From: Apibacter mensalis
Lineage (GTDB): Bacteria; Bacteroidota; Bacteroidia; Flavobacteriales; Weeksellaceae
Length of the DNA: 64,000 nucleotides
Direction: 5' to 3'
Assembly (NCBI RefSeq): GCF_001418685.1
Contig: NZ_LIVM01000007.1
Coordinates: forward strand, 1 to 64,000
Part shown: positions 1 through 64,000 of the stretch, piece by piece
Layout of the letters: each line of letters starts with the position of its first letter
Numbering within the stretch: the first letter of the stretch is position 1
The notes under the pieces: generated by a model
Database searches by the model: none
Told to the model about the DNA's origin: nothing
Seen by the model: only the letters and a program-made list of their open reading frames with translations
Translations under genes and position numbers: made by a program

Positions 1-70
1 TTGTTTAATAATTAACATTTATTTATATCGAATATAAACATGTAATAAATTAAAAACATATAGTTAAATT

Positions 71-1474
71 ATGAATATAAATATATTAAAGTTTTTATTG
101 GTTATTTTGGTAGGTATTATTCTTTGGTTTATACCTGCACCTGATGGAGTTGATGTAAAAGCATGGCATTTAGCTTCAGTTTTTATTGCTACTGTTCTGG
201 GGTTAATTTTATCCCCATTTCCTCTGGGAGCGATGGCCATATTTAGTATGACAACGGTTATTGCTTTAGATTTAATTCGTATCAAAAGCGCTTTAAAAGG
301 TTTTGGAGATACAACAATCTGGATGATTGCTTGTGCTTTTTTTATTTCAAGAGGATTTATCAAAACAGGTTTTGGAAGAAGGGTAGGTTATCTTTTCATT
401 AGTAAGCTTGGAAATAGTTCTTTAGGTTTATCTTATGGTCTTGTTATGACTGATTTAATTTTTGCACCGGCAATGCCATCAACATCTGCACGTTGTGGTG
501 GTATTATAACACCTTTATTTCTATCTATTTCAAATGCATATGATTCTACTCCAGAAAAAGGAACTCAAAATAAAATAGGAGCTTTTTTAGTACAGTGTAT
601 TTTTCAATGTAATGCTATTACTTGTGCTATGTTTTTAACTTCAATGGCAGGTAATCCTATGATTGCTAAATTTGTTGAAAATATGGGTTATACTATTTCT
701 TGGACTGATTGGGCAAAAGCAGCAATAGTTCCCGGATTATTATCTCTATTGCTAATTCCTTATATTTTATATAAATTTTTTCCACCGGAATTAAAATATA
801 CTCCGGAAATGAAAGCTATAGCAAAAGAAAAGCTAAAAGAAATGGGTAAAATGACCACCAATGAATGGATTGTTCTTGGTGTTTTTTCTTACTTAGTCAT
901 TTTTTGGGTGTTAGGGTCATTCCTTAAAATAGATGCAACATTTACTGCATTTGTAGGATTATGTATTTTGTTATTAACTCGTGCACTTGATTGGAATGAT
1001 GTAATTAGTGAAAAAGAAGCATGGCATACAATTATATGGTTTGCCATTCTAATGACATTAGCTTCCCAATTAAATACCTTAGGCTTTATTCCTTGGTTTG
1101 GAAATTATGTTGCAGCATCAGTGAAAGGAATGAATTGGATGCCTATGTTATTGATTCTTCTTTTGGTTTACTTTTATGTTCATTATCTTATGGCTAGTGC
1201 TATCGCACATATAAGTGCTATGTATGTTATATTTGTATCCATTTCAATAGCTGCAGGCGCTCCTCCAATGTTGGCAATTTTATTATTTGCATTTTTTAGT
1301 AATTTAAATATGTCTATTACTCATTATTCTAGTGGGCCAGCCCCTATTTTGTTCGGTTGTGGATACATTCCCTTAGCAAAATGGTGGAAGATAGGCTTTT
1401 TTATGAGTTTGGTTATCCTGTTAATTTGGTTAATTATAGGAACTGCTTGGTGGAAGGCAATAGGATTGTTTTAA
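71..1474 (+). CDS. DASS family anion/dicarboxylate transporter (CitT/DiT-like)
   Basis: Inner-membrane transporter of the divalent anion:sodium symporter (DASS) family, expected to carry C4-dicarboxylates, 2-oxoglutarate or citrate. The 467-residue protein is almost wholly hydrophobic with about 12 membrane segments. It carries the two substrate-loop signatures of the CitT/plant DiT branch: PSTSARCGG near residues 136-144 (a variant of the family SNT motif) and SITHYSSGPAP starting at residue 415. Length matches the family. It stands alone, followed by a strong bidirectional terminator shared with the convergent peptidase gene. Substrate and coupling ion (antiport or sodium symport) cannot be told from sequence. 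Another C4-dicarboxylate carrier type lies at 45.6-46.9 kb. Confidence 0.85.
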   Translation: MNINILKFLLVILVGIILWFIPAPDGVDVKAWHLASVFIATVLGLILSPFPLGAMAIFSMTTVIALDLIRIKSALKGFGDTTIWMIACAFFISRGFIKTGFGRRVGYLFISKLGNSSLGLSYGLVMTDLIFAPAMPSTSARCGGIITPLFLSISNAYDSTPEKGTQNKIGAFLVQCIFQCNAITCAMFLTSMAGNPMIAKFVENMGYTISWTDWAKAAIVPGLLSLLLIPYILYKFFPPELKYTPEMKAIAKEKLKEMGKMTTNEWIVLGVFSYLVIFWVLGSFLKIDATFTAFVGLCILLLTRALDWNDVISEKEAWHTIIWFAILMTLASQLNTLGFIPWFGNYVAASVKGMNWMPMLLILLLVYFYVHYLMASAIAHISAMYVIFVSISIAAGAPPMLAILLFAFFSNLNMSITHYSSGPAPILFGCGYIPLAKWWKIGFFMSLVILLIWLIIGTAWWKAIGLF

Positions 1475-1488
1475 ATAATTATTTACAT

Positions 1489-1525
1489 AAAAAAGAGGTT
1501 TTCTAATTTAGAAAACTTCTTTTTT
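1489..1525. terminator. Bidirectional terminator between DASS and S46 peptidase genes
   Basis: A 16-base stem (1489-1504 with 1510-1525, one G-T pair) with a 5-base loop is flanked by A and T runs, so it can work in both directions. It lies between two convergent genes, 15 bases after one stop and 2 bases before the other. Confidence 0.85.
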
Positions 1526-1526
1526 A

Positions 1527-3674
1527 TTATTTTATAATTTTCATTTCATCTATTAGCCTTTGGGCTCCGGCATATTTATCTATAATAAATAATATATAAC
1601 GGATGTCAACCATAATATTTCTGCAAATAGTTGGATCGTAATTAGTATCGCTCATTGTACCTTCCCAAACTCTGTCAAAATTGAGTCCAACCAAATTACC
1701 TTGAGAATCAAAAGCAGGACTTCCTGAGTTTCCTCCGGTGGTATGGTTGGTAGCAATATAATTTACTATTATATCTCCATTTTGTGAATAGGAGCCGAAA
1801 TTTTTTTGATTATACAATGTTATCAATTTTTTAGGAAGATCGAATTCATAATCATTGGGGACATATTTTTCAATAACACCGGACAATGTTGTAAATGGTT
1901 TATAATAGATACCGTCTTTGGGCATATATCCGTCAATTTTACCATAGGTAATTCTTAAAGTAGAATTTGCATCCGGAAAGAACTTTTTAGAAGGAAAAGC
2001 ATTAAGTTGGGCTTTCATGTATTTTCTTTGAAGACTATCAAGCTTCTTGTCAAATTCATCATGATAAGGTAAAATTTTTACTCTGAACATTTCAACGTAA
2101 GGGTTAATAAAGTTTAAAACAGCATCTTCTTTTAATTTAGATTTTATATTTTCCTGTGAATCAGTAGATAAAATAGATAAGAGATTTCCTTTTTTACCGG
2201 TTATATAAGATTTATTCCATAATTCAGATAAGTAAATATTACAGGAAGATACCTTTTCATAATCTTCATGACCGGCTATCTGAAATCGTGGTTCAATATT
2301 CATACTATACATGGAAAGCATTTGAGAAGATACTTTTTTGTCTAATTCGGGATCGTAATTTTTATAAATATTCGTCAAATTTTTAATGACTCTTAATTTT
2401 ATTTTTTCAAAATTTTGATCTGAAGTACTAAGAAGATTGGATAATATATAGGCCATACGGAAAGTCTCAGAATTCGAATAAAATACTTCATTAAAATAAG
2501 TATAAGCCTTATTATATCCACTACTACTTTTATATAGTCCTTTCATAGTATTCAATAAAACTAAATTTTTATTTCTATCATCAAGACTTGTGTTGGTATG
2601 TTCTATTAATTGAGTTTCGTATTCCTTTCTTTTTTGTATAGTATTAGATTTAATCAATCCTTGATTTTCACCTATCCATTTTTTCCATCCGTTGGCTATT
2701 GAAGCATACTTCGCTGCATATTTTATTTTTATTTCTTTATTTTCACGCATAGCGCTATCTAAAATTTTTAAAGATTCATTACGTAAAGAAATTCTGGAGG
2801 GATTAGTTATTTCTAGGATTTGTTCTATAGCGGATGAAGGTAAATATTCTTGAGTTCTTCCGGGAAATCCATATACGAATGAAAAATCATTTTCCTTTTT
2901 GTCTTTAATTGAAATAGGTAAATAATATTTGGGAGTATAGGGAATGTTATCTTTTGAATATTTTGCAGGACGATTATTCTTATCGGCATAAATTCTAAAA
3001 AGAGAAAAGTCTCCGGTATGTCTAGGCCACATCCAGTTATCAGTATCTGATCCGTATTTTCCAATGGAAGATGGCGGAGCTCCTACTAAACGAATATCTT
3101 CATAGGTTTCTGTTATAAAGGCATAATATTGGTTACCATAATAAAAAGGTAATATAGCTATATCTTGATAATTTTCTTTTTTTATAGTAGTGAGAGTTTT
3201 ATTAATATTATTTTGAATAAGTGTATTTCTTTGTTGTTCAGTTAAATTGTCACTTATCCCCATTAAAATTTGAGGAGTAACTTCTTTGATATCAACTATG
3301 AATGTTGCTTTTAATCCTTCGTTAGGTTTTTCTTCATCAAAACTGGAAGCCCAAAAACCATGAGTTAATAGGTCGTTGCTAACGGTAGAGTGTGATTGTA
3401 TATTATAATATCCGCAATGATGGTTGGTAAGCAATAGACCTTTAGGAGAAATAATTTCAGAAGTACAACCCCCTCCGAAATGTGCAACAGCATCTTTAAT
3501 ACTTGGATTCTTTGTATTAAATATTTGTTTCGAGGATATTTTCATACCCATTTCCTTCATTTCTTTTTCATTAAGTTGGTTGGGCATCCACATGCCACCA
3601 CCCATTTGAGCAGTTAAAAATGAAGCGTTTAAAAAACATGATAATAAACATGATTTTAGCATAGTTTTTTTCAT
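1527..3674 (-). CDS. S46 family dipeptidyl-peptidase, DPP11 type (Asp/Glu-specific)
   Basis: Exported serine peptidase that removes dipeptides from peptide N-termini. The full frame (to 3683) is 718 residues; I prefer the second ATG at 3674, which puts a normal Lys-rich signal peptide first and leaves a short leader after a promoter box at 3694-3701. Family triad (numbered from the longer start): His in TNHHCGYY near 88, Asp225 in HTGDF, Ser653 in GGNSGSP. The residue 18 after the serine is Arg671 (NFDRVWEG). In Porphyromonas DPP11 the equivalent Arg673 confers preference for acidic P1 residues, while DPP7 has Gly there, so DPP11 specificity is inferred. Length matches PgDPP11 (720). Probably periplasmic, supplying acidic dipeptides as nutrients. 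Confidence 0.88.
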   Translation of the reverse strand: MKKTMLKSCLLSCFLNASFLTAQMGGGMWMPNQLNEKEMKEMGMKISSKQIFNTKNPSIKDAVAHFGGGCTSEIISPKGLLLTNHHCGYYNIQSHSTVSNDLLTHGFWASSFDEEKPNEGLKATFIVDIKEVTPQILMGISDNLTEQQRNTLIQNNINKTLTTIKKENYQDIAILPFYYGNQYYAFITETYEDIRLVGAPPSSIGKYGSDTDNWMWPRHTGDFSLFRIYADKNNRPAKYSKDNIPYTPKYYLPISIKDKKENDFSFVYGFPGRTQEYLPSSAIEQILEITNPSRISLRNESLKILDSAMRENKEIKIKYAAKYASIANGWKKWIGENQGLIKSNTIQKRKEYETQLIEHTNTSLDDRNKNLVLLNTMKGLYKSSSGYNKAYTYFNEVFYSNSETFRMAYILSNLLSTSDQNFEKIKLRVIKNLTNIYKNYDPELDKKVSSQMLSMYSMNIEPRFQIAGHEDYEKVSSCNIYLSELWNKSYITGKKGNLLSILSTDSQENIKSKLKEDAVLNFINPYVEMFRVKILPYHDEFDKKLDSLQRKYMKAQLNAFPSKKFFPDANSTLRITYGKIDGYMPKDGIYYKPFTTLSGVIEKYVPNDYEFDLPKKLITLYNQKNFGSYSQNGDIIVNYIATNHTTGGNSGSPAFDSQGNLVGLNFDRVWEGTMSDTNYDPTICRNIMVDIRYILFIIDKYAGAQRLIDEMKIIK

Positions 3675-3693
3675 TGGTACCATAATTAGTTTT

Positions 3694-3701
3694 CAAAAAT
3701 A
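3694..3701 (-). promoter_or_regulatory. -7 box of the DPP11-like gene
   Basis: The reverse strand reads TATTTTTG, matching the Bacteroidetes -7 consensus TAnnTTTG, 20 bases before the chosen ATG at 3674. No clear -33 TTG at the right spacing. Confidence 0.5.
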
Positions 3702-3764
3702 TAAATTTAATAATAATATAATAACATAAAAAAGTTAGAACACATATATAAAAGAAAAATTAAT

Positions 3765-3772
3765 TAGCTTTG
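3765..3772 (+). promoter_or_regulatory. Possible -7 box of the rel gene
   Basis: TAGCTTTG matches TAnnTTTG and lies 93 bases before the rel start; no matching -33 element is visible. Confidence 0.4.
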
Positions 3773-3865
3773 TGTAAATAATAAGTCTTAATTTTTACTA
3801 ATTAGTTAGGATTCATGTTATGTATCCCATATTAATAAAAAATTGAAAAATAGGCTAAAAATGGT

Positions 3866-6091
3866 ATGGAAGAATTACATCTAAAAAAAGAAGAAGAAGA
3901 AATAGTCAAGCGTTATAAAGATATGCTTCGTAACACATACAGAGATTTGACAACTGAAGATAAGTCTCTGATAAGAAAAGCTTTTGAATTAGCAAAAGAA
4001 GCGCATAAGGACCAAAGAAGAAAGACTGGAGAACCCTATATATACCATCCATTAGCCGTAGCTAAAATTGTTGCTGACGAAATAGGTTTGGGTGCTACTA
4101 GTATAGCATGTGCTTTATTGCATGATGTAGTAGAAGATACTCAGTATACTATTGAAGATATTTATAATTTATTTAATCCTAAAGTTGCTAAAATTATAGA
4201 TGGTCTTACTAAAATCTCCAACATAGACCATCAAAATCTTTCATTACAATCAGAGAACTATAGAAAGCTATTACTTACCTTGTCTGAAGATGTGAGAGTT
4301 ATTTTAATTAAAATAGCTGATAGACTTCACAATATGAGGACCTTGGATAGTATGAAAAGTTCCAAACAAAAAAAAATTGCTGCTGAGACAACATATATAT
4401 ATGCTCCTTTGGCTCATAGAATGGGTTTATATACAATAAAATCTGAGTTAGAAGATTTGAGCTTAAAATATACAGATACGGAATCTTATTCTTTAATTGT
4501 TAAAAAGCTTGAAGAAACAGAAAAAGACAGGCAAAGATATATTGAACAGTTTTCAAGAATAATGAGAGATAGTTTAAATGCAGAAGGATTGAATTTTACT
4601 ATCAAGGGACGTCATAAATCCGTTTTTTCAATTTATAAAAAAATGAAAAAACAAGATGTATCTTTTGAAGAAGTCTTTGACTTATTTGCTATTCGAGTTA
4701 TATATAAATCAGATTATAAGAATGAAAAATTCTTGGCATGGAAAATTTATTCTATAGTCACGGATAAATTCATGCCCAATCCAAGTAGAATGAGAGATTG
4801 GATTACAACACCCAGATCAACGGGATATGAAAGTTTACATGTTACGGTAATAGGACCGGAATCCAAGTGGGTGGAAGTGCAGATACGTTCGGAAAGAATG
4901 GATGAATTGGCAGAAAAGGGTATAGCTGCACATTATAAATATAAAGAAGGATATAAGGGAAGAGAAGACAATCAGATTGAAAATTGGATATCTCAAGTTA
5001 GAGAAATGTTGGAAAATTTAGGATCGGCATCCACAAAAGAATTATTAGATGATTTTAAATTAAATTTATATACTAAAGATATTTTTGTTTTTACCCCTAA
5101 AGGTGATTTAAAAGTTCTTTCGGCAGGGGCTACAGCTTTAGACTTTGCATATTCAGTACATTCTAGTATAGGTGACCATTGTTTAGGAGCTAAAGTGAAT
5201 AATAAATTAGTTCCTTTGAGTTATAAACTATCAAGTGGAGATCAGGTTGAAATACTAACATCAAATGTTCAGAAACCAAAAGCGGATTGGTTGGATTTTG
5301 TTTCTACTTCAAAAGCAAAATCAAGGATAAAGACGGCATTAAATTCAGAAAAAAGAAAGTATACTGAGGAAGGTAAAGAATTATTAATTCGTAAGTTGAG
5401 GCATCTAAAAATTAGCTTTTCAGAAGGAGAACTTAATTCCATTCAAAAATTTTTTGGAGCTAAAACCAGTCATGATATTTTTTATCAGGTAGCAACAGGC
5501 GTCATCGATAGTAAAGCGTTAAAAAAATATAGGGACAGTAAAGGCGTTTTAAACAATATATTATCAAAGCTTAGAAGAAAAACCTCATTAATAGCTGAAA
5601 AGAATTTTTTGGAGTCCAATGAAGAGGAAACTTATGATATGATTGTCTTTGGTGATGATGAAGAAAAACTAAATTATCAATTATCACAATGTTGTAATCC
5701 TATTCCGGGAGACAATATTTTTGGCTTTATAACCATCAATAGTGGTATAAAGGTGCATAAAGAAAATTGTTCGAATGCAATCGATATGCGGGCTAATTAT
5801 GATTATAGAGTGATTCCGGCTAAATGGGTTAGTAGTTCAAGTAGAGATTTTCTTATAGAAGTTTCATTACAGGGGATCGATAGAACCGGAATATTCAACG
5901 ATATAACTACTTTAATATCGAATCAATTTAAAATTAGCATTAAAAAAATAAATATAAATTCTGAAGATGGAATCTTTTATGGAAATTTAATTTTATTTGT
6001 AAAAAATACCCTTCAATTAGAGCAAATTATAGAAGAATTGCATAATATTGAAGGAATCACAAACGTTAAAAGAGCTGAAATAAAAAAATAA
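3866..6091 (+). CDS. rel: Bifunctional (p)ppGpp synthetase/hydrolase (RelA/SpoT family)
   Basis: Cytosolic stringent-response enzyme that makes and degrades (p)ppGpp. Domains in order over 741 residues: an HD hydrolase domain with intact HDVVEDT (His86, Asp87); a synthetase domain around 245-360 including the GYESLH element and the conserved GIAAHYKYKEG stretch; a TGS domain around 405-465 (DIFVFTPKG, ALDFAYSVHS); and a C-terminal ACT domain from about 665. Both catalytic halves look intact, so it is a long bifunctional Rel, the usual sole long RSH in Bacteroidota. It is divergent from the peptidase gene and monocistronic, followed by a long AT-rich gap. Confidence 0.95.
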   Translation: MEELHLKKEEEEIVKRYKDMLRNTYRDLTTEDKSLIRKAFELAKEAHKDQRRKTGEPYIYHPLAVAKIVADEIGLGATSIACALLHDVVEDTQYTIEDIYNLFNPKVAKIIDGLTKISNIDHQNLSLQSENYRKLLLTLSEDVRVILIKIADRLHNMRTLDSMKSSKQKKIAAETTYIYAPLAHRMGLYTIKSELEDLSLKYTDTESYSLIVKKLEETEKDRQRYIEQFSRIMRDSLNAEGLNFTIKGRHKSVFSIYKKMKKQDVSFEEVFDLFAIRVIYKSDYKNEKFLAWKIYSIVTDKFMPNPSRMRDWITTPRSTGYESLHVTVIGPESKWVEVQIRSERMDELAEKGIAAHYKYKEGYKGREDNQIENWISQVREMLENLGSASTKELLDDFKLNLYTKDIFVFTPKGDLKVLSAGATALDFAYSVHSSIGDHCLGAKVNNKLVPLSYKLSSGDQVEILTSNVQKPKADWLDFVSTSKAKSRIKTALNSEKRKYTEEGKELLIRKLRHLKISFSEGELNSIQKFFGAKTSHDIFYQVATGVIDSKALKKYRDSKGVLNNILSKLRRKTSLIAEKNFLESNEEETYDMIVFGDDEEKLNYQLSQCCNPIPGDNIFGFITINSGIKVHKENCSNAIDMRANYDYRVIPAKWVSSSSRDFLIEVSLQGIDRTGIFNDITTLISNQFKISIKKININSEDGIFYGNLILFVKNTLQLEQIIEELHNIEGITNVKRAEIKK

Positions 6092-6471
6092 TTTAATAAT
6101 TTAAAATTATTATTCTATTCAATTATACTTTAAAAATTAATTTGTGACTAATATGGAATAAATAATACTTTAACTTGAAAAAATAAAAGAATTTCATATG
6201 GTGAGATTTAAATAAAAAGTAATGACAATTAGATTTTTCGACTGTTTCCAATTATGATCTATAATTAATTAACAATTATAAATAAATTTTACTTCCTTTA
6301 AATCGATAAAATTAATGTTATACTTATTTAAAAGATATGTTTAATAATTTTTAAATTAAAATTAACCAATATGTAATCTAAAATGGTTAATTTCTGATAA
6401 ATAATAATTTAAAGTAAACTGGTATTTTTATTTGGCCTAATCGAACAGGCTTATTTAATTAAGTATACATT
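6092..6471. other. Gene-free AT-rich gap
   Basis: Convergent gap between rel and the PPK2 gene. It contains only an AT-only inverted repeat just after the rel stop (about 6094-6110), too weak to call a terminator. I see no coding potential or RNA structure. Confidence 0.6.
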
Positions 6472-7350
6472 TTATTCTTTTTCGTTTAGTAGATCTTGAT
6501 AGGCATCTTTCAAAGCTTCTTTTTCTTGCTTATTTACCTCCGGATATTTGGGATTCATAGATTTTAAAGTCTCATTAATGATGTGTGCCATAACTAATTG
6601 CCCATAGGATTTATTATCAAATGGAATTATAAACCAGGGACAATTTTCGGTTGAAGTTTTTTCAAAAGCCAGAGCAAAAGCTTTTTGATACTCATTCCAA
6701 AATTTACGCTCTTTTAGATCAGAAGATGAAAATTTCCAATTTTTTTCTTTATTGTTAATCCTTTTAATAAATCTTTTTTTCTGTTCATCTTTACTTATAT
6801 TAAGGAAAAATTTAATAATTCGAGTTCCGTTATTAAACATATGGTTTTCAAAATTTTTAATTTCATCATATCTTTTTTCGAAAAATTCATTGTTTATATC
6901 CTTGACATTGTTTATATAAGGTATTTTTTCGTTTAAAATAAACTCAGGATGAACTTTGCAAACTAAAACATTTTCATAATGAGAGCGATTAAAAATTCCT
7001 ATTTTTCCACGTTCAGGCATTTTAATGATATGTCTCCATAAATAATCATGTTCATATTCTAAGGATGAAGGTGTTTTAAATGAAGATACAACTACACCTT
7101 GCGGATTTACACCTGTCATAATTGCTCGTATGGAACTGTCTTTGCCTGCAGCATCGATGCCTTGTAAAATTATTAATAGAGATTGCTTATTTTCTGCATT
7201 TAAAATATTTTGATAATAATCAATGTTTTTAATTATTTTTTTAATCCTTTTTCTATTTTTTTTGAAATCTTCCGGAGATTGTGTGCTATAGTTTTTAAGA
7301 TTAACAGATTTCCCTTCGGGTACTCGAAATTCATCAATTGTAATTACCAT
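6472..7350 (-). CDS. PPK2 family polyphosphate kinase
   Basis: Cytosolic enzyme that transfers phosphate between polyphosphate and nucleotides. The 292-residue protein has the family P-loop GIDAAGKD (64-71), the second motif IFNRSHYE (119-126) with the catalytic-loop Arg, and a basic lid region rich in Lys and Arg around residues 190-225. Single-domain length and motif spacing suit the short PPK2 classes. Whether it prefers AMP, ADP or both is not readable from these motifs. It is the only gene in its transcript, with gaps of about 380 and 300 bases on either side. Likely role is nucleotide regeneration and polyphosphate use under energy stress. Confidence 0.88.
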   Translation of the reverse strand: MVITIDEFRVPEGKSVNLKNYSTQSPEDFKKNRKRIKKIIKNIDYYQNILNAENKQSLLIILQGIDAAGKDSSIRAIMTGVNPQGVVVSSFKTPSSLEYEHDYLWRHIIKMPERGKIGIFNRSHYENVLVCKVHPEFILNEKIPYINNVKDINNEFFEKRYDEIKNFENHMFNNGTRIIKFFLNISKDEQKKRFIKRINNKEKNWKFSSSDLKERKFWNEYQKAFALAFEKTSTENCPWFIIPFDNKSYGQLVMAHIINETLKSMNPKYPEVNKQEKEALKDAYQDLLNEKE

Positions 7351-7648
7351 AAAATATTTAACTTTTTTACTTGTATTTTCATTTTTTTGTTAGTGTAAGA
7401 AATAAACTTATAGTATTATAAAATATAACTTTATAAATTAATTATAAATTTAATTTATTGGTTAGGAGTGAAAATATTGTACCAAAGTATATTTTATAAA
7501 CTTATTTTTGGCTTGGAAACTTATACTAGTGTTTCTTGAAATATTATTATTGAAAGTAAGCATTAGTAAAAAATATATGAAAACAGGATATATTTGAGTT
7601 TGAAACTTCAGAAGAAATATGATTTTGAATAATTGATATTATTTAGTA

Positions 7649-8473
7649 TCAAGTAAAAACAACACGGACGTTAGTACCAATATAGAGTCCCATTAAGGAG
7701 CTAGCTCCACCAACCGTTTTTAAATTGCTCTTATACATGGATATTTGCAAATAGCCCGCAGAATTAAAAATGGCAAAAGCTTTTCCATGATATTTTTTTT
7801 CATCAGGATCTGTTCCTAATACATCAGTATATTTAGATTTGATTTCAGTAAATTGTACGTTTCTGGCAAAAATTATAAAGTTCTTTTTTTTTCCGAATTG
7901 ATGAAACTGTTCTTTAGTAATATTGGTGATTGCATTCCCGAAATTATCTACATGAATAATCATCCCTGTTATTGAATTATCTTCGCTTTTTTCAACAGGT
8001 TTTGGCTGGGTTAATTCCTTATAAGAATTTATTTTTCTACCTATTAGTTCTATTTTTCCTCCTCTGGCAAGATGACATGCAACCGGAATGAAAAGATCCT
8101 TAGTTAAAAAATGAAGATCATCGTATTTATTGATTGTTATTTCATAAACTTGATCTGGGATATATTCTTCTGCAATTAGTGAGAGTATCCCATTATCATT
8201 GCATATAAAGAAATGACCGTTAATTTCTGCCGCAATAGATTTTACAAAAGGGGAAGGTAGAGCGTCAACACCGATTACATGAATGGTCCCTTTAGGAAAA
8301 TTTTTGTAGGAATTTTGAATAATATAAGCAGTTTGAATTAAATCAAAAGGCATAATTTGATGAGAGATATCTACGATTATGATATCTGAAATTTGACTGT
8401 ATATTGCACCTTTGAGGGCAGCTACATGATAATCTTCTAAACCAAAATCGGTAGTAAGTGTTATTATTCCCAT
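7649..8473 (-). CDS. SAM hydrolase / SAM hydroxide adenosyltransferase family protein (DUF62)
   Basis: 274-residue cytosolic protein of the DUF62 family, related to fluorinase and chlorinase but using water or hydroxide to split S-adenosylmethionine into adenosine and methionine. The N-terminal signature TTDFGLEDYHVAALKG starts at residue 7, and the VDISH and HVDNFGNAITNIT elements lie at the expected places. Length matches the family. It is divergent from phoH, and the two -7 boxes lie only 5 bases apart. The physiological purpose of SAM hydrolysis in most bacteria is unsettled; the family assignment is firm, the role is not. Confidence 0.85.
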   Translation of the reverse strand: MGIITLTTDFGLEDYHVAALKGAIYSQISDIIIVDISHQIMPFDLIQTAYIIQNSYKNFPKGTIHVIGVDALPSPFVKSIAAEINGHFFICNDNGILSLIAEEYIPDQVYEITINKYDDLHFLTKDLFIPVACHLARGGKIELIGRKINSYKELTQPKPVEKSEDNSITGMIIHVDNFGNAITNITKEQFHQFGKKKNFIIFARNVQFTEIKSKYTDVLGTDPDEKKYHGKAFAIFNSAGYLQISMYKSNLKTVGGASSLMGLYIGTNVRVVFT

Positions 8474-8489
8474 TTTTTATTATCCTACA

Positions 8490-8510
8490 CAAAGTTATTG
8501 CTTATTTTTG
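8490..8510. promoter_or_regulatory. Back-to-back -7 boxes of the SAM hydrolase and phoH genes
   Basis: On the reverse strand 8490-8497 reads TAACTTTG; on the forward strand 8503-8510 reads TATTTTTG. Both match TAnnTTTG. They point outward toward the starts at 8473 and 8540, so the two polymerase footprints must overlap. Confidence 0.6.
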
Positions 8511-8539
8511 TTATGTAAAATTAAAAAACAAGTTAAAAT

Positions 8540-9493
8540 TTGAATCAAATACGAATTACCTTAGAAGGTGTGGATTTAAAAACTTTTTATGGTGAATATA
8601 ACCAAAACTTTAATATATTGATTAATCATTTTCCTAAATTAAAAATTATAGGAAGAGATCGAGTAGTGTCGGTTGCCGGTAATGATGCAGATTTAGCTTT
8701 ATTTAGTAATAAGGTTAAAGAAATAATAGAATATATTAACAGGTATAATAAGTTAAATGATATTGCTCTAGAGGGCATACTCTCTAATGGAGAAAAGAAG
8801 AATGTGATTACTTCTGAATCCGATGACATTATTGTTCATGGAATAGGAGGGAAGCTTATTAGGGCTAAAACAGAAAATCTTAAAAAGCTGGTAAGATCTG
8901 TTGAGAATAATGATATGACATTTGCTATAGGTCCGGCAGGAACGGGTAAAACTTATACTAGTGTTGCTTTAGCAGTTAAAGCATTAAAAGATAAACAAGT
9001 AAAAAGAATCGTGCTTACACGACCGGCAGTAGAAGCAGGAGAAAGCTTAGGTTTTTTACCCGGAGATTTAAAAGATAAATTAGATCCTTATCTTCAACCT
9101 TTATATGATGCCTTAAGAGATATGATAAGTCATGAAAAATTAGCATCTTATATAGAAAAAGGAATTGTGCAAATTGCTCCCTTAGCATTTATGAGAGGAC
9201 GTACATTGGATGAGGCATTTGTTATTTTAGACGAAGCTCAAAACACGACGCATTTACAAATGAAAATGTTTTTAACGCGTATGGGAGTTAATGCTAAGTT
9301 TATAATAACGGGTGACCCCGGACAAATTGATTTACCCAAGCATCAGAAATCCGGATTAAAAGAAGCTGTTCACCTTTTAAAAAGAGTAAAAGGTATAGGT
9401 TTTATACAATTGACAGAAATAGATGTGGTAAGACATAAGTTAGTTAGAAAAATATTAGAAGCTTATCATAAACAAGAAGAAATTGAAGAATAA
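8540..9493 (+). CDS. phoH: PhoH family ATPase
   Basis: Cytosolic P-loop NTPase of the PhoH/PhoH-like group, often linked to RNA metabolism. Of 317 residues, the N-terminal 100 form the PhoH-associated RNA-binding-like domain; the ATPase follows with Walker A GPAGTGKT (131-138), the RPAVEAGESLGFLPG element, and Walker B FVILDEAQ (227-234). The C-terminus has the usual GDPGQIDLP sensor region. The start codon is TTG: no in-frame ATG lies upstream of the conserved N-terminal domain, and the TTG follows a consensus -7 box by 29 bases. Transcribed alone. Confidence 0.93.
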   Translation: MNQIRITLEGVDLKTFYGEYNQNFNILINHFPKLKIIGRDRVVSVAGNDADLALFSNKVKEIIEYINRYNKLNDIALEGILSNGEKKNVITSESDDIIVHGIGGKLIRAKTENLKKLVRSVENNDMTFAIGPAGTGKTYTSVALAVKALKDKQVKRIVLTRPAVEAGESLGFLPGDLKDKLDPYLQPLYDALRDMISHEKLASYIEKGIVQIAPLAFMRGRTLDEAFVILDEAQNTTHLQMKMFLTRMGVNAKFIITGDPGQIDLPKHQKSGLKEAVHLLKRVKGIGFIQLTEIDVVRHKLVRKILEAYHKQEEIEE

Positions 9494-9771
9494 ATTTTAA
9501 TTTATAATTTAAATATTATTGGTAATTAGTGTACTGGTACTAGTATTGTTTTATTTTGTTATAAGCAGTATACTGAAAATAAGATTAAGAGAAGCTAAAT
9601 TTTTCTACTAGATAGAAAATATGTATAATTTTCAATGATTTTTCAAAAATTACAGATAGTAATATAAGGTAAGAAAAATTTTAGTTTATGGGTAGTTATT
9701 TTATTAAATTTTAATAAATAGATTTATAGGGTCTTTATAAGATGTAATAAATATAAAAATAGTATCTGTAT

Positions 9772-10473
9772 CTACTCAAATTTAAATCTATTCTTAACAA
9801 TTTGAACAATTTTACAAAAAGTTTCTTCTTTGCTTAAATGGGTGTTGTCTATAAGAACAGCATCAGTGGCTTGAATTAATGGAGCCACCAATCTGTTTTC
9901 ATCGATGTAATCTCTTTGCTTTAGGTTTTCTTCTACTTCTTGTAAAGAAATATTTTTGTGAAGTTTTTTAAAGTCAAGGAATCTTCGTTTTGCTCTTTCT
10001 TCAATACTGGCAGTAATAAAGAATTTTAAGTCGGCATTGGGAAATACAACCGTACCAATATCTCTTCCATCCATAACAATCCCACCGTTTTTTCCAATAT
10101 TCCTTTGTTGTTTTACTAAATATTCTCTGACTTCAGGAATTTTTGCTACCAAGGATACTTGTTCAGATATATCAAAAGCACGAATTCTATTTTCTACATT
10201 TTTACTGTTGAGATAAATCTCATTATTGCTGGAATCAGAGTTTTGCTTAAATTCAATATGAATATCATTTAAATGTACGATCAAAGCCAACTCATCGATA
10301 GTGTTATTTTTATAAAAATTTTCTATAGCATATAATGTTACGGCTCTGTACATAGCACCAGTGTCTATATGAAACCATCCAAATTTTTGGGCTAACATTT
10401 TTGCATAGGAGCTTTTCCCGGTGGACGAATAACCATCAAAGGCAATTATAGGATTTATCTTGTTATTTTTCAT
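9772..10473 (-). CDS. cmk: Cytidylate kinase
   Basis: Phosphorylates CMP and dCMP to the diphosphates. It has the P-loop GYSSTGKSS near the N-terminus, HIDTGAMYRAVT, the substrate motif DGRDIGTVVFP, and the lid region with RAKRRFLDFK. The reading frame extends to 10500 through a TTG and to an ATG at 10488, but both would overlap porQ. The ATG at 10473 begins right after the porQ stop and gives the usual length of about 233 residues. Probably translated from the porQ transcript. Confidence 0.93.
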   Translation of the reverse strand: MKNNKINPIIAFDGYSSTGKSSYAKMLAQKFGWFHIDTGAMYRAVTLYAIENFYKNNTIDELALIVHLNDIHIEFKQNSDSSNNEIYLNSKNVENRIRAFDISEQVSLVAKIPEVREYLVKQQRNIGKNGGIVMDGRDIGTVVFPNADLKFFITASIEERAKRRFLDFKKLHKNISLQEVEENLKQRDYIDENRLVAPLIQATDAVLIDNTHLSKEETFCKIVQIVKNRFKFE

Positions 10474-10477
10474 GTTA

Positions 10478-11485
10478 TTACCAGTCATAACGAGGGGCAA
10501 ACATATTTTCCAGATCTATACGAAGTCCAAAGGTATTGGTGTTGCCTGCAGCATTATATCGTCCCCACGCATAATCAAAGCGAAAATATGAAATTTTCAC
10601 TCCAAATCCAAGGGTTAATCCGGCAAATGACCTTTGGTCTTGAATTGCTAATTCGTTTCCTCTCTTAAAATTATATCCGGCCCGAAGGTTGAATCCTGAT
10701 TCGGGGAATAATTCAGCACCCAAAGATACGTGATCGATAATTTTTCTTCCCCCACTTATTTTATCTCCATTTTTATTGACAGGTGAGGAAATATCAAATT
10801 TTTGTAAGTCGTGTAAGGTAAGGGTCAATTCTACCGGCAATTTTTCGAATCTTTGAGAAATACCTAAATTGGCTTGTATGGGTAATTTTTCTCTTCTATC
10901 GTTATAATAAGTTAATTGTCCTCCGAAATTTCTTACTACGGCGGAAACGGTTGTATAATAGTCTATATCATGAAATACAACACCAACATCAGCTAAGAGT
11001 GCCGAAGAGGTATAACTTTCAATCTTACTAGTAACATAAGATAAATTACCACCAACGGTAAAAAAATCAGATATACTATATGCATAACCTAACGTAACGG
11101 CAGCATCTTTGGCAGTAAATTTTCCGGTTACATTTCCTACTTCATCTGCGGCTTTGAAATCTCCGTAATCTACATATCTTCCGTGTATGGAAAAGAAGTG
11201 GTTACTTTCTTTAAGATTGTATACATAGGATATTGCTCCTAGTTTAACATCAGCAAGATAAGAAGAATAATTGATTCCAACTTGATTTTGCATTTTATCA
11301 TTCATCATGGCAGGATTAAACATGGCCATATTAGGATCATGGTCCCAGGATGAATTTGCATTACCGCCTAAGGCTGCCTGCCGGGCTGATACTGTCATAT
11401 TCATAAAGGTATATATTTCTTGTCCTGTTTGAGAATAGGCAATTGTATATAAACTAATGAATATAATTAGTATAAACTTATGCAT
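10478..11485 (-). CDS. porQ: Type IX secretion system protein PorQ
   Basis: Outer-membrane beta-barrel protein of the PorV/FadL-like type, a member of the PorU-PorV-PorQ-PorZ attachment complex that anchors T9SS cargo at the cell surface. The 335-residue protein starts with a signal peptide (MHKFILIIFISLYTIAYS) followed by the PorQ-typical segment with MTVSARQAALGGNA and DPNMAMFNPAMM. The remainder alternates short amphipathic strands and ends in an aromatic residue (YDW), as expected for a barrel. Upstream of cmk on the same strand with 4 bases between. Other T9SS genes are at 34-41 kb. Confidence 0.88.
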   Translation of the reverse strand: MHKFILIIFISLYTIAYSQTGQEIYTFMNMTVSARQAALGGNANSSWDHDPNMAMFNPAMMNDKMQNQVGINYSSYLADVKLGAISYVYNLKESNHFFSIHGRYVDYGDFKAADEVGNVTGKFTAKDAAVTLGYAYSISDFFTVGGNLSYVTSKIESYTSSALLADVGVVFHDIDYYTTVSAVVRNFGGQLTYYNDRREKLPIQANLGISQRFEKLPVELTLTLHDLQKFDISSPVNKNGDKISGGRKIIDHVSLGAELFPESGFNLRAGYNFKRGNELAIQDQRSFAGLTLGFGVKISYFRFDYAWGRYNAAGNTNTFGLRIDLENMFAPRYDW

Positions 11486-11584
11486 TAGATGTATTATAGT
11501 AAAAATTACAAGAAAACAGTTACGCTAAATTGTACCTTTTTCTAATTATAAACTATAATTCTGTAAATTTATTGTTTACGCCTG

Positions 11585-12976
11585 TTAATAACCTAAAAGA
11601 TCCAAAATTTGTTTATAATTTTGTTCCTCACGAAATACTTCATAAGTAAAATCACCGTCTTTATTTTTATTAATTAAAATATGTTTAGGCTGAGGAACTA
11701 AACAATGGTGTACGCCACCGAATCCGCTAATGGCATCTTGATAGGCGCCCGTATTAAAAAAACCAATATATAAAGGTTTTTCTTCACTAAAAATAGGAAG
11801 GTAAATGGCATTCACGTGCTGTTCAGAATTATAATAATCATCACTATCACAAGTAAGTCCTCCTAGGAAAACACGCTCATAGGAATCCTCCCAACGATTT
11901 ATTGGAAGCATGGTAAATCGACGAGAAATGGCCCAAGAATCAGGTAGAGTAGTCATAAAGGAGCTATCTATCATGTCCCATTTTTCCCGATCATTTTGTC
12001 TTTTTTGACTTAAAATTTTGTATACAATACCTCCACTTTCTCCAACGGTAAATGAACCGAATTCAGTATATAAAGTTGGTTCTTCTACTCCTTCTTCTTC
12101 GCAGAATTTCTTTATTTGATAGGTAATTTCATTGACCATATAGTAGTAATCATAATCGAAATTTAAGGAATTTTTTATAGGAAAACCTCCGCCGATATTT
12201 AATGAATCTACTTCGGGAGCAATCTTTTTTAATCGGGCATAAACCCGTAAACATTTATAAAGTTCATTCCAATAATAGGACGTATCTTTAATTCCGGTGT
12301 TGATAAAGAAATGCAGCATCTTCAATCGTGCAAAGGGATGATTTTGAATTTTTTGCGCATAAAATGGCACAATGTCTTTATATCCAATACCCAGTCGAGA
12401 AGTATAAAACTCAAATTTAGGTTCTTCTTCGGAAGCAATTCGAATTCCTATATTAAAATTAGTATCTATACTGTCGGAAAGTCGATCAATTTCTCTGAAG
12501 TTATCCAAGACAGGTAAAATATTGGAAAAGCCTCCGTTAATCATTTCCGAGATAATCTTTAAATATTCATCGGTTTTGAATCCGTTGCACACTACCTCAA
12601 TATTTTTATAGACAATTCCCTTATTGTATAATCTTCGAATAATTTCCATATCGTTTGAAAAAGAAGTTTCCAAACTAATTTTATTTTTTAAAGCCTCTTG
12701 AACCACAAATGAAAAATGACTTGATTTGGTACAGTAACAATATTTATATTCATTGTTGTAATTATTTTCCTTAAAAGCTTTTTTAAACCATTTTTTGGTT
12801 TGTTGTATATTTTGTGATATTTTAGGTAAATAATTAAACTTAAAGGGAGTTCCGAATTTTTCAATTAGGTCCATTAAAGGAATGTCATGAAATAATAAAT
12901 TTCCGTTATCAACCTTAAATTCGGGTTGTGGAAAGTCAAAAGTTTGTTGAATTAAATCGTGATACTTTATTTTCAT
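11585..12976 (-). CDS. speA: Arginine decarboxylase, short Bacteroidetes type
   Basis: PLP-dependent fold-III decarboxylase converting arginine to agmatine, first step of polyamine synthesis. It is 463 residues long, the compact form seen in Bacteroidota rather than the 650-residue E. coli SpeA. The PLP lysine is in YCYCTKSSHF near residue 83; LNIGGGFPIKNS is the glycine loop that binds the cofactor phosphate; C-terminal TCDSDD and the GAYQDAISGFGGVHH element fit the second active-site half. It starts with MKIKYHDL and is monocistronic. Substrate (arginine rather than another basic amino acid) is inferred from family resemblance. Confidence 0.85.
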   Translation of the reverse strand: MKIKYHDLIQQTFDFPQPEFKVDNGNLLFHDIPLMDLIEKFGTPFKFNYLPKISQNIQQTKKWFKKAFKENNYNNEYKYCYCTKSSHFSFVVQEALKNKISLETSFSNDMEIIRRLYNKGIVYKNIEVVCNGFKTDEYLKIISEMINGGFSNILPVLDNFREIDRLSDSIDTNFNIGIRIASEEEPKFEFYTSRLGIGYKDIVPFYAQKIQNHPFARLKMLHFFINTGIKDTSYYWNELYKCLRVYARLKKIAPEVDSLNIGGGFPIKNSLNFDYDYYYMVNEITYQIKKFCEEEGVEEPTLYTEFGSFTVGESGGIVYKILSQKRQNDREKWDMIDSSFMTTLPDSWAISRRFTMLPINRWEDSYERVFLGGLTCDSDDYYNSEQHVNAIYLPIFSEEKPLYIGFFNTGAYQDAISGFGGVHHCLVPQPKHILINKNKDGDFTYEVFREEQNYKQILDLLGY

Positions 12977-13153
12977 TTTAAATATTGGAAAAAAATAAGA
13001 TTACAAATATCAATAAAATTAATAGTTAACAAACGTTTTTTTAGAAAAATTAATAATTTTTTCAGTTAAATTTTAGATTTAAAAAAAAATAATCCTATTA
13101 TTATGCAATCATTTATAAGAATATAGAAAAGAAATTTTGCTTATTTGTATAAT

Positions 13154-14017
13154 TTATAAAAAGCTGTTTATTAATTCTTCATGCAAAATACCTTCACATA
13201 TTTGTCGCACTTCACCGGTCATTCTTATTTGCCAATTATCATTAATTTCTATTTCAAGTTCACCCCCAAGCATCTTAATAGTTACTTGTCTATTAATCAA
13301 CCCTTTTTTTCTTAAGACACTTGCTACCGCACAGGATGAACTTCCTGAGGCTAAGGTAAATCCGGCTCCTCTTTCCCAGATCAATAGTTGAACCTCATCT
13401 CTATTAATAATTTTTGCAAATTGAACATTAATACGGTTAGGAAATTTATAAAAAGATTCAATTTTAGGTCCATACTTTTTTATTTCTTCAATATCCAGAT
13501 TTTTTTTTATAATGACACAATGTGGATTTCCAACAGACACACAATTGACCAGAAACTCTTGGTTGTCAATACTAATAATTTCATCCTGAACTTCTTCAGA
13601 ATTAAATGTAGTAGGTATTTGTTTAGAGTTAAAGATAGCTTGTCCCATATCTACAGTTATTAGTGTTGCTCTTTCTTCATGTGTTTCTTGTATGGTTGCA
13701 TGCACTTTTCCACCTTTGGTTTCTACCATAAATTCCTTTTGAGGAATGATTTTATAATCATATACATATTTGCAAAAAATTCTTAATCCGTTTCCGCTTT
13801 TTTCTGCTTCGGAGCCATCCGGATTAAAAATTTTGAGACCTATATCTGCAGAATCAGACTTTGTTTTCAATAAAATACCATCAGAACCTATACCGAAGTT
13901 CACATTACAAATTTTTTGAATGGCTTTTTCAGTTAAAGGAAAAGTAATATTATTTTCATCGATTACAATATATTCGTTTCCCAAACCTTGGGATTTTATA
14001 AAAAAATTTTTTTCCAT
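13154..14017 (-). CDS. DapF-family epimerase with both catalytic cysteines replaced by serine
   Basis: Homologue of diaminopimelate epimerase (287 residues, two-fold alpha/beta DapF fold). Fold motifs are clear: GLGNEYIVID at 11-20, GIGSDGILL at 42-50, NPDGSEAE at 65-72, GNPHCV at 163-168 and WERGAG at 214-219. In true DapF the two acid-base residues are cysteines in CGNG and ACGTGA. Here the sites read S74-GNG and A-S224-G-SSSC, so both are serine; a cysteine lies five residues after the second site. The DNA is read cleanly at both places. It may be a paralogue with another substrate or a serine-based isomerase; a canonical DapF would then be needed elsewhere. Monocistronic. Confidence 0.75.
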   Translation of the reverse strand: MEKNFFIKSQGLGNEYIVIDENNITFPLTEKAIQKICNVNFGIGSDGILLKTKSDSADIGLKIFNPDGSEAEKSGNGLRIFCKYVYDYKIIPQKEFMVETKGGKVHATIQETHEERATLITVDMGQAIFNSKQIPTTFNSEEVQDEIISIDNQEFLVNCVSVGNPHCVIIKKNLDIEEIKKYGPKIESFYKFPNRINVQFAKIINRDEVQLLIWERGAGFTLASGSSSCAVASVLRKKGLINRQVTIKMLGGELEIEINDNWQIRMTGEVRQICEGILHEELINSFL

Positions 14018-14252
14018 TGGATCGGATTTTTAAAAAATTATAGGATGGTAATTGAGCATAAATATAAAATTAATTTTTTTAATTTATAAAACTAGTGTTA
14101 CCTAGTTAAAGTATTGTTTAATGTAAAATAATTCAAATATATATTTTAAGATATTTCTTTATAGACAGATTATTACTAAACTAAAATATTTTATAAATTC
14201 GGAATGCTTAAAATGGGTTTTCAACAGCCCAATAGACTGTTTTAGGTGTAAA

Positions 14253-15560
14253 TTAAGATTGTTTTAACCACCGAAATATCTCCCTGATATTGACTTTTTT
14301 CCCATACATGAGAATTCCAATCCTATATATTTTGCTTGCGATATAAACCATTACTAAAACGGATCCGACCATAGTTATAATGGATACGGCTAATTGCCAT
14401 CCCGGTATACCATAAAATGACCGGGTAACCATAGCCATGGGTGACGTAAATGGAATAATGCTTAACCAAAATGACACGGGACCTTCAGGGTTATTTATGA
14501 TACTTATACATCCATAAGCTCCTAATAATAGGGGAACTACTATAATAGGGGTAAATTGTTGAGTTTCAGTATCATTATCAACAGCTGCACCAATGGCTGC
14601 AAAAAAAGAGCTGTAAAATAAATATCCCATGAAAAAGAAGAAAAGAAAAATGAAAATTATCAATGGATAATCTAGATTAAAGAGTGCATTAATGGTATCA
14701 CTAATTTGAATTTGGGTTTCTTGATTGAGAAAATTCCGTAAATCATTTTGTTGAATAGAAAGGGTTAATTCATGACCGAACAACAGCTTTCCCATACTAA
14801 GTAGAAATAGGGTCATTCCAATCCATATACAAAATTGGGTTAAGGCTACTAAGGTAGTACCCAATATCTTTCCCATCATTAATTCAAAAGGTTTGACAGA
14901 AGAGATGATTATTTCTACTACTCTGTTGTTTTTTTCTTCCATAATGCTTCTCATTACACGTGTTCCGTATATAATAAAAAACATAAGATTTACATACATT
15001 AATGATAATGAGAGAATTTCCTTTATAAAATGGTCATTTTCTGACTTTCCTTCGTTAAGATTGATAATTTGTAAGGATATTTTGGAATTAATTTTATCGA
15101 TATCGGATTGTTTAATTCCCAATAGTTTTCTTCTTTTTTCTTCAATTTTTTTATTGATGTTTTCTTCGATTGAATGAAGAAGATTTTTAGTAAGATTTTT
15201 ATTGGTGTAAAGTTGAATGTGATCTTGTAACTTATCTAAAAGCGAATCTTGGGTTTTAGGTATGTATAAGATTGCATCTAAAAATTTACTTTGAGCTAAA
15301 GAGTCTTTTAAATCTCTTAACTCATTTTCAGTATAAAAATTATATATGTTTTTTTCATTACTTTTAAACTCAGAGTAAAACTCATGGGTTGAATCAATTA
15401 TGGCAATATGTGAATTGCCTTCATTTATTTTAATCATATAAGCAATGATTACTCCGGCTAATATTACTAAAATCGGAGCAAAAAAAGTAATAAGAACAAA
15501 AGATTTTTTTCTTGCCTGGGTAAGAAATTCTCTTCTCATTACTAAAAAAATATTTCTCAT
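14253..15560 (-). CDS. ABC transporter permease, NatB type
   Basis: Membrane subunit of an ABC-2 type exporter, 435 residues. One N-terminal membrane helix follows a cytosolic Arg/Lys-rich start, then a large extracytoplasmic loop of roughly 140 residues, then five or six C-terminal helices. This is the NatB/ABC2_membrane_3 plan. The MRSIMEEKNNRVVEIIISSVKP element before the helices is typical of the family. Its start overlaps the stop of the ATPase gene by four bases, so the two are translationally coupled. Substrate is unknown; NatB relatives export sodium or other small compounds. Confidence 0.85.
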   Translation of the reverse strand: MRNIFLVMRREFLTQARKKSFVLITFFAPILVILAGVIIAYMIKINEGNSHIAIIDSTHEFYSEFKSNEKNIYNFYTENELRDLKDSLAQSKFLDAILYIPKTQDSLLDKLQDHIQLYTNKNLTKNLLHSIEENINKKIEEKRRKLLGIKQSDIDKINSKISLQIINLNEGKSENDHFIKEILSLSLMYVNLMFFIIYGTRVMRSIMEEKNNRVVEIIISSVKPFELMMGKILGTTLVALTQFCIWIGMTLFLLSMGKLLFGHELTLSIQQNDLRNFLNQETQIQISDTINALFNLDYPLIIFIFLFFFFMGYLFYSSFFAAIGAAVDNDTETQQFTPIIVVPLLLGAYGCISIINNPEGPVSFWLSIIPFTSPMAMVTRSFYGIPGWQLAVSIITMVGSVLVMVYIASKIYRIGILMYGKKVNIREIFRWLKQS

Positions 15561-16480
15561 AGATTTTTTGAGTTTACGGCATTAATAAAAACTTCATTCA
15601 TACTGGGAATTTCCTCATAAAAAGAAAGAATAGTTCCTTTAGTTGATAACTCTGTTATAAAATATTTTAAATAGTTTCGATTTGATATTTTAATTGAAAA
15701 TGAATATTCATTATCCCTTTTTGTCAGATTTTCAACTACATTAAGTTGCATTAAATTTTCAATTTCAAAGAAGTCTATATCGGTAATTCTAATCTTAAAT
15801 TTATCTTGCTTAAATTTATGTCTGATCTCTTTAACCGATCCATCTAAAATTTTTTTTGAGTTATTTATGAGAGCTATATAATCACATAGTTCTTCTACAG
15901 ATTCCATCCGATGAGAGGAAAATAAAATAGTGGTTCCTTTTTCTTTAAGCTCTAAAATTTCGTCTCTTATGAGATTGGCATTTACAGGATCAAATCCACT
16001 GAAAGGCTCATCAAATATTAATAAATCAGGATTATGCAATACCGTAACCACAAATTGAATTTTTTGAGCCATGCCTTTTGACAATTCACTTAGTTTTTTA
16101 TTCCACCATTTGTCTATTTTTAGTTTATCAAACCAATATTCCAAACGCGATTTAGCCTCAGTTTTATTCATACCCTTAAGCTGAGCTAAATAAATTGCCT
16201 GTTCACCAATTTTCATGTTTTTATACAAACCTCGTTCTTCGGGCATATATCCAATGTGCGAAATGTGTTTAGGTTGTAAGGGTTCTCCATTAAAATAAAT
16301 CGTACCACTATCCGGCTTAGTAATTTGATTTATGATTCTAATAAATGTAGTTTTTCCGGCACCGTTCGGGCCTAAAATTCCATAGATACTACCTTTTGGA
16401 ATTTTGATGTTGAAATTATCTAAGGCAATTTTATCTTCATAAGTTCGGGTAACATTTTCAGCTACAATAAAATAATCCAT
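15557..16480 (-). CDS. ABC transporter ATP-binding protein, NatA type
   Basis: ATPase subunit partnering the permease encoded directly downstream. It is 307 residues: Walker A GPNGAGKT near 37-44, signature LSKGMAQK (variant of LSGGQ, common in this group), Walker B LLIFDEPFSGFDP, and the switch histidine in LFSSHRM. A C-terminal DUF4162-like extension after about residue 215 is also typical of NatA-like exporters. It is first in a two-gene operon with a -7 box 35 bases upstream. Confidence 0.9.
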   Translation of the reverse strand: MDYFIVAENVTRTYEDKIALDNFNIKIPKGSIYGILGPNGAGKTTFIRIINQITKPDSGTIYFNGEPLQPKHISHIGYMPEERGLYKNMKIGEQAIYLAQLKGMNKTEAKSRLEYWFDKLKIDKWWNKKLSELSKGMAQKIQFVVTVLHNPDLLIFDEPFSGFDPVNANLIRDEILELKEKGTTILFSSHRMESVEELCDYIALINNSKKILDGSVKEIRHKFKQDKFKIRITDIDFFEIENLMQLNVVENLTKRDNEYSFSIKISNRNYLKYFITELSTKGTILSFYEEIPSMNEVFINAVNSKNL

Positions 16481-16514
16481 TATTGAGTTGTATTATTTAT
16501 TCAATCACAAGTAG

Positions 16515-16522
16515 CAAATGTA
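16515..16522 (-). promoter_or_regulatory. -7 box of the ABC exporter operon
   Basis: The reverse strand reads TACATTTG (TAnnTTTG), 35 bases before the ATPase start. No consensus -33 seen. Confidence 0.5.
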
Positions 16523-16557
16523 CTATTTTTACAGAAATTAGTTAATGGTAAATATTT

Positions 16558-16565
16558 TATATTTG
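16558..16565 (+). promoter_or_regulatory. -7 box of the DUF5686 gene
   Basis: TATATTTG matches TAnnTTTG. Transcription would start near 16571, leaving too little leader for the ATG at 16580 but a normal one for the ATG at 16634. Confidence 0.5.
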
Positions 16566-16633
16566 CCTCAATATAAAGTATGAATCCGTTTTTACTAAGT
16601 AATCTTAATTATAATTTACTTTTATTTTACTTT

Positions 16634-18760
16634 ATGAATAAATTTCCGGTATATATTTTTTTATTGTTTCAATTATTTATGTTCTCTCAGAATTTGGGGA
16701 CGAAATACTATTTACCGGATCCTCCTCATTCCCGGGTTTATACGATATTAAAAAAGGTTAAAGAGAAAGAAAAAATTAATCATCCTAACCATTTAAATAT
16801 GTATAACTATTTTTTATATACAAAATTTTATATGGATGAATTTAATAATATAAGTAAATTAAGTATAGATTCTTTAAAAGTTTCAAATTTAGAGGAAAAG
16901 GAACTTATATTTTTAGGGGAACGGGTTACGAAATGTAGTTATGACAAAAGGTACGGAAAAAAAAATATAATCATTGCCGATCAAGTTTCCGGTTTAAAAG
17001 AACCTTTTTATGAATTGTTCTCCGAACCTTTTTATCAAGAGGAATTTCCTGATTTGTTAAAAAATAAATTAAAATATTATAATTTTAAATTAATAGATAG
17101 TGTTTCAATTGATGATAAAAAAAATTATATTATTTCATTCGGATCCAAGAAAAACTTATTGGTTAATGGAAGCAGAGGTTTGTTGTATATTGATGCCGAA
17201 AGTTTTGCAGTGGTAAAATATTCTGGAGAAGAATATAATTCAAATTATACTCGTTATTTTGAGTATCAATGGAAATCATTCGAAGGTATATGGTACTTAG
17301 AAAGTAAAACAAATAAAATAAGAATAAGTACTATTGACGTCACAAAAATATTGGCTAATTCTAATCAGAAACAAAAATATTTACTTACTCCATGGATTGT
17401 AATCCAGATGAAAACTTCTAATTTTACGTCAAATAAATCTTATTCGAGCAAAGATTTTAGAGGATATACGTTTGAGCTGGAAAAAGATTTTAATAAAAAT
17501 ACGGAATCCAAAATAAATAACTTTAGAACAACTCCCCTAACACAAAGGGAAAAAAATACCTATGCTCATTCTACCTTATTTGAAACTTTACCCATTGAAA
17601 AAAATGTTCGTTTATTAAATTCAATAAGAAATTGGAAATTTCCTTTAGGAACTATTGATATAAATTTGTTAAATTTAATAAATTATAACGATTATGAAGG
17701 GTTTAGGTTTCAAATAGGAGGAAAAACCAATTACAGATTTAATAAAAATATGTCCTTGTTTGGCTATCTTGCTTTCGGAACGAAAAGCACCAATATTAAA
17801 GGAGCTATGGGAGTAGATATATATGTTAATAAAAAGAGCGATGGAAAGATCAAGTTATTAGGTTTTTCGGATGTTAACCCTTTTTCGAAGAATATAGATA
17901 GATTTACAATTAGTAAGGAATTAATAAAGGAAGAATTAAATTATATTCAAAATTCAATTTTTTATACCTACAGAGGAGGGAAGCTCTCTTATGAACAAGA
18001 TATTTTAAAAAAAATTACCGCTTCAGTGGAAGCGGATTATCGAGTTCAAAAATCCAATTATGAATATTCATTTAAATCAAATTATCGATCACATAATTAC
18101 AATTTATTTTCGACTTCTTTACATGTAAAATATGCACCATTCGCTAAATACATGATTACTCCGGAAGGAAAAATGACCGTGGAAGATAAGCCTGTCTATT
18201 TTTATTTTAATTATACTAAAGGGTGGAAATTTATGAGTGCTGATTTTAATTACGATCGATTTGACGTAGCGGCTCATGTATCTATAGATAATCCAATAGG
18301 ATTCAGCTCCTTAGTTATGAATTCAGGATATATTTTTGGTGACACAGCTTTGTGGAATAACTATGGAAATTTTGGTAATGCGAAACTAGGACAATCAATA
18401 TGGAATAGATTCTCAATGAAAGGATTTCATTCATTCGAAACCTTATTCCCGGGAGAATTTTATGCAGATAAGTATGTTGCCTTTTTCATAACCCATTGTT
18501 TTAAGGACCTAAATTTTGTAGGAAATACTAAGCTACAATTTTCTTTTGTTTACAATGGGTTACTAGGAAATATGAATCATAAAGAGGTTCATAATTTAAC
18601 ATCTATTTCAGTTCCTGATAAATATTATCAAGAAGTTGGAGTTGAGCTGAATAAGCTTGTTTATTATTTTGGACTAGGAATTTATTATAGAATGGGTGCT
18701 TATCATCTGCCTACCTTGGATAAAAATTTATTTCTCAAATTAACTTTTACTCTCTTTTAA
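16634..18760 (+). CDS. DUF5686-like outer-membrane protein
   Basis: Predicted secreted protein of about 708 residues. I choose the ATG at 16634 over that at 16580 because it begins a clean signal peptide (MNKFPVYIFLLFQLFMFS) and suits the promoter. The N-terminal half contains segments like Bacteroidetes DUF5686 proteins: VSGLKEPFYELFSEPFYQEEFP, LKYYNFKLIDSV and GLLYIDAESFAVVKY. The C-terminal half is a run of alternating aromatic strands ending in KLTFTLF, as in outer-membrane barrels. The family's function is unknown. It lacks the N-terminal carboxypeptidase-regulatory-like domain that many relatives have. Confidence 0.6.
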   Translation: MNKFPVYIFLLFQLFMFSQNLGTKYYLPDPPHSRVYTILKKVKEKEKINHPNHLNMYNYFLYTKFYMDEFNNISKLSIDSLKVSNLEEKELIFLGERVTKCSYDKRYGKKNIIIADQVSGLKEPFYELFSEPFYQEEFPDLLKNKLKYYNFKLIDSVSIDDKKNYIISFGSKKNLLVNGSRGLLYIDAESFAVVKYSGEEYNSNYTRYFEYQWKSFEGIWYLESKTNKIRISTIDVTKILANSNQKQKYLLTPWIVIQMKTSNFTSNKSYSSKDFRGYTFELEKDFNKNTESKINNFRTTPLTQREKNTYAHSTLFETLPIEKNVRLLNSIRNWKFPLGTIDINLLNLINYNDYEGFRFQIGGKTNYRFNKNMSLFGYLAFGTKSTNIKGAMGVDIYVNKKSDGKIKLLGFSDVNPFSKNIDRFTISKELIKEELNYIQNSIFYTYRGGKLSYEQDILKKITASVEADYRVQKSNYEYSFKSNYRSHNYNLFSTSLHVKYAPFAKYMITPEGKMTVEDKPVYFYFNYTKGWKFMSADFNYDRFDVAAHVSIDNPIGFSSLVMNSGYIFGDTALWNNYGNFGNAKLGQSIWNRFSMKGFHSFETLFPGEFYADKYVAFFITHCFKDLNFVGNTKLQFSFVYNGLLGNMNHKEVHNLTSISVPDKYYQEVGVELNKLVYYFGLGIYYRMGAYHLPTLDKNLFLKLTFTLF

Positions 18761-18794
18761 ACAGCATATCTCTTTACATTTAATTATAAAACAT

Positions 18795-18802
18795 TATTTT
18801 TG
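18795..18802 (+). promoter_or_regulatory. -7 box of the SPOR-like protein gene
   Basis: TATTTTTG matches TAnnTTTG, 27 bases before the ATG at 18830. A TTT rather than TTG sits where the -33 element is expected. Confidence 0.5.
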
Positions 18803-18829
18803 TGTAGTTAATTTTATCATAATGCTCCA

Positions 18830-19339
18830 ATGAAAAGTTACGTTTTTTTATTACTTTTTTTTATATGTATGACTTTTAAAGCCCAGCAGATAATCACTAA
18901 AGTTGATTCTGCCACCGGAGGACAGCTGATTATTAATGCAGATGAAGAAATATTAAAAATGGTCAGTGAAGATGAATTATGCAAAAATTTTAGAGACACT
19001 ACCATCGATTCTAAACCTATTCCTTATAACGAGAAAAAAACCGTAAGCAGGCCGATTGCTCCTGAAAATATATGTGGAAGGCGTAATGATATTCCCGGTT
19101 TTATGATAAAGGTAGGAGAAGTAAAAAGTGAGCAGGAAATAAATACTATGATTTCTGAATTTAGAAAATTATTTCCTGAATTGAGAGTTGAAAAAAGTTT
19201 TTTACGTCCTGATTGGCGTCTTTTGGCAGGAGATTATTTTAAAAGAGAATCAGCAAAATCAGATTTAAAAAGACTTAAAAAAAACTATCCTTCAGCCATA
19301 TTAGTTAATTGGAGAATTTATTGTAACAGAGCCAAATAA
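18830..19339 (+). CDS. Secreted protein with a SPOR-like C-terminal domain
   Basis: 169 residues. It begins with a signal peptide (MKSYVFLLLFFICMTFKAQ), so it is probably periplasmic. Residues about 90-165 (from PGFMIKVGEV to the end) have the look of a SPOR peptidoglycan-binding repeat: two beta-alpha units with FPELRVEKSFLRPDWRLLAGDY followed by a Lys-rich helix with a spaced LKRLKKNYP. SPOR domains bind denuded septal glycan. The match is by pattern only and could be a distant or different fold. Own promoter, terminator downstream. Confidence 0.5.
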   Translation: MKSYVFLLLFFICMTFKAQQIITKVDSATGGQLIINADEEILKMVSEDELCKNFRDTTIDSKPIPYNEKKTVSRPIAPENICGRRNDIPGFMIKVGEVKSEQEINTMISEFRKLFPELRVEKSFLRPDWRLLAGDYFKRESAKSDLKRLKKNYPSAILVNWRIYCNRAK

Positions 19340-19365
19340 TTTGCTTATAGATCAAATTTAAAATA

Positions 19366-19389
19366 AAAAGGGCTTAAAAAGGCCCTTTT
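19366..19389. terminator. Terminator between SPOR-like gene and hflX
   Basis: An 8-base stem AAAAGGGC/GCCCTTTT (19366-19373 with 19382-19389) with an 8-base loop separates two convergent genes and works in either direction. Confidence 0.8.
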
Positions 19390-19398
19390 ATATTTTAA

Positions 19399-20616
19399 TT
19401 ACATCTCTTTTCCCTCTTGATCATAATATTCAAAAAGAAAATCATTATAAGGAAATCGTTGCGTGTGGATATCTTTTACCTGATTATAAATAATTTTCTT
19501 TAATTCCTCATAGTTTTCTTTTGTTAAAGCAGAAATAAATACGCTGGGATATTTGGATTTAGCCATCCAAGTTTTTTTCCAATCCTCTAAAGAATAATTT
19601 CTTTTGGTGATCGGTGTAAGGTCATCTTCATCTTTTCTTTCATATGAAAAATTATCAATCTTATTAAAAACCATGATCATAGGTTTGTCTGCAGCACCTA
19701 TTTCTGCCAATATGGTATTTACTGAATGGATATGATCTTCAAAGCTGGGATGAGAAATATCTACCACATGAATTAATAAATCAGACTCTCTTACTTCATC
19801 CAAGGTTGATTTAAAAGATTCTACCAATTGGGTTGGTAATTTTCTTATAAAGCCTACAGTATCTGTGAGTAAAAAAGGAAGATTACCTATTACCACTTTT
19901 CGAACGGTTGTGTCTAGGGTTGCAAATAATTTATTTTCAGCAAAAACATCAGATTTACTTAATACATTCATTAAGGTTGATTTTCCTACATTGGTATATC
20001 CTACCCAAGCTACTCTAACTAATTTTCCTCGATTATTTCGTTGAGTAGACATTTGTTTATCAATGGATTTTAATTTTTCTTTAAGTAAAGAAATTCTGTC
20101 TCTTATAATACGCCTGTCAGTCTCAATTTCTGTTTCTCCCGGTCCTCTTAAACCAATTCCTCCTTTTTGACGTTCAAGGTGAGTCCACATACGAGTTAAG
20201 CGAGGAAGAAGATATTCGTATTGAGCAAGTTCAACTTGGGTTCTGGCATAGGATGTCTCAGCTCGTTGTGCAAAAATATCTAATATAAGATTGGTACGGT
20301 CAATGATTTTCCTATCTAATTCTTTTTCTATATTTTTAAGTTGAGAAGGAGTCAGCTCATCATCGAATATAATTGTATCAATTTCATTTTCTTTAGCATA
20401 CATATTAATTTCTTCCAGCTTGCCTCTTCCAACAAATGTTCGAGAATTTGGCTGATCCAGTTTTTGTGTAAATCTTTTAAATACTTCAGCTCCGGCAGTA
20501 TGGGCCAAAAACTCCAGTTCATCCATGTATTCATTCAATTTTCCCTCATCTTGGTTTTGAGTAATCAAACCAATTAGAATAGCTTTTTCATATAATGCTT
20601 CTTTTTTTTCTAACAT
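19399..20616 (-). CDS. hflX: GTPase HflX
   Basis: Ribosome-associated GTPase that splits stalled or heat-damaged 70S ribosomes. It is 405 residues. The N-terminal HflX domain contains FVGRGKLEEI near 61-70 and the glycine-rich linker GGIGLRGPGETEIETDRR (152-169), diagnostic for the family. The G domain follows with G1 GYTNVGKST (206-214), a G3 DTVGF and G4 NKID. The start has no competing upstream ATG. A -7 box lies 36 bases before it. Confidence 0.95.
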   Translation of the reverse strand: MLEKKEALYEKAILIGLITQNQDEGKLNEYMDELEFLAHTAGAEVFKRFTQKLDQPNSRTFVGRGKLEEINMYAKENEIDTIIFDDELTPSQLKNIEKELDRKIIDRTNLILDIFAQRAETSYARTQVELAQYEYLLPRLTRMWTHLERQKGGIGLRGPGETEIETDRRIIRDRISLLKEKLKSIDKQMSTQRNNRGKLVRVAWVGYTNVGKSTLMNVLSKSDVFAENKLFATLDTTVRKVVIGNLPFLLTDTVGFIRKLPTQLVESFKSTLDEVRESDLLIHVVDISHPSFEDHIHSVNTILAEIGAADKPMIMVFNKIDNFSYERKDEDDLTPITKRNYSLEDWKKTWMAKSKYPSVFISALTKENYEELKKIIYNQVKDIHTQRFPYNDFLFEYYDQEGKEM

Positions 20617-20651
20617 ATAAAATTAATCTGCTTTAAACTCTATTTATATAT

Positions 20652-20659
20652 CAAATGTA
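20652..20659 (-). promoter_or_regulatory. -7 box of hflX
   Basis: The reverse strand reads TACATTTG, matching TAnnTTTG, 36 bases upstream of the hflX start. Confidence 0.45.
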
Positions 20660-20884
20660 TTGATTTTTAATAAAGTGTAATAATTTAAAATCTATAAAAA
20701 GATATTTATAGATTATTTTCAAAGTTACATGATTTAACTTAATGGGTATTTTTTAATAATTATACAATTTTTTTTAATTCGATGTAAGGTTTCTGAATTT
20801 TAAAATTAGTAATAAATAAGTTGCTTCGCTGAAGTAATCATTTAATATAATTCAAATAGAAGAAAACAAATTGATAACTATCAA

Positions 20885-21454
20885 TTATTGATTAATGGGA
20901 TGGAACGAGCAAATAAGAGTATGATCATTAACAACTCCAACAGCCTGCAAGAATGCATAAATGATAGTTGTACCTACAAATTTAAATCCACGCTTTTTTA
21001 GGTCTTTTGAAATACAATCGGAGAGTTTTGTTGAAGCAGGAACCTCCTTTATACTCTTCCAATGATTACAAATGGGTGTATCGACAAAATTCCATAAATA
21101 ATTATTAAAACTTACGAATTCATTTTGGACATTTATAAATTTTTGGGCATTGATAGGAGCAGAGTAAATCTTAAGTTTATTTCTAATGATTCCAGGGTTA
21201 AGCAATAAACTTTCAAATTTGGATGAAGTATAACGAGCAATTTTATTGTAATCAAAATTATCAAAAGCTTTACGAAAGTTCTCTCTTTTTTTAAGTACCG
21301 TTATCCAACTTAAACCGGCTTGAAACCCTTCAAGCAAAAGAAATTCAAATAATTTTTTGTCATCATACACCGGCTTTCCCCATTCCTCATCATGATATTT
21401 TTTGTATCTGTCATCAGATCCCACCCATTCGCAGCGAATTAAGTTCCTTGTCAT
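20885..21454 (-). CDS. tag: DNA-3-methyladenine glycosylase I
   Basis: Base-excision repair glycosylase that removes 3-methyladenine, 189 residues (E. coli Tag is 187). The zinc site is complete: Cys in RCEWVG, His in YHDEEWG, and the C-terminal pair in NDHTLICSFH. The helix-hairpin region FEFLLLEGFQAGLSW contains the conserved GFQAGLSW segment, including the tryptophan that stacks on the base. Single gene with no neighbour on its strand for 268 bases upstream in the hflX direction. Confidence 0.93.
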   Translation of the reverse strand: MTRNLIRCEWVGSDDRYKKYHDEEWGKPVYDDKKLFEFLLLEGFQAGLSWITVLKKRENFRKAFDNFDYNKIARYTSSKFESLLLNPGIIRNKLKIYSAPINAQKFINVQNEFVSFNNYLWNFVDTPICNHWKSIKEVPASTKLSDCISKDLKKRGFKFVGTTIIYAFLQAVGVVNDHTLICSFHPINQ

Positions 21455-21528
21455 AAGAATTTATAATAATGCAAGATACATTATTAAATATAAGCACTTT
21501 TTATTATTATCCAAAAAAATTGTTGAAC

Positions 21529-23178
21529 TTATATCTTTGCATTTTGTTTTTCCTCTTCTTCTAAAATTTGTTCCATGACTTTTCCGGATTCTTTTTTATT
21601 GTAGGGAAAAACATCTGGAAATATATCTTGCCATTTTTTTAATCTTTCATCATCTCTCCATTCAAAATTCGGCAAATATCTGTTTTGTTCGGGAAGCTTA
21701 CTTTCAGGGTATAACTTTGATTCCGCATTAAGCTTACAGGAAATAATATCCATTTTACGATCAAAAAATTCACCCTGTAAAATTCCGCATACGGATATGC
21801 TAATTCCCGTACGTTCTTTTCCTTTAGTTTTAGAATCTTCTTCTACATAAGTGATTGATTCGGCATTTCCCTTTAAATCAACTGAATGCAGTTCTTCATT
21901 TTCAAAATAAGCATGAAGCATTCGTCCTTTCGCTTGATTGAATTCCAGTTTAGCACTTAAAGAATCTACTTTGCTGATTACAAAAGCATGGGATCTACCA
22001 TAAATTGAATCTACTGCTTGGGTAGTACTATTTAAATATGCTGAAAGAGTATCAGCGGTAAGTTGCCTTCCCCCCGTTGACCAAAAAATAGGTTTTTTAT
22101 AAAAATCAATTCTTCCAATGGTTTCTTGATATACCAAAGAATCACTTTTTCCGGAAATATTCGATTTGAACAATCTACCATTATGATAACCGCGTATGGT
22201 AGATTTTTTATCTTTACCTTGTATGGCAATCAGGGTATCGGAATGTATGTATAATGAATCTTTGGTAAATATTTTTACCATATAAGGTCTTCCTGTAATC
22301 ATCGCAGAATCTTTAAATTGAAATACTTCGGCATATTCACCCATTAGAAATCTTTTTTCTTTAGGTTCTTCCAGTTTAACGTTTTTAATTCCTCTACCAT
22401 AGCCCTTAATTTCATCAAAAAATAAATCATTTCCGGATAGTATTTTTCCTTGATAATAAATTTTACCGTCGTTTTTAAGTTCAGACTGCTTCGTTTGGGT
22501 ATTGTAGGTACCTTTACTCCCGGTTACATATACTGTGGGGTCTTTTTTATTGGTTATACGGGTAAACTTATTAAAGGTTGCGATTTTGTTTTTAGAATCG
22601 TAATTTATATCAGAACCTTCTAAAATATATTCAGGGGATTCTAAAGTAGAATTATCGCCTAATTCAATTCGGTTATCTTTTACAAAATATTTTCCAACTT
22701 TAGTATGAGTTATATTTTCACCTTTATAGACCGTACCCCAATTGTCAAAATAGGCCACATCCTGATTTGCATCATAGATCATTTCCTCTGTTTCAACCGT
22801 TTGATCCGGTGTAACTAATTTTACATTATAATAAGCTATTGCATTTCTGGTTATTCCATTATATGTCAATTTTTTACAATTTAGGGTAGATTGTTTATCT
22901 TTAAAAAAAACATTTCCTCTTGCTTCAATAGAATTTTTATCTCTAAAATAAATGATAGAATCAGCCTCTAAATGTGATGTTTCATGCTCAGCTATAACAT
23001 GTCCGGAATAAACAATATTTCCATTAAATGCATGCTCATTCACCTCTTCCATGTCAGCATTGATAAGATTTATGGGTTTAGGATTATCCTTTTTGGAAGA
23101 AGCCGGAGGAGTAGCTTGCGAAAATAAAAATACACCTTTAAATATAAAGAAAATAAAAAATATAATTTTTAATTTCAT
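21529..23178 (-). CDS. OstA-like protein (LptA/LptD N-domain family)
   Basis: Exported protein of 549 residues with a signal peptide (MKLKIIFFIFFIFKGVFLFSQ). The body is a series of OstA-type beta-taco repeats, for example NIVYSGHVIAEHETSHLEADS and GNVFFKDKQSTLNC, the fold that carries lipopolysaccharide across the periplasm in LptA, LptC and LptD. It lacks an LptD barrel, so it is best seen as an LptA-like bridge of Bacteroidota. The start codon follows the fur stop with no gap, indicating co-transcription with fur. An alternative role in other glycolipid transport is possible. Confidence 0.75.
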   Translation of the reverse strand: MKLKIIFFIFFIFKGVFLFSQATPPASSKKDNPKPINLINADMEEVNEHAFNGNIVYSGHVIAEHETSHLEADSIIYFRDKNSIEARGNVFFKDKQSTLNCKKLTYNGITRNAIAYYNVKLVTPDQTVETEEMIYDANQDVAYFDNWGTVYKGENITHTKVGKYFVKDNRIELGDNSTLESPEYILEGSDINYDSKNKIATFNKFTRITNKKDPTVYVTGSKGTYNTQTKQSELKNDGKIYYQGKILSGNDLFFDEIKGYGRGIKNVKLEEPKEKRFLMGEYAEVFQFKDSAMITGRPYMVKIFTKDSLYIHSDTLIAIQGKDKKSTIRGYHNGRLFKSNISGKSDSLVYQETIGRIDFYKKPIFWSTGGRQLTADTLSAYLNSTTQAVDSIYGRSHAFVISKVDSLSAKLEFNQAKGRMLHAYFENEELHSVDLKGNAESITYVEEDSKTKGKERTGISISVCGILQGEFFDRKMDIISCKLNAESKLYPESKLPEQNRYLPNFEWRDDERLKKWQDIFPDVFPYNKKESGKVMEQILEEEEKQNAKI

Positions 23179-23631
23179 TCAGTTGTTCTTCTTTTTTGCA
23201 TAAAAATATAAAGAATGACTTTCTATTTCAATATTAAATATTTTTTCTAAAGAATCTTTAATTGTCTGAAGTCTGGGATCACAAAATTCAATAACCTCTC
23301 CGGAATCAATCATTAATATATGATCGTGTTGTTTAGCAAAATAAGATTTTTCATATAAAGCCTGTAATCCTTCCCCAAATTGATGTTTTCTTACTAATTT
23401 AGCATCTAGAAGAATTTCAATAGTATTATATATAGTAGCTCTACTTACTCTATAATTTTTTTCTTTCATTCTCATATACAGCCAATCGATATTGAAATGT
23501 TCGTCGGTTGAATAAATCTCTTCAACAATAGTAAATCTTTCAGGAGTTTTTCTATGTCCTCTATCTTCTAAATACTTTATGAAAACATCTTTAACAATCT
23601 CGAAATTTTTATTTAAGGTATCTGTACTCAT
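23179..23631 (-). CDS. fur: Fur family transcriptional regulator
   Basis: Metal-responsive DNA-binding repressor, 150 residues. The winged helix covers about residues 10-90 with [16 protein letters not shown] and the recognition helix [14 protein letters not shown]. The dimerisation domain has the metal-binding [15 protein letters not shown] segment. The structural zinc site CxxC pair found in many Fur proteins is absent: the only cysteine is in EFCDPRL. This still allows a Fur role but a PerR or Zur-like specificity cannot be excluded. First gene of the fur-ostA unit. Confidence 0.85.
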
Positions 23632-23651
23632 GTTATAGAATGGATAATAAG

Positions 23652-23659
23652 CAAAGTTA
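23652..23659 (-). promoter_or_regulatory. -7 box of the fur-ostA unit
   Basis: The reverse strand reads TAACTTTG, a TAnnTTTG match 21 bases before the fur start. Confidence 0.5.
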
Positions 23660-23887
23660 GCAAATTAATTACCTTAATCATATTTTCTTATAATATAAAT
23701 TTAAAATAGTTAAATAAATACCATAATTTTTTTTTAAAGAATAATTTATTTAATTGGTTAAAATATAAATAAATCTATTAAATAGTATTAAATTTTTATA
23801 AAAAAAATAAATTTTAGTACAGTTTTTGTTTAATAAAGAATAATATTGAATTCATCAATTATTGTAACTGTTTTATATTTTATAAAT

Positions 23888-24583
23888 ATGCAAATTATTC
23901 CTATAAATAATATAAAAAATGTAGTATTTATTATTTTTAATACTATAAATTTAATTTTGTTTAGTTGTCAGACTAATCAATCTAAAGAAAAAAAAACAGA
24001 TGTTATGAGAAAAAAAATTGAAAAAATCACATTAGGAGGTGGATGCTTTTGGTGCTTAAGTCCTTGTTTTGAAATGATAAATGGTATTAATAAGGTTACT
24101 GTGGGATATTCCGGAGGGAAAGGTGAAAATGCTAACTATAAAGATGTATGTACCGGAAATACCGGACATGTAGAGGTTATCGAAATTGAATATAATCCTG
24201 AAGAAATATCTTTTTTAGAAATTTTAGATATTTTTTGGTTTTTACATGATCCTACCCAATTGAATAAACAAGGTAATGATATAGGTACTCAATATAAATC
24301 AGTTATATTTTATAGATCGGAGGAGCAAAAAATTCTCGCTCAAGAATCACTAAAAAAATCTGAATCTTCCGATTTGTGGAAAGGTAAATATGTAACTGAA
24401 ATATCTCCTTTTAAAGAATTTTATCCGGCTGAGGATTATCATCAAAAATATTATGAGAAAAATCCTAATCAACCTTATTGCAGTTATACAATAGCTCCTA
24501 AAATTCAAAAATTCAAAGCACGTTTTAATTATAAATTAAAAACAGAATTTCAAAAAAGGAATGTGGATAAAAATCAAGTATAA
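23888..24583 (+). CDS. msrA: Peptide methionine sulfoxide reductase MsrA, lipoprotein form
   Basis: Reduces methionine-S-sulfoxide in proteins. The open frame starts at a TTG (23846), but the ATG at 23888 gives a lipoprotein signal (hydrophobic stretch ending LILFSC), so the enzyme is probably periplasmic and lipid-anchored. The catalytic motif is GGGCFWC, followed by the conserved GYSGGKGENANYKDVCTGNTGHVEVIEIEY-type region (VTVGYSGG, GHVEV), HDPTQLNKQGNDIGTQY, and a resolving-cysteine candidate in PYCSY. No fused MsrB domain. About 231 residues from the chosen start. Single gene. Confidence 0.88.
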   Translation: MQIIPINNIKNVVFIIFNTINLILFSCQTNQSKEKKTDVMRKKIEKITLGGGCFWCLSPCFEMINGINKVTVGYSGGKGENANYKDVCTGNTGHVEVIEIEYNPEEISFLEILDIFWFLHDPTQLNKQGNDIGTQYKSVIFYRSEEQKILAQESLKKSESSDLWKGKYVTEISPFKEFYPAEDYHQKYYEKNPNQPYCSYTIAPKIQKFKARFNYKLKTEFQKRNVDKNQV

Positions 24584-24826
24584 TTAACATGCGATTGCCA
24601 TTGATCATAATGAAAATTAATAATTTTAAATACTTAATTTTTGATCAAGGAAAAATTATTTAATTTATAAGTTAAACAAAAATTACTTGAAATGCTCTAT
24701 ATTAATAGAATTTATTTTTGTAATTAAATAGTCTTATTTTTTAATATAACTGATTATTTTATCATGAATTATTTTGATAATGTAATATTTCAGAGAAATT
24801 AAATTATTTTTTTAGAAAAAAAATTA

Positions 24827-24834
24827 TATATTTG
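24827..24834 (+). promoter_or_regulatory. -7 box of guaB
   Basis: TATATTTG matches TAnnTTTG, 16 bases before the guaB ATG, so the leader is very short. No clear -33 TTG. Confidence 0.55.
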
Positions 24835-24850
24835 CCTGGCAAAAAACAAT

Positions 24851-26311
24851 ATGTCGCTTAGTTCTAAAATTGTAGAAGAAGCTATTACATTTGATGATGT
24901 TTTGCTTATTCCTTCCTATTCAGAAATTCTACCTTCTCAAGTAAATTTAAAAACTCAATTAACTAAAAGAATTCAATTAAATATTCCTATAGTTTCAGCT
25001 GCTATGGATACTGTTACAGAATCAAGTTTAGCCATTGCTCTGGCTAGAGTAGGAGGTTTAGGTTTTATTCACAAAAATATGCCGATAGATCAACAGGCAG
25101 TTGAAGTTAATAAAGTAAAGAGATCAGAAAATGGAATGATCTCTAATCCCATTACTTTAAGCCGGAATCATACTTTACAAGACGCCCTTATATTAATGAA
25201 AGAATATAGAATATCTGGGTTACCCGTAATTGAAGAAGATGATACATTAGTGGGCATTATTACTAATAGAGATATTAAATATCAGTCTGATTTAAATCAG
25301 AAAGTAGAAGATGTAATGTCCAAGGAAAATATAATTACCTCCTCACGAAATACTTCTTTGGAACAAGCCAAGCAAATATTATTAAATAATAGAATTGAAA
25401 AACTTCCGATTATTGACGATCTCAACAAATTAATAGGATTGATTACTATTAAAGATATTGATAATTTGCTGGAATATCCCAATTCCTGTAAAGATTCTGA
25501 TGGTAGACTTAGGGTAGGAGCTGGTGTAGGGGTAGGAAATGATACCTTAGAACGAGTAGAAGCTTTGGTAAAAGCCGGAGTTGATATAATTGCGGTAGAT
25601 TCTGCTCATGGACATTCTGTTAATGTTCTAAATAAAATAAGGGAAATAAGAATCTCTTTTCCCAATTTGGATATTGTAGGTGGAAATATAGTTACATCGC
25701 AAGCAGCAAAAGATTTAATAGAAGCAGGTGCCAACTCACTTAAAGTTGGAGTAGGGCCCGGATCTATTTGTACAACCAGAGTGGTTGCGGGAGTAGGTGT
25801 GCCGCAATTATCCGCTATTTATAATGTATATGAATATGCCAATCAGTATCACATACCGGTAATAGCTGATGGAGGTATAAAGCTTTCCGGAGATATTGTT
25901 AAGGCTATATCCAGCGGAGCTTCCTGTGTAATGTTAGGATCTTTATTGGCCGGAACAGAAGAAGCTCCGGGAGATGAAATTATTTTCCAAGGTAGGAAAT
26001 TTAAAAGTTACCAAGGCATGGGTTCCATTTCTGCAATGAAAAGAGGAAGTAAAGACCGTTATTTTCAATCAGGAACTAAAAAATTAGTCCCCGAAGGAAT
26101 CGAGGGAAGAGTCCCTTATAAAGGAAAACTATCCGATGTAGTTTATCAATTATGCGGGGGAATTAGAGCAGGTATGGGATATTGCGGTACAGAGGACATT
26201 GAAAAGTTACAAAAAGAAAGTAAGATGGTGAAGATTTCCTCAGCAGGATTAAAAGAAAGTCATCCTCATGATGTAATTATTACTCAAGAAGCCCCAAATT
26301 ATTCTAATTAA
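24851..26311 (+). CDS. guaB: Inosine-5'-monophosphate dehydrogenase
   Basis: Oxidises IMP to XMP, the committed step to GMP. 486 residues: an N-terminal barrel segment ([15 protein letters not shown]), two CBS domains inserted at about 95-210, then the barrel with the catalytic loop GPGSICTTR (Cys307) and the [18 protein letters not shown] flap. All expected motifs are present and the length is standard. Monocistronic with its own promoter. Confidence 0.97.
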
Positions 26312-26387
26312 AAAATTATAATATTTTGTTAAAATTTTGGCATAGGTTTTGTCGTTTATTATGATGTATAAAAATAATATAATAATT

Positions 26388-26975
26388 ATGAAAAAAGTAC
26401 TTTTATTGTTTACTATTTTTTTAGGTAGTATAGCAATATCAAATGCACAGATTGTTACTACACCACAAACTTCAGCTAATGTAGGTGCATCACCAATGCA
26501 AAAGGGAAGTTGGTTAACTGGGGCAGGTATTACAAATCTCGGTTATGATTTCGAAAACAAAGGATTTTCGTTCAATTTAACCCCTAGAGTAGGTTATTTT
26601 CTTTCTCATGGCATAGCCGTTGGTGCAACTATAGATTTCGGAGCAGTATTTCAAGATGATGTTAAACCAATTTGGAATTATGGAATTATGCCTTTTGTAA
26701 GATATTACTTACCGGAAGGAGCTAGAGACACAGGAAGATTTTTTGCTGAAGGAGATATAGGCTTCAAGGGAGCAGCAGTTGACGGAAGTTCAGATAGTGG
26801 ATTTGCTTTTGGGGTAAATGTGGGTTATGCTCATTTTATTACTCATTCTGTAGCTTTAGAAGGAACTATTGGTTATAACTATGCCGCTGCTATTCAGAAC
26901 ATTAATAACGGAAACAAACAAAGTGGTTTAGGTTTTGGTTTAGGATTTCAAATTTATATTCCACAATCAAAATAG
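26388..26975 (+). CDS. Small outer-membrane beta-barrel protein
   Basis: About 195 residues from the ATG at 26388, which begins a textbook signal peptide (MKKVLLLFTIFLGSIAISNAQ); the frame also extends upstream to a TTG at 26349 but that would bury the signal. The mature part is a series of Gly- and aromatic-rich strands (NLGYDFENKGFSFNLTPRVGYFLSHGIAVGATIDFG, in short pieces) ending in FQIYIPQSK, as in OmpA/OmpW-like porin-type barrels of Bacteroidetes. No specific family is recognised. Function unknown. A near-consensus box TAGGTTTTG lies at 26343-26351. Confidence 0.65.
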   Translation: MKKVLLLFTIFLGSIAISNAQIVTTPQTSANVGASPMQKGSWLTGAGITNLGYDFENKGFSFNLTPRVGYFLSHGIAVGATIDFGAVFQDDVKPIWNYGIMPFVRYYLPEGARDTGRFFAEGDIGFKGAAVDGSSDSGFAFGVNVGYAHFITHSVALEGTIGYNYAAAIQNINNGNKQSGLGFGLGFQIYIPQSK

Positions 26976-26996
26976 TCTAATAACTGTTAAAAAATT

Positions 26997-27026
26997 AAAA
27001 CTCCTAAAAAAATAGGAGTTTTTTTT
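26997..27026. terminator. Terminator after the small outer-membrane protein gene
   Basis: Stem AAAACTCCT/AGGAGTTTT with an 8-base loop and a run of eight T after it. It also serves the convergent MFS gene on the other strand. Confidence 0.85.
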
Positions 27027-27089
27027 ATGTAATGTACCTTTATGTCATAGGATTCATTAAGAGGAGATAAGTTGTGCAAAAATAATTAA

Positions 27090-28268
27090 TTACTTTTTCA
27101 TCAAAATTAAATGAAATACTAACATAATTAGAGCAAATAATCCACCCACTCCAACCACACCTGCCCAATTATACATTTCAAAGGCATAGGCTGAAATAAA
27201 GGTTCCCATTGAGCCACCTATAAAATAACTGGTCATATAAATTGTATTTACACGATTTTCTGCCTCAGGATGATTAGAGAAAATAATGGATTGATTGGTA
27301 ATTTGAGTAGATTGCACACCGATATCTATTAATATAATTCCAATTGTTAAGCCAATATAAGTATATCCGCCATAATAAAATATAATCCATGAAATTATAA
27401 TCATTAAGGCAGTAAAAATAAGTATAGTATTCTTGTTGAATTTATATATAACTTTTCCCATTAGAGCAGCTGCTAAAGCTCCGAAAGCTCCTACTAAACC
27501 AAATTTTCCGGCAATATTGCTTGCTGTACCCTTGCTCAAATGAAAATTTTCTTCAAGATGAAATACTAAAGGAGTCCAAAAAGCACTTAAAGATGCAAAG
27601 CTGAGACCTCCACGTAAAGCGGCAAAACGTAATGAAGGGTCTGACTTAAAAAGCTTAACAAGTGAAAGCATTAAATTTTTATAATTTCCTTTAAATTGAG
27701 GATATATCTCAGATAAGTTAACATATATGAAGATATATACAATGCCCATAAGTATTGCAGCTATGAAATACATTTCTCTCCATCCTAAAATATCACCAAT
27801 ATATCCACTTATAACTCTTGATCCTAAAATACCTAGTAATAATCCACTCATAACAAATCCCACGGCTTTAGATTTATCTTCCGGAGCAGCCAATGTTGCA
27901 GCCATTGGAATAAACAGCTGAGGAATAACTGATGTAAATCCTATTATAAAACTAATGGGAAGTAATAATTTTACCGATGGACTCACTGCCATGGCTAACA
28001 AACTACTAATAATAAATATAAAATCGATAAGTATAATTTTTTTTCTACGAAACATATCTCCCAAAGGAATAAGAAAAAATAACCCACAAGCATATCCTAT
28101 CTGTGTAAACATGGTAATACCACTTATTTGTGATTCACTGACATTAAAATCTTTTGCCATTAAACCCAATAATGGTTGGTTATAATAGTTATTTGCTACA
28201 ACTAGACCCGAACTGATAGTCATCAGCCAAAGTATTTTTGGGGTAAGTTTTGGTTGAGAAATGTCCAT
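27090..28268 (-). CDS. MFS transporter
   Basis: 392-residue major facilitator with 12 predicted membrane helices. It has the N-terminal NNYYNQPLLGLMA segment and the loop 2-3 signature GDMFRRKKII, placing it near the drug/arabinose-efflux type (YnfM- or sugar-efflux-like) transporters. Substrate is unknown. Single gene, with a 293-base gap upstream toward trmB and a bidirectional terminator downstream. Confidence 0.85.
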   Translation of the reverse strand: MDISQPKLTPKILWLMTISSGLVVANNYYNQPLLGLMAKDFNVSESQISGITMFTQIGYACGLFFLIPLGDMFRRKKIILIDFIFIISSLLAMAVSPSVKLLLPISFIIGFTSVIPQLFIPMAATLAAPEDKSKAVGFVMSGLLLGILGSRVISGYIGDILGWREMYFIAAILMGIVYIFIYVNLSEIYPQFKGNYKNLMLSLVKLFKSDPSLRFAALRGGLSFASLSAFWTPLVFHLEENFHLSKGTASNIAGKFGLVGAFGALAAALMGKVIYKFNKNTILIFTALMIIISWIIFYYGGYTYIGLTIGIILIDIGVQSTQITNQSIIFSNHPEAENRVNTIYMTSYFIGGSMGTFISAYAFEMYNWAGVVGVGGLFALIMLVFHLILMKK

Positions 28269-28513
28269 CTGTTACTAATCGTGTTTTATTCATAAAATAT
28301 TAATTAAATTTAATGAATATTTTTATTACTGAATTGGAAATATTTTATTAATTGATAAGATAAATATACAACTAAGATAAATATCAATAAAATAGTACAG
28401 TGTTTTTTAAATATTTAACAAGATAATAACATTTAAAATATTACTAAGTTTTAAAGTGTTAATTACTGTAGTGGTGCTTCATCAAATTCTAAAACTTGCC
28501 AGCTTTAAGATAT

Positions 28514-28543
28514 TTGAAATATTTATGATTATATCTATTTTTG
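28514..28543 (+). promoter_or_regulatory. Full Bacteroidetes-type promoter of trmB
   Basis: TTG at 28514-28516, a 19-base spacer, then TATTTTTG at 28536-28543. The trmB ATG is 18 bases further on, so the leader is only about a dozen bases. Confidence 0.75.
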
Positions 28544-28561
28544 TGCATTCAATACTAAAAT

Positions 28562-29233
28562 ATGGGTAAAGATAAACTTCGTAAATTTGCTGAAAATAAG
28601 ACTTTCGATAATGTAATACAACCTACAAGAGAAGAAATAATTTCTAATTTTCATTACAAAGGAAAATGGAAAGAAGAGTTTTTTAAAAACGAAAATCCAA
28701 TAATAGTTGAATTAGGATGTGGAAAAGGAGAATATTCCGTTGGTTTGGCGAATCATTTTCCTAACAAAAATTTTTTAGGCCTAGATATAAAAGGAGCACG
28801 TTTCTGGAGAGGGGCTAAAACTGCTATAGAGCAACAAATAAAAAATGTAGCTTTTTTACGTACTCAAATAGAATTAATTGAGTATGTGTTTTCTCCTGGT
28901 GAAGTGGATGAAATTTGGATTACGTTTCCAGATCCCCAAATTAAATATAAAAGAACAAAACATCGTTTAATAAATCCTGTTTTTCTTGAAAGATATAAGA
29001 AAATTATGAAAGAAGGAGGAAGTATACATTTAAAAACGGATAGTGAGTTTTTACATGGATATGTTAATGGATTAATACAAGGGATGGGATATACTGTATT
29101 ATCTTCTCATCACGATATTTATGGAGCTCCAGAATATGAATTACCATCATACGTAAGAGATATAAAAACTTTTTATGAAAATATGTTTTTGAAAGAGGGT
29201 AAATCCATAACCTATTTGAATTTTAAAATTTAA
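28562..29233 (+). CDS. trmB: tRNA (guanine-N7-)-methyltransferase
   Basis: Methylates G46 in the variable loop of tRNA using SAM. 223 residues, class I methyltransferase fold with the SAM loop VELGCGKGEYS, and the TrmB active-site motif TFPDPQIKYKRTKHRL, in which PDP and the basic residues bind the target base. The N-terminal GKDKLRKFAENKTFDNV is typical of Bacteroidetes TrmB. Single gene with its own promoter and terminator. Confidence 0.95.
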   Translation: MGKDKLRKFAENKTFDNVIQPTREEIISNFHYKGKWKEEFFKNENPIIVELGCGKGEYSVGLANHFPNKNFLGLDIKGARFWRGAKTAIEQQIKNVAFLRTQIELIEYVFSPGEVDEIWITFPDPQIKYKRTKHRLINPVFLERYKKIMKEGGSIHLKTDSEFLHGYVNGLIQGMGYTVLSSHHDIYGAPEYELPSYVRDIKTFYENMFLKEGKSITYLNFKI

Positions 29234-29321
29234 GTACAATTATAAGTTACATAATAAAATATGTTAACAAAAAATAAAATGCATAAAATGATTTCTGATT
29301 GAATTATAAATTTTATATAAT

Positions 29322-29353
29322 AAAAAAAGGATTGATTCATCAATCCTTTTTTT
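29322..29353. terminator. Bidirectional terminator between trmB and atpDC
   Basis: Perfect 14-base stem (29322-29335 with 29340-29353), 4-base loop TTCA, with A and T runs on either side; it lies between convergent genes. Confidence 0.9.
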
Positions 29354-29385
29354 ATATTTTGTTAAAAACTAGATGTTTAACTGTA

Positions 29386-29655
29386 TCAATCACAAAGTAT
29401 AATACCTTTATTATTATTAAATTCTAATAATCCGCTCTTAATCGTGAATGTTTTGTATTTACCGTCATTCATCAATTTATTATAATTGGAAGAAGAGCTT
29501 ACATTTTCAAGCTTAATGGTTCCGGATTCGAGTGTTGAAACAATGGATGCGTGGTTTTCAAGCATTTGAAATTCACCCAACAAACCGGGAACAGTTATAG
29601 AAGACACTTCACCGTCAAAGATAATTTCTTCCGGGGTAAGGATTTGTATTTTCAT
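29386..29655 (-). CDS. atpC: F-type ATP synthase epsilon subunit (short form)
   Basis: Central-stalk subunit of the F1 sector. About 89 residues from MKIQILTP (an in-frame ATG two codons earlier at 29661 is also possible). It covers only the N-terminal beta-sandwich with GEVSSITVPGLLGEFQMLENHASIVSTL; the C-terminal two-helix domain that inhibits ATP hydrolysis in E. coli (139 residues in total) is missing. Short epsilons of this sort are usual in Bacteroidota. It lies directly downstream of atpD. Confidence 0.93.
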   Translation of the reverse strand: MKIQILTPEEIIFDGEVSSITVPGLLGEFQMLENHASIVSTLESGTIKLENVSSSSNYNKLMNDGKYKTFTIKSGLLEFNNNKGIILCD

Positions 29656-29682
29656 CAACATTTTAATTAATAATCAGGTAAA

Positions 29683-31209
<1,527 letters not shown>

Positions 31210-31239
31210 TCAAATAATTACATTTGTTTTGTGGTATTG

Positions 31240-31247
31240 CAAATATA
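31240..31247 (-). promoter_or_regulatory. -7 box of atpD-atpC
   Basis: The reverse strand reads TATATTTG, a TAnnTTTG match 43 bases before the atpD start. Confidence 0.55.
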
Positions 31248-31268
31248 CTATTTTAAAGCTTATGGGGA

Positions 31269-31300
31269 TTGAAAAAAAACAAAAAAATATTATATTTTTG
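31269..31300 (+). promoter_or_regulatory. Full Bacteroidetes-type promoter of ribF
   Basis: TTG at 31269-31271, a 21-base spacer and TATTTTTG at 31293-31300, followed after 23 bases by the GTG start of ribF. Confidence 0.7.
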
Positions 31301-31323
31301 CAGACAATTTATTTTCAACACCG

Positions 31324-32253
31324 GTGAATATTCATTTTAAAAATTTAAGGGGAACTAAAGAAAATAAAATTATACTAACTTTAGGTATGTTCGATGGTGT
31401 TCATTTGGGACATCAATTTGTTTTAAGCTACTTAAATGATATGGCAATTAAAGAAGGAGCTGAAACTGCTGTAATGACATTCAATCCTCACCCCCGATTA
31501 ATTTTACAACCTGATACAGAATTCAAGCTTCTCACTACTTTAGATGAAAAAATACAATTACTGGAAAAATTTAATGTAAAACATTTATTTATTCAAGAGT
31601 TTACCCAAGAGTTTAGCAGGTTAAGTGCCTTTGAATTTGTTAAAGATATATTAGTATCCCAATTAAACATTCATTCTTTAGTTATTGGTTATGATCATCA
31701 ATTTGGAAATAATCGGGATGGTAATTACGAACGTTTACAAATGTATTCAAAGCAATTCGGTTTTAACCTTTATAAGCTTCCGGCTATAAGCGGATATACA
31801 TCTGTTATTAGCTCCACTAAAATTAGAAATAAAATTAGTGAGGGTAAAATTGATGAAGCAAATGAATATCTAGGATATAATTTTATAATGAAAGGTAAGG
31901 TGATCACCGGTGATAGGATAGGTAGAACATTAGGCTTTCCAACAGCCAATATTGAAATTGATAATGATAAGATTTGCCCTAAAAATGGAGTGTATTACGT
32001 TAAAGTCAAGATTAAGGAAAAACTTTTTTATGGAATGATGAACATTGGAATGCGCCCTACTGTATATGGTCTAAAAAAACAAATGGAGGTTCACATTTTT
32101 GAATTTACTAGGGAGATATATGGAGAAGAAATTGAAATTTACTTTTATGATAGGGCTCGTGATGAGATTAAATTTTCATCTTTGGATGAACTTAAAGATA
32201 GATTGTTACTGGATAAAAAAAATACTCAAAAATATTTTAAAATTAGTGGTTGA
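31324..32253 (+). CDS. ribF: Bifunctional riboflavin kinase / FAD synthetase
   Basis: Makes FMN from riboflavin and FAD from FMN. 309 residues: the N-terminal nucleotidyltransferase domain has GMFDGVHLGHQ and the ISSTKIR motif; the C-terminal flavokinase domain has GRTLGFPTANI and GVYYVKV. The start codon is GTG: no in-frame ATG lies upstream before the promoter, and GTG sits about 18 bases after the expected transcription start. Single gene. Confidence 0.95.
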   Translation: MNIHFKNLRGTKENKIILTLGMFDGVHLGHQFVLSYLNDMAIKEGAETAVMTFNPHPRLILQPDTEFKLLTTLDEKIQLLEKFNVKHLFIQEFTQEFSRLSAFEFVKDILVSQLNIHSLVIGYDHQFGNNRDGNYERLQMYSKQFGFNLYKLPAISGYTSVISSTKIRNKISEGKIDEANEYLGYNFIMKGKVITGDRIGRTLGFPTANIEIDNDKICPKNGVYYVKVKIKEKLFYGMMNIGMRPTVYGLKKQMEVHIFEFTREIYGEEIEIYFYDRARDEIKFSSLDELKDRLLLDKKNTQKYFKISG

Positions 32254-32310
32254 AAAATTTAATTTTTTACTACTAAGATTTTACCTTATTAAATATTATA
32301 ATATAAATGG

Positions 32311-32865
32311 TTAATTTAACAAAGGTTTAATGTCTATTAAATTAAGTGTTATTAAGAGAGGAACATTTGCCCCTATTTTCTTTTCATCTCCGTATAAGCC
32401 ATATGCTGTAAAAGAGGGAAGGACTATTTCAGCAATATCGCCTTTTCCCATCATATATAAAGCAGATTCAATTCCTCTTATTTCTTTGAATTTTCCTAAA
32501 ACCCCTTGCTTTTTACCGAATTCATTAAAAGAATAAATGATCTCTCCTGAAAGTGTTTTTACTTCAGCTGAATATTTTACCACACTATTAATCTTAGGTC
32601 GAGATATTTTTTTTTCAGAAATAAACCGAATCCATATACCTGAAGAAGTAGGAATAAATTTTTGGTGCAAAGAATCTTCTCGTTTATTAATCCAATTTTG
32701 TAAGAAATTCCTTTCCTTATCTTCTCTAGCTTTAGAGTTTTCAAGTAATTTTTTACCGTATTCTGATTTTGAATTAGTTATGGGAAGAAATATTTCTTTT
32801 TTTTGACACGCATAGAACAAACATATGCTAAACGTGAACATGGTTGCGATTTTAAGAAATTTCAT
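32311..32865 (-). CDS. gldI: GldI-like FKBP-type peptidyl-prolyl isomerase lipoprotein
   Basis: Gliding-motility-associated proline isomerase, 184 residues. Lipoprotein signal with the cysteine in CLFYACQKK. The FKBP domain occupies about 95-180, including VKYSAEVKTLSGEIIYSF, RGIESALYMMGKGDIAEIVLP and the AYGLYGD loop. In Flavobacterium johnsoniae GldI is needed for gliding and T9SS function, probably folding partner proteins in the periplasm. It overlaps nrnA by 14 bases and is surely co-transcribed. The call rests on lipoprotein plus FKBP layout and a flavobacterial setting; other FKBP lipoproteins exist. Confidence 0.78.
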   Translation of the reverse strand: MKFLKIATMFTFSICLFYACQKKEIFLPITNSKSEYGKKLLENSKAREDKERNFLQNWINKREDSLHQKFIPTSSGIWIRFISEKKISRPKINSVVKYSAEVKTLSGEIIYSFNEFGKKQGVLGKFKEIRGIESALYMMGKGDIAEIVLPSFTAYGLYGDEKKIGANVPLLITLNLIDIKPLLN

Positions 32866-33865
32866 TTATTTCATTTTGAATTATATTTTTAAATCTTGAG
32901 ATGGTATCTTTTAAAGAAAGATTACTTCTTCCACCGGCTGCATTAATATGACCTCCTCCATTAAAATAGCTCCTTGAGAATTTATTAACATCAAAATTAC
33001 CTTTAGAGCGGAATGAAATTTTAATAAAATCATTTTGAAGATCTTCCATAAAAAATGCAGCAAATTTAATACCTATGATTGATAGACCATAATTTACAAA
33101 GCCTTCTGTATCCCCTTTTTGATATCCTAATTCTAATAATTGAGCTTTAGTTACCTGCAATATGACAGTATTTTTATTAGGAATAATTTCAATGGATTCT
33201 AAGACAGAGCCTAAAAGTTTAAGTCGTTCTGATGTATTACAATCAAAAATGTTAGAAGCTATATTATCGGGTTTAGCACCTTTCTCAATAAGGGTAGCTA
33301 TAATTTGGTGAGTTTCGGCGGTGGTATTTTTAAAACGAAAGCTTCCGGTATCTGTTAAAATTCCGGTATAAAGACAAGTAGCTATTTTTTCATCGATTTT
33401 GGATGCTTCTCCTAAAGCTTCTATAAATTTATATACCATTTGGCAAGTTGCCGGTTGAGAAGTATCTGAGTATATATAATCATAGCTATCCGGATTTTGA
33501 TGGTGATCAATAAGGATTTTTATGGCTTTAGATTCATTTAGCTTAGTTTCCAATTGATTAATTCTTGAAGATGTATTAAAATCAAGACAAAAAATAAGAT
33601 CCGCATTTCTAAATGCTATCTCAACAAATTTTACACGATATTCACCAATAATTATATTTTTGGCACCCGGCATCCATTTCAAAAATTTAGGAAATTCATT
33701 GGGTACAATTATAGTTGATTGAACACCAATATTACGTAAGCAATGAAATAATCCTAAAGAAGACCCAATGGCATCACCATCCGGATTTTGATGAGCCAAA
33801 ATGAGAATATTTTTTTTTGTTTTTACAAGTTGTTTAATTTCACTTAGTATTTCGGGTTTAAACAT
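32852..33865 (-). CDS. nrnA: DHH family phosphoesterase (NrnA-like oligoribonuclease / pAp phosphatase)
   Basis: Degrades short RNA fragments and possibly pAp. The N-terminal DHH domain has AHQNPDGDAIGSSLG, LDFNTSSR and the IDHHQNPD motif; the C-terminal DHHA1 domain ends with FNGGGHINAAGG. The frame extends to a GTG at 33901, but that start would lie inside the porV terminator hairpin, so the ATG at 33865 (MFKPEILSE) is chosen, giving 337 residues. Upstream of and overlapping gldI. Confidence 0.9.
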   Translation of the reverse strand: MFKPEILSEIKQLVKTKKNILILAHQNPDGDAIGSSLGLFHCLRNIGVQSTIIVPNEFPKFLKWMPGAKNIIIGEYRVKFVEIAFRNADLIFCLDFNTSSRINQLETKLNESKAIKILIDHHQNPDSYDYIYSDTSQPATCQMVYKFIEALGEASKIDEKIATCLYTGILTDTGSFRFKNTTAETHQIIATLIEKGAKPDNIASNIFDCNTSERLKLLGSVLESIEIIPNKNTVILQVTKAQLLELGYQKGDTEGFVNYGLSIIGIKFAAFFMEDLQNDFIKISFRSKGNFDVNKFSRSYFNGGGHINAAGGRSNLSLKDTISRFKNIIQNEINEIS

Positions 33866-33889
33866 CGTAATATATAATTTTGGTAAATG

Positions 33890-33920
33890 TAAAAAAATCA
33901 CTCTTTATTGCAGAGTGATT
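33890..33920 (-). terminator. Terminator of the porV transcript
   Basis: Stem AATCACTCT/AGAGTGATT (33896-33904 with 33912-33920), 7-base loop, and on the reverse strand a run of seven T afterwards. It lies 32 bases after the porV stop and just before nrnA. Confidence 0.8.
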
Positions 33921-33951
33921 CTTATATACGTTTGAAATTTGATTTAAAATT

Positions 33952-35112
33952 TTAATAATTATCATAAGCGTTTGTAGCATCGCCCCCGAAATCCCACGTT
34001 AGTCCGAACCGTAAGGTGTTATCTAATGCATTATTAATATTTGAAGTAGTAATTAGATATGAAAAATCAATTCCAAACGATTGATATTTCAGACCTGCTC
34101 CTAAAGTAACATATTGCCTACCGCCTTTGTCAGGATTTTCGTAGAAATAACCGGTACGAAAAGCAAATGCGTTATTGAAGGTGTATTCACCGGAAATGCT
34201 ATATGTAATTTCTTTACCGATATCTTTGTTGCTGAATGAATTAAACATTCCTGAAATAAAGCTCTTATCGGGTATTTGATACGATATGCTTCCATCAGGA
34301 CTTTTAACTTTTTCAGGTGCAGGAACAAGTAATTTTGAAGCTTCAAAAGTTAAGCCCAATTTATTATCTTCATCAAAATAAAGGTCATAGCCAACTCCTA
34401 ATCTTAAATTTGTTGGCAAATAGCTTGAATTTTCTTTACTGTCAGAATAGTCTAATTTAGGACCCATATTAAATATTCCCCATCCTGCTCTCCATCTTCC
34501 TTCATAATTGCTGAAAGAGTTACTTTTTTCAGATTGGAAATATCCGGTTACATCTACTGCGAAAGTATTGGCTGCCTTTGTTTGAGCTGATGAATTATCA
34601 ACGTTGTTGAATAAATCAGATCGAACGTATCTTAAGGTAACTGCCATAGAATATACATCAGCCAGTTTAAGTCCATAAGATACATCTAATGCAAATTCGT
34701 TAGGCTTAGAAATTCCTTTTTCAACAATGTTATTTCCCAATAACTCGTTGAGTTGAATTTCGCCCATGTTGAAATAATAAATACTTGCAGCTAAGGTGCT
34801 TCTTTCTTCTTCGCCGAGAAATGTATGGTAAGTTCCATTTAATAAAAATACATCGTTAGTTAGCTTATTCATATATGGGGTATAGGAAAGCCCAACTCCG
34901 GAATAACTAGTTCCGAATACGTATTTGGAAGGATTCCAAAATTGGGAGAACCCATCGGGTGAAGTGGCCACCCCTTGATCACCCAACCCCCCAGAACGAG
35001 CATCCGGTGAAATTCTTAAAAATGGTGCTCCAGTTACTATGGCGTAATTTCTATTCTGAGCCTTAAAGGCGCTAAATAATAACAACGTCAGAATTAAAAT
35101 TCTTTTTTTCAT
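33952..35112 (-). CDS. porV: Type IX secretion system outer-membrane protein PorV
   Basis: FadL-like outer-membrane barrel (386 residues) that picks up T9SS cargo at the translocon and delivers it to PorU. Signal peptide (MKKRILILTLLLFSAFKAQ), then the PorV-typical APFLRISPDARSGGLGDQGVATSPDGFSQFWNPSKYVF region in pieces SPDARSGGLGDQG and FSQFWNPSKY. The rest alternates amphipathic strands and ends in DFGGDATNAYDNY. Downstream of porU with 47 bases between, yet with a full promoter of its own overlapping the porU end. Confidence 0.93.
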   Translation of the reverse strand: MKKRILILTLLLFSAFKAQNRNYAIVTGAPFLRISPDARSGGLGDQGVATSPDGFSQFWNPSKYVFGTSYSGVGLSYTPYMNKLTNDVFLLNGTYHTFLGEEERSTLAASIYYFNMGEIQLNELLGNNIVEKGISKPNEFALDVSYGLKLADVYSMAVTLRYVRSDLFNNVDNSSAQTKAANTFAVDVTGYFQSEKSNSFSNYEGRWRAGWGIFNMGPKLDYSDSKENSSYLPTNLRLGVGYDLYFDEDNKLGLTFEASKLLVPAPEKVKSPDGSISYQIPDKSFISGMFNSFSNKDIGKEITYSISGEYTFNNAFAFRTGYFYENPDKGGRQYVTLGAGLKYQSFGIDFSYLITTSNINNALDNTLRFGLTWDFGGDATNAYDNY

Positions 35113-35147
35113 GTATTTGAGTTAAAATGATACAATTTTTTTTAATA

Positions 35148-35177
35148 CAAAAATAGATTTTATTTTAATATTACCAA
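35148..35177 (-). promoter_or_regulatory. Full promoter of porV, overlapping the porU 3' end
   Basis: Reverse strand: TTG (35175-35177, inside porU), a 19-base spacer, then TATTTTTG (35148-35155). The porV ATG at 35112 follows 35 bases later. Consensus-quality elements. Confidence 0.7.
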
Positions 35178-38100
35178 TTTTTCTACTTGAGAAACTGAAC
35201 CTTTACAAATTTCAGAAGTTCCTTTTATTTTCATTCGATAAATATACACACCTTTTCCTATTTTATCTCCATAATCATCTAATCCATCCCATTCTATCCC
35301 GTATTTATCAGTTCTGTATCCTTCATTAAAAGGTTGAGAAGTAACGGTTTTATTAATAGTTTTAACTAATTTTCCGGATATGGTAAATATTTGTACTTGA
35401 ACTTCAAGAATATCTGGACAATTATGTTCGAAATGAAAAAACGTTTTGGTTGTGAAAGGATTAGGCCAATTCAATAATTTTTTTATAATTAATCCTTGGT
35501 CCCCATTTTCTACAACTAAAAAATCTAACGTAGCTGAAGATGAATTATTATTAATATCCCAAACTTTGAATTTAACAGTGTGATTGCCGGTTTCAAGATT
35601 ATCCAGCCTATACCAAACTTTTCCCTTCTGATAGTCTTTTAAACTTGGATTTAAACACGGAGCAGATTCACCTCCGGTATAAAAATCATTTAGAATAACG
35701 GTTCCATGGACATTATTATTGAATATGCCTGTAATATCATGTCCAATACCTAAACCGGTTGAATTAATACCGGTACTGTCAGTAACACAGGCTAAAAGAT
35801 AAGGGGACCGATCCGTTATACCTCCATTTGTGAAATTTAGGTTATTCATGTACAATCCTATTTTTGGTCCTTCTGTATCATTAATTCCATTTGGATTAAT
35901 TTCCCCGACTTTCAAATCATTTTTAATATAGAGTGCATCAATTTCAGCATTATCTGAATATAAAATTAGTTTTCCCTCTCCGATATCATAATTGATATCT
36001 TTAGGGACATAAAACTCTATTTTAAAATTTCCATTTTTTACTTTTGATCCTCCTTTATATATTGCATTAACTTGTTCTTTGTATTCAAGTGGAGGGTTAA
36101 GTGAGCTAAAATTAAAATTATTGAGGGTTTTCTTTTCAATAGGTTTATCATATAAAACCGTTTGAATATTTCCGGAAAATGACGGATCAATAGATCCGTT
36201 TTCGTTTAGTACTTGGCCTTCTATAGTAATAAAATCTAAGGCTCTTATGATTCCAGAAAAATTATTGGCATTCATACCGTTTATTTTAGTAACGTTTATT
36301 TTACGTTTAGGGTATACTAATGATTGGGCAGGATCTCCCAATAAACTTACTTTTCTACTTTCTCCGTTAATTATTTCTTTTTTTGAGAGTCGAAGCGCTT
36401 CACCTAGAGCTATATATTTAGTTTTATCAGGGTTTTTAGTAAAAATGTTTTTCATAATTATAGGATTCATATTTAATCCGTAAACTATAGATAGTGCTCT
36501 ATTAGTAGTAATCATAGAATTCGATCCTCCGTTTTTTTTAAGATATAATAAATCACCTAGAGAATTTAATGAGGGATTATCCCAAACCGAAACATCGCAT
36601 GAGATAGTAATAAATAAAGGTAATCGAGAAAAATCTTTATTGAAATTGGTTAAGCTGTTTACATCCTCTTTTGAAAACAATCTATATTGGGAAAGAGATA
36701 GTGGGCCGCCATGCCCAAAATAATTTATAACTAAATTACCGTTATTAAAAGCTGCTTTAATAGCATCTGTAACCTGGGGAAATCTAGCTCCACCTGTAGT
36801 ATAATCTGCATTATAGGAATCGATATATAGTTTTCTTAGCGTATATTCCTTTAAAGATTTTTCAAAAATATTACGAGCAATGGTTTCCTCAATTTTGTTA
36901 TGAAAATTATTATCACTATCAATATCAACTATTAGAGAAGCATTTAATCTCCAATCTCCGAATGGAGTACCTTGAGAAGCATTTCCATTATCATATTTAA
37001 CACTTTTATCTACACATAATGATGCTTCAGTTAAATTTTTTGCAATCATTCTTCCTACTGCAATATCTAATTGAGTGGAAGAAATATTGGCATCTTCTCC
37101 AATCATATTCGCTTCATCATCATCTAAAATCGTTATAAAATCATCAGTTGCAAATGAATAATTAAGTCCGGTACTGTTATAACTTTGATAAGTAGGAATC
37201 AAATTATATCCTGTTCCAGTTTTATTTTTATAATCATAAGAAGTTGAGCCTAATAGAAGAACATATTTTAATTTTCCATTATCTTTTTTATAAAGATAAC
37301 GTAAAAAATCTCTTATTCCAGCTAAATCTTGTCCACCGGAGCTAAATTCATTATAAATTTGATTTACCGTGACTACTTCTACTTTTAATTGATTTTGGGT
37401 TTGATGTAAGTTTTTAATGCGATTGGCTTGAGAAACAAATTCCGGAACAGTGATTATGATATAATCTACATCTGAAATGGAATGTAATGCCTGATTAGTG
37501 ATTTTACCAACAATTTCTGGAGTAAAAGCAGCCGTATGTTTAAAGGCTACCATTTCATTTTTAAAATTATCAGATGAAAACTGGTATGAAAAATTATAAG
37601 AATTTGAAGATCGTTCCAGTTTTTTTGCATTTACTATATCTGAGACATCCCAAACTTCGAAATCTTCGGTTGGAACAAAATTAAAACCATATATCATTCC
37701 ATTTTCAATAGGATCAAATGTTCTGAAATTCATTTGACTTCCATTAAATTTAAGCTTTTGTTTATAGATAACTTCAAAGTAATCGGGATAAAATTCAGCC
37801 GAGGGATTAGCCGAGTTATCAAAGCTCAGAGTAAATTTTAATTGATTGTTATTTGAAGTAATGGATTGTAATTGACTTCCGATTGCAAAATCAAGATCAT
37901 TTTTGGATGGCCTTAAAATGGATGAATATACCGGGTTATCGTTGTATAAGACACTTATTTTTCCATTAATGCCATTTCTTGATACCCAAGAGTATTTCCA
38001 TGTAATAGTTGAACCTGAAACTAAGTCATGAACAGGAAATAGGACTTCTTTGTGATTTTTTAAACCTAAATTTTCGCCTACCCATATTTTACCTACTTGA

Positions 38101-39038
38101 TTTAAATTTGAAATATCCTCTTCATAGAATTGATGATCATCGTAATCTACATATACTTTAGCATTTGGAGTTTGATAAGGACTGGTTTGAATTCTTTTTC
38201 CGGCAGTTTGATTTATGTTAATAAAATAGTAAGCATAATCTTCATATATATTTTTTTTATGCTTGACCGTTGAATTTCTTATCCAGTAATCCGGTCCTTG
38301 TCCGTAAAATAAAACATAATCTTCTGAATTAAAAATTCCATCATCTTCTCCATGGACAAAAATTGCATTTTCTTTTAAATTATCATATCTAAAATAAGAG
38401 GTTGGTTCAGGAAGCATTTTCCCTCCATTACCAAATATCCTTATGGTTTTCGGATCTAAAGAATTAATGTTTATTCCTAAGGATTGTAAAAAGTTACGAT
38501 CTATTTTATAAATTCCCGTTTTAGATATTTTTATTTTATACCATGTTCCGTTTTGTAAGATACTTTCAACATTTAAATGCGGTTCTAAAGAGGAAAAATT
38601 TTTTACCTGTGGACTTTTTTTATCAATAGTAAAACTTACAAGTTGAAATATAGTATTACCGGTTTTTTTTAACGTTTTAATAGTTACTGAGATAAATTTT
38701 TGATCTCTAGATTTTGTTACGGAAGCACTGAAAAGCTCCTCGCTGGGAATAAATTCAATAGGAGTATCACCTAATTGCGATTTTTCAATAGGTTTCCATT
38801 GTAAATTAGATATATATACATCTCCATTAAAATTGGTTTTTTCTGCATAATATAAGGTGGGAATACCTTCGTCAATAGAATAGTTTTCATTAGAAAAATA
38901 AGGATATATTTTTGATTGTTCCGTTGAATAATAAAAATTTTTCAAACCTTCCCAATTAATTGTAATGGTTTGTGCCACTGGAGTAAAAGTAAGCACTTGA
39001 TAGAAAAACACTATAAAGATGTATGAAAATTTCTTCAT
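35160..39038 (-). CDS. porU: Type IX secretion system sortase PorU (C25 peptidase family)
   Basis: Cell-surface gingipain-like cysteine protease of 1292 residues that removes cargo C-terminal signals and attaches cargo to A-LPS. Signal peptide at the N-terminus. The C25 catalytic domain lies at about 530-900, with His776 in FGHGG and Cys814 in ISCDVSVWD. The C-terminus has a FlgD-like Ig segment (NWPNPFTTKTFFHFEH to KGVYIYRMKIKG). Length and layout match flavobacterial PorU. Divergent from gldJ and followed by porV, the same order as the F. johnsoniae porV-porU-gldJ locus. Confidence 0.94.
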   Translation of the reverse strand: MKKFSYIFIVFFYQVLTFTPVAQTITINWEGLKNFYYSTEQSKIYPYFSNENYSIDEGIPTLYYAEKTNFNGDVYISNLQWKPIEKSQLGDTPIEFIPSEELFSASVTKSRDQKFISVTIKTLKKTGNTIFQLVSFTIDKKSPQVKNFSSLEPHLNVESILQNGTWYKIKISKTGIYKIDRNFLQSLGININSLDPKTIRIFGNGGKMLPEPTSYFRYDNLKENAIFVHGEDDGIFNSEDYVLFYGQGPDYWIRNSTVKHKKNIYEDYAYYFININQTAGKRIQTSPYQTPNAKVYVDYDDHQFYEEDISNLNQVGKIWVGENLGLKNHKEVLFPVHDLVSGSTITWKYSWVSRNGINGKISVLYNDNPVYSSILRPSKNDLDFAIGSQLQSITSNNNQLKFTLSFDNSANPSAEFYPDYFEVIYKQKLKFNGSQMNFRTFDPIENGMIYGFNFVPTEDFEVWDVSDIVNAKKLERSSNSYNFSYQFSSDNFKNEMVAFKHTAAFTPEIVGKITNQALHSISDVDYIIITVPEFVSQANRIKNLHQTQNQLKVEVVTVNQIYNEFSSGGQDLAGIRDFLRYLYKKDNGKLKYVLLLGSTSYDYKNKTGTGYNLIPTYQSYNSTGLNYSFATDDFITILDDDEANMIGEDANISSTQLDIAVGRMIAKNLTEASLCVDKSVKYDNGNASQGTPFGDWRLNASLIVDIDSDNNFHNKIEETIARNIFEKSLKEYTLRKLYIDSYNADYTTGGARFPQVTDAIKAAFNNGNLVINYFGHGGPLSLSQYRLFSKEDVNSLTNFNKDFSRLPLFITISCDVSVWDNPSLNSLGDLLYLKKNGGSNSMITTNRALSIVYGLNMNPIIMKNIFTKNPDKTKYIALGEALRLSKKEIINGESRKVSLLGDPAQSLVYPKRKINVTKINGMNANNFSGIIRALDFITIEGQVLNENGSIDPSFSGNIQTVLYDKPIEKKTLNNFNFSSLNPPLEYKEQVNAIYKGGSKVKNGNFKIEFYVPKDINYDIGEGKLILYSDNAEIDALYIKNDLKVGEINPNGINDTEGPKIGLYMNNLNFTNGGITDRSPYLLACVTDSTGINSTGLGIGHDITGIFNNNVHGTVILNDFYTGGESAPCLNPSLKDYQKGKVWYRLDNLETGNHTVKFKVWDINNNSSSATLDFLVVENGDQGLIIKKLLNWPNPFTTKTFFHFEHNCPDILEVQVQIFTISGKLVKTINKTVTSQPFNEGYRTDKYGIEWDGLDDYGDKIGKGVYIYRMKIKGTSEICKGSVSQVEKLVILK

Positions 39039-39077
39039 ATATTTTTAAATAACGATTAAGTAAAAATAATATTTTAC

Positions 39078-39085
39078 CAAATATA
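39078..39085 (-). promoter_or_regulatory. -7 box of porU
   Basis: The reverse strand reads TATATTTG, 40 bases before the porU start; no consensus -33. Confidence 0.5.
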
Positions 39086-39165
39086 CAATATCTACAAATA
39101 AGTTATCGTTATATAGGTTATAGTAATATAAAGTAGAAAAAATTTTACTTTCTGTAATATTATAT

Positions 39166-39173
39166 TATTTTTG
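39166..39173 (+). promoter_or_regulatory. -7 box of gldJ
   Basis: TATTTTTG matches TAnnTTTG, 17 bases before the first gldJ ATG and 32 before the second; TTT in place of TTG at the -33 position. Confidence 0.5.
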
Positions 39174-39190
39174 CATGATCTTAATTAATT

Positions 39191-40861
39191 ATGAAAATAA
39201 ATACAATGAGAATCGGGAAATTCATATTATTATTATCCATTGTTTCTTCAATTTCCTTAGCATTAGTTAATTGCGGTGGTGGGAGAACGAAACCTGGCGG
39301 TGGAACTAAAAATACTAAAAGTTTGACAGGTTGGAAAGCCAATGATAGAAACGGTTGGTTTTATAGTAAAAAGAAAAAAACTGAAAAAGGTTGGGTAGGA
39401 ATGGTATTCGTAGAGGGTGGAACCTTTACTATGGGATTGGTGAAGGATGATGTTATGCATGATTGGAATAATACACCTAACCGAATGCAAGTAAGGTCTT
39501 TTTTTATCGGTGAAACTGAGGTAACAAATTATGAATACCGAGAGTATGTAACTTGGTTAAAGTATGTATATTCTCCAACAGACGAAAATTATAAAGATAT
39601 TTATTATGGAGCACTTCCTGATACTCTCGTTTGGAAAAACAAATTATCTAGAAACGATATTTATTCGGAAGATTATTTCAGAGCGCCCCAATTCGATAAT
39701 TATCCTGTTGTTGGGGTAAGTTGGTTACAAGCGCAAAGATATTGTGATTGGTTAACCGATAGAGCTAATGAAAGAGAATTAATGAATAAAGGTATCATAC
39801 CTAAAGATTTCTATAATAATTCTGCCAATAATGTGGGTTCCAATTCATTTAATGTTGAAAAATATAAATTTAATGATCCGGAATTAGAAGGGATAATTAA
39901 TCAAGATAAAATTGCAAAACAAAGCGGTATAACCAGCAAAAATGAAAGAATTATAGCAGTTAATAAAAGTGCTCAAGGCAACTTAGTACAAAAATTCAGA
40001 TTACCTACAGAAGCTGAATGGGAATATGCTGCATTGGCAGAGGCAGATAATAGACAATATAATATAATCGAAGGTAAGGATGTAATGATTAATAGGATGC
40101 GTGCCAAAAAAGGTAGAAATAGAGGTCAATTCCTTGAAAATTTTAAATCCGGCGGACAAGGAGATTATTCCGGAAGTGGAGGTTGGGGTAATGATGGTAA
40201 TGCAATTACTTCAGATGTTAGAGCATATCCATCCAATCCATTTGGCATTTATGGTATGTATGGAAATGTTGCCGAATGGACACAAGATGTTTACAGACCT
40301 TTGATAGATACTGATTTTAATGATTTCAATTATTATAGAGGAAATGTTTATCAGCAATTTATTAGTGAAGAAGGAAATCCTGGAAGATTCAAAAAAGTTG
40401 ATGATGGTAATATACAATACGATACATTAGCGGACGGAAGAAAATTATATAAAAATTTATCAGGTAAATTTGAAACAGAGGTTGTTGATGATGTTAGAAA
40501 CTTTAGAGATGGGGATTTACAATCATCTTTAGAATCGGGAGATGGTCGTGTTGATTCAACCGGTGTGTACAGTTATTACAATTCTCCTATTAGAAACTGG
40601 ATAGTAGATAAAAAAGGAAGAATAGTTTTAGAAAAAGATTCAAAACAAAGAACTTCTCAAATCAGTAATGACTTAAGAGTTATTAAAGGTGGCTCTTGGA
40701 ATGATACTGCTTATTGGTTAGATCCGGGACAGAGAAGATATATGCTCGAAAATGAATCAGCCGTATGGGTTGGATTCAGAGTAGCTCAAGATCACAAAGG
40801 TAAAGAATCTTCATCTAGAAGAACAAAAAGAGGAGCCAGCAATAGAGTTCCCAGAAAATGA
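39191..40861 (+). CDS. gldJ: Gliding motility / T9SS lipoprotein GldJ
   Basis: Outer-membrane lipoprotein of the gliding and type IX secretion machinery, 556 residues. The signal ends in LALVNCGGG, with the cysteine as lipidation site; the ATG at 39206 (MRIGKFILLL) is an alternative start. The main body is a formylglycine-generating-enzyme (SUMF1) fold: GMVFVEGGTFTMG near 70, ETEVTNYEY, YPVVGVSWLQAQRYCDWL, FRLPTEAEWEYAA, IYGMYGNVAEWTQDVY, and the terminal RVIKGGSWNDTAYWLDPGQRR and VGFRVA elements. It is a structural use of the fold. The last 20 residues are rich in Arg and Lys. Terminator follows. Confidence 0.93.
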   Translation: MKINTMRIGKFILLLSIVSSISLALVNCGGGRTKPGGGTKNTKSLTGWKANDRNGWFYSKKKKTEKGWVGMVFVEGGTFTMGLVKDDVMHDWNNTPNRMQVRSFFIGETEVTNYEYREYVTWLKYVYSPTDENYKDIYYGALPDTLVWKNKLSRNDIYSEDYFRAPQFDNYPVVGVSWLQAQRYCDWLTDRANERELMNKGIIPKDFYNNSANNVGSNSFNVEKYKFNDPELEGIINQDKIAKQSGITSKNERIIAVNKSAQGNLVQKFRLPTEAEWEYAALAEADNRQYNIIEGKDVMINRMRAKKGRNRGQFLENFKSGGQGDYSGSGGWGNDGNAITSDVRAYPSNPFGIYGMYGNVAEWTQDVYRPLIDTDFNDFNYYRGNVYQQFISEEGNPGRFKKVDDGNIQYDTLADGRKLYKNLSGKFETEVVDDVRNFRDGDLQSSLESGDGRVDSTGVYSYYNSPIRNWIVDKKGRIVLEKDSKQRTSQISNDLRVIKGGSWNDTAYWLDPGQRRYMLENESAVWVGFRVAQDHKGKESSSRRTKRGASNRVPRK

Positions 40862-40893
40862 TCTAAAAATTAATTACATATTATAAACAAAAC

Positions 40894-40926
40894 AAATAAG
40901 GCTATCATAAAGGTAGCCTTATTTAT
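40894..40926 (+). terminator. Terminator after gldJ
   Basis: 11-base stem AAATAAGGCTA/TAGCCTTATTT (40894-40904 with 40914-40924) with a 9-base loop. It ends only about 14 bases before the next start codon. Confidence 0.75.
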
Positions 40927-40939
40927 TAATTCAATCTGG

Positions 40940-41458
40940 ATGAAAATAGGAGATAAAGTTAGACTACTGGATGAAGAAGGAATTTTTACTATAAAAGATT
41001 TTATAGGTAATAATGCAGTTTTAATTGATTCGTATGGATTTGAAGTTATACATTTACTCTGTAACTTAATTTCCTATGATGAATATGCAAATATGTATAA
41101 TGATGTTTCGGAATTTAATGCTAAAAAAGAAGATATTTTTTCTGAAAATAAAAATATTATAGTTAAAGAAAGTATACAAGAAAGGGTAATTGATTTACAT
41201 ATTGGAAACATTGTCAATTCGGTTAAAAATTTAATGCCTCATCAAATGCTTGAAAAGCAAATCAATAAAGCTATAGAAGAAATAAAATCAGCTAAGAAAG
41301 ATAAGGTTAAAAAATTAATAATTATACATGGAAAAGGTAAAGGGGTTTTAAAAAAAGAAATTTACAAAATTTTAAATACTATGGATGATATTGAATATTT
41401 TGAAGCAGACATTATTAAGTATCGTTTTGGGGCTGTTGAAATAAGATTTAAGTTTTGA
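40940..41458 (+). CDS. Smr domain protein
   Basis: 172 residues. The C-terminal half is an Smr domain: VIDLHIGNI at the start, and IIHGKGKGVLKKEIYKIL holding the HGKGxG motif, ending in YFEADIIKYRFGAVEIRF. The N-terminal MKIGDKVRLLDEEGIFTI segment resembles the beta-barrel start of Bacteroidetes DUF2027 proteins, but the central region of those (about 330 residues) is mostly missing. Smr domains act on nucleic acids as nickases or in ribosome rescue; the role of this short form is unknown. It sits 14 bases after the gldJ terminator. Confidence 0.75.
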   Translation: MKIGDKVRLLDEEGIFTIKDFIGNNAVLIDSYGFEVIHLLCNLISYDEYANMYNDVSEFNAKKEDIFSENKNIIVKESIQERVIDLHIGNIVNSVKNLMPHQMLEKQINKAIEEIKSAKKDKVKKLIIIHGKGKGVLKKEIYKILNTMDDIEYFEADIIKYRFGAVEIRFKF

Positions 41459-41487
41459 TATGCCCCTGTGTCTACTTTATTTAAATT

Positions 41488-43941
41488 ATGAAAAGTCTAA
41501 GGATACCACCTAAGGTAATAGCAGCGATTTTACTTATATCATGCTTAGCGTAAACTGACAAAATATTTATTTCATCATCTTTTAAACAGTACCACCAAAA
41601 ATATATCCGTTAAACAGAAGATAACCTTTTTCAATAATACAGGATTAACTTTAGATAAAATATATTGACATGAGACTATCAATTCCTATTCTAATACCCA
41701 TACAGTATTAGGAAAACGTATATTAAAAGATAGGAATAAAACTTTATATTTTTCAAAATATATGGAAAAAAGGTAGAATTAACAACCTGACCATTTTTAT
41801 AGATAAGCAAAAGCCTATTTTTTTACTCAGAGATTTTGCATTTTTATGAAGTAAATCTTTTTACATCCTTATTGCCCAATGAATGATAGTATATTTCTGG
41901 ATTCAAATTATAACATAAAAATTTCTTGTGCTAAAATTACCGCATATGGATACTCTTCTAAAAATACTCACGTTTTAAAATTTTTTTATACAGCCTCTAA
42001 ATTTTGTTAATTCTAAACCTAATTTGGAGCGATTTGCTAATACAGAGTTTAATCCTTATAGAAAAACTAATTATACTATAACTTTTATTAACCTGATGGG
42101 TTGTATATGGAGGGAGATTTAATGAAAGATGGTGAAAATTATTTAGATAGAATTTCTGGAGATACTATAACAATGATCTTTACTAAAAATATACCTGTAT
42201 CATTCATTTATTATAATATAAACGGATTGGAAACGGAAGTAGTTATAGGATACACCATTAAAGAAGATCTAAAGGAAAATTAGTATAAAAATATTCAACA
42301 TGAGTTAATCTTTCTAGGTGAAAAATTAAAAAAGCTCCCTACCAAAATATTAATCAGCTCCAAAATAAAAAAAGATCACAATTTTATAGGAATCGATACT
42401 ATTAAATTATTTGGATTTAAATAGTGGTAACTTTTTCTTGTGCAAGTTTAAATAGATCTTAAAATATTTCAGAAGACTGCATATTTAGCTATTAATTAAG
42501 TGATAAAAGTTGATAAAAATAAATATCAGTGGATACTTAATGCTTTACTCACATACTATCAATTAAATTACTTAAAAAAGTTTTGTCCTAAAACTAAATT
42601 ATTGGGAAATTTACCTAAAGAACTTAACATATTTAAAATAAAACCATTAAAATATTTTTATATCCAAAGTTCCTATAACAGGTAGATGTAAATTACGATA
42701 CAGATATGTACCAACGCAAAATTATGATCAGCCGATTGGTAAAAATCTTTTGGAGTTGAATAATATCAATCAGTATTTAATAAATGGGTTCAAATCCGGA
42801 TTAAGCTTCAATTTCCTATTGGAATATTTAGGAGTAGGGCTCTTTGATAATTCAGTCAGAATGCCAATTTAAGAAAGAAATGAATATGAAATCACTTCGA
42901 TAGATCTTCAAAATATTTTAGAAACAGTCTCACAAAAAAATTTAGCGTGGTTTTTTCAAAAATACGTTTCTACCCATGATCGTGTTAATTTTAAAATGAA
43001 AAAATTTTATGAGGATTAATATGATGAGGATATTATAAAAATACTCATAACCAATAAAACAGCTTTGCAAGTTCCATTTTAATCATCGCAGAAAAAAACA
43101 AGAAAATTATCAATCAAAGATGGATATTTACAACTAAGAGAGATCCTTTATATTCATTTAAAAATGGAGATTATAACCGTTTGCTTATAAATAAAAATTA
43201 TTTATTTCTTGAAATTAATGATAATGATAACTTACTGAATACGAAAATATTTATAATAACAAAAAAATGTGCAGGTGAAATTTTATTCATACATTGATAA
43301 TCCTAATTATATGCAAGTTTTTTATGAACCTAATATAAATTAGAACGATTACGATAAATTTATAGTAGGCTTTTACGTTTTTGTAATAGTTCTCCTTTTT
43401 CAAGACCTTTTGAATATTCATTTTCTCCATCCTATTTTACAGGTACAAAAGTTTAACAGGTTTTGAAGCTGTAAATTATAATTACGATATGGGGAAGGGA
43501 ATATTTCGAAGAATGTCAATAGGTTCAGCATATAATTACTATCATTATGATAAGAACTTGAGTTATAAAAAATATTCTGGACACTTAAATATTTTATTCA
43601 AGAAAAGACCTAGATCAGAAATTAACAAAACAATAGGAATTAGTTTATTTTATCAATAATATATAATGGCTGAAGGGGGCAAATCCATGTTGAATACCCC
43701 CCCAATAAATGTATTATATCCTTAAACGGATAAATACATTTATGGAAGCTTTTAGATTTATATACTGAAGTAGGTTTATATAATAAGAAATAAAAATATG
43801 CAAACGGAGTTAGGTTAAATATAATACCTGAATTTCTATAATTATATCTTCCTATTCAATCAACATTAGGATTTGAACCGTCAAAAAATAATTATCTTTT
43901 CCATATTCGATTTACCTGTAATTTAGATTTAAGTGCGTTCG
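41488..43941 (+). pseudogene. Decayed M1-type (gluzincin-like) outer-membrane metallopeptidase gene
   Basis: Remains of a gene for a large (about 1000-1200 residue) Bacteroidetes protein: M1 aminopeptidase-like N-terminus plus outer-membrane barrel. Translated pieces in shifting frames align in order: signal peptide MKSLRIPPKVIAAILLISC at 41488; ISVKQKITFFNNTGLTLDKI near 41620; GDTITMIFTKNIPVSFIYYN near 42160; the frame at 42500 with WILNALLTYYQLNY and KTKLLGNLPKEL; TSIDLQNILETVSQKNLAWF near 42900; FYSYIDNPNYMQVFYEPNI near 43280; VNYNYDMGKGIFRRMSIGS near 43480; STLGFEPSKNNYLFHIRF near 43860. At least ten stops or frameshifts separate them. No HExxH zinc motif survives. It runs into the tail of the cysteine desulfurase gene. 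Confidence 0.85.
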
Positions 43942-45117
43942 TTAATCAGTTTCGGCGGGGTTGGTATTAGCAAAATTCTTTTGTATTTCAGCTAGAAAAT
44001 TGATCAAAATATCAATTTCCGTTTTAGTGTTATAATGGCTGAAAGAAATGCGTAAAGTTGTAGTGTTTTTTAGCTCTTGATCGGTATAAAGCTGTAACAT
44101 GGTTTTGGAGGGTTTAGATGCACCGGAGGCGCAGGCACTCCCCTGTGAAACTGCAATACCTTTCATATCCAGTTGAAAGCCTATCAAAGTATTAGGAAAA
44201 GGAAGAAGAATACTCAAAAGTGTATAGTTACTTTTATTAAAATCTGTGCCATGCCCATTAAATAAGACTCCTGTTATATTTTTAGATAAATGTTCAATAG
44301 TATATTGTTTTAAATCTTCAATAATTTTTCTTCTCTCATCCAACTCTTTCATGGCAAAATCGAAAGATTTACCTAGCCCTACAATTCCATGTACATTTTC
44401 AGTACCGGCACGTAGATTACGTTCTTGAGTACCTCCGGTTATAATTCCTTTTAAACCGGTTGATTTTCTTATAAAAGCCATTCCAATACCTTTAGGACCA
44501 TGAAATTTGTGGGCACTGCAGGAAGCAAAATCTATAGGAGTTTTAGAGAAGTCTAAAGGATAATGTGCCATGGTTTGAACTGTATCTGAATGGAACAAAG
44601 CACCATATTTTTTGCATAAATGGGCAATAGAATCAATATCTGTTAAATTTCCGATTTCATTATTGGAATGCATTAAAGAAACTAAAGTAGGTATTTTTTC
44701 TTCTAATAAATTTTCCAAAAAAGAAATGTCCAAGTCTCCTTTTTTATTTTTTAAAGGTAGAAAAACTATTTCTATTTCGGGAAACTTCTCTTTTAAATCC
44801 CTTGTGGTTTCCAGAACAGATTTATGCTCTAAGGGAGAAGTTATAATTCTTTTGATATGAAGGTTTTCTATACAGGAACGTATAATTAAATTATTGGACT
44901 CAGTACCACAGGATGTGAAAATGATCTCATTAGGATTTACATGTAGCCATTGAGCAATATTCTTTCTAACCATTTCAATCTTTGATTTACTTTCTTGCCC
45001 AAAACTGTGAATTGCAGATGGATTACCAAAATCTTCTTTCATAGATTGAATCATTGCTTCAATCACTCTTTCGTCTATTATAGTTGAAGCTGCGCTGTCT
45101 AGATATATTTTTTTCAT
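43942..45117 (-). CDS. Cysteine desulfurase, NifS/IscS type
   Basis: PLP enzyme that takes sulfur from cysteine for Fe-S clusters or tRNA thiolation. 391 residues: YLDSAASTIID start, the PLP lysine in SCSAHKFHGPKG near 200, and the sulfur-carrying cysteine in QGSACASGASKPSK near 330, the group I loop. No iscR, iscU or suf genes are adjacent, so the pathway served is open. The 3' end abuts the decayed metallopeptidase gene. Upstream lies a repeated TGTACAGG motif. Confidence 0.9.
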   Translation of the reverse strand: MKKIYLDSAASTIIDERVIEAMIQSMKEDFGNPSAIHSFGQESKSKIEMVRKNIAQWLHVNPNEIIFTSCGTESNNLIIRSCIENLHIKRIITSPLEHKSVLETTRDLKEKFPEIEIVFLPLKNKKGDLDISFLENLLEEKIPTLVSLMHSNNEIGNLTDIDSIAHLCKKYGALFHSDTVQTMAHYPLDFSKTPIDFASCSAHKFHGPKGIGMAFIRKSTGLKGIITGGTQERNLRAGTENVHGIVGLGKSFDFAMKELDERRKIIEDLKQYTIEHLSKNITGVLFNGHGTDFNKSNYTLLSILLPFPNTLIGFQLDMKGIAVSQGSACASGASKPSKTMLQLYTDQELKNTTTLRISFSHYNTKTEIDILINFLAEIQKNFANTNPAETD

Positions 45118-45166
45118 TGGGTTAATTACTTAATTATAAAAAAAACTAAAAAACGTTCTCAATTTA

Positions 45167-45188
45167 TGTACAGGTATTCCTGTACAGG
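45167..45188. repeat. Two copies of TGTACAGG, possible operator
   Basis: TGTACAGG occurs at 45167-45174 and 45181-45188, 14 bases apart, and CCTGTACAGG at 45179-45188 is a perfect palindrome. It lies 50-71 bases upstream of the cysteine desulfurase start and stands out from its AT-rich surroundings. Confidence 0.45.
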
Positions 45189-45471
45189 TTTTAAATTAAT
45201 AATTTAATTATTGAAATATAATGTCTATGATTGATTTTTAATTAATAAATAAAGGTAAAAGCATCAAAACTTAAAATTTTATAAATTAAGCATTGTTTTA
45301 TAATCTAAAATTCATGATCTGTAAAATAAAAATTTGTTTTCAGGAATATATAATAGTATTAAAAATAATGTAGTACAAAAATAAAAAATAAATAATCATA
45401 AAATTAAGTAAGTCTAAGTTTACAAGAATATTTTTATCATATATAAATGTAAAGAATTATTAAACATATAC

Positions 45472-45506
45472 AAAAAATCCTAATAAATCATTTTATCAGG
45501 ATTTTG
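45472..45506 (-). terminator. Terminator of the dicarboxylate symporter gene
   Basis: 14-base stem with one mismatch (45474-45487 with 45492-45505), 4-base loop; on the reverse strand it is followed by a T run. It lies about 110 bases after the symporter stop. Confidence 0.7.
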
Positions 45507-45617
45507 AAAATTTGTAAGACTTTATAAACTTATTTTTTTAATTAATATTTTATGAAAAAAAATTGTCAATAATTCATTCAGATATTATTTTTTTAAAGAT
45601 AAATTATCAAATGATGT

Positions 45618-46919
45618 TTACGATTTATCTGAAATTAAAATGGTTTCAGCTTTACCGTATTCAAACTCATTTTCCCTTCTGGCAACTACAATGGTAGCAG
45701 CTGCATTACCAATTAAATTCGTTAAAGCTCTTGCTTCACTCATAAATTTGTCAATTCCAAATATTAATGCTACAGCTTCAACCGGAACGTGTCCAACCAC
45801 CGGTAAGGTAGCTGCAAGTGTTATAAAACCGCTTCCTGTTACACCGGCTGCTCCCTTTGAGGTTAATAGTAATACTAAAAGAAGAGTTATTTCCTGTTGC
45901 AAATTCATATGTAAATCTAAGGCTTGTGAAATGAAAACAGCTGCCATAGTAAGATAAATAGAGGTTCCGTCGAGGTTAAAAGAATAACCGGTCGGAATCA
46001 CCAATCCAACTACAGATTTGGAACACCCTATTTTTTCCATTTTACTCATTATTCCCGGCAGTGCTGATTCTGAGGAAGAAGTACCTAAAACTATTAAAAG
46101 CTCTTCTTTAATATATTTAATAAATTTAAATACGTTGATTTTATTATAATAAAGAACGGCACCAATAACTCCAAAGATGAAAACAATGCATGTCAGATAA
46201 AAACATAAAATTAACATGCCTAGATTACTCAACGCTTTTAATCCATATACACCAATGGTATAACCCATAGCCCCCATAGCTCCTAAAGGTGCCAAATACA
46301 TAATTATTTTTATGATTGCAAAAAGTCCATCAAGAAAAGATTGCATTACTGATAAAACCGGTTTTGAAGATTTAGGTCCGATTTTTGTCATAGCAAAACC
46401 AAATAAAATTGCAAAAACCAATACTTGAAGTAAGTTATTGGAAGCAATGGAAGCAATAACATTTTCAGGAATCATATCTAAAATAAAATTAATAATTCCG
46501 TGATCTTCTTTGCTTTTATCAATATAATGGGACATAGATGAAGAGTCCAGTGCATACGGATCAATATGCATACCTTTTCCCGGTTTTAGTACATTAACGA
46601 ATACCAACCCGATAATTAGGGCTATTGTTGTCATAATTTCAAAATAAATAATAGCGGTTAAACCTACTTTACCTACCTTTTTAGTATCTTCCATCCCTGC
46701 AATTCCAAGCACAATAGTACAGAAAATTAAAGGTCCTACGATCATTTTAATTAGTTTGATAAATCCGTCTCCTAATGGTTTTAGCATCTCACCAATTCCT
46801 GTACTGTGTTGTTTTACACCATTAATTATAATATCTTCACTAGGAAAAAAATATCCAATAAGAATACCTATAATTATGGCGATTATTACTTGTACGTAAA
46901 GACTTTTAAGTATTTTCAT
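45618..46919 (-). CDS. Dicarboxylate/amino acid:cation symporter (DctA/GltP family)
   Basis: 433-residue sodium- or proton-coupled carrier of the SDF family, inner membrane, for C4-dicarboxylates or glutamate/aspartate. It has the HP1 serine-rich loop [20 protein letters not shown], the helix 7 motif [21 protein letters not shown], and the HP2 region [20 protein letters not shown]. The [10 protein letters not shown] form and the [33 protein letters not shown] end favour DctA, but GltP-like use cannot be excluded. Single gene. Confidence 0.87.
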
Positions 46920-47242
46920 ATTGTTTTTATTTTATTAAGGATAGTAATATATGAATTATATATCTGAATTGTTATAAATTGATGTTTTTTTCATTAAAAA
47001 ATATTTTATATGTATGTAATAGATTTGTATATAGTTAGTTAGCGCAATTTAATTAAGGTGAAATACATCTAAAAATTCCTTATATTTCAATAAAAATGTC
47101 TTAAAAATGAAAAAAAAAAGTAAAAAAAAATGCTCTAAAAAATCATTTTTTAATTAACAAATGAAAAAAATCATGTATTTTTATGAACAATATTAGTAAG
47201 GTAATAGTTTGTAAAAAACACAGAAAATACAACTTAAATTTT

Positions 47243-48169
47243 ATGAAACTTACTATTTTAGGATATAACTCTGCAGTTCCTACCGTACGTACTAACCCAA
47301 CTTCTCAGCTGTTAGAATGTAATAATCAATATTTTTTAATAGATTGTGGAGAAGGAACACAAGTCCAGTTAAGAAAAGCGAAAGTAAAATTTACCCATAT
47401 TAATACTATATTCATATCTCACTTACACGGTGACCATGTTTTTGGTTTAATAGGGCTTATATCTTCATTTCATTTATTGGGAAGGTCTGAACCCTTGAAT
47501 ATTTATGGTCCCAAAGGAATACAAAAATTAATTGAAACTCAATTAATGCTAACCGAGAGCATTACTCATTTTAATATCAATTTTTTTGAATTAACTTCTT
47601 TTAAAAGTGAGTTGATTTATGAAGATAATAAATTATGCGTGTGGACTATTCCTCTTAATCATCGTATTTATACTAATGGTTTTTTGTTTAAAGAGAAAAT
47701 AAAACCAAGGAGGCTTAATATGGATGTAATCAAATTTAATCCTGAAATTGAAGTATGTGATTATCATAATTTAAAATTAGGTAAGGATTTTATTACTGAA
47801 TCCGGAGATATAATTAAAAATGAATATCTAACCTTTCCCCCAAAACATTCTTTCAGTTATGCATTTTGCTCAGATACAAAATATAGTCCGAATATAATTC
47901 CAATAATTAAAGGGATGGATGTTTTATATCATGAAGCTACTTTTTTAGATGATCTAAGAGAGTTGGCCTCTAAGACCGGTCATACAACAGCATATCAAGC
48001 AGCGGAAATTGCAAGAATGGCAAATGTAAAGTTGCTAATATTGGGACATTTTTCTAATAGATACACAGATACATCCGTACTTAAGGACGAAGCAGATCAG
48101 GTATTTCCCAATACAATTTTATCGGAAGAGCTTTTAACTTTGGATTTTAATGAATTGATAAACAAATAG
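47243..48169 (+). CDS. rnz: Ribonuclease Z
   Basis: tRNA 3'-processing endonuclease of the metallo-beta-lactamase fold. The zinc motif is SHLHGDHVFGL, with further ligands in FCSDTKYS, HEATF and LGHFSNRY. The reading frame opens at an ATG at 47183, but MKLTILGYNSAVPT at 47243 is the usual N-terminus of the family and gives 308 residues. Single gene ahead of the purine permease. Confidence 0.93.
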   Translation: MKLTILGYNSAVPTVRTNPTSQLLECNNQYFLIDCGEGTQVQLRKAKVKFTHINTIFISHLHGDHVFGLIGLISSFHLLGRSEPLNIYGPKGIQKLIETQLMLTESITHFNINFFELTSFKSELIYEDNKLCVWTIPLNHRIYTNGFLFKEKIKPRRLNMDVIKFNPEIEVCDYHNLKLGKDFITESGDIIKNEYLTFPPKHSFSYAFCSDTKYSPNIIPIIKGMDVLYHEATFLDDLRELASKTGHTTAYQAAEIARMANVKLLILGHFSNRYTDTSVLKDEADQVFPNTILSEELLTLDFNELINK

Positions 48170-48214
48170 TTTCGAATACTTTATTTGTTATGTCTATAAA
48201 CTATAAACACAAAA

Positions 48215-48233
48215 ACTCAACCGAGTATTGAGT
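48215..48233. promoter_or_regulatory. Dyad upstream of the purine permease
   Basis: ACTCAA and TTGAGT arms separated by 7 bases, ending 9 bases before the -7 box of the permease gene. It has no T run, so it looks more like an operator than a terminator of rnz, but the arms are short. Confidence 0.35.
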
Positions 48234-48242
48234 ATTTGTTAG

Positions 48243-48250
48243 TACTTTTG
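48243..48250 (+). promoter_or_regulatory. -7 box of the purine permease gene
   Basis: TACTTTTG matches TAnnTTTG, 25 bases before the ATG at 48276. Confidence 0.5.
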
Positions 48251-48275
48251 CTTTTTAGTAAACTAAATTGTTAAC

Positions 48276-49619
48276 ATGAAAACTTTTTTAGAAGGATATT
48301 TTAAACTATCCGAAAATGGCACAACTGTTAAAAAAGAACTTGTAGCCGGAATAATTACTTTTTTAACCATGTCTTACGCATTGATCGTAAATCCAAGTAT
48401 TTTATCGGAAACGGGAATGGATAGGGAAGCTCTTTTTACCGGAACTACTCTGGCTATTATTTTTGCTACTCTATTAATGGGATTAATTACCAAATTACCT
48501 ATCGCGCAAGGGCCCGGGATGGGCCTGAATAGTTTTTTTGCTTTTTCAGTAGTTCTAGGTCTTGGATATTCTTGGCAATTTGCTTTAACTGCCGTTTTTA
48601 TAGAAGGGCTTATATTTATATTACTTACCTTTTTAAACGTCAGGGAAATGATTGTTAAAAGCATTCCTAAAGTATTAAAAGAAGCTATTCCTGTCGGAAT
48701 TGGATTATTTATAACATTAATAGGTTTGAAGGGAGCGAATATTATTATTTCAGATCCTAATACCTTTTTATCTTTAGGTGATTTTAAAATGCATTCAGTA
48801 TGGATCGCATTTGCAGGTTTATTAGTTACCGCTGTACTACACTCACGTAATATAAATGGATCTATCTTAGCCGGAATTGTAGTTTCTACCTTATTTAGCT
48901 TTTTGTTGGGTGATGTAAAATTACCTAACTCCTTAGTAAGCATGCCTCCTTCTATTAAACCTATATTTGGTAAAGCTATTGAGCCGATGTTTACTTCTGA
49001 AGGTTGGGATAAAATATTTTCAGTGGATATGTTAGTTGTAGTTTTTACCTTTTTATTTGTTAATATGTTTGATACTATTGGAACTTTAATAGGAGTAGTA
49101 TCTAAATTAGGATTGACAGATGAAGAAGGAAATTTTCCCCAAATGAAAAAGGCTTTAATATCTGATTCGTTAGGAACAACAGTAGGAGCTATATTAGGGA
49201 CAAGTCCTATTACCTCTTATGTGGAAAGTGCTTCTGGAGTAGCATCCGGTGGACGTACCGGTCTTACTTCGGTTAGTACGGCGCTGATGTTCTTTTTATC
49301 TTTATTTCTAGCACCAATTTTTTTGTTGGTTCCCGCTGCAGCTACAGCTCCGGCATTAATTATTGTAGGATTATTTATGATATCTTCCGTGGTAAAAATT
49401 AATTTTAACGATATAACTGAAGGTTTACCTGCTTTTTTAACTATAATTTTTATGCCATTTACATTCAGCATTGCAGAAGGAATTGTGTTTGGTATGCTTA
49501 GTTTTGCTTTTTTAAAAGTATTGGGGGGCAGGAGTAAAGAGGTTACTCCAACGGTATATATTGTATCTTTAATGTTTATAGTAAAAATAGTGTTGGATGC
49601 GGCTAAACTGTTAGGATAA
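48276..49619 (+). CDS. NCS2 family purine permease, AzgA type
   Basis: 447-residue inner-membrane carrier with about 13-14 helices, of the AzgA-like subgroup that brings in adenine, guanine or hypoxanthine with protons. Diagnostic segments are the N-terminal VKKELVAGIITFLTMSYAL, QGPGMGLNSFFAFSVV and the binding-site region FVNMFDTIGTLIGV, then LGTSPITSYVESASGVASGGRTGLT in pieces. A dyad and -7 box lie upstream. Purine type is not certain from sequence. Confidence 0.9.
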   Translation: MKTFLEGYFKLSENGTTVKKELVAGIITFLTMSYALIVNPSILSETGMDREALFTGTTLAIIFATLLMGLITKLPIAQGPGMGLNSFFAFSVVLGLGYSWQFALTAVFIEGLIFILLTFLNVREMIVKSIPKVLKEAIPVGIGLFITLIGLKGANIIISDPNTFLSLGDFKMHSVWIAFAGLLVTAVLHSRNINGSILAGIVVSTLFSFLLGDVKLPNSLVSMPPSIKPIFGKAIEPMFTSEGWDKIFSVDMLVVVFTFLFVNMFDTIGTLIGVVSKLGLTDEEGNFPQMKKALISDSLGTTVGAILGTSPITSYVESASGVASGGRTGLTSVSTALMFFLSLFLAPIFLLVPAAATAPALIIVGLFMISSVVKINFNDITEGLPAFLTIIFMPFTFSIAEGIVFGMLSFAFLKVLGGRSKEVTPTVYIVSLMFIVKIVLDAAKLLG

Positions 49620-49943
49620 TATAATTAGGTTGAGGTAAAAAAATAATACTATTTTTGGTTAAAAAGTTAAATTGAAAATAAATTTCAATTTAAAGTAAAC
49701 ATATTTTGTATAGGATGAATTAAATAATATAGGCTTGTATTAAATTTAATTCATTCCTATGCGTCGTATTGAAATAGTTAAGATTAAAACTTTTACTATT
49801 AAAAATAAGACATATATGAATTTAAAAAGAATAATTTTGACAATAGGACATAAACTTCTACAAAAGATTTTTAATTATAACTCACTAGATCAAAAAAATC
49901 AATGAATTTTTAAAAAAGATTTTATTGAAATAAACGGGATTAT
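49620..49943. other. Gene-free AT-rich gap
   Basis: Convergent gap between the purine permease and proA. I find no open frame of note, clear hairpin or promoter. Confidence 0.6.
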
Positions 49944-51197
49944 TTAGGATCTTATTTGACCGTTACCCTTCACAATCCATTTATAAGAACATAATTCATC
50001 GAGTGCCATGGGGCCACGGGCATGCATTTTCTGTGTGCTGATCCCTATTTCTGCCCCCATGCCGAACTGAGAACCATCCGTGAAAGCTGTAGAAGTATTT
50101 ACATAAATACAGGCAGCATCCACCAATTTTTCAAAAATTTTTATACATGTTTTATTTTCGCTTATAATGGCTTCGCTATGCTTAGATCCATGTTCGGCTA
50201 TATGTTCAATAGCTTCATTAATAGAATTAACCGTTTTAATAGCCATTTTATAATCTAAGAATTCTACTCCATAATTCGTTAACGTTGATTTTTGTAGTAA
50301 TTCAGATGGGTAAAAATCTACTAATTGATTGTATGCAAGTTCATCCGCATAAAGAATTACTTTTTTTTCTTCCAGTTTTTTACATAAATCCGGAAGATCT
50401 TGTATTCTTTCCTTGTCAATCAATAAACAGTCTAGTGAATTGCAAACACTTACTTTTCTGGTCTTAGCATTAAAAATGATATTTGCTCCCATTTTTAAAT
50501 CACCATCTTTATGAAAATAGGTATGACAAACTCCTGCACCCGTTTCTATTACAGGAATTTTCGAATTTTCACGCACAAAATTAATAAGTTCCTTACTCCC
50601 ACGCGGAATAATGAGATCAACATAATTACTTGCATTTAATAATTGCATGGTCGAAGAGCGATCATTGGGCAATAAGTTGCAAATATTGGGAGACACTCCT
50701 TCATGAAACAACACCTTCTTAATAATGGTAACGATAGCTGTATTAGAAAAATAAGCATCAGAGCCTCCTTTTAATATACAAACATTGCCCGATTTTAAGC
50801 ATAAAGAAAAAACATCAAAGCTAACATTAGGCCTGGCTTCATAAATAATACCTATTACACCGAAGGGAACTGTAATTTTAAATATTTTAAGTCCATTAGA
50901 CAAAGTTTTTTCTAAAATTTTTTTTCCAACAGGAGAGGGGAGGTCGGCAACATTGCGTATATCTTCAGCGATATCCAATAATCGCTCTTCTGTTAGGAGT
51001 AAACGATCAAATTTGGGGTCAGTAGATGACATTCTCTCGGTATCTTTCTTATTTTCGGAGAGAATATAGGAAATGGAATTTTCAGTCTCTTTTGCAAGAG
51101 CATGTAATATGTGGGTGATTGTATTGTCATCAATTAAATTTAGCTCGTTTACGGCTTTACCTGCTGAGGTAAAAATATTTTGCTCAATGGAAGACAT
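49944..51197 (-). CDS. proA: Gamma-glutamyl phosphate reductase
   Basis: Second step of proline synthesis: reduces glutamyl-5-phosphate to the semialdehyde with NADPH. 417 residues of the aldehyde dehydrogenase fold with [24 protein letters not shown], and the catalytic cysteine in [16 protein letters not shown]. The C-terminal [20 protein letters not shown] element is diagnostic. Follows proB with 3 bases between, so the pair is an operon in pathway order. Confidence 0.96.
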
Positions 51198-51200
51198 AAT

Positions 51201-52277
51201 TTATTTTTCAATATATAAATAGTCGTAATGTATAATAGGTTTATGATTAGCTTGCCCTAAAATTTCTTTTGCTTTATCGCTGGTATAAGAAGATCGGCCT
51301 ATTCCTATTTGTTTTCCGGTATGATCAATAATGCGAACAATATCATCAATTTCAAAATTACCAACTATCTTGGTTATACCTATAGGTAATATGCTGACTG
51401 CTTTAGAACTTACAAGGACCTTTCTTACCCCTTCATTAATATGTATTTCTCCTTTAGCGAAGCCTTCAGAATGGATTATCCATTTCTTTACACCGGATAT
51501 TTCTTTAGAACCAGCAATGAATCGTGTTGAAGGAGTATCAATGCCTTTAACAAGACGAGAAATAATATTTTTAATCCTACCGTTTGCAATGATAACCTCA
51601 ATGCCTTCTTCGGCTACTTTTCTCGCTATATTGTACTTGGTTTTCATTCCTCCTCTACCTGTACTTGATCGTGAAGATTGTATGTATTTCTCAATATGAT
51701 TCTCATTACTATCTATTTCTTTTATAAGCTTGGAATCAGGATCTGAAGGATCACCGGTGTAAATTCCATCGATATTACTTAAAATTATTAACTTTTTACA
51801 GTCCATCATTGCCGCAATTAAACCCGATAATTCGTCATTATCTGTAAACATAAGTTCATTAACAGAAATAGCATCATTTTCATTAACAATTGGAATAACA
51901 TTGTTTTCAAGCATCACATTCATGCAATTTCTTTGATTAAGATAATGTCTACGTGTTGAAAAATCTTCTTTAGTAGCCAATATTTGTCCGCAAATAATAC
52001 CCTGTTGGCTAAATAGATCGTAATATCTATGAATTAATTTAACCTGCCCTACCGATGAGTATAATTGGCGTGCAGAAACACTGTCTAGCTTAGTGCATGT
52101 CTTAATTTCATTTCTTCCAGAAGCTACTGCTCCTGATGATACCAGAATGATTTCCGTATTATTTTTATGAAGTTCTGCAATCTGATCTACTAAATCTGAC
52201 ATTTGAGTAATATCAAGGGTTTCATCCTTACGAGTAAGCAGCTGACTTCCTATTTTAACAACAATTCTATCTTTCAT
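51201..52277 (-). CDS. proB: Glutamate 5-kinase
   Basis: First step of proline synthesis: phosphorylates glutamate, normally feedback-inhibited by proline. 358 residues: an amino-acid kinase domain with VKIGSQLLT, LVSSGAVASGR and VNENDAIS, the GRGGMKTKYNIARK loop, and a C-terminal PUA domain from about 270. A -7 box precedes it by 26 bases. First gene of proB-proA. Confidence 0.96.
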   Translation of the reverse strand: MKDRIVVKIGSQLLTRKDETLDITQMSDLVDQIAELHKNNTEIILVSSGAVASGRNEIKTCTKLDSVSARQLYSSVGQVKLIHRYYDLFSQQGIICGQILATKEDFSTRRHYLNQRNCMNVMLENNVIPIVNENDAISVNELMFTDNDELSGLIAAMMDCKKLIILSNIDGIYTGDPSDPDSKLIKEIDSNENHIEKYIQSSRSSTGRGGMKTKYNIARKVAEEGIEVIIANGRIKNIISRLVKGIDTPSTRFIAGSKEISGVKKWIIHSEGFAKGEIHINEGVRKVLVSSKAVSILPIGITKIVGNFEIDDIVRIIDHTGKQIGIGRSSYTSDKAKEILGQANHKPIIHYDYLYIEK

Positions 52278-52302
52278 GGTAAATGAATTTGTCGAAATAC
52301 AA

Positions 52303-52310
52303 CAAAGGTA
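52303..52310 (-). promoter_or_regulatory. -7 box of proBA
   Basis: The reverse strand reads TACCTTTG, matching TAnnTTTG, 26 bases before proB. A TTG on that strand lies 16 bases further upstream, shorter than the usual spacer. Confidence 0.5.
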
Positions 52311-52463
52311 ACTTTTTATTTTGACTCAAAGAATCTTATAACTTAAAGTAAAATTAACTGGTTATAATTAGACGTATTTTATATTTGGTCAAATAAACTT
52401 AGAAGAGTATTTCGAAAATAGCTTGAAAACAGAATAATATAAATGTAATATTTAATTCAATAC

Positions 52464-52494
52464 TTGTTCTCTACCTATAAATAAGTTATATTTG
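52464..52494 (+). promoter_or_regulatory. Full Bacteroidetes-type promoter of the PhnA-like gene
   Basis: TTG at 52464-52466, a 20-base spacer and TATATTTG at 52487-52494, 41 bases before the ATG. Confidence 0.75.
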
Positions 52495-52535
52495 CAGCCC
52501 AATTAATTTTATTAATCTTTTTAAAAGAAAAAATA

Positions 52536-52859
52536 ATGACAGATGTTTTAAAGTGCCCGAAATGTTCTATGGAACATGTTTATTTTGATGGTACTTCTTA
52601 TGTATGTCCGGATTGTTTTTACGAATGGTCTGGAGAAGAAACCGTTGGTAATTCTATAGTTAAAGATAGCAATGGAGCCGAACTTCAGGATGGAGATGCA
52701 GTAACAGTCATTAAAGATCTTAAAGTTAAAGGTTCTTCCATGGTAATTAAAAGGGGAACTAAAGTAAAAAGTATTAGACTTACAGATAATCCTGAAGAAG
52801 TAGATTGTAAAATTGACGGATCAAATATTGTTTTAAAAACATGTTTTCTTAAGAAATAA
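52536..52859 (+). CDS. PhnA/YjdM family zinc-ribbon protein
   Basis: 107 residues. The N-terminal zinc ribbon has two CxxC pairs (LKCPKCSMEH and YVCPDCFYEW); the C-terminal PhnA domain has VKDSNGAELQDGDAVTVIKDLKVKGSS in pieces. The family is named for a supposed alkylphosphonate role that has not held up, and its function is unclear. No phn genes are near. It has a strong promoter and terminator of its own. Confidence 0.88.
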   Translation: MTDVLKCPKCSMEHVYFDGTSYVCPDCFYEWSGEETVGNSIVKDSNGAELQDGDAVTVIKDLKVKGSSMVIKRGTKVKSIRLTDNPEEVDCKIDGSNIVLKTCFLKK

Positions 52860-52884
52860 ATTACATTACTATATTTAATTTGAG

Positions 52885-52912
52885 AAAGAGCTACTAATGT
52901 AGCTCTTTTTAT
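52885..52912 (+). terminator. Terminator after the PhnA-like gene
   Basis: Perfect 10-base stem AAAGAGCTAC/GTAGCTCTTT (52885-52894 with 52899-52908), 4-base loop and T run. Confidence 0.9.
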
Positions 52913-53109
52913 TTTATCCTATAGTTCTACTATTGTTTTATATAATTTATATTTATTTATATTTCTCCTAAAATTTTTATTATCATCATATATAATTAAA
53001 ATTATATATCTTCTTTGTATGTAATTATACTTAATTTTAAATAATATAAAATTTATTTTATAAAGTTTATATTGTTTCATTTTTATGCATATACTTTATA
53101 AAAAAAACT

Positions 53110-53140
53110 TATCTTTGAACTGTAATTAAAAATATTACAG
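53110..53140 (+). promoter_or_regulatory. Rrf2 promoter with overlapping dyad operator
   Basis: The -7 box TATCTTTG (53110-53117) is followed by CTGTAAT (53120-53126) and its inverted copy ATTACAG (53134-53140), separated by 7 bases. The dyad covers the expected transcription start and ends 2 bases before the rrf2 ATG, the position of an autorepressor site. Confidence 0.6.
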
Positions 53141-53142
53141 TA

Positions 53143-53550
53143 ATGAATGATCGCCATTTTACGATTTCTATGCATATACTTACGCTTTTGGCAAAAAATT
53201 TGGATCAATGGCTTCCATCAGCTTATATAGCAGGAAGTTTAAATCTTAATCCTGTAATAATAAGAACAGCATTGTCTAAGCTTCAAAAACAAGGTTTTAT
53301 TGAAACAAAAGAAGGTAAGAATGGAGGAAGTAGATTAGTAAGATCACCTGAAAAAATTCTTTTATCTGAAATTTATTTAAGTGTCTACAATCAAACATCA
53401 ATAGGAAAACTTTTACCTTCTCCTAATCCGGAATGTTGTGTAGGCAAAAAAATAAATCAAAATATTAGTGAATTGAATCTATGTATTGAAAAAGTAGTTT
53501 TTAAACAACTGGAAGGAGTTACTCTCCAAGATTTCAGCATGAAATTTTAA
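53143..53550 (+). CDS. Rrf2 family transcriptional regulator (YwnA-like)
   Basis: 135-residue winged-helix regulator. The helix-turn-helix is in SAYIAGSLNLNPVIIRTALSKLQ, followed by the wing EGKNGGSRLVRSPEKI. Cysteines occur in NPECCVGKKI and LNLCIEK, not the three-cysteine Fe-S pattern of IscR, so a thiol-redox or ligand signal is more likely than an iron-sulfur cluster. A dyad immediately upstream suggests self-repression. The next gene encodes a YwnB-like NAD(P)-binding protein, matching the pairing of ywnA and ywnB in Bacillus subtilis. Confidence 0.85.
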   Translation: MNDRHFTISMHILTLLAKNLDQWLPSAYIAGSLNLNPVIIRTALSKLQKQGFIETKEGKNGGSRLVRSPEKILLSEIYLSVYNQTSIGKLLPSPNPECCVGKKINQNISELNLCIEKVVFKQLEGVTLQDFSMKF

Positions 53551-53628
53551 TAAAATGTCTTTTTAAAATTCATTGATTAGATGATTATAAGTTACGTATA
53601 AATTGATTTTAATATAATTATATAGATT

Positions 53629-54279
53629 ATGAAAAAAGTAGCATTAATAGGAGCCTCAGGATTTATAGGCTCGGAATTAGTTAAAGAATTACTTACTAGA
53701 GGTTATCAAGTGACAGCCATTGTTCGTTCCGCTGAAAAAATTAAGAATAATGATAAGAATTTAAAGGTGGTTAGTGCAAATGTTTTGGACATGGATAAAT
53801 TATCAGAAGTTCTAAAAAGTAATGATGCAGTAATAAGCGCATATAATCCTGGATGGACTAATCCTAATATTTATGATGATACAATAAAAGGATATCGTTC
53901 CATTATAGAAGCTGTTAAAAAATCAGGTATTAAAAGATTACAAGCAGTTGGAGGCGCTGGGAGCTTACAAGTAGCTCCGGGTAAAACCGTTGTAGATACA
54001 GGAGTTATACCGGATGAAATTTTACCGGCTGTTAAAGCCATGGCCCAGGTATTAAAGGATCAATTCTTACCTGAAAAAGATTTGGACTGGGTATTCTTTT
54101 CACCGGCGGGGACAATAGAACCAGGAGAAAGAACCGGAAAATACCGTTTAGGGTTAGATACCCTTATTGCTGATGATCAAGGAAACAGTAAAATATCTGT
54201 TCAAGATTATGCGAAAGCTATGGTTGATGAACTTGAAAATCCTAAACATCATCAACAAAGATTTACCATAGGATATTAA
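53629..54279 (+). CDS. NAD(P)-binding Rossmann protein (YwnB/NmrA-like SDR)
   Basis: 216 residues. Dinucleotide-binding motif IGASGFIGSELV at the N-terminus, then an atypical SDR fold with SANVLDMDKL, AVISAYNPG, GIKRLQAVGGAGSL and a C-terminal ISVQDYAKAMVDELE. There is no YxxxK catalytic pair, so a sensor or quinone-reductase-like role is as likely as dehydrogenase activity. 78 bases after the rrf2 gene on the same strand, probably under its control. Terminator follows. Confidence 0.83.
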   Translation: MKKVALIGASGFIGSELVKELLTRGYQVTAIVRSAEKIKNNDKNLKVVSANVLDMDKLSEVLKSNDAVISAYNPGWTNPNIYDDTIKGYRSIIEAVKKSGIKRLQAVGGAGSLQVAPGKTVVDTGVIPDEILPAVKAMAQVLKDQFLPEKDLDWVFFSPAGTIEPGERTGKYRLGLDTLIADDQGNSKISVQDYAKAMVDELENPKHHQQRFTIGY

Positions 54280-54280
54280 A

Positions 54281-54310
54281 AAAAAAGGGAGTTCATAAAC
54301 TCCCTTTTTT
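54281..54310. terminator. Bidirectional terminator after the YwnB-like gene
   Basis: Perfect 13-base stem (54281-54293 with 54298-54310), 4-base loop, with A and T runs on each side; serves the convergent TRIC gene as well. Confidence 0.9.
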
Positions 54311-54408
54311 AATTTATTAGTAATAATATTTAGTATCATATTTATAAATTTTCAATTCCTTTATAATTTCACTTATTTGATCTGTTTAGTTGAATTCAAT
54401 TATAATTT

Positions 54409-55056
54409 TTACAAAGTTTTTTCACTTTTAAGTTTGGGAATTTGCAAATCCCATCTAACAGCAACAAACCTTAATAGAACAACAATTCCTATGGTTATAG
54501 CACTGATAAATGGTAAGTTAAAATTAAATACTTGAAGTATAACAAAAAATATACCTCCAACTATACAGGGGGAAGCATAAATTTCACGTTTAAAAATACG
54601 AGGAACTTTGTTTAAAAGTATGTCGCGAATAATTCCACCAAAAACAGCAGTAATAGTTCCCATAACAACTATAACCCAGGTATCATATCCTAGTAACATA
54701 GCCTTTTCAGCACCTACCACTACAAATAAACCAAGTCCTATACTATCGCTCCAAAAAAAGAAACTATTTAATTGGTTGAGATGTTCTCGCAGAAAAATGT
54801 AAAATAATAAAGAGAAAAAAGTACACCACAAATATATACTATTTAGCATCCAAAAAGGGGTCATACCCAAGAGAAGGTCACGGAATGTTCCACCGCCCAC
54901 TGCGGTAACAAACCCTAACACAAACGCGCCGAACCAATCGCATTTTTTTGTTGCAGCCCCTCGGACTCCGCTGATAGCAAATGCAAATGTTCCTATAAAT
55001 TCAATAATCTCAACGAAGCGTATTTGTCGGATAAATTCAAAAACGTATTCTGTCAT
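54409..55056 (-). CDS. UPF0126/TRIC family membrane protein (YadS-like)
   Basis: About 215 residues from the ATG at 55056 (the frame runs to a TTG at 55083). Seven membrane helices in two homologous halves, each with the family motif: VTAVGGGTFRDLLLG and ITAVFGGIIRDILLNKVP. Prokaryotic TRIC proteins form trimeric potassium-permeable channels; other members have been proposed as glycine transporters, so function is left open. Monocistronic. Confidence 0.87.
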   Translation of the reverse strand: MTEYVFEFIRQIRFVEIIEFIGTFAFAISGVRGAATKKCDWFGAFVLGFVTAVGGGTFRDLLLGMTPFWMLNSIYLWCTFFSLLFYIFLREHLNQLNSFFFWSDSIGLGLFVVVGAEKAMLLGYDTWVIVVMGTITAVFGGIIRDILLNKVPRIFKREIYASPCIVGGIFFVILQVFNFNLPFISAITIGIVVLLRFVAVRWDLQIPKLKSEKTL

Positions 55057-55083
55057 GGTTATTAATTCGATTAAAACTTGCAA

Positions 55084-55840
55084 AGATACAATAAATATGA
55101 TTTAGCTAATGACTAACTTATGGAAATTATCAGGCTTTAAATTAAATTTATGTAAGCCTACTGATTTTTAGTTTAATAATTTTAATATTCTATAAAATCA
55201 TTAGAAAAGAATTCAAAATAGCCTGCCTTAAAAATTATTCTTTATCTTGTATTGTTATTTCTGAATTGCCCGTAGCATTTATATCTAACTGAATCTATCC
55301 TTTAAATTTTAGCATTGTGTTTTCACGTTTTTCTTCCTCGGAAGAAACTATTATTTCTGGAAAGCCTTTCTGTATCAGAATATCATGTCCATTTTTACTA
55401 TAGAGAAATTGCAAATTCAACAGTATTTGCCAATGAATGTTTATGAATTATTTTAACTCTGTTTCCTGATAAATGCAATTTTTCTTGAATATTTCTTTTT
55501 CTTAAAAAACAAAGATATTTATATAAATCATCTTTTTTGTTTGTTAGACCTTTTTTTTAGTTTAATTGTTATTTACTTAAAAATGAATAGTAACATACTT
55601 ATAAATCCAATAAATTTTATATTGATGTAATTGCTACAACTATTCCTTGTTTAATCCTCTTTTTAGGTGCGTATGGTTTTAATTTATTCCAAATTTATAA
55701 TATTAAAAATAGATTTGGTATGATTATTTGTGTTATCAAAGGATTATATGTGTAGATATAAATAAAAAGAATCATTTTTTCATATCTTTACGCACTACTT
55801 TAATTTAGTCAGTTAACTAATTAAGTTTATATAACTTAAA
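55084..55840. other. 757-base region without an intact gene
   Basis: Between the TRIC gene and uvrA. It contains a broken coding remnant on the reverse strand (55235-55558) and a roughly 45-codon open stretch on the forward strand around 55615-55756 rich in hydrophobic residues (including YGFNLFQIYNIKNRFG). A near-consensus -7 box TATCTTTA for uvrA lies at 55783-55790. Confidence 0.55.
55235..55558 (-). pseudogene. Broken coding remnant of unknown family
   Basis: The reverse strand reads as protein-like sequence in two frames joined by a shift and a stop: first DDLYKYLCFLRKRNIQEKLH and GNRVKIIHKHSLANTVEF, then LYSKNGHDILIQKGFPEIIV, EEEKRENTMLKFKG, a stop, and IQLDINATGNSEITIQDKE. Composition is like a real soluble protein, unlike the empty gaps elsewhere. 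I do not recognise the family. Confidence 0.4.
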
Positions 55841-58663
55841 ATGAATCAGGATTATATAAAAATTTATGGAGCTAGAGAACATAACCTTAAAGATATATCT
55901 CTTAAAATTCCCAGAAATCAATTGGTTGTTATCACCGGTTTAAGTGGAAGTGGGAAATCTTCTTTAGCGTTTGATACTATTTATGCAGAAGGTCAAAGGC
56001 GGTATATTGAAACATTCTCAGCCTATGCACGTCAGTTTTTGGGAACTTTGGATCGTCCTGATGTAGATAAAATTGATGGATTGTCTCCGGTGATTGCTAT
56101 TGAGCAGAAAACTACCTCTAAAAATCCACGTTCTACTGTAGGAACCGTTACGGAACTTTATGACTTTTTTCGCTTGTTGTATGCTCGCGCTTCAGATGCA
56201 TATTCATACAACACAGGAGAAAAGATGGTTACTTATTCAGAAGATCAAATTACAAATTTAATTTATAAAGATTTTTCAGGAGAAAAGGTTTTAGTTTTAG
56301 CCCCACTAATTAGATCGCGAAAAGGACATTATAGAGAATTATTTGCCGGATTGGCTAAAAAAGGTTTTTTACAGGTAAGGGTAGATGGAGAGTTATTGGA
56401 CCTAGTACAGGATATGAAGCTGGATCGTTATAAGATTCATGATATTGAGGTGGTTATAGATAAGCTGATTATAGATAATAAAAAGCATACCCAAAGAATA
56501 TTGCAGTCAATACGCTTAGCCATGCAATATGGAGAAGGAACAATTATGCTGCTCAAACAAGGAGAGGAGAAGGGAAAATATTTTAGCCGTAATTTGATGT
56601 GCCCAAGTACAGGAATTTCTTATCAAATGCCGGAACCAAACACTTTTTCTTTTAATTCTCCTAAAGGAGCTTGTGAACATTGTAACGGGTTAGGACAAGT
56701 TAAGGAAATCAATATAAATAGGTTAGTGCCCAATCCTAAATTATCTTTTGATAAAAACGTATTCCCCATTTTAGAGGAATTAAGTCATACCGGATGGATT
56801 TTATCCCAGATTGAAATTATATTAAAAAAGAATGGATTTACCATGTCTACTCCATGGGAAAAACTCTCTGAACAAGCTAAAGATGAAATATTATATGGAA
56901 TAAATGAAAAGATTACCTTAGATTTAGATTATGCTCAGATTAAGAAAACGTATAAAGTAAATTTTCAGGGAATCATTGATTATATTACCCGATTGTCCAC
57001 AGGTAAGGAAGAAGAAGAAACACAAAAATTTAAAATTAAAGTCTTTGAAGACAGAATATGCCCTGTTTGTGAAGGAGCACGTTTGAAAAAAGAAAGTTTA
57101 TTTTTTAAGATTGACGATAAAAACATATCAGAAATCGCTTGTTTTTCTTTAAAGAAATTAAGTGAATGGGTTGAAAATTTACCTTTAAAATTATCTGAAA
57201 ATAATAAAATAATAGCTAAAGAATTAATTCAAGAAATATCTGTAAGACTAAGTTTTTTACTTGATGTAGGTCTGGAATATCTTAGTTTGAATCGTCCTTC
57301 ACAAACTCTATCCGGAGGAGAGTCTCAAAGAATACGTTTGGCAACTCAAATAGGATCACAATTAGTCAATGTTTTATATATTTTGGATGAGCCCAGCATT
57401 GGCTTACATCAACGAGATAATATTAAATTAATAGATTCTTTAAAAAAACTTCGAGATTTTGGTAATACCGTTTTAGTAGTGGAGCATGATAAAGATATGA
57501 TTTTAAATGCTGATTATGTGATAGATATGGGGCCACTTGCCGGGAAAGGAGGAGGAGAAGTGGTTTGGGAAGGAAAACCGGAAAATATTTCTAAAGCTAA
57601 TACACTAACTTCAAAATATATAAACGGAGATTTGCAAATTCCAATCCCGGAAGTTCGAAGAAAAGGAAACGGGAATCATTTAAAATTAATAGGCTGTACA
57701 GGTAATAACTTAAAAAATGTAAGTCTTGATTTACCATTGGGTTCATTGGTATGCATAACCGGAGTATCAGGCAGTGGAAAATCGTCATTAATTACCAATA
57801 CTTTATATCCCATATTAAATAAACATTTTTATCGTGCTGAAAAAGAACCTCTACCTTACAAGAAAATTGAAGGTATTGAATTTTTAGATAAAATCATAGA
57901 TGTAGATCAATCTCCAATAGGTCGTACCCCTCGATCCAATCCTGCAACATACACAGGAGTCTTTACAGATATACGAAATTTATTCGCTCAATTGCCAGAA
58001 TCTAAAATTAGAGGATATCAATTACGAAGATTTTCATTTAATGTAAAAGGCGGAAGGTGTGAAGTTTGTCAAGGTTCAGGACTAAAACTTATAGAAATGA
58101 ATTTTTTACCGGATATATATGTTCATTGTGAAGCCTGTCATGGTAAACGATTTAATAGAGAAACCTTGGAAGTAAGATATAAAGGAAAGTCTATTTCAGA
58201 TGTGTTAGATATGACTATAGACGAAGCAGTGGAATTTTTTCAGCCGATTCCTAAAATTCATCGTATTATAAAGACTTTGCAAGAAGTAGGCTTAGGCTAT
58301 ATCACTTTAGGACAGCAATCAACCACCTTATCTGGAGGTGAGGCTCAGCGGGTTAAGTTAGCAAAAGAATTAAGTAAAAAACAAACGGGAAAGACCATTT
58401 ATATTTTGGATGAGCCCACCACAGGTTTACATTTTGAAGACATCAGAATTTTAATGGAAGTAATTAACCGTTTGGTTAACCTAGGTAATTCAATTATAAT
58501 TATCGAGCATAACCTCGATGTAATTAAGGCAGCAGATCACATTATTGATATCGGATTAGAAGGAGGAGATAAAGGAGGAAACATAATAGCACAAGGAACT
58601 CCTGAAGAAGTGATAAAAAATAAAAGCAGTTATACAGCTAAATTTTTAAAAGATGAATTGTAA
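55841..58663 (+). CDS. uvrA: Excinuclease ABC subunit A
   Basis: DNA-damage recognition ATPase of nucleotide excision repair. 940 residues with two ABC modules: Walker A GLSGSGKSS and GVSGSGKSS, signatures LSGGESQRIRLA and LSGGEAQRVKLA, Walker B ILDEPSIGLH and ILDEPTTGLH. Cysteine pairs CEHC, CPVC, CEVC and CEAC mark the two zinc modules. All motifs are intact and the length is normal. Single gene. Confidence 0.98.
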   Translation: MNQDYIKIYGAREHNLKDISLKIPRNQLVVITGLSGSGKSSLAFDTIYAEGQRRYIETFSAYARQFLGTLDRPDVDKIDGLSPVIAIEQKTTSKNPRSTVGTVTELYDFFRLLYARASDAYSYNTGEKMVTYSEDQITNLIYKDFSGEKVLVLAPLIRSRKGHYRELFAGLAKKGFLQVRVDGELLDLVQDMKLDRYKIHDIEVVIDKLIIDNKKHTQRILQSIRLAMQYGEGTIMLLKQGEEKGKYFSRNLMCPSTGISYQMPEPNTFSFNSPKGACEHCNGLGQVKEININRLVPNPKLSFDKNVFPILEELSHTGWILSQIEIILKKNGFTMSTPWEKLSEQAKDEILYGINEKITLDLDYAQIKKTYKVNFQGIIDYITRLSTGKEEEETQKFKIKVFEDRICPVCEGARLKKESLFFKIDDKNISEIACFSLKKLSEWVENLPLKLSENNKIIAKELIQEISVRLSFLLDVGLEYLSLNRPSQTLSGGESQRIRLATQIGSQLVNVLYILDEPSIGLHQRDNIKLIDSLKKLRDFGNTVLVVEHDKDMILNADYVIDMGPLAGKGGGEVVWEGKPENISKANTLTSKYINGDLQIPIPEVRRKGNGNHLKLIGCTGNNLKNVSLDLPLGSLVCITGVSGSGKSSLITNTLYPILNKHFYRAEKEPLPYKKIEGIEFLDKIIDVDQSPIGRTPRSNPATYTGVFTDIRNLFAQLPESKIRGYQLRRFSFNVKGGRCEVCQGSGLKLIEMNFLPDIYVHCEACHGKRFNRETLEVRYKGKSISDVLDMTIDEAVEFFQPIPKIHRIIKTLQEVGLGYITLGQQSTTLSGGEAQRVKLAKELSKKQTGKTIYILDEPTTGLHFEDIRILMEVINRLVNLGNSIIIIEHNLDVIKAADHIIDIGLEGGDKGGNIIAQGTPEEVIKNKSSYTAKFLKDEL

Positions 58664-59079
58664 TTAATACGGTTAGTGATCTATAAGATTTAACTATAGA
58701 ATTTAATTAGCTGTTTGAGTGTATAAATTTAAAAAATTGATTTGATAAGCTTTTATTGATTGTAATTTAAAAATTATACTCAGTAAATTAATTGTAGTAC
58801 AACTTCTCTTAGGTATTTATTTTTATTAACATTTATAATTTTTGTTAAGAAAATTTTAAGATAATCAGTAGAAATTTGCAATAATATTTTAAATACATAT
58901 TATGAATGAGATCTTTCTGAATTATAAATTTTTACAAGGGATATACTTAATGATTTTAAGTGTTTTTCTCTGAAAGTAATAAACAAAAATGAAAATTTTT
59001 ATTGGTAAACTGCTAAATTGTGTTTATATTTGTTAAAGAAATCTTAACAAAGGTTTAAACTAAACACACAAATACAATT
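58664..59079. other. 416-base AT-rich gap with the rpiB promoter
   Basis: Tandem gap between uvrA and rpiB. Only the promoter at 59001-59031 is evident. A 23-codon frame at 58902 has no promoter or conserved look and I do not call it. Confidence 0.6.
59001..59031 (+). promoter_or_regulatory. Full Bacteroidetes-type promoter of rpiB
   Basis: TTG at 59001-59003, a 20-base spacer and TATATTTG at 59024-59031, 48 bases before the ATG. Confidence 0.75.
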
Positions 59080-59541
59080 ATGAGTAAGAAAAGAATAGCC
59101 ATTGGTTGTGATGAGGCAGCCTATGCTTTAAAAATTGTCTTAAAAGATCATTTAGAGAAATTGGGATATGAAGTCAAAGACTTCGGAGCTGAAAAGGGAG
59201 AAGTGGTTTTATATCCTGACGTTGCTGCAAAAGTAGCGAAAGCAGTAGCGGCAGGAGATTTTGAAAGAGCTGTCTTAACTTGTGGAACAGGTATTGGTAT
59301 GGCTATCACAGCTAATAAAATACCGGGTGTGAGAGCAGCAGTTTGCCATGATCCATTTTCTGCTGAAAGAGCAAGGAAAAGTAATAATGCTCAAATTATT
59401 TGTTTTGGAGAACGAGTTATTGGGCATGAACTTGCGAAAAGTTTGTTGAATACTTGGTTAGATTCAGAGTTTGTCGGTGGCAGTTCTGCTCCAAAAGTTC
59501 AACGAATATGTGATTATGAAGAAGAATATTTCAAGAAATAA
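59080..59541 (+). CDS. RpiB/LacAB family sugar-phosphate isomerase
   Basis: 153-residue isomerase of the ribose-5-phosphate isomerase B / LacA-LacB family, cytosolic. The catalytic Cys68 is in LTCGTGIGMAI, His90 in CHDPFSAERARKSNNAQ, and the phosphate-binding Arg region follows. The N-terminal motif, GCDHAG in standard RpiB, is here GCDEAAYALK (Glu12 in place of His). That leaves the substrate uncertain: ribose 5-phosphate is likely, but family members also act on other aldose or tetrulose phosphates. Strong own promoter and terminator. Confidence 0.82.
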   Translation: MSKKRIAIGCDEAAYALKIVLKDHLEKLGYEVKDFGAEKGEVVLYPDVAAKVAKAVAAGDFERAVLTCGTGIGMAITANKIPGVRAAVCHDPFSAERARKSNNAQIICFGERVIGHELAKSLLNTWLDSEFVGGSSAPKVQRICDYEEEYFKK

Positions 59542-59608
59542 ATTTTCGAATTATATAAAAAAAGATATTTTTATTTATTTTTAGTTACTTTTTAATAATT
59601 ATTCAATC

Positions 59609-59645
59609 AAAAAAGAGTAAGTTAATTGAAACCTTACTCTTTTTT
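59609..59645. terminator. Bidirectional terminator between rpiB and upp
   Basis: 13-base stem AAAAAAGAGTAAG/CTTACTCTTTTTT (59609-59621 with 59633-59645) with an 11-base loop, between convergent genes. Confidence 0.85.
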
Positions 59646-59704
59646 ATTTTATTTATGCTCTTTTAACTAATCTGATTTTTTAAGAAGATAATTGTTTTTT
59701 TAAA

Positions 59705-60364
59705 TTATTTAGATAATTTTTTTCCAAAAGCTAAATCTCCGGCATCTCCTAATCCGGGTATAATATATTGATTATCATCTAATTCTTCATCAACAGATGC
59801 AATCCATAACTCTGAATTTTCGGGTAATTTAGTTTTAATATATTCTATTCCCGGTTTAGAGCCTATGGCTGCAACAATATGTACTTTTCCGGGTTTACCT
59901 TGACTTAATAAAACTTCATAAACATTAGCTAAAGATTCTCCTGTAGCTAACATAGGATCTGATATTATTAAAGTTTTATTTTGCAAAGAAGGCGTAGCCA
60001 AATATTCAACTACTATTTCAAATTCTTTATTACCATTAGAATGATGCCTAAATGCAGATACAAATGTTGTTTCAGCTTGATCAAAAAAATTCATCATTCC
60101 TTGATGTAAAGGTAAACCCGCTCTTAAAATGGTGCATAATACCGGTTGTTGGATAACTAATTCTGTAGGTTTAGTTCCTAAAGGAGTATTGATAGTAACA
60201 GTATGATATTCTAATGTTTTACTTAGCTCATACCCTAAAATTTCACCAATTCTTTCTAAATTTTTTCTAAATCTCATTCTGTCTTTCTGAATTTTAACAT
60301 CTCTTAGTTCTCCTACAAAATGATTTATTATTGATTTAGATTTACTGAAATCGTGGACTATCAT
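59705..60364 (-). CDS. upp: Uracil phosphoribosyltransferase
   Basis: Salvages uracil to UMP with PRPP. The open frame runs to a TTG at 60418, but the ATG at 60364 (MIVHDFSKSKSI) gives the normal length of 219 residues. Motifs: ILRAGLPLHQGM, the PRPP loop ISDPMLATGESLAN, and the uracil-binding end YIIPGLGDAGDLAFG. The gene upstream on the same strand ends 71 bases before it. Confidence 0.94.
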   Translation of the reverse strand: MIVHDFSKSKSIINHFVGELRDVKIQKDRMRFRKNLERIGEILGYELSKTLEYHTVTINTPLGTKPTELVIQQPVLCTILRAGLPLHQGMMNFFDQAETTFVSAFRHHSNGNKEFEIVVEYLATPSLQNKTLIISDPMLATGESLANVYEVLLSQGKPGKVHIVAAIGSKPGIEYIKTKLPENSELWIASVDEELDDNQYIIPGLGDAGDLAFGKKLSK

Positions 60365-60435
60365 AACTATTGTTTTTTGTAAATATAATTCATTTGCACT
60401 AAATTTTATAATTAACAAGTGGTGATAATTAATTA

Positions 60436-61116
60436 TTATTTAGTACTAATATCCGTAAAAACTTCAATAAATATTTTATTTCTTTTATCTTTTTGATACT
60501 TTTGTTCTTTAGTCCAAATATCTAAAACAGTATTTAAATTGTACTTTATTGAATTTCTTGAATACATTTCAAGATTTATACCCAAATAGTTTAAAAGTGA
60601 AAATTCATCGCTTAAAGAAATAACTTTAAAAGCTGTATTTATATTTTTTCCATCTCCGTAATCCGCAATTGCCTTCATTAAAATTTCTGCTTGATTTTTT
60701 AAGAGTTTTAGTCTTTCATCATTTTCATTATTTTGATTATTCTCACTATAACAAATGATAAGATTCAGAATTATGGTAAGATTGATCGGATCATTTTTAA
60801 GCAGTTCTTCCCCCAATATAACAGCTTTAGCATATTTTTTGGAAGCTAATTGCTTCATAAATTTTAAGTGACGAGGTTTTAATTCCGAAGATTTATACTT
60901 GTATGAAGAAAATAGCTTACCATAGTAAAGGTAGTACGACTTTTGATACTCTTTATGAAAGGCTGATGTATCGTTTAAGAATTCATATATAAGATGATCA
61001 TAATAAAAGGGTGAGTTCTTGTCATTAACAAATGCTTTTAATTGTTCAAAATTTATTTGTTGAGAAAATGCAAAATTTAAAGCTAACAAGGGTAAAATAA
61101 AATAAATGAATTTCAT
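60436..61116 (-). CDS. DUF4919-like secreted protein
   Basis: 226 residues with a signal peptide (MKFIYFILPLLALNFAFS). The remainder is helical, with SPFYYDHLIYEFLNDTSAF and YYLYYGKLFSSYKYKSSEL near the N-terminus and an acidic-Asn linker (SENNQNNENDE) in the middle, resembling the DUF4919 family of Bacteroidota. Function is unknown, and location is probably periplasmic. It lies upstream of upp on the same strand. Confidence 0.65.
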   Translation of the reverse strand: MKFIYFILPLLALNFAFSQQINFEQLKAFVNDKNSPFYYDHLIYEFLNDTSAFHKEYQKSYYLYYGKLFSSYKYKSSELKPRHLKFMKQLASKKYAKAVILGEELLKNDPINLTIILNLIICYSENNQNNENDERLKLLKNQAEILMKAIADYGDGKNINTAFKVISLSDEFSLLNYLGINLEMYSRNSIKYNLNTVLDIWTKEQKYQKDKRNKIFIEVFTDISTK

Positions 61117-61516
61117 ATAATTTAGTAATGTTATTAGTATTTGAAAGGATAAATATAAATATTATAGTAAGTTTGCTAATTATTAATTATTTTTCTTTTT
61201 TTAAAGGAGTATATATACTATTTGAATTTTGGAATGTATGGGGCTTAAAAATTTTGTTATTAAATATTATACCATATTTTTTAACAGTACAAAAAGCTTT
61301 TTAAAAAGACAGCTTGTTAACGTCTGATTCGTATATATCTACGTGAAAAAGTAATTTATATGGTAAGTTTTTTATCAATTTTTTATACATTTCTAATATA
61401 AACGCATGAAAATTTGTTAATTTAAAGGCATTTAATGAGTTAAGTTTTATTTCATATTAATTATTTATCATTTTTTTAATATTAAAAAAAATCTCTATCC
61501 AATGTTGAAATTTTAT
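61117..61516. other. Gene-free AT-rich gap
   Basis: 400 bases between the DUF4919 gene and the flavoprotein gene, same strand on both sides. It holds a loop-less palindrome AAAAAGCTTTTT at 61291-61302 and nothing else I can support. Confidence 0.55.
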
Positions 61517-62716
61517 TTAAATTGAATTAAGTAGTTGACTAATTATATATGCTTCGCTCCAACATGCCTGAAAATTAAATCCTCCAGTAAGTGCATCAAT
61601 ATTTAATACTTCTCCTGCAAAAAATAAATTAGGTATTAATTTAGATTGCATGGTCCTAAAATCAACTTCTTTCAAATCAACTCCTCCGGCTGTTACAAAT
61701 TCATCTTTATGGATATTTTTTCCACTAATTTGTAATTGTGTGTTAGTAAGTGATTCTGCTATTTTATTAATATCTTTTTTACTTAAGTCAGCTAGATTTT
61801 TATCATGAATATGAAGATTTTCTAGAAGATTATTCCAAAATCTTTGAGTCAAATTATATATTTTTAAAGTATATACTGATTTTTTGGGATGTTTTTCTTT
61901 TTCCCGAATTAATTCCTCTCTTGCATTATCAAAAGTATCAGAAATCCAATTAACTCTTAAAATAAATTTATAATTCATCTTATAAAGTTCCCGAGCACTC
62001 CATGAAGATAATTTTAGAATTGCAGGTCCACTTAATCCCCAATGAGTGATAAGTAAAGGACCAAATTCCTTAATCTTTATTGAAGAAATATGTATTTCGG
62101 CTTCAGGAAAAGAAATTCCTTGTAAATTATGAAGCAATGGATCATTACATATAAAGGTAAACAAGCTGGGGACAGGAGGTATGATAGTGTGTCCTAATTG
62201 ATTTAAGATTTTCCACATTTTCATGGAGCTTCCTGTTGCAATAACTAAAGTATCGGCATAATAGCTAGAATCAGTTGTAATAACTTCAAATTTATCCTTG
62301 AATTTTTTAATAGTTATTACTGATGAATTGTAATGAATTTCTATATTTTCTTTTTTAGTTTGCTGAATAAAAGTATCTATAATGGTTTGAGAAGAGTTAG
62401 ATTCGGGAAAAACTCTATTATCATTTTCAATTTTCAAATTAACTCCTTTTTGCAAAAACCATTCAAACGTATCTGATGGTTGAAAATAATTAAATACACT
62501 TACCAGTTCTTTGGATCCTCTAGGATAGTATTTTACAAGTTTATTAGGTGAAAAACAAGCATGAGTAATATTACACCTTCCTCCGCCTGAGATTTTTAAT
62601 TTCTGTAGTGGTTTTTTAGCTTGTTCCAATATAATAGTTTTCCATTTACTGTGATGGATGTTGGAAGCTAAAAAAAAACCGGAAGCCCCGCCTCCTATAA
62701 TTATAAGCTTTTTCAC
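61517..62716 (-). CDS. BaiN/HI0933 family NAD(P)/FAD-dependent oxidoreductase
   Basis: 399-residue flavoprotein. FAD-binding Rossmann motif IIGGGASGFFLA at the N-terminus, then the family hallmark ISGGGRCNIT, and the C-terminal VTAGGVDLKEV, LFFAGEVLNIDALTGGFNFQ and CWSEAYI. Members include BaiN of bile-acid metabolism and YhiN, but for most the substrate is unknown. Between the tyrosine kinase gene and a gene-free gap, with the kinase terminator between. Confidence 0.88.
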   Translation of the reverse strand: MKKLIIIGGGASGFFLASNIHHSKWKTIILEQAKKPLQKLKISGGGRCNITHACFSPNKLVKYYPRGSKELVSVFNYFQPSDTFEWFLQKGVNLKIENDNRVFPESNSSQTIIDTFIQQTKKENIEIHYNSSVITIKKFKDKFEVITTDSSYYADTLVIATGSSMKMWKILNQLGHTIIPPVPSLFTFICNDPLLHNLQGISFPEAEIHISSIKIKEFGPLLITHWGLSGPAILKLSSWSARELYKMNYKFILRVNWISDTFDNAREELIREKEKHPKKSVYTLKIYNLTQRFWNNLLENLHIHDKNLADLSKKDINKIAESLTNTQLQISGKNIHKDEFVTAGGVDLKEVDFRTMQSKLIPNLFFAGEVLNIDALTGGFNFQACWSEAYIISQLLNSI

Positions 62717-62770
62717 TTACATTTAGCTAAATTTTAAACAAAATTTTTTGAGAATATTTATTTTATAATA

Positions 62771-62794
62771 AAGGTTGGAATATGTTCCAACCTT
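62771..62794 (-). terminator. Hairpin terminator of the tyrosine kinase gene
   Basis: Perfect 10-base stem AAGGTTGGAA/TTCCAACCTT with a 4-base loop, 6 bases after the kinase stop. The T run after it on the reverse strand is short and broken (TTATTAT). Confidence 0.7.
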
Positions 62795-62799
62795 TTCAA

Positions 62800-64000
62800 T
62801 TATCCTTTCTTAAATAAACGTTTTATTCTAGATAATAATGAATTGTCATAGTTTTCATCTTCTTCAAAATATCCATATCCGTAACCATATCCATATCCAT
62901 ATCCGTAACCATAACCGTATCCATAGCCTCCAGGGTTTACGTAATCATTGAAAATAATTCCAATATGATTTACTTCATCATTATTATATTTCTCATTAAT
63001 TCCTTTTAAAAGCTGCTTATAAGTATAATTGCATCTGGTAACATATATTCTGGCATCAGAAAGACCCATAAGATCATACGCATCAATTACTAAACCTACA
63101 GGTGGAGAATCGATGATAATATAATCATACATTCCTCTTAATTTTTTGATTAACTCTTCATTTTCTAAACTAATCAATAGTTCCCCCGGATTAGGTGGTA
63201 TAGGTCCGGCCGGAATAAGATCTAAATTTTCGTATTCAGTTTTCTTAATAATTTCATCTAGAGAATTTGATCCGGATAAATATCCAGACAATCCGACTTT
63301 ATTACTGATTTTAAAATCATCAAAGATTCTAGGTTTTCTCAAATCCATTCCAACCAAAACCGTCTTTTTACCACTTAATGCTAAGACTGAAGCTAAATTT
63401 ATTGCTATAAACGTTTTACCTTCACTCCCAATAGAAGAAGTTATTAAGAAAACTTTACCTCCTTTAACCTCCTTTTCGTTATATAGAAATCTCAAGTTGG
63501 ATCTAATAGCTCTAAAACTTTCAGATATGCTTGATTTTGGTCTAACTAATACAGCTAAATTATTTTCAGTGTTTTTTGGTCCTATGGTGCCAATAATTGG
63601 GATTTTAGTAGTTGATTTTAAATCAGAAATTAATTTGATTTTATTATCCAACAGTTCGATTAAAAATAATAAAATAAAAGGAATAACTAATGAAATCCCA
63701 ATATATTTATATTTATTTTTCTGGGTGTTAGGTGTAATGGGAGCTTGTCCGGTATTTTTTGCTTTATCTAATACAGTAATATCAGAAATTGTAGTAGCTT
63801 TTCTCATTTCTGCCTCAGATAATTTGTCTAAAAGAGTGTTGTAAATTCCATCATTTAATAAATAACCCCTTTGGGCATTTACAAATAATCGTTCTTTTTC
63901 CGGAAGAGATTCAATATCTAATTCTAAATTACTTATTTGATTATTGATATTTTTTAAACTAGCAGAAAGATCTTTAGACGAATTATTTAGAAGAGATATA
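62800..64000 (-). CDS. Wzc-type polysaccharide co-polymerase / tyrosine kinase (C-terminal part)
   Basis: Partial gene: the frame is open to the window edge, so about 400 C-terminal residues are seen and the N-terminus lies beyond 64000. In order: the end of the periplasmic coiled-coil (LPEKERLFVNAQRGYLLN, GNVR-type), a membrane helix (LVIPFILLFLIELL), then the BY-kinase domain with Walker A SSIGSEGKTF, Walker A' VGMDLRKPRIF and Walker B YIIIDSPPVG. The tail is a tyrosine cluster made of ten Gly-Tyr pairs followed by FEEDENYDNS. It would control export and chain length of an exopolysaccharide or capsule through autophosphorylation. Confidence 0.92.
   Translation of the reverse strand, partial: ISLLNNSSKDLSASLKNINNQISNLELDIESLPEKERLFVNAQRGYLLNDGIYNTLLDKLSEAEMRKATTISDITVLDKAKNTGQAPITPNTQKNKYKYIGISLVIPFILLFLIELLDNKIKLISDLKSTTKIPIIGTIGPKNTENNLAVLVRPKSSISESFRAIRSNLRFLYNEKEVKGGKVFLITSSIGSEGKTFIAINLASVLALSGKKTVLVGMDLRKPRIFDDFKISNKVGLSGYLSGSNSLDEIIKKTEYENLDLIPAGPIPPNPGELLISLENEELIKKLRGMYDYIIIDSPPVGLVIDAYDLMGLSDARIYVTRCNYTYKQLLKGINEKYNNDEVNHIGIIFNDYVNPGGYGYGYGYGYGYGYGYGYGYFEEDENYDNSLLSRIKRLFKKG
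62869..62928 (-). repeat. Six-base tandem repeat coding for (Gly-Tyr)10
   Basis: Ten near-identical GGNTAY units encode ten Gly-Tyr pairs in the kinase tail. Synonymous changes between units (GGA/GGT/GGC and TAT/TAC) show it is not freshly expanded, but it is still prone to slippage. Confidence 0.9.

Follow-up and report, generated by a model that had tools for sequence, protein, structure and literature searches.

Catalysis by cofactor-independent racemases is explained by a pair of cysteines, one thiolate and one thiol, and exchanging cysteine for serine in the laboratory nearly kills these enzymes. For diaminopimelate (DAP) epimerase, DapF (EC 5.1.1.7), earlier mutant work reportedly comes from Koo and Blanchard and from Usha. 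A study of PddB gives <0.1% activity for Cys-to-Ser mutants (PMC8225329), and a study of HisR gives greatly reduced activity for C67S and C209S (PMC11602996). Natural catalytic serines are described in a third paper (PMC4113996), according to which the 4-hydroxyproline 2-epimerase B9JQV3 (Ser/Cys) and the trans-3-hydroxyproline dehydratase B9K4G4 (Ser/Thr) are both active, their serine being positioned by an Asn three residues further on. The cysteine pair also has a regulatory side: a report on Corynebacterium glutamicum DapF states that the catalytic cysteines form a disulfide under oxidation, shutting off the enzyme, and calls DapF an antibacterial drug target (PMC5296763).

Here we describe a natural DapF homologue with serine at both catalytic positions (Ser/Ser, as opposed to the usual Cys/Cys). 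Among the literature matches listed, from a search whose scope lay mostly outside subscription journals, we found no description of such a protein, which is weak evidence for its novelty. The change is invisible in annotation because the NCBI family model names the protein plain 'diaminopimelate epimerase'. A natural loss of both cysteines in a protein that keeps the pocket and is the sole DapF homologue found in whole genomes would, if true, show that thiols are dispensable, and the Ser/Ser family would tell which neighbouring residues make serine good enough. Inhibitors that bond to the catalytic cysteines are not expected to work on the Ser/Ser version.

A DapF homologue with two catalytic-site serines

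The window, by which we mean the whole stretch of 64,000 nucleotides analysed from Apibacter mensalis contig NZ_LIVM01000007.1, carries an open reading frame at 13154-14017 on the minus strand, with an ATG start and a TAA stop. It encodes a protein of 287 aa that is the sole DapF homologue found in its own genome. The protein scores 249.7 bits against the DapF equivalog model TIGR00652 (cut-off 114.65) and 186 bits against Pfam DAP_epimerase PF01678 (cut-off 34.7). At E 0.001 the only other Pfam match is to PhzC-PhzF, below its cut-off, and the scores for the PhzF family fall short in both models (PF02567, 21.4 against 27; TIGR00654, 22.6 against 76.2). Neither the Pfam proline racemase family nor the NCBIfam histidine racemase model NF052224 matches the protein at E 0.001, and the model of bifunctional DapF/glutamate racemase, NF038284, gives 69.4 bits for a cut-off of 350.

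In phmmer alignments Ser74 and Ser224 are aligned with both catalytic cysteines of solved DapFs, the same two positions that hold serine in the H. influenzae entries titled C73S (2q9h) and C217S (2q9j). Ser74 is encoded by AGC (13796..13798, minus strand) and opens the SGNG motif within AEKSGNGLR; Ser224 is encoded by TCA (13346..13348, minus strand) and lies in ASGSSSCA, within TLASGSSSCA. An AlphaFold2 model built from a 58-row alignment (mean pLDDT 95.5, pTM 0.89) predicts the two-domain DapF fold, with Ser74 and Ser224 each placed immediately before a helix (75-87 and 225-237, respectively). The top PDB match of the model is the DapF 8qzy (Z 37.8, rmsd 1.7, 272 residues aligned), and 17 of the 18 highest-Z entries are DapF. 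The remaining one, 7vdy, is an O-ureidoserine racemase that ties with them (Z 36.8), so that the substrate is not fixed by the fold alone. A preliminary description made from the DNA letters had reported serine at both catalytic cysteine positions and the presence of the DapF fold motifs, and both observations are confirmed by the solved structures and the model. As the catalytic cysteines, a defining feature, are absent, we do not class the Ser/Ser protein as a canonical DapF.

The gene is under purifying selection, with dN 0.060 and dS 0.722 relative to its counterpart in the sister genome G008. Elsewhere in the window, at 1527-3683 on the minus strand, a Dpp7-like dipeptidyl peptidase is encoded that reaches 615.2 bits against a model cut-off of 1200.

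Distribution and origin of the Ser/Ser clade

The host assembly spans 2.33 Mb in 42 contigs and is 99.99% complete. It encodes a single DapF homologue: searches for a second dapF bearing both cysteines, a check proposed in the preliminary description, found none by PF01678, by TIGR00652 or with the window protein as query. The nearest named match is an uncultured Apibacter MAG, at 84% identity. Ser/Ser homologues occur in 7/8 congeneric genomes at 71-88% identity (8/9 including the host), where they are likewise the sole DapF homologue found, also in the single-contig assemblies G007 and G008. The exception is G002, whose only DapF is Cys/Cys and belongs to the ordinary flavobacterial type. 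Of the other 52 relatives three gave no match, and in the remaining 49 the best local match is 29-41% identical; all matches read from these relatives (21), like that of G002, are Cys/Cys.

A scan of species genomes with the window protein identified a double-serine protein, 68% identical, in Clostridium intestinale DSM 6191. Within the Clostridia the searches covered 391 genomes sampled from the class and 225 from the order to which C. intestinale belongs. In the order, 19/225 genomes have a match of 386-499 bits, the next match being at 273 bits; all 19 high matches (L180-L196, L095 in G061 and L094 in G062) are Ser/Ser and the 18 lower matches read (L097, L197-L213) are Cys/Cys. The Clostridia-class sample, in which catalytic residues were read in the best-scoring loci only and which may hold more Ser/Ser proteins, contributes at least four further genomes (G314, G085, G305 and G175). 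Ser/Ser proteins are thus present in at least 31 genomes: 8/9 of the Apibacter-type genus, 19/225 of the clostridial order and four other Clostridia. A further Ser/Ser dapF copy, L214:2040-2700 in G556, has decayed: it is interrupted by stops and has lost part of its sequence. The same genome has another DapF match at 244 bits. Carriage on mobile elements was considered and rejected, the only matches in the plasmid and phage collections (116 and 27 records) being below 60% identity.

We compared 99 rows, leaving aside the contig-end fragment L024: 33 Ser/Ser (31 non-duplicate, L181 and L188 being duplicates), 64 Cys/Cys and two Ala/Cys, with no row carrying a single serine. Every unfused row that is not Ser/Ser is Cys/Cys (64/64), and both Ala/Cys rows are fused to CarB. 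Across the 31 non-duplicate Ser/Ser rows the codon of Ser74 is always AGY and that of Ser224 always TCN.

These fusions join CarB, the carbamoyl-phosphate synthase large subunit, to a C-terminal DapF domain in Clostridia; they are found at L226:3633-7667 (G101), L227:458-4498 (G265) and, as read by eye, L228:795-4850 (G123). The first catalytic cysteine is Ala in L226 and in L123 (G271) and Gly in L227 and L228, the second being kept. The same fusion may account for at least 24 Clostridia-class rows whose open frames span 1316-1369 aa; our literature search found no paper on it.

In a tree computed with the catalytic columns removed, a single branch supported at 100/99 separates 29 Ser/Ser from 51 Cys/Cys rows; 19 of the 99 rows were left out (the duplicates L181 and L188, the CarB-fused L110 and L123, the near copies L095 and L191, and 13 thinned canonical rows). 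The proposal that two serines in an otherwise well-kept protein mark a distinct subfamily therefore holds: the double substitution marks a conserved subfamily and is not drift. The eight Apibacter rows form one group (100/96) within the clostridial Ser/Ser rows, sharing a branch with the C. intestinale group and L190 (100/97); support drops to 94/65 for the branch that unites Apibacter with only the C. intestinale group. Because the Apibacter branch is nested among clostridial Ser/Ser rows when the root is placed among Cys/Cys rows, the gene was probably transferred from clostridia into Apibacter. It would have entered the genus by that route and then displaced the native enzyme, and the Cys/Cys DapF has apparently been replaced throughout the Apibacter-type genus except in G002, which keeps it.

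Synteny was read in five of the eight sister genomes. Downstream of dapF in the window lies a gene for a PLP-dependent decarboxylase resembling arginine and DAP decarboxylases (11585..12976, minus strand), which serves as an anchor for the insertion site. Upstream are genes for an ABC-2 type permease (14253..15560, minus strand) and an ABC transporter ATPase (15557..16480, minus strand) that overlap one another and also lie near dapF in G008, G004 and G003. Ser/Ser dapF adjoins the decarboxylase gene in the window, G008, G004 and G007, and is found near the ABC transporter genes in G003. In G002 the decarboxylase gene is adjoined by a 109-aa open reading frame, without dapF; the native dapF of this genome is elsewhere, next to an mltG-type (YceG) gene. 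The decarboxylase itself reaches 160.5 bits against the biosynthetic arginine decarboxylase model (cut-off 369), stays under every other listed NCBIfam cut-off as well, and shows 89-99% identity to its counterparts in the four sister genomes examined for it.

Active site, meso-DAP supply and competing readings

The residues that contact a DAP inhibitor in Anabaena DapF are listed in a 2025 structure paper (PMC12039745), from which we took the ten positions besides the catalytic pair. Seven are kept in 33/33 Ser/Ser rows (Asn65, Gly75, Asn164, Asn197, Glu215, Arg216 and Gly225), Asn14 and Asn76 are kept in 32/33, and position 226 is Ser in 28 rows and Thr in five. The distal DAP site, made of three Asn, a Glu and an Arg, is hence complete in all 33 rows (Asn65, Asn164, Asn197, Glu215, Arg216), although the conservation of Asn164 says little because this position is Ser or Val in 31/64 Cys/Cys rows. 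The neighbours of the catalytic pair differ. Lys73 is found in 31/33 Ser/Ser rows whereas Met occupies this position in 63/64 Cys/Cys rows; Ile80 (33/33) stands against Cys (62/64), and Ser227 (32/33) against Gly (64/64). Ser228, which together with Ser227 (13334..13339, minus strand) co-varies with the serine pair, is present in 32/33 Ser/Ser rows and is Ser in 5/64 Cys/Cys rows. More distant positions also differ between the two groups, e.g. Asn40, Pro66 and Val270. With contacts kept and catalytic neighbours changed, the Ser/Ser clade has altered its acid-base surroundings and retained its substrate pocket.

LysA and MurE of the type with a DNPR motif, the motif of meso-DAP-adding MurE, are enzymes that need meso-DAP. 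Both LysA and MurE are over cut-off in 9/9 genomes of the genus, all nine MurE with DNPR; over the whole set, MurE loci were read in 16/19 cases, including those nine, and DNPR was found in 16/16. Rescue by a DAP dehydrogenase was considered for the genus and rejected: TIGR01921 is over cut-off in 0/9 genomes, with partial matches of 18.8-24.8 bits, none of which extends beyond position 82 of the 324 in the model. DapL is over cut-off in 0/14 genomes. With no dehydrogenase over cut-off and no other DapF beside LysA and DNPR-type MurE, we found no candidate maker of meso-DAP other than the Ser/Ser protein in eight genomes of the genus.

The clostridial genomes are more varied. G061, G062 and G293 resemble Apibacter in having one DapF, the Ser/Ser one, DNPR-type MurE and no DAP dehydrogenase over cut-off. 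G314 also has Ser/Ser as its only DapF and may not need an epimerase, since it encodes a DAP dehydrogenase (326.5 bits). Both DapF kinds are present in G305, with the dehydrogenase, and in G060 and G175, without it; in G085 the Ser/Ser protein is accompanied by a 57-bit fragment of another DapF. In the C. intestinale order, a second DapF match at E 1e-30 accompanies the Ser/Ser protein in 12/19 genomes and is missing from 7/19; the seven second copies read (L097, L208-L213) are all Cys/Cys. Among order genomes without Ser/Ser, 18/206 lack any DapF match at E 1e-30. A second match is hence missing more often with Ser/Ser (7/19 vs 18/206; Fisher p 0.0018, or p = 0.011 once near kin are collapsed by eye), p-values that serve only as a guide, since members of a single order are not independent samples and no completeness figures are given for them.

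The reading that we favour, with a probability of roughly 60%, is that the window protein is a working DAP epimerase in which a Ser/Ser acid-base pair replaces the thiol/thiolate pair. Serines at the catalytic positions, retained DAP residues, purifying selection, the status of sole DapF and the co-occurrence of meso-DAP-using enzymes with no DAP dehydrogenase all point to it. LL-DAP would be converted to meso-DAP by two-base proton transfer, Ser74 and Ser224 serving as acid and base on the alpha-carbon. The dipoles of the helices that begin just after the two serines could raise the reactivity of the hydroxyls, perhaps aided by the co-varying Lys73, Ser227 and Ser228. A possible benefit would be immunity to the disulfide switch that inactivates Cys/Cys DapF under oxidation. 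We propose more tentatively, at somewhat short of even odds, that the whole clade is a family of thiol-free, cofactor-free and oxidation-proof epimerases acting on DAP through a Ser/Ser pair, with help from co-evolved Lys73 and Ser227/Ser228; having arisen in clostridia, it would have reached the Bacteroidota of the bee gut and assumed an essential wall step there. The decayed Ser/Ser copy of G556, accompanied as it is by another DapF match, counts against the epimerase reading, as do the dehydrogenases of G314 and G305 and the lack of DapL over cut-off.

An unlikely alternative is changed chemistry or substrate, in which the clade racemises another amino acid or runs an elimination and meso-DAP comes from an undetected source. 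The second DapF matches in 12/19 Ser/Ser genomes of the clostridial order mean that the protein might do something else there. The tie with O-ureidoserine racemase, an enzyme of another substrate, in the fold comparison favours this alternative too, as does the dehydratase activity of the Ser/Thr member of the proline racemase superfamily (PMC4113996). Neighbourhoods, read in 19 of the 23 Ser/Ser genomes outside the genus, contribute to both sides. An AraC-type regulator gene adjoins Ser/Ser dapF in G500, G526 and G527 (L222:8516-9397, L223:9711-10607 and L196:437-1258) and lies one gene off in G305 (L134:11593-12444), divergent from a ddl-dapF pair; these 4/19 neighbourhoods suggest special regulation and hint at inducible expression of Ser/Ser dapF. 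A few neighbours are instead wall or lysine genes: G062 has dapA, G305 has ddl and G293 an alanine-racemase-like gene that scores 148.5 bits (cut-off 168), and similar genes were noted by eye in G621 and G622; no common theme was seen by eye in the remaining neighbourhoods. The preliminary description had supposed that the protein may act on something other than DAP, which our data do not support and which we consider less likely than it did, since nine of the ten DAP contacts are kept in at least 32/33 rows, the tenth being Ser or Thr, and the distal-site residues are invariant. It had also named the lack of another DapF in the genome, together with DAP epimerase activity of the protein, as what would refute that idea; the searches of the host genome bear out the first half of this, with no DAP dehydrogenase over cut-off beside LysA and DNPR-type MurE. 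The same argument extends to the other Ser/Ser genomes of the genus and to G061, G062 and G293, all without another DapF or a dehydrogenase over cut-off yet with meso-DAP-type MurE.

It is less probable still that the protein is a weak or dead DapF retained for binding or regulation, meso-DAP being imported from the gut or produced by some other enzyme. The nearly dead Cys-to-Ser mutants of relatives count against a Ser/Ser epimerase and for this alternative, at <0.1% for PddB (PMC8225329) and greatly reduced activity for HisR (PMC11602996), and the CarB-DapF fusions, in which Ala or Gly takes the first site, show that loss of a catalytic cysteine exists. However, the fusions read have Ala or Gly at one site and never Ser at both, and one would not expect an inactive enzyme to retain its pocket and both serines across a clade or to be the sole homologue in a genus.

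That another cysteine pair took over, leaving catalysis thiol-based, is very improbable. Two of the six cysteines of the window protein, Cys229 and Cys82, lie close to the serines in sequence, but no pair is common to the clade: in the 31 non-duplicate rows only Cys37 is invariant, while Cys229 is Ser in two, Cys82 is missing in 12, and Cys159 and Cys167 are missing in three each. A sequencing or assembly error, for which nothing was found, is refuted and chance is excluded with it by the recurrence of both residues, with varying codons, in genomes of two phyla, including 7/8 congeneric genomes, C. intestinale DSM 6191 and other clostridia.

Comparison with described enzymes

O-ureidoserine racemase, which uses two cysteines, is close to the window protein in fold (7vdy, Z 36.8, 278 residues aligned) and is matched at 96.7 bits by phmmer, but the two share only 27% identity. 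The histidine racemases CntK and HisR also have a DapF-like fold (Z 25.2 and 24.1, respectively); they use two cysteines and the HisR pocket is without basic residues (PMC11602996), whereas the window protein keeps Arg216. B9JQV3 and B9K4G4 share with it the wider fold and a natural serine at a catalytic cysteine position but belong to the proline racemase superfamily, combine one Ser with Cys or Thr, and act on proline-type substrates. The Asn that follows their serine by three residues is absent from the window protein, which has Gly77 at that offset from Ser74 and Ser227 at that offset from Ser224. C. glutamicum DapF is of the same family, and its disulfide switch is impossible in a Ser/Ser enzyme. 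With canonical DapF the window protein has in common the TIGR00652 match, the fold, the DAP contacts and catalytic positions that precede two helices. It differs in having serine for both cysteines, with co-varying Lys73, Ile80, Ser227 and Ser228, and falls outside the PROSITE signature quoted in PMC8225329, which demands cysteine at the first site.
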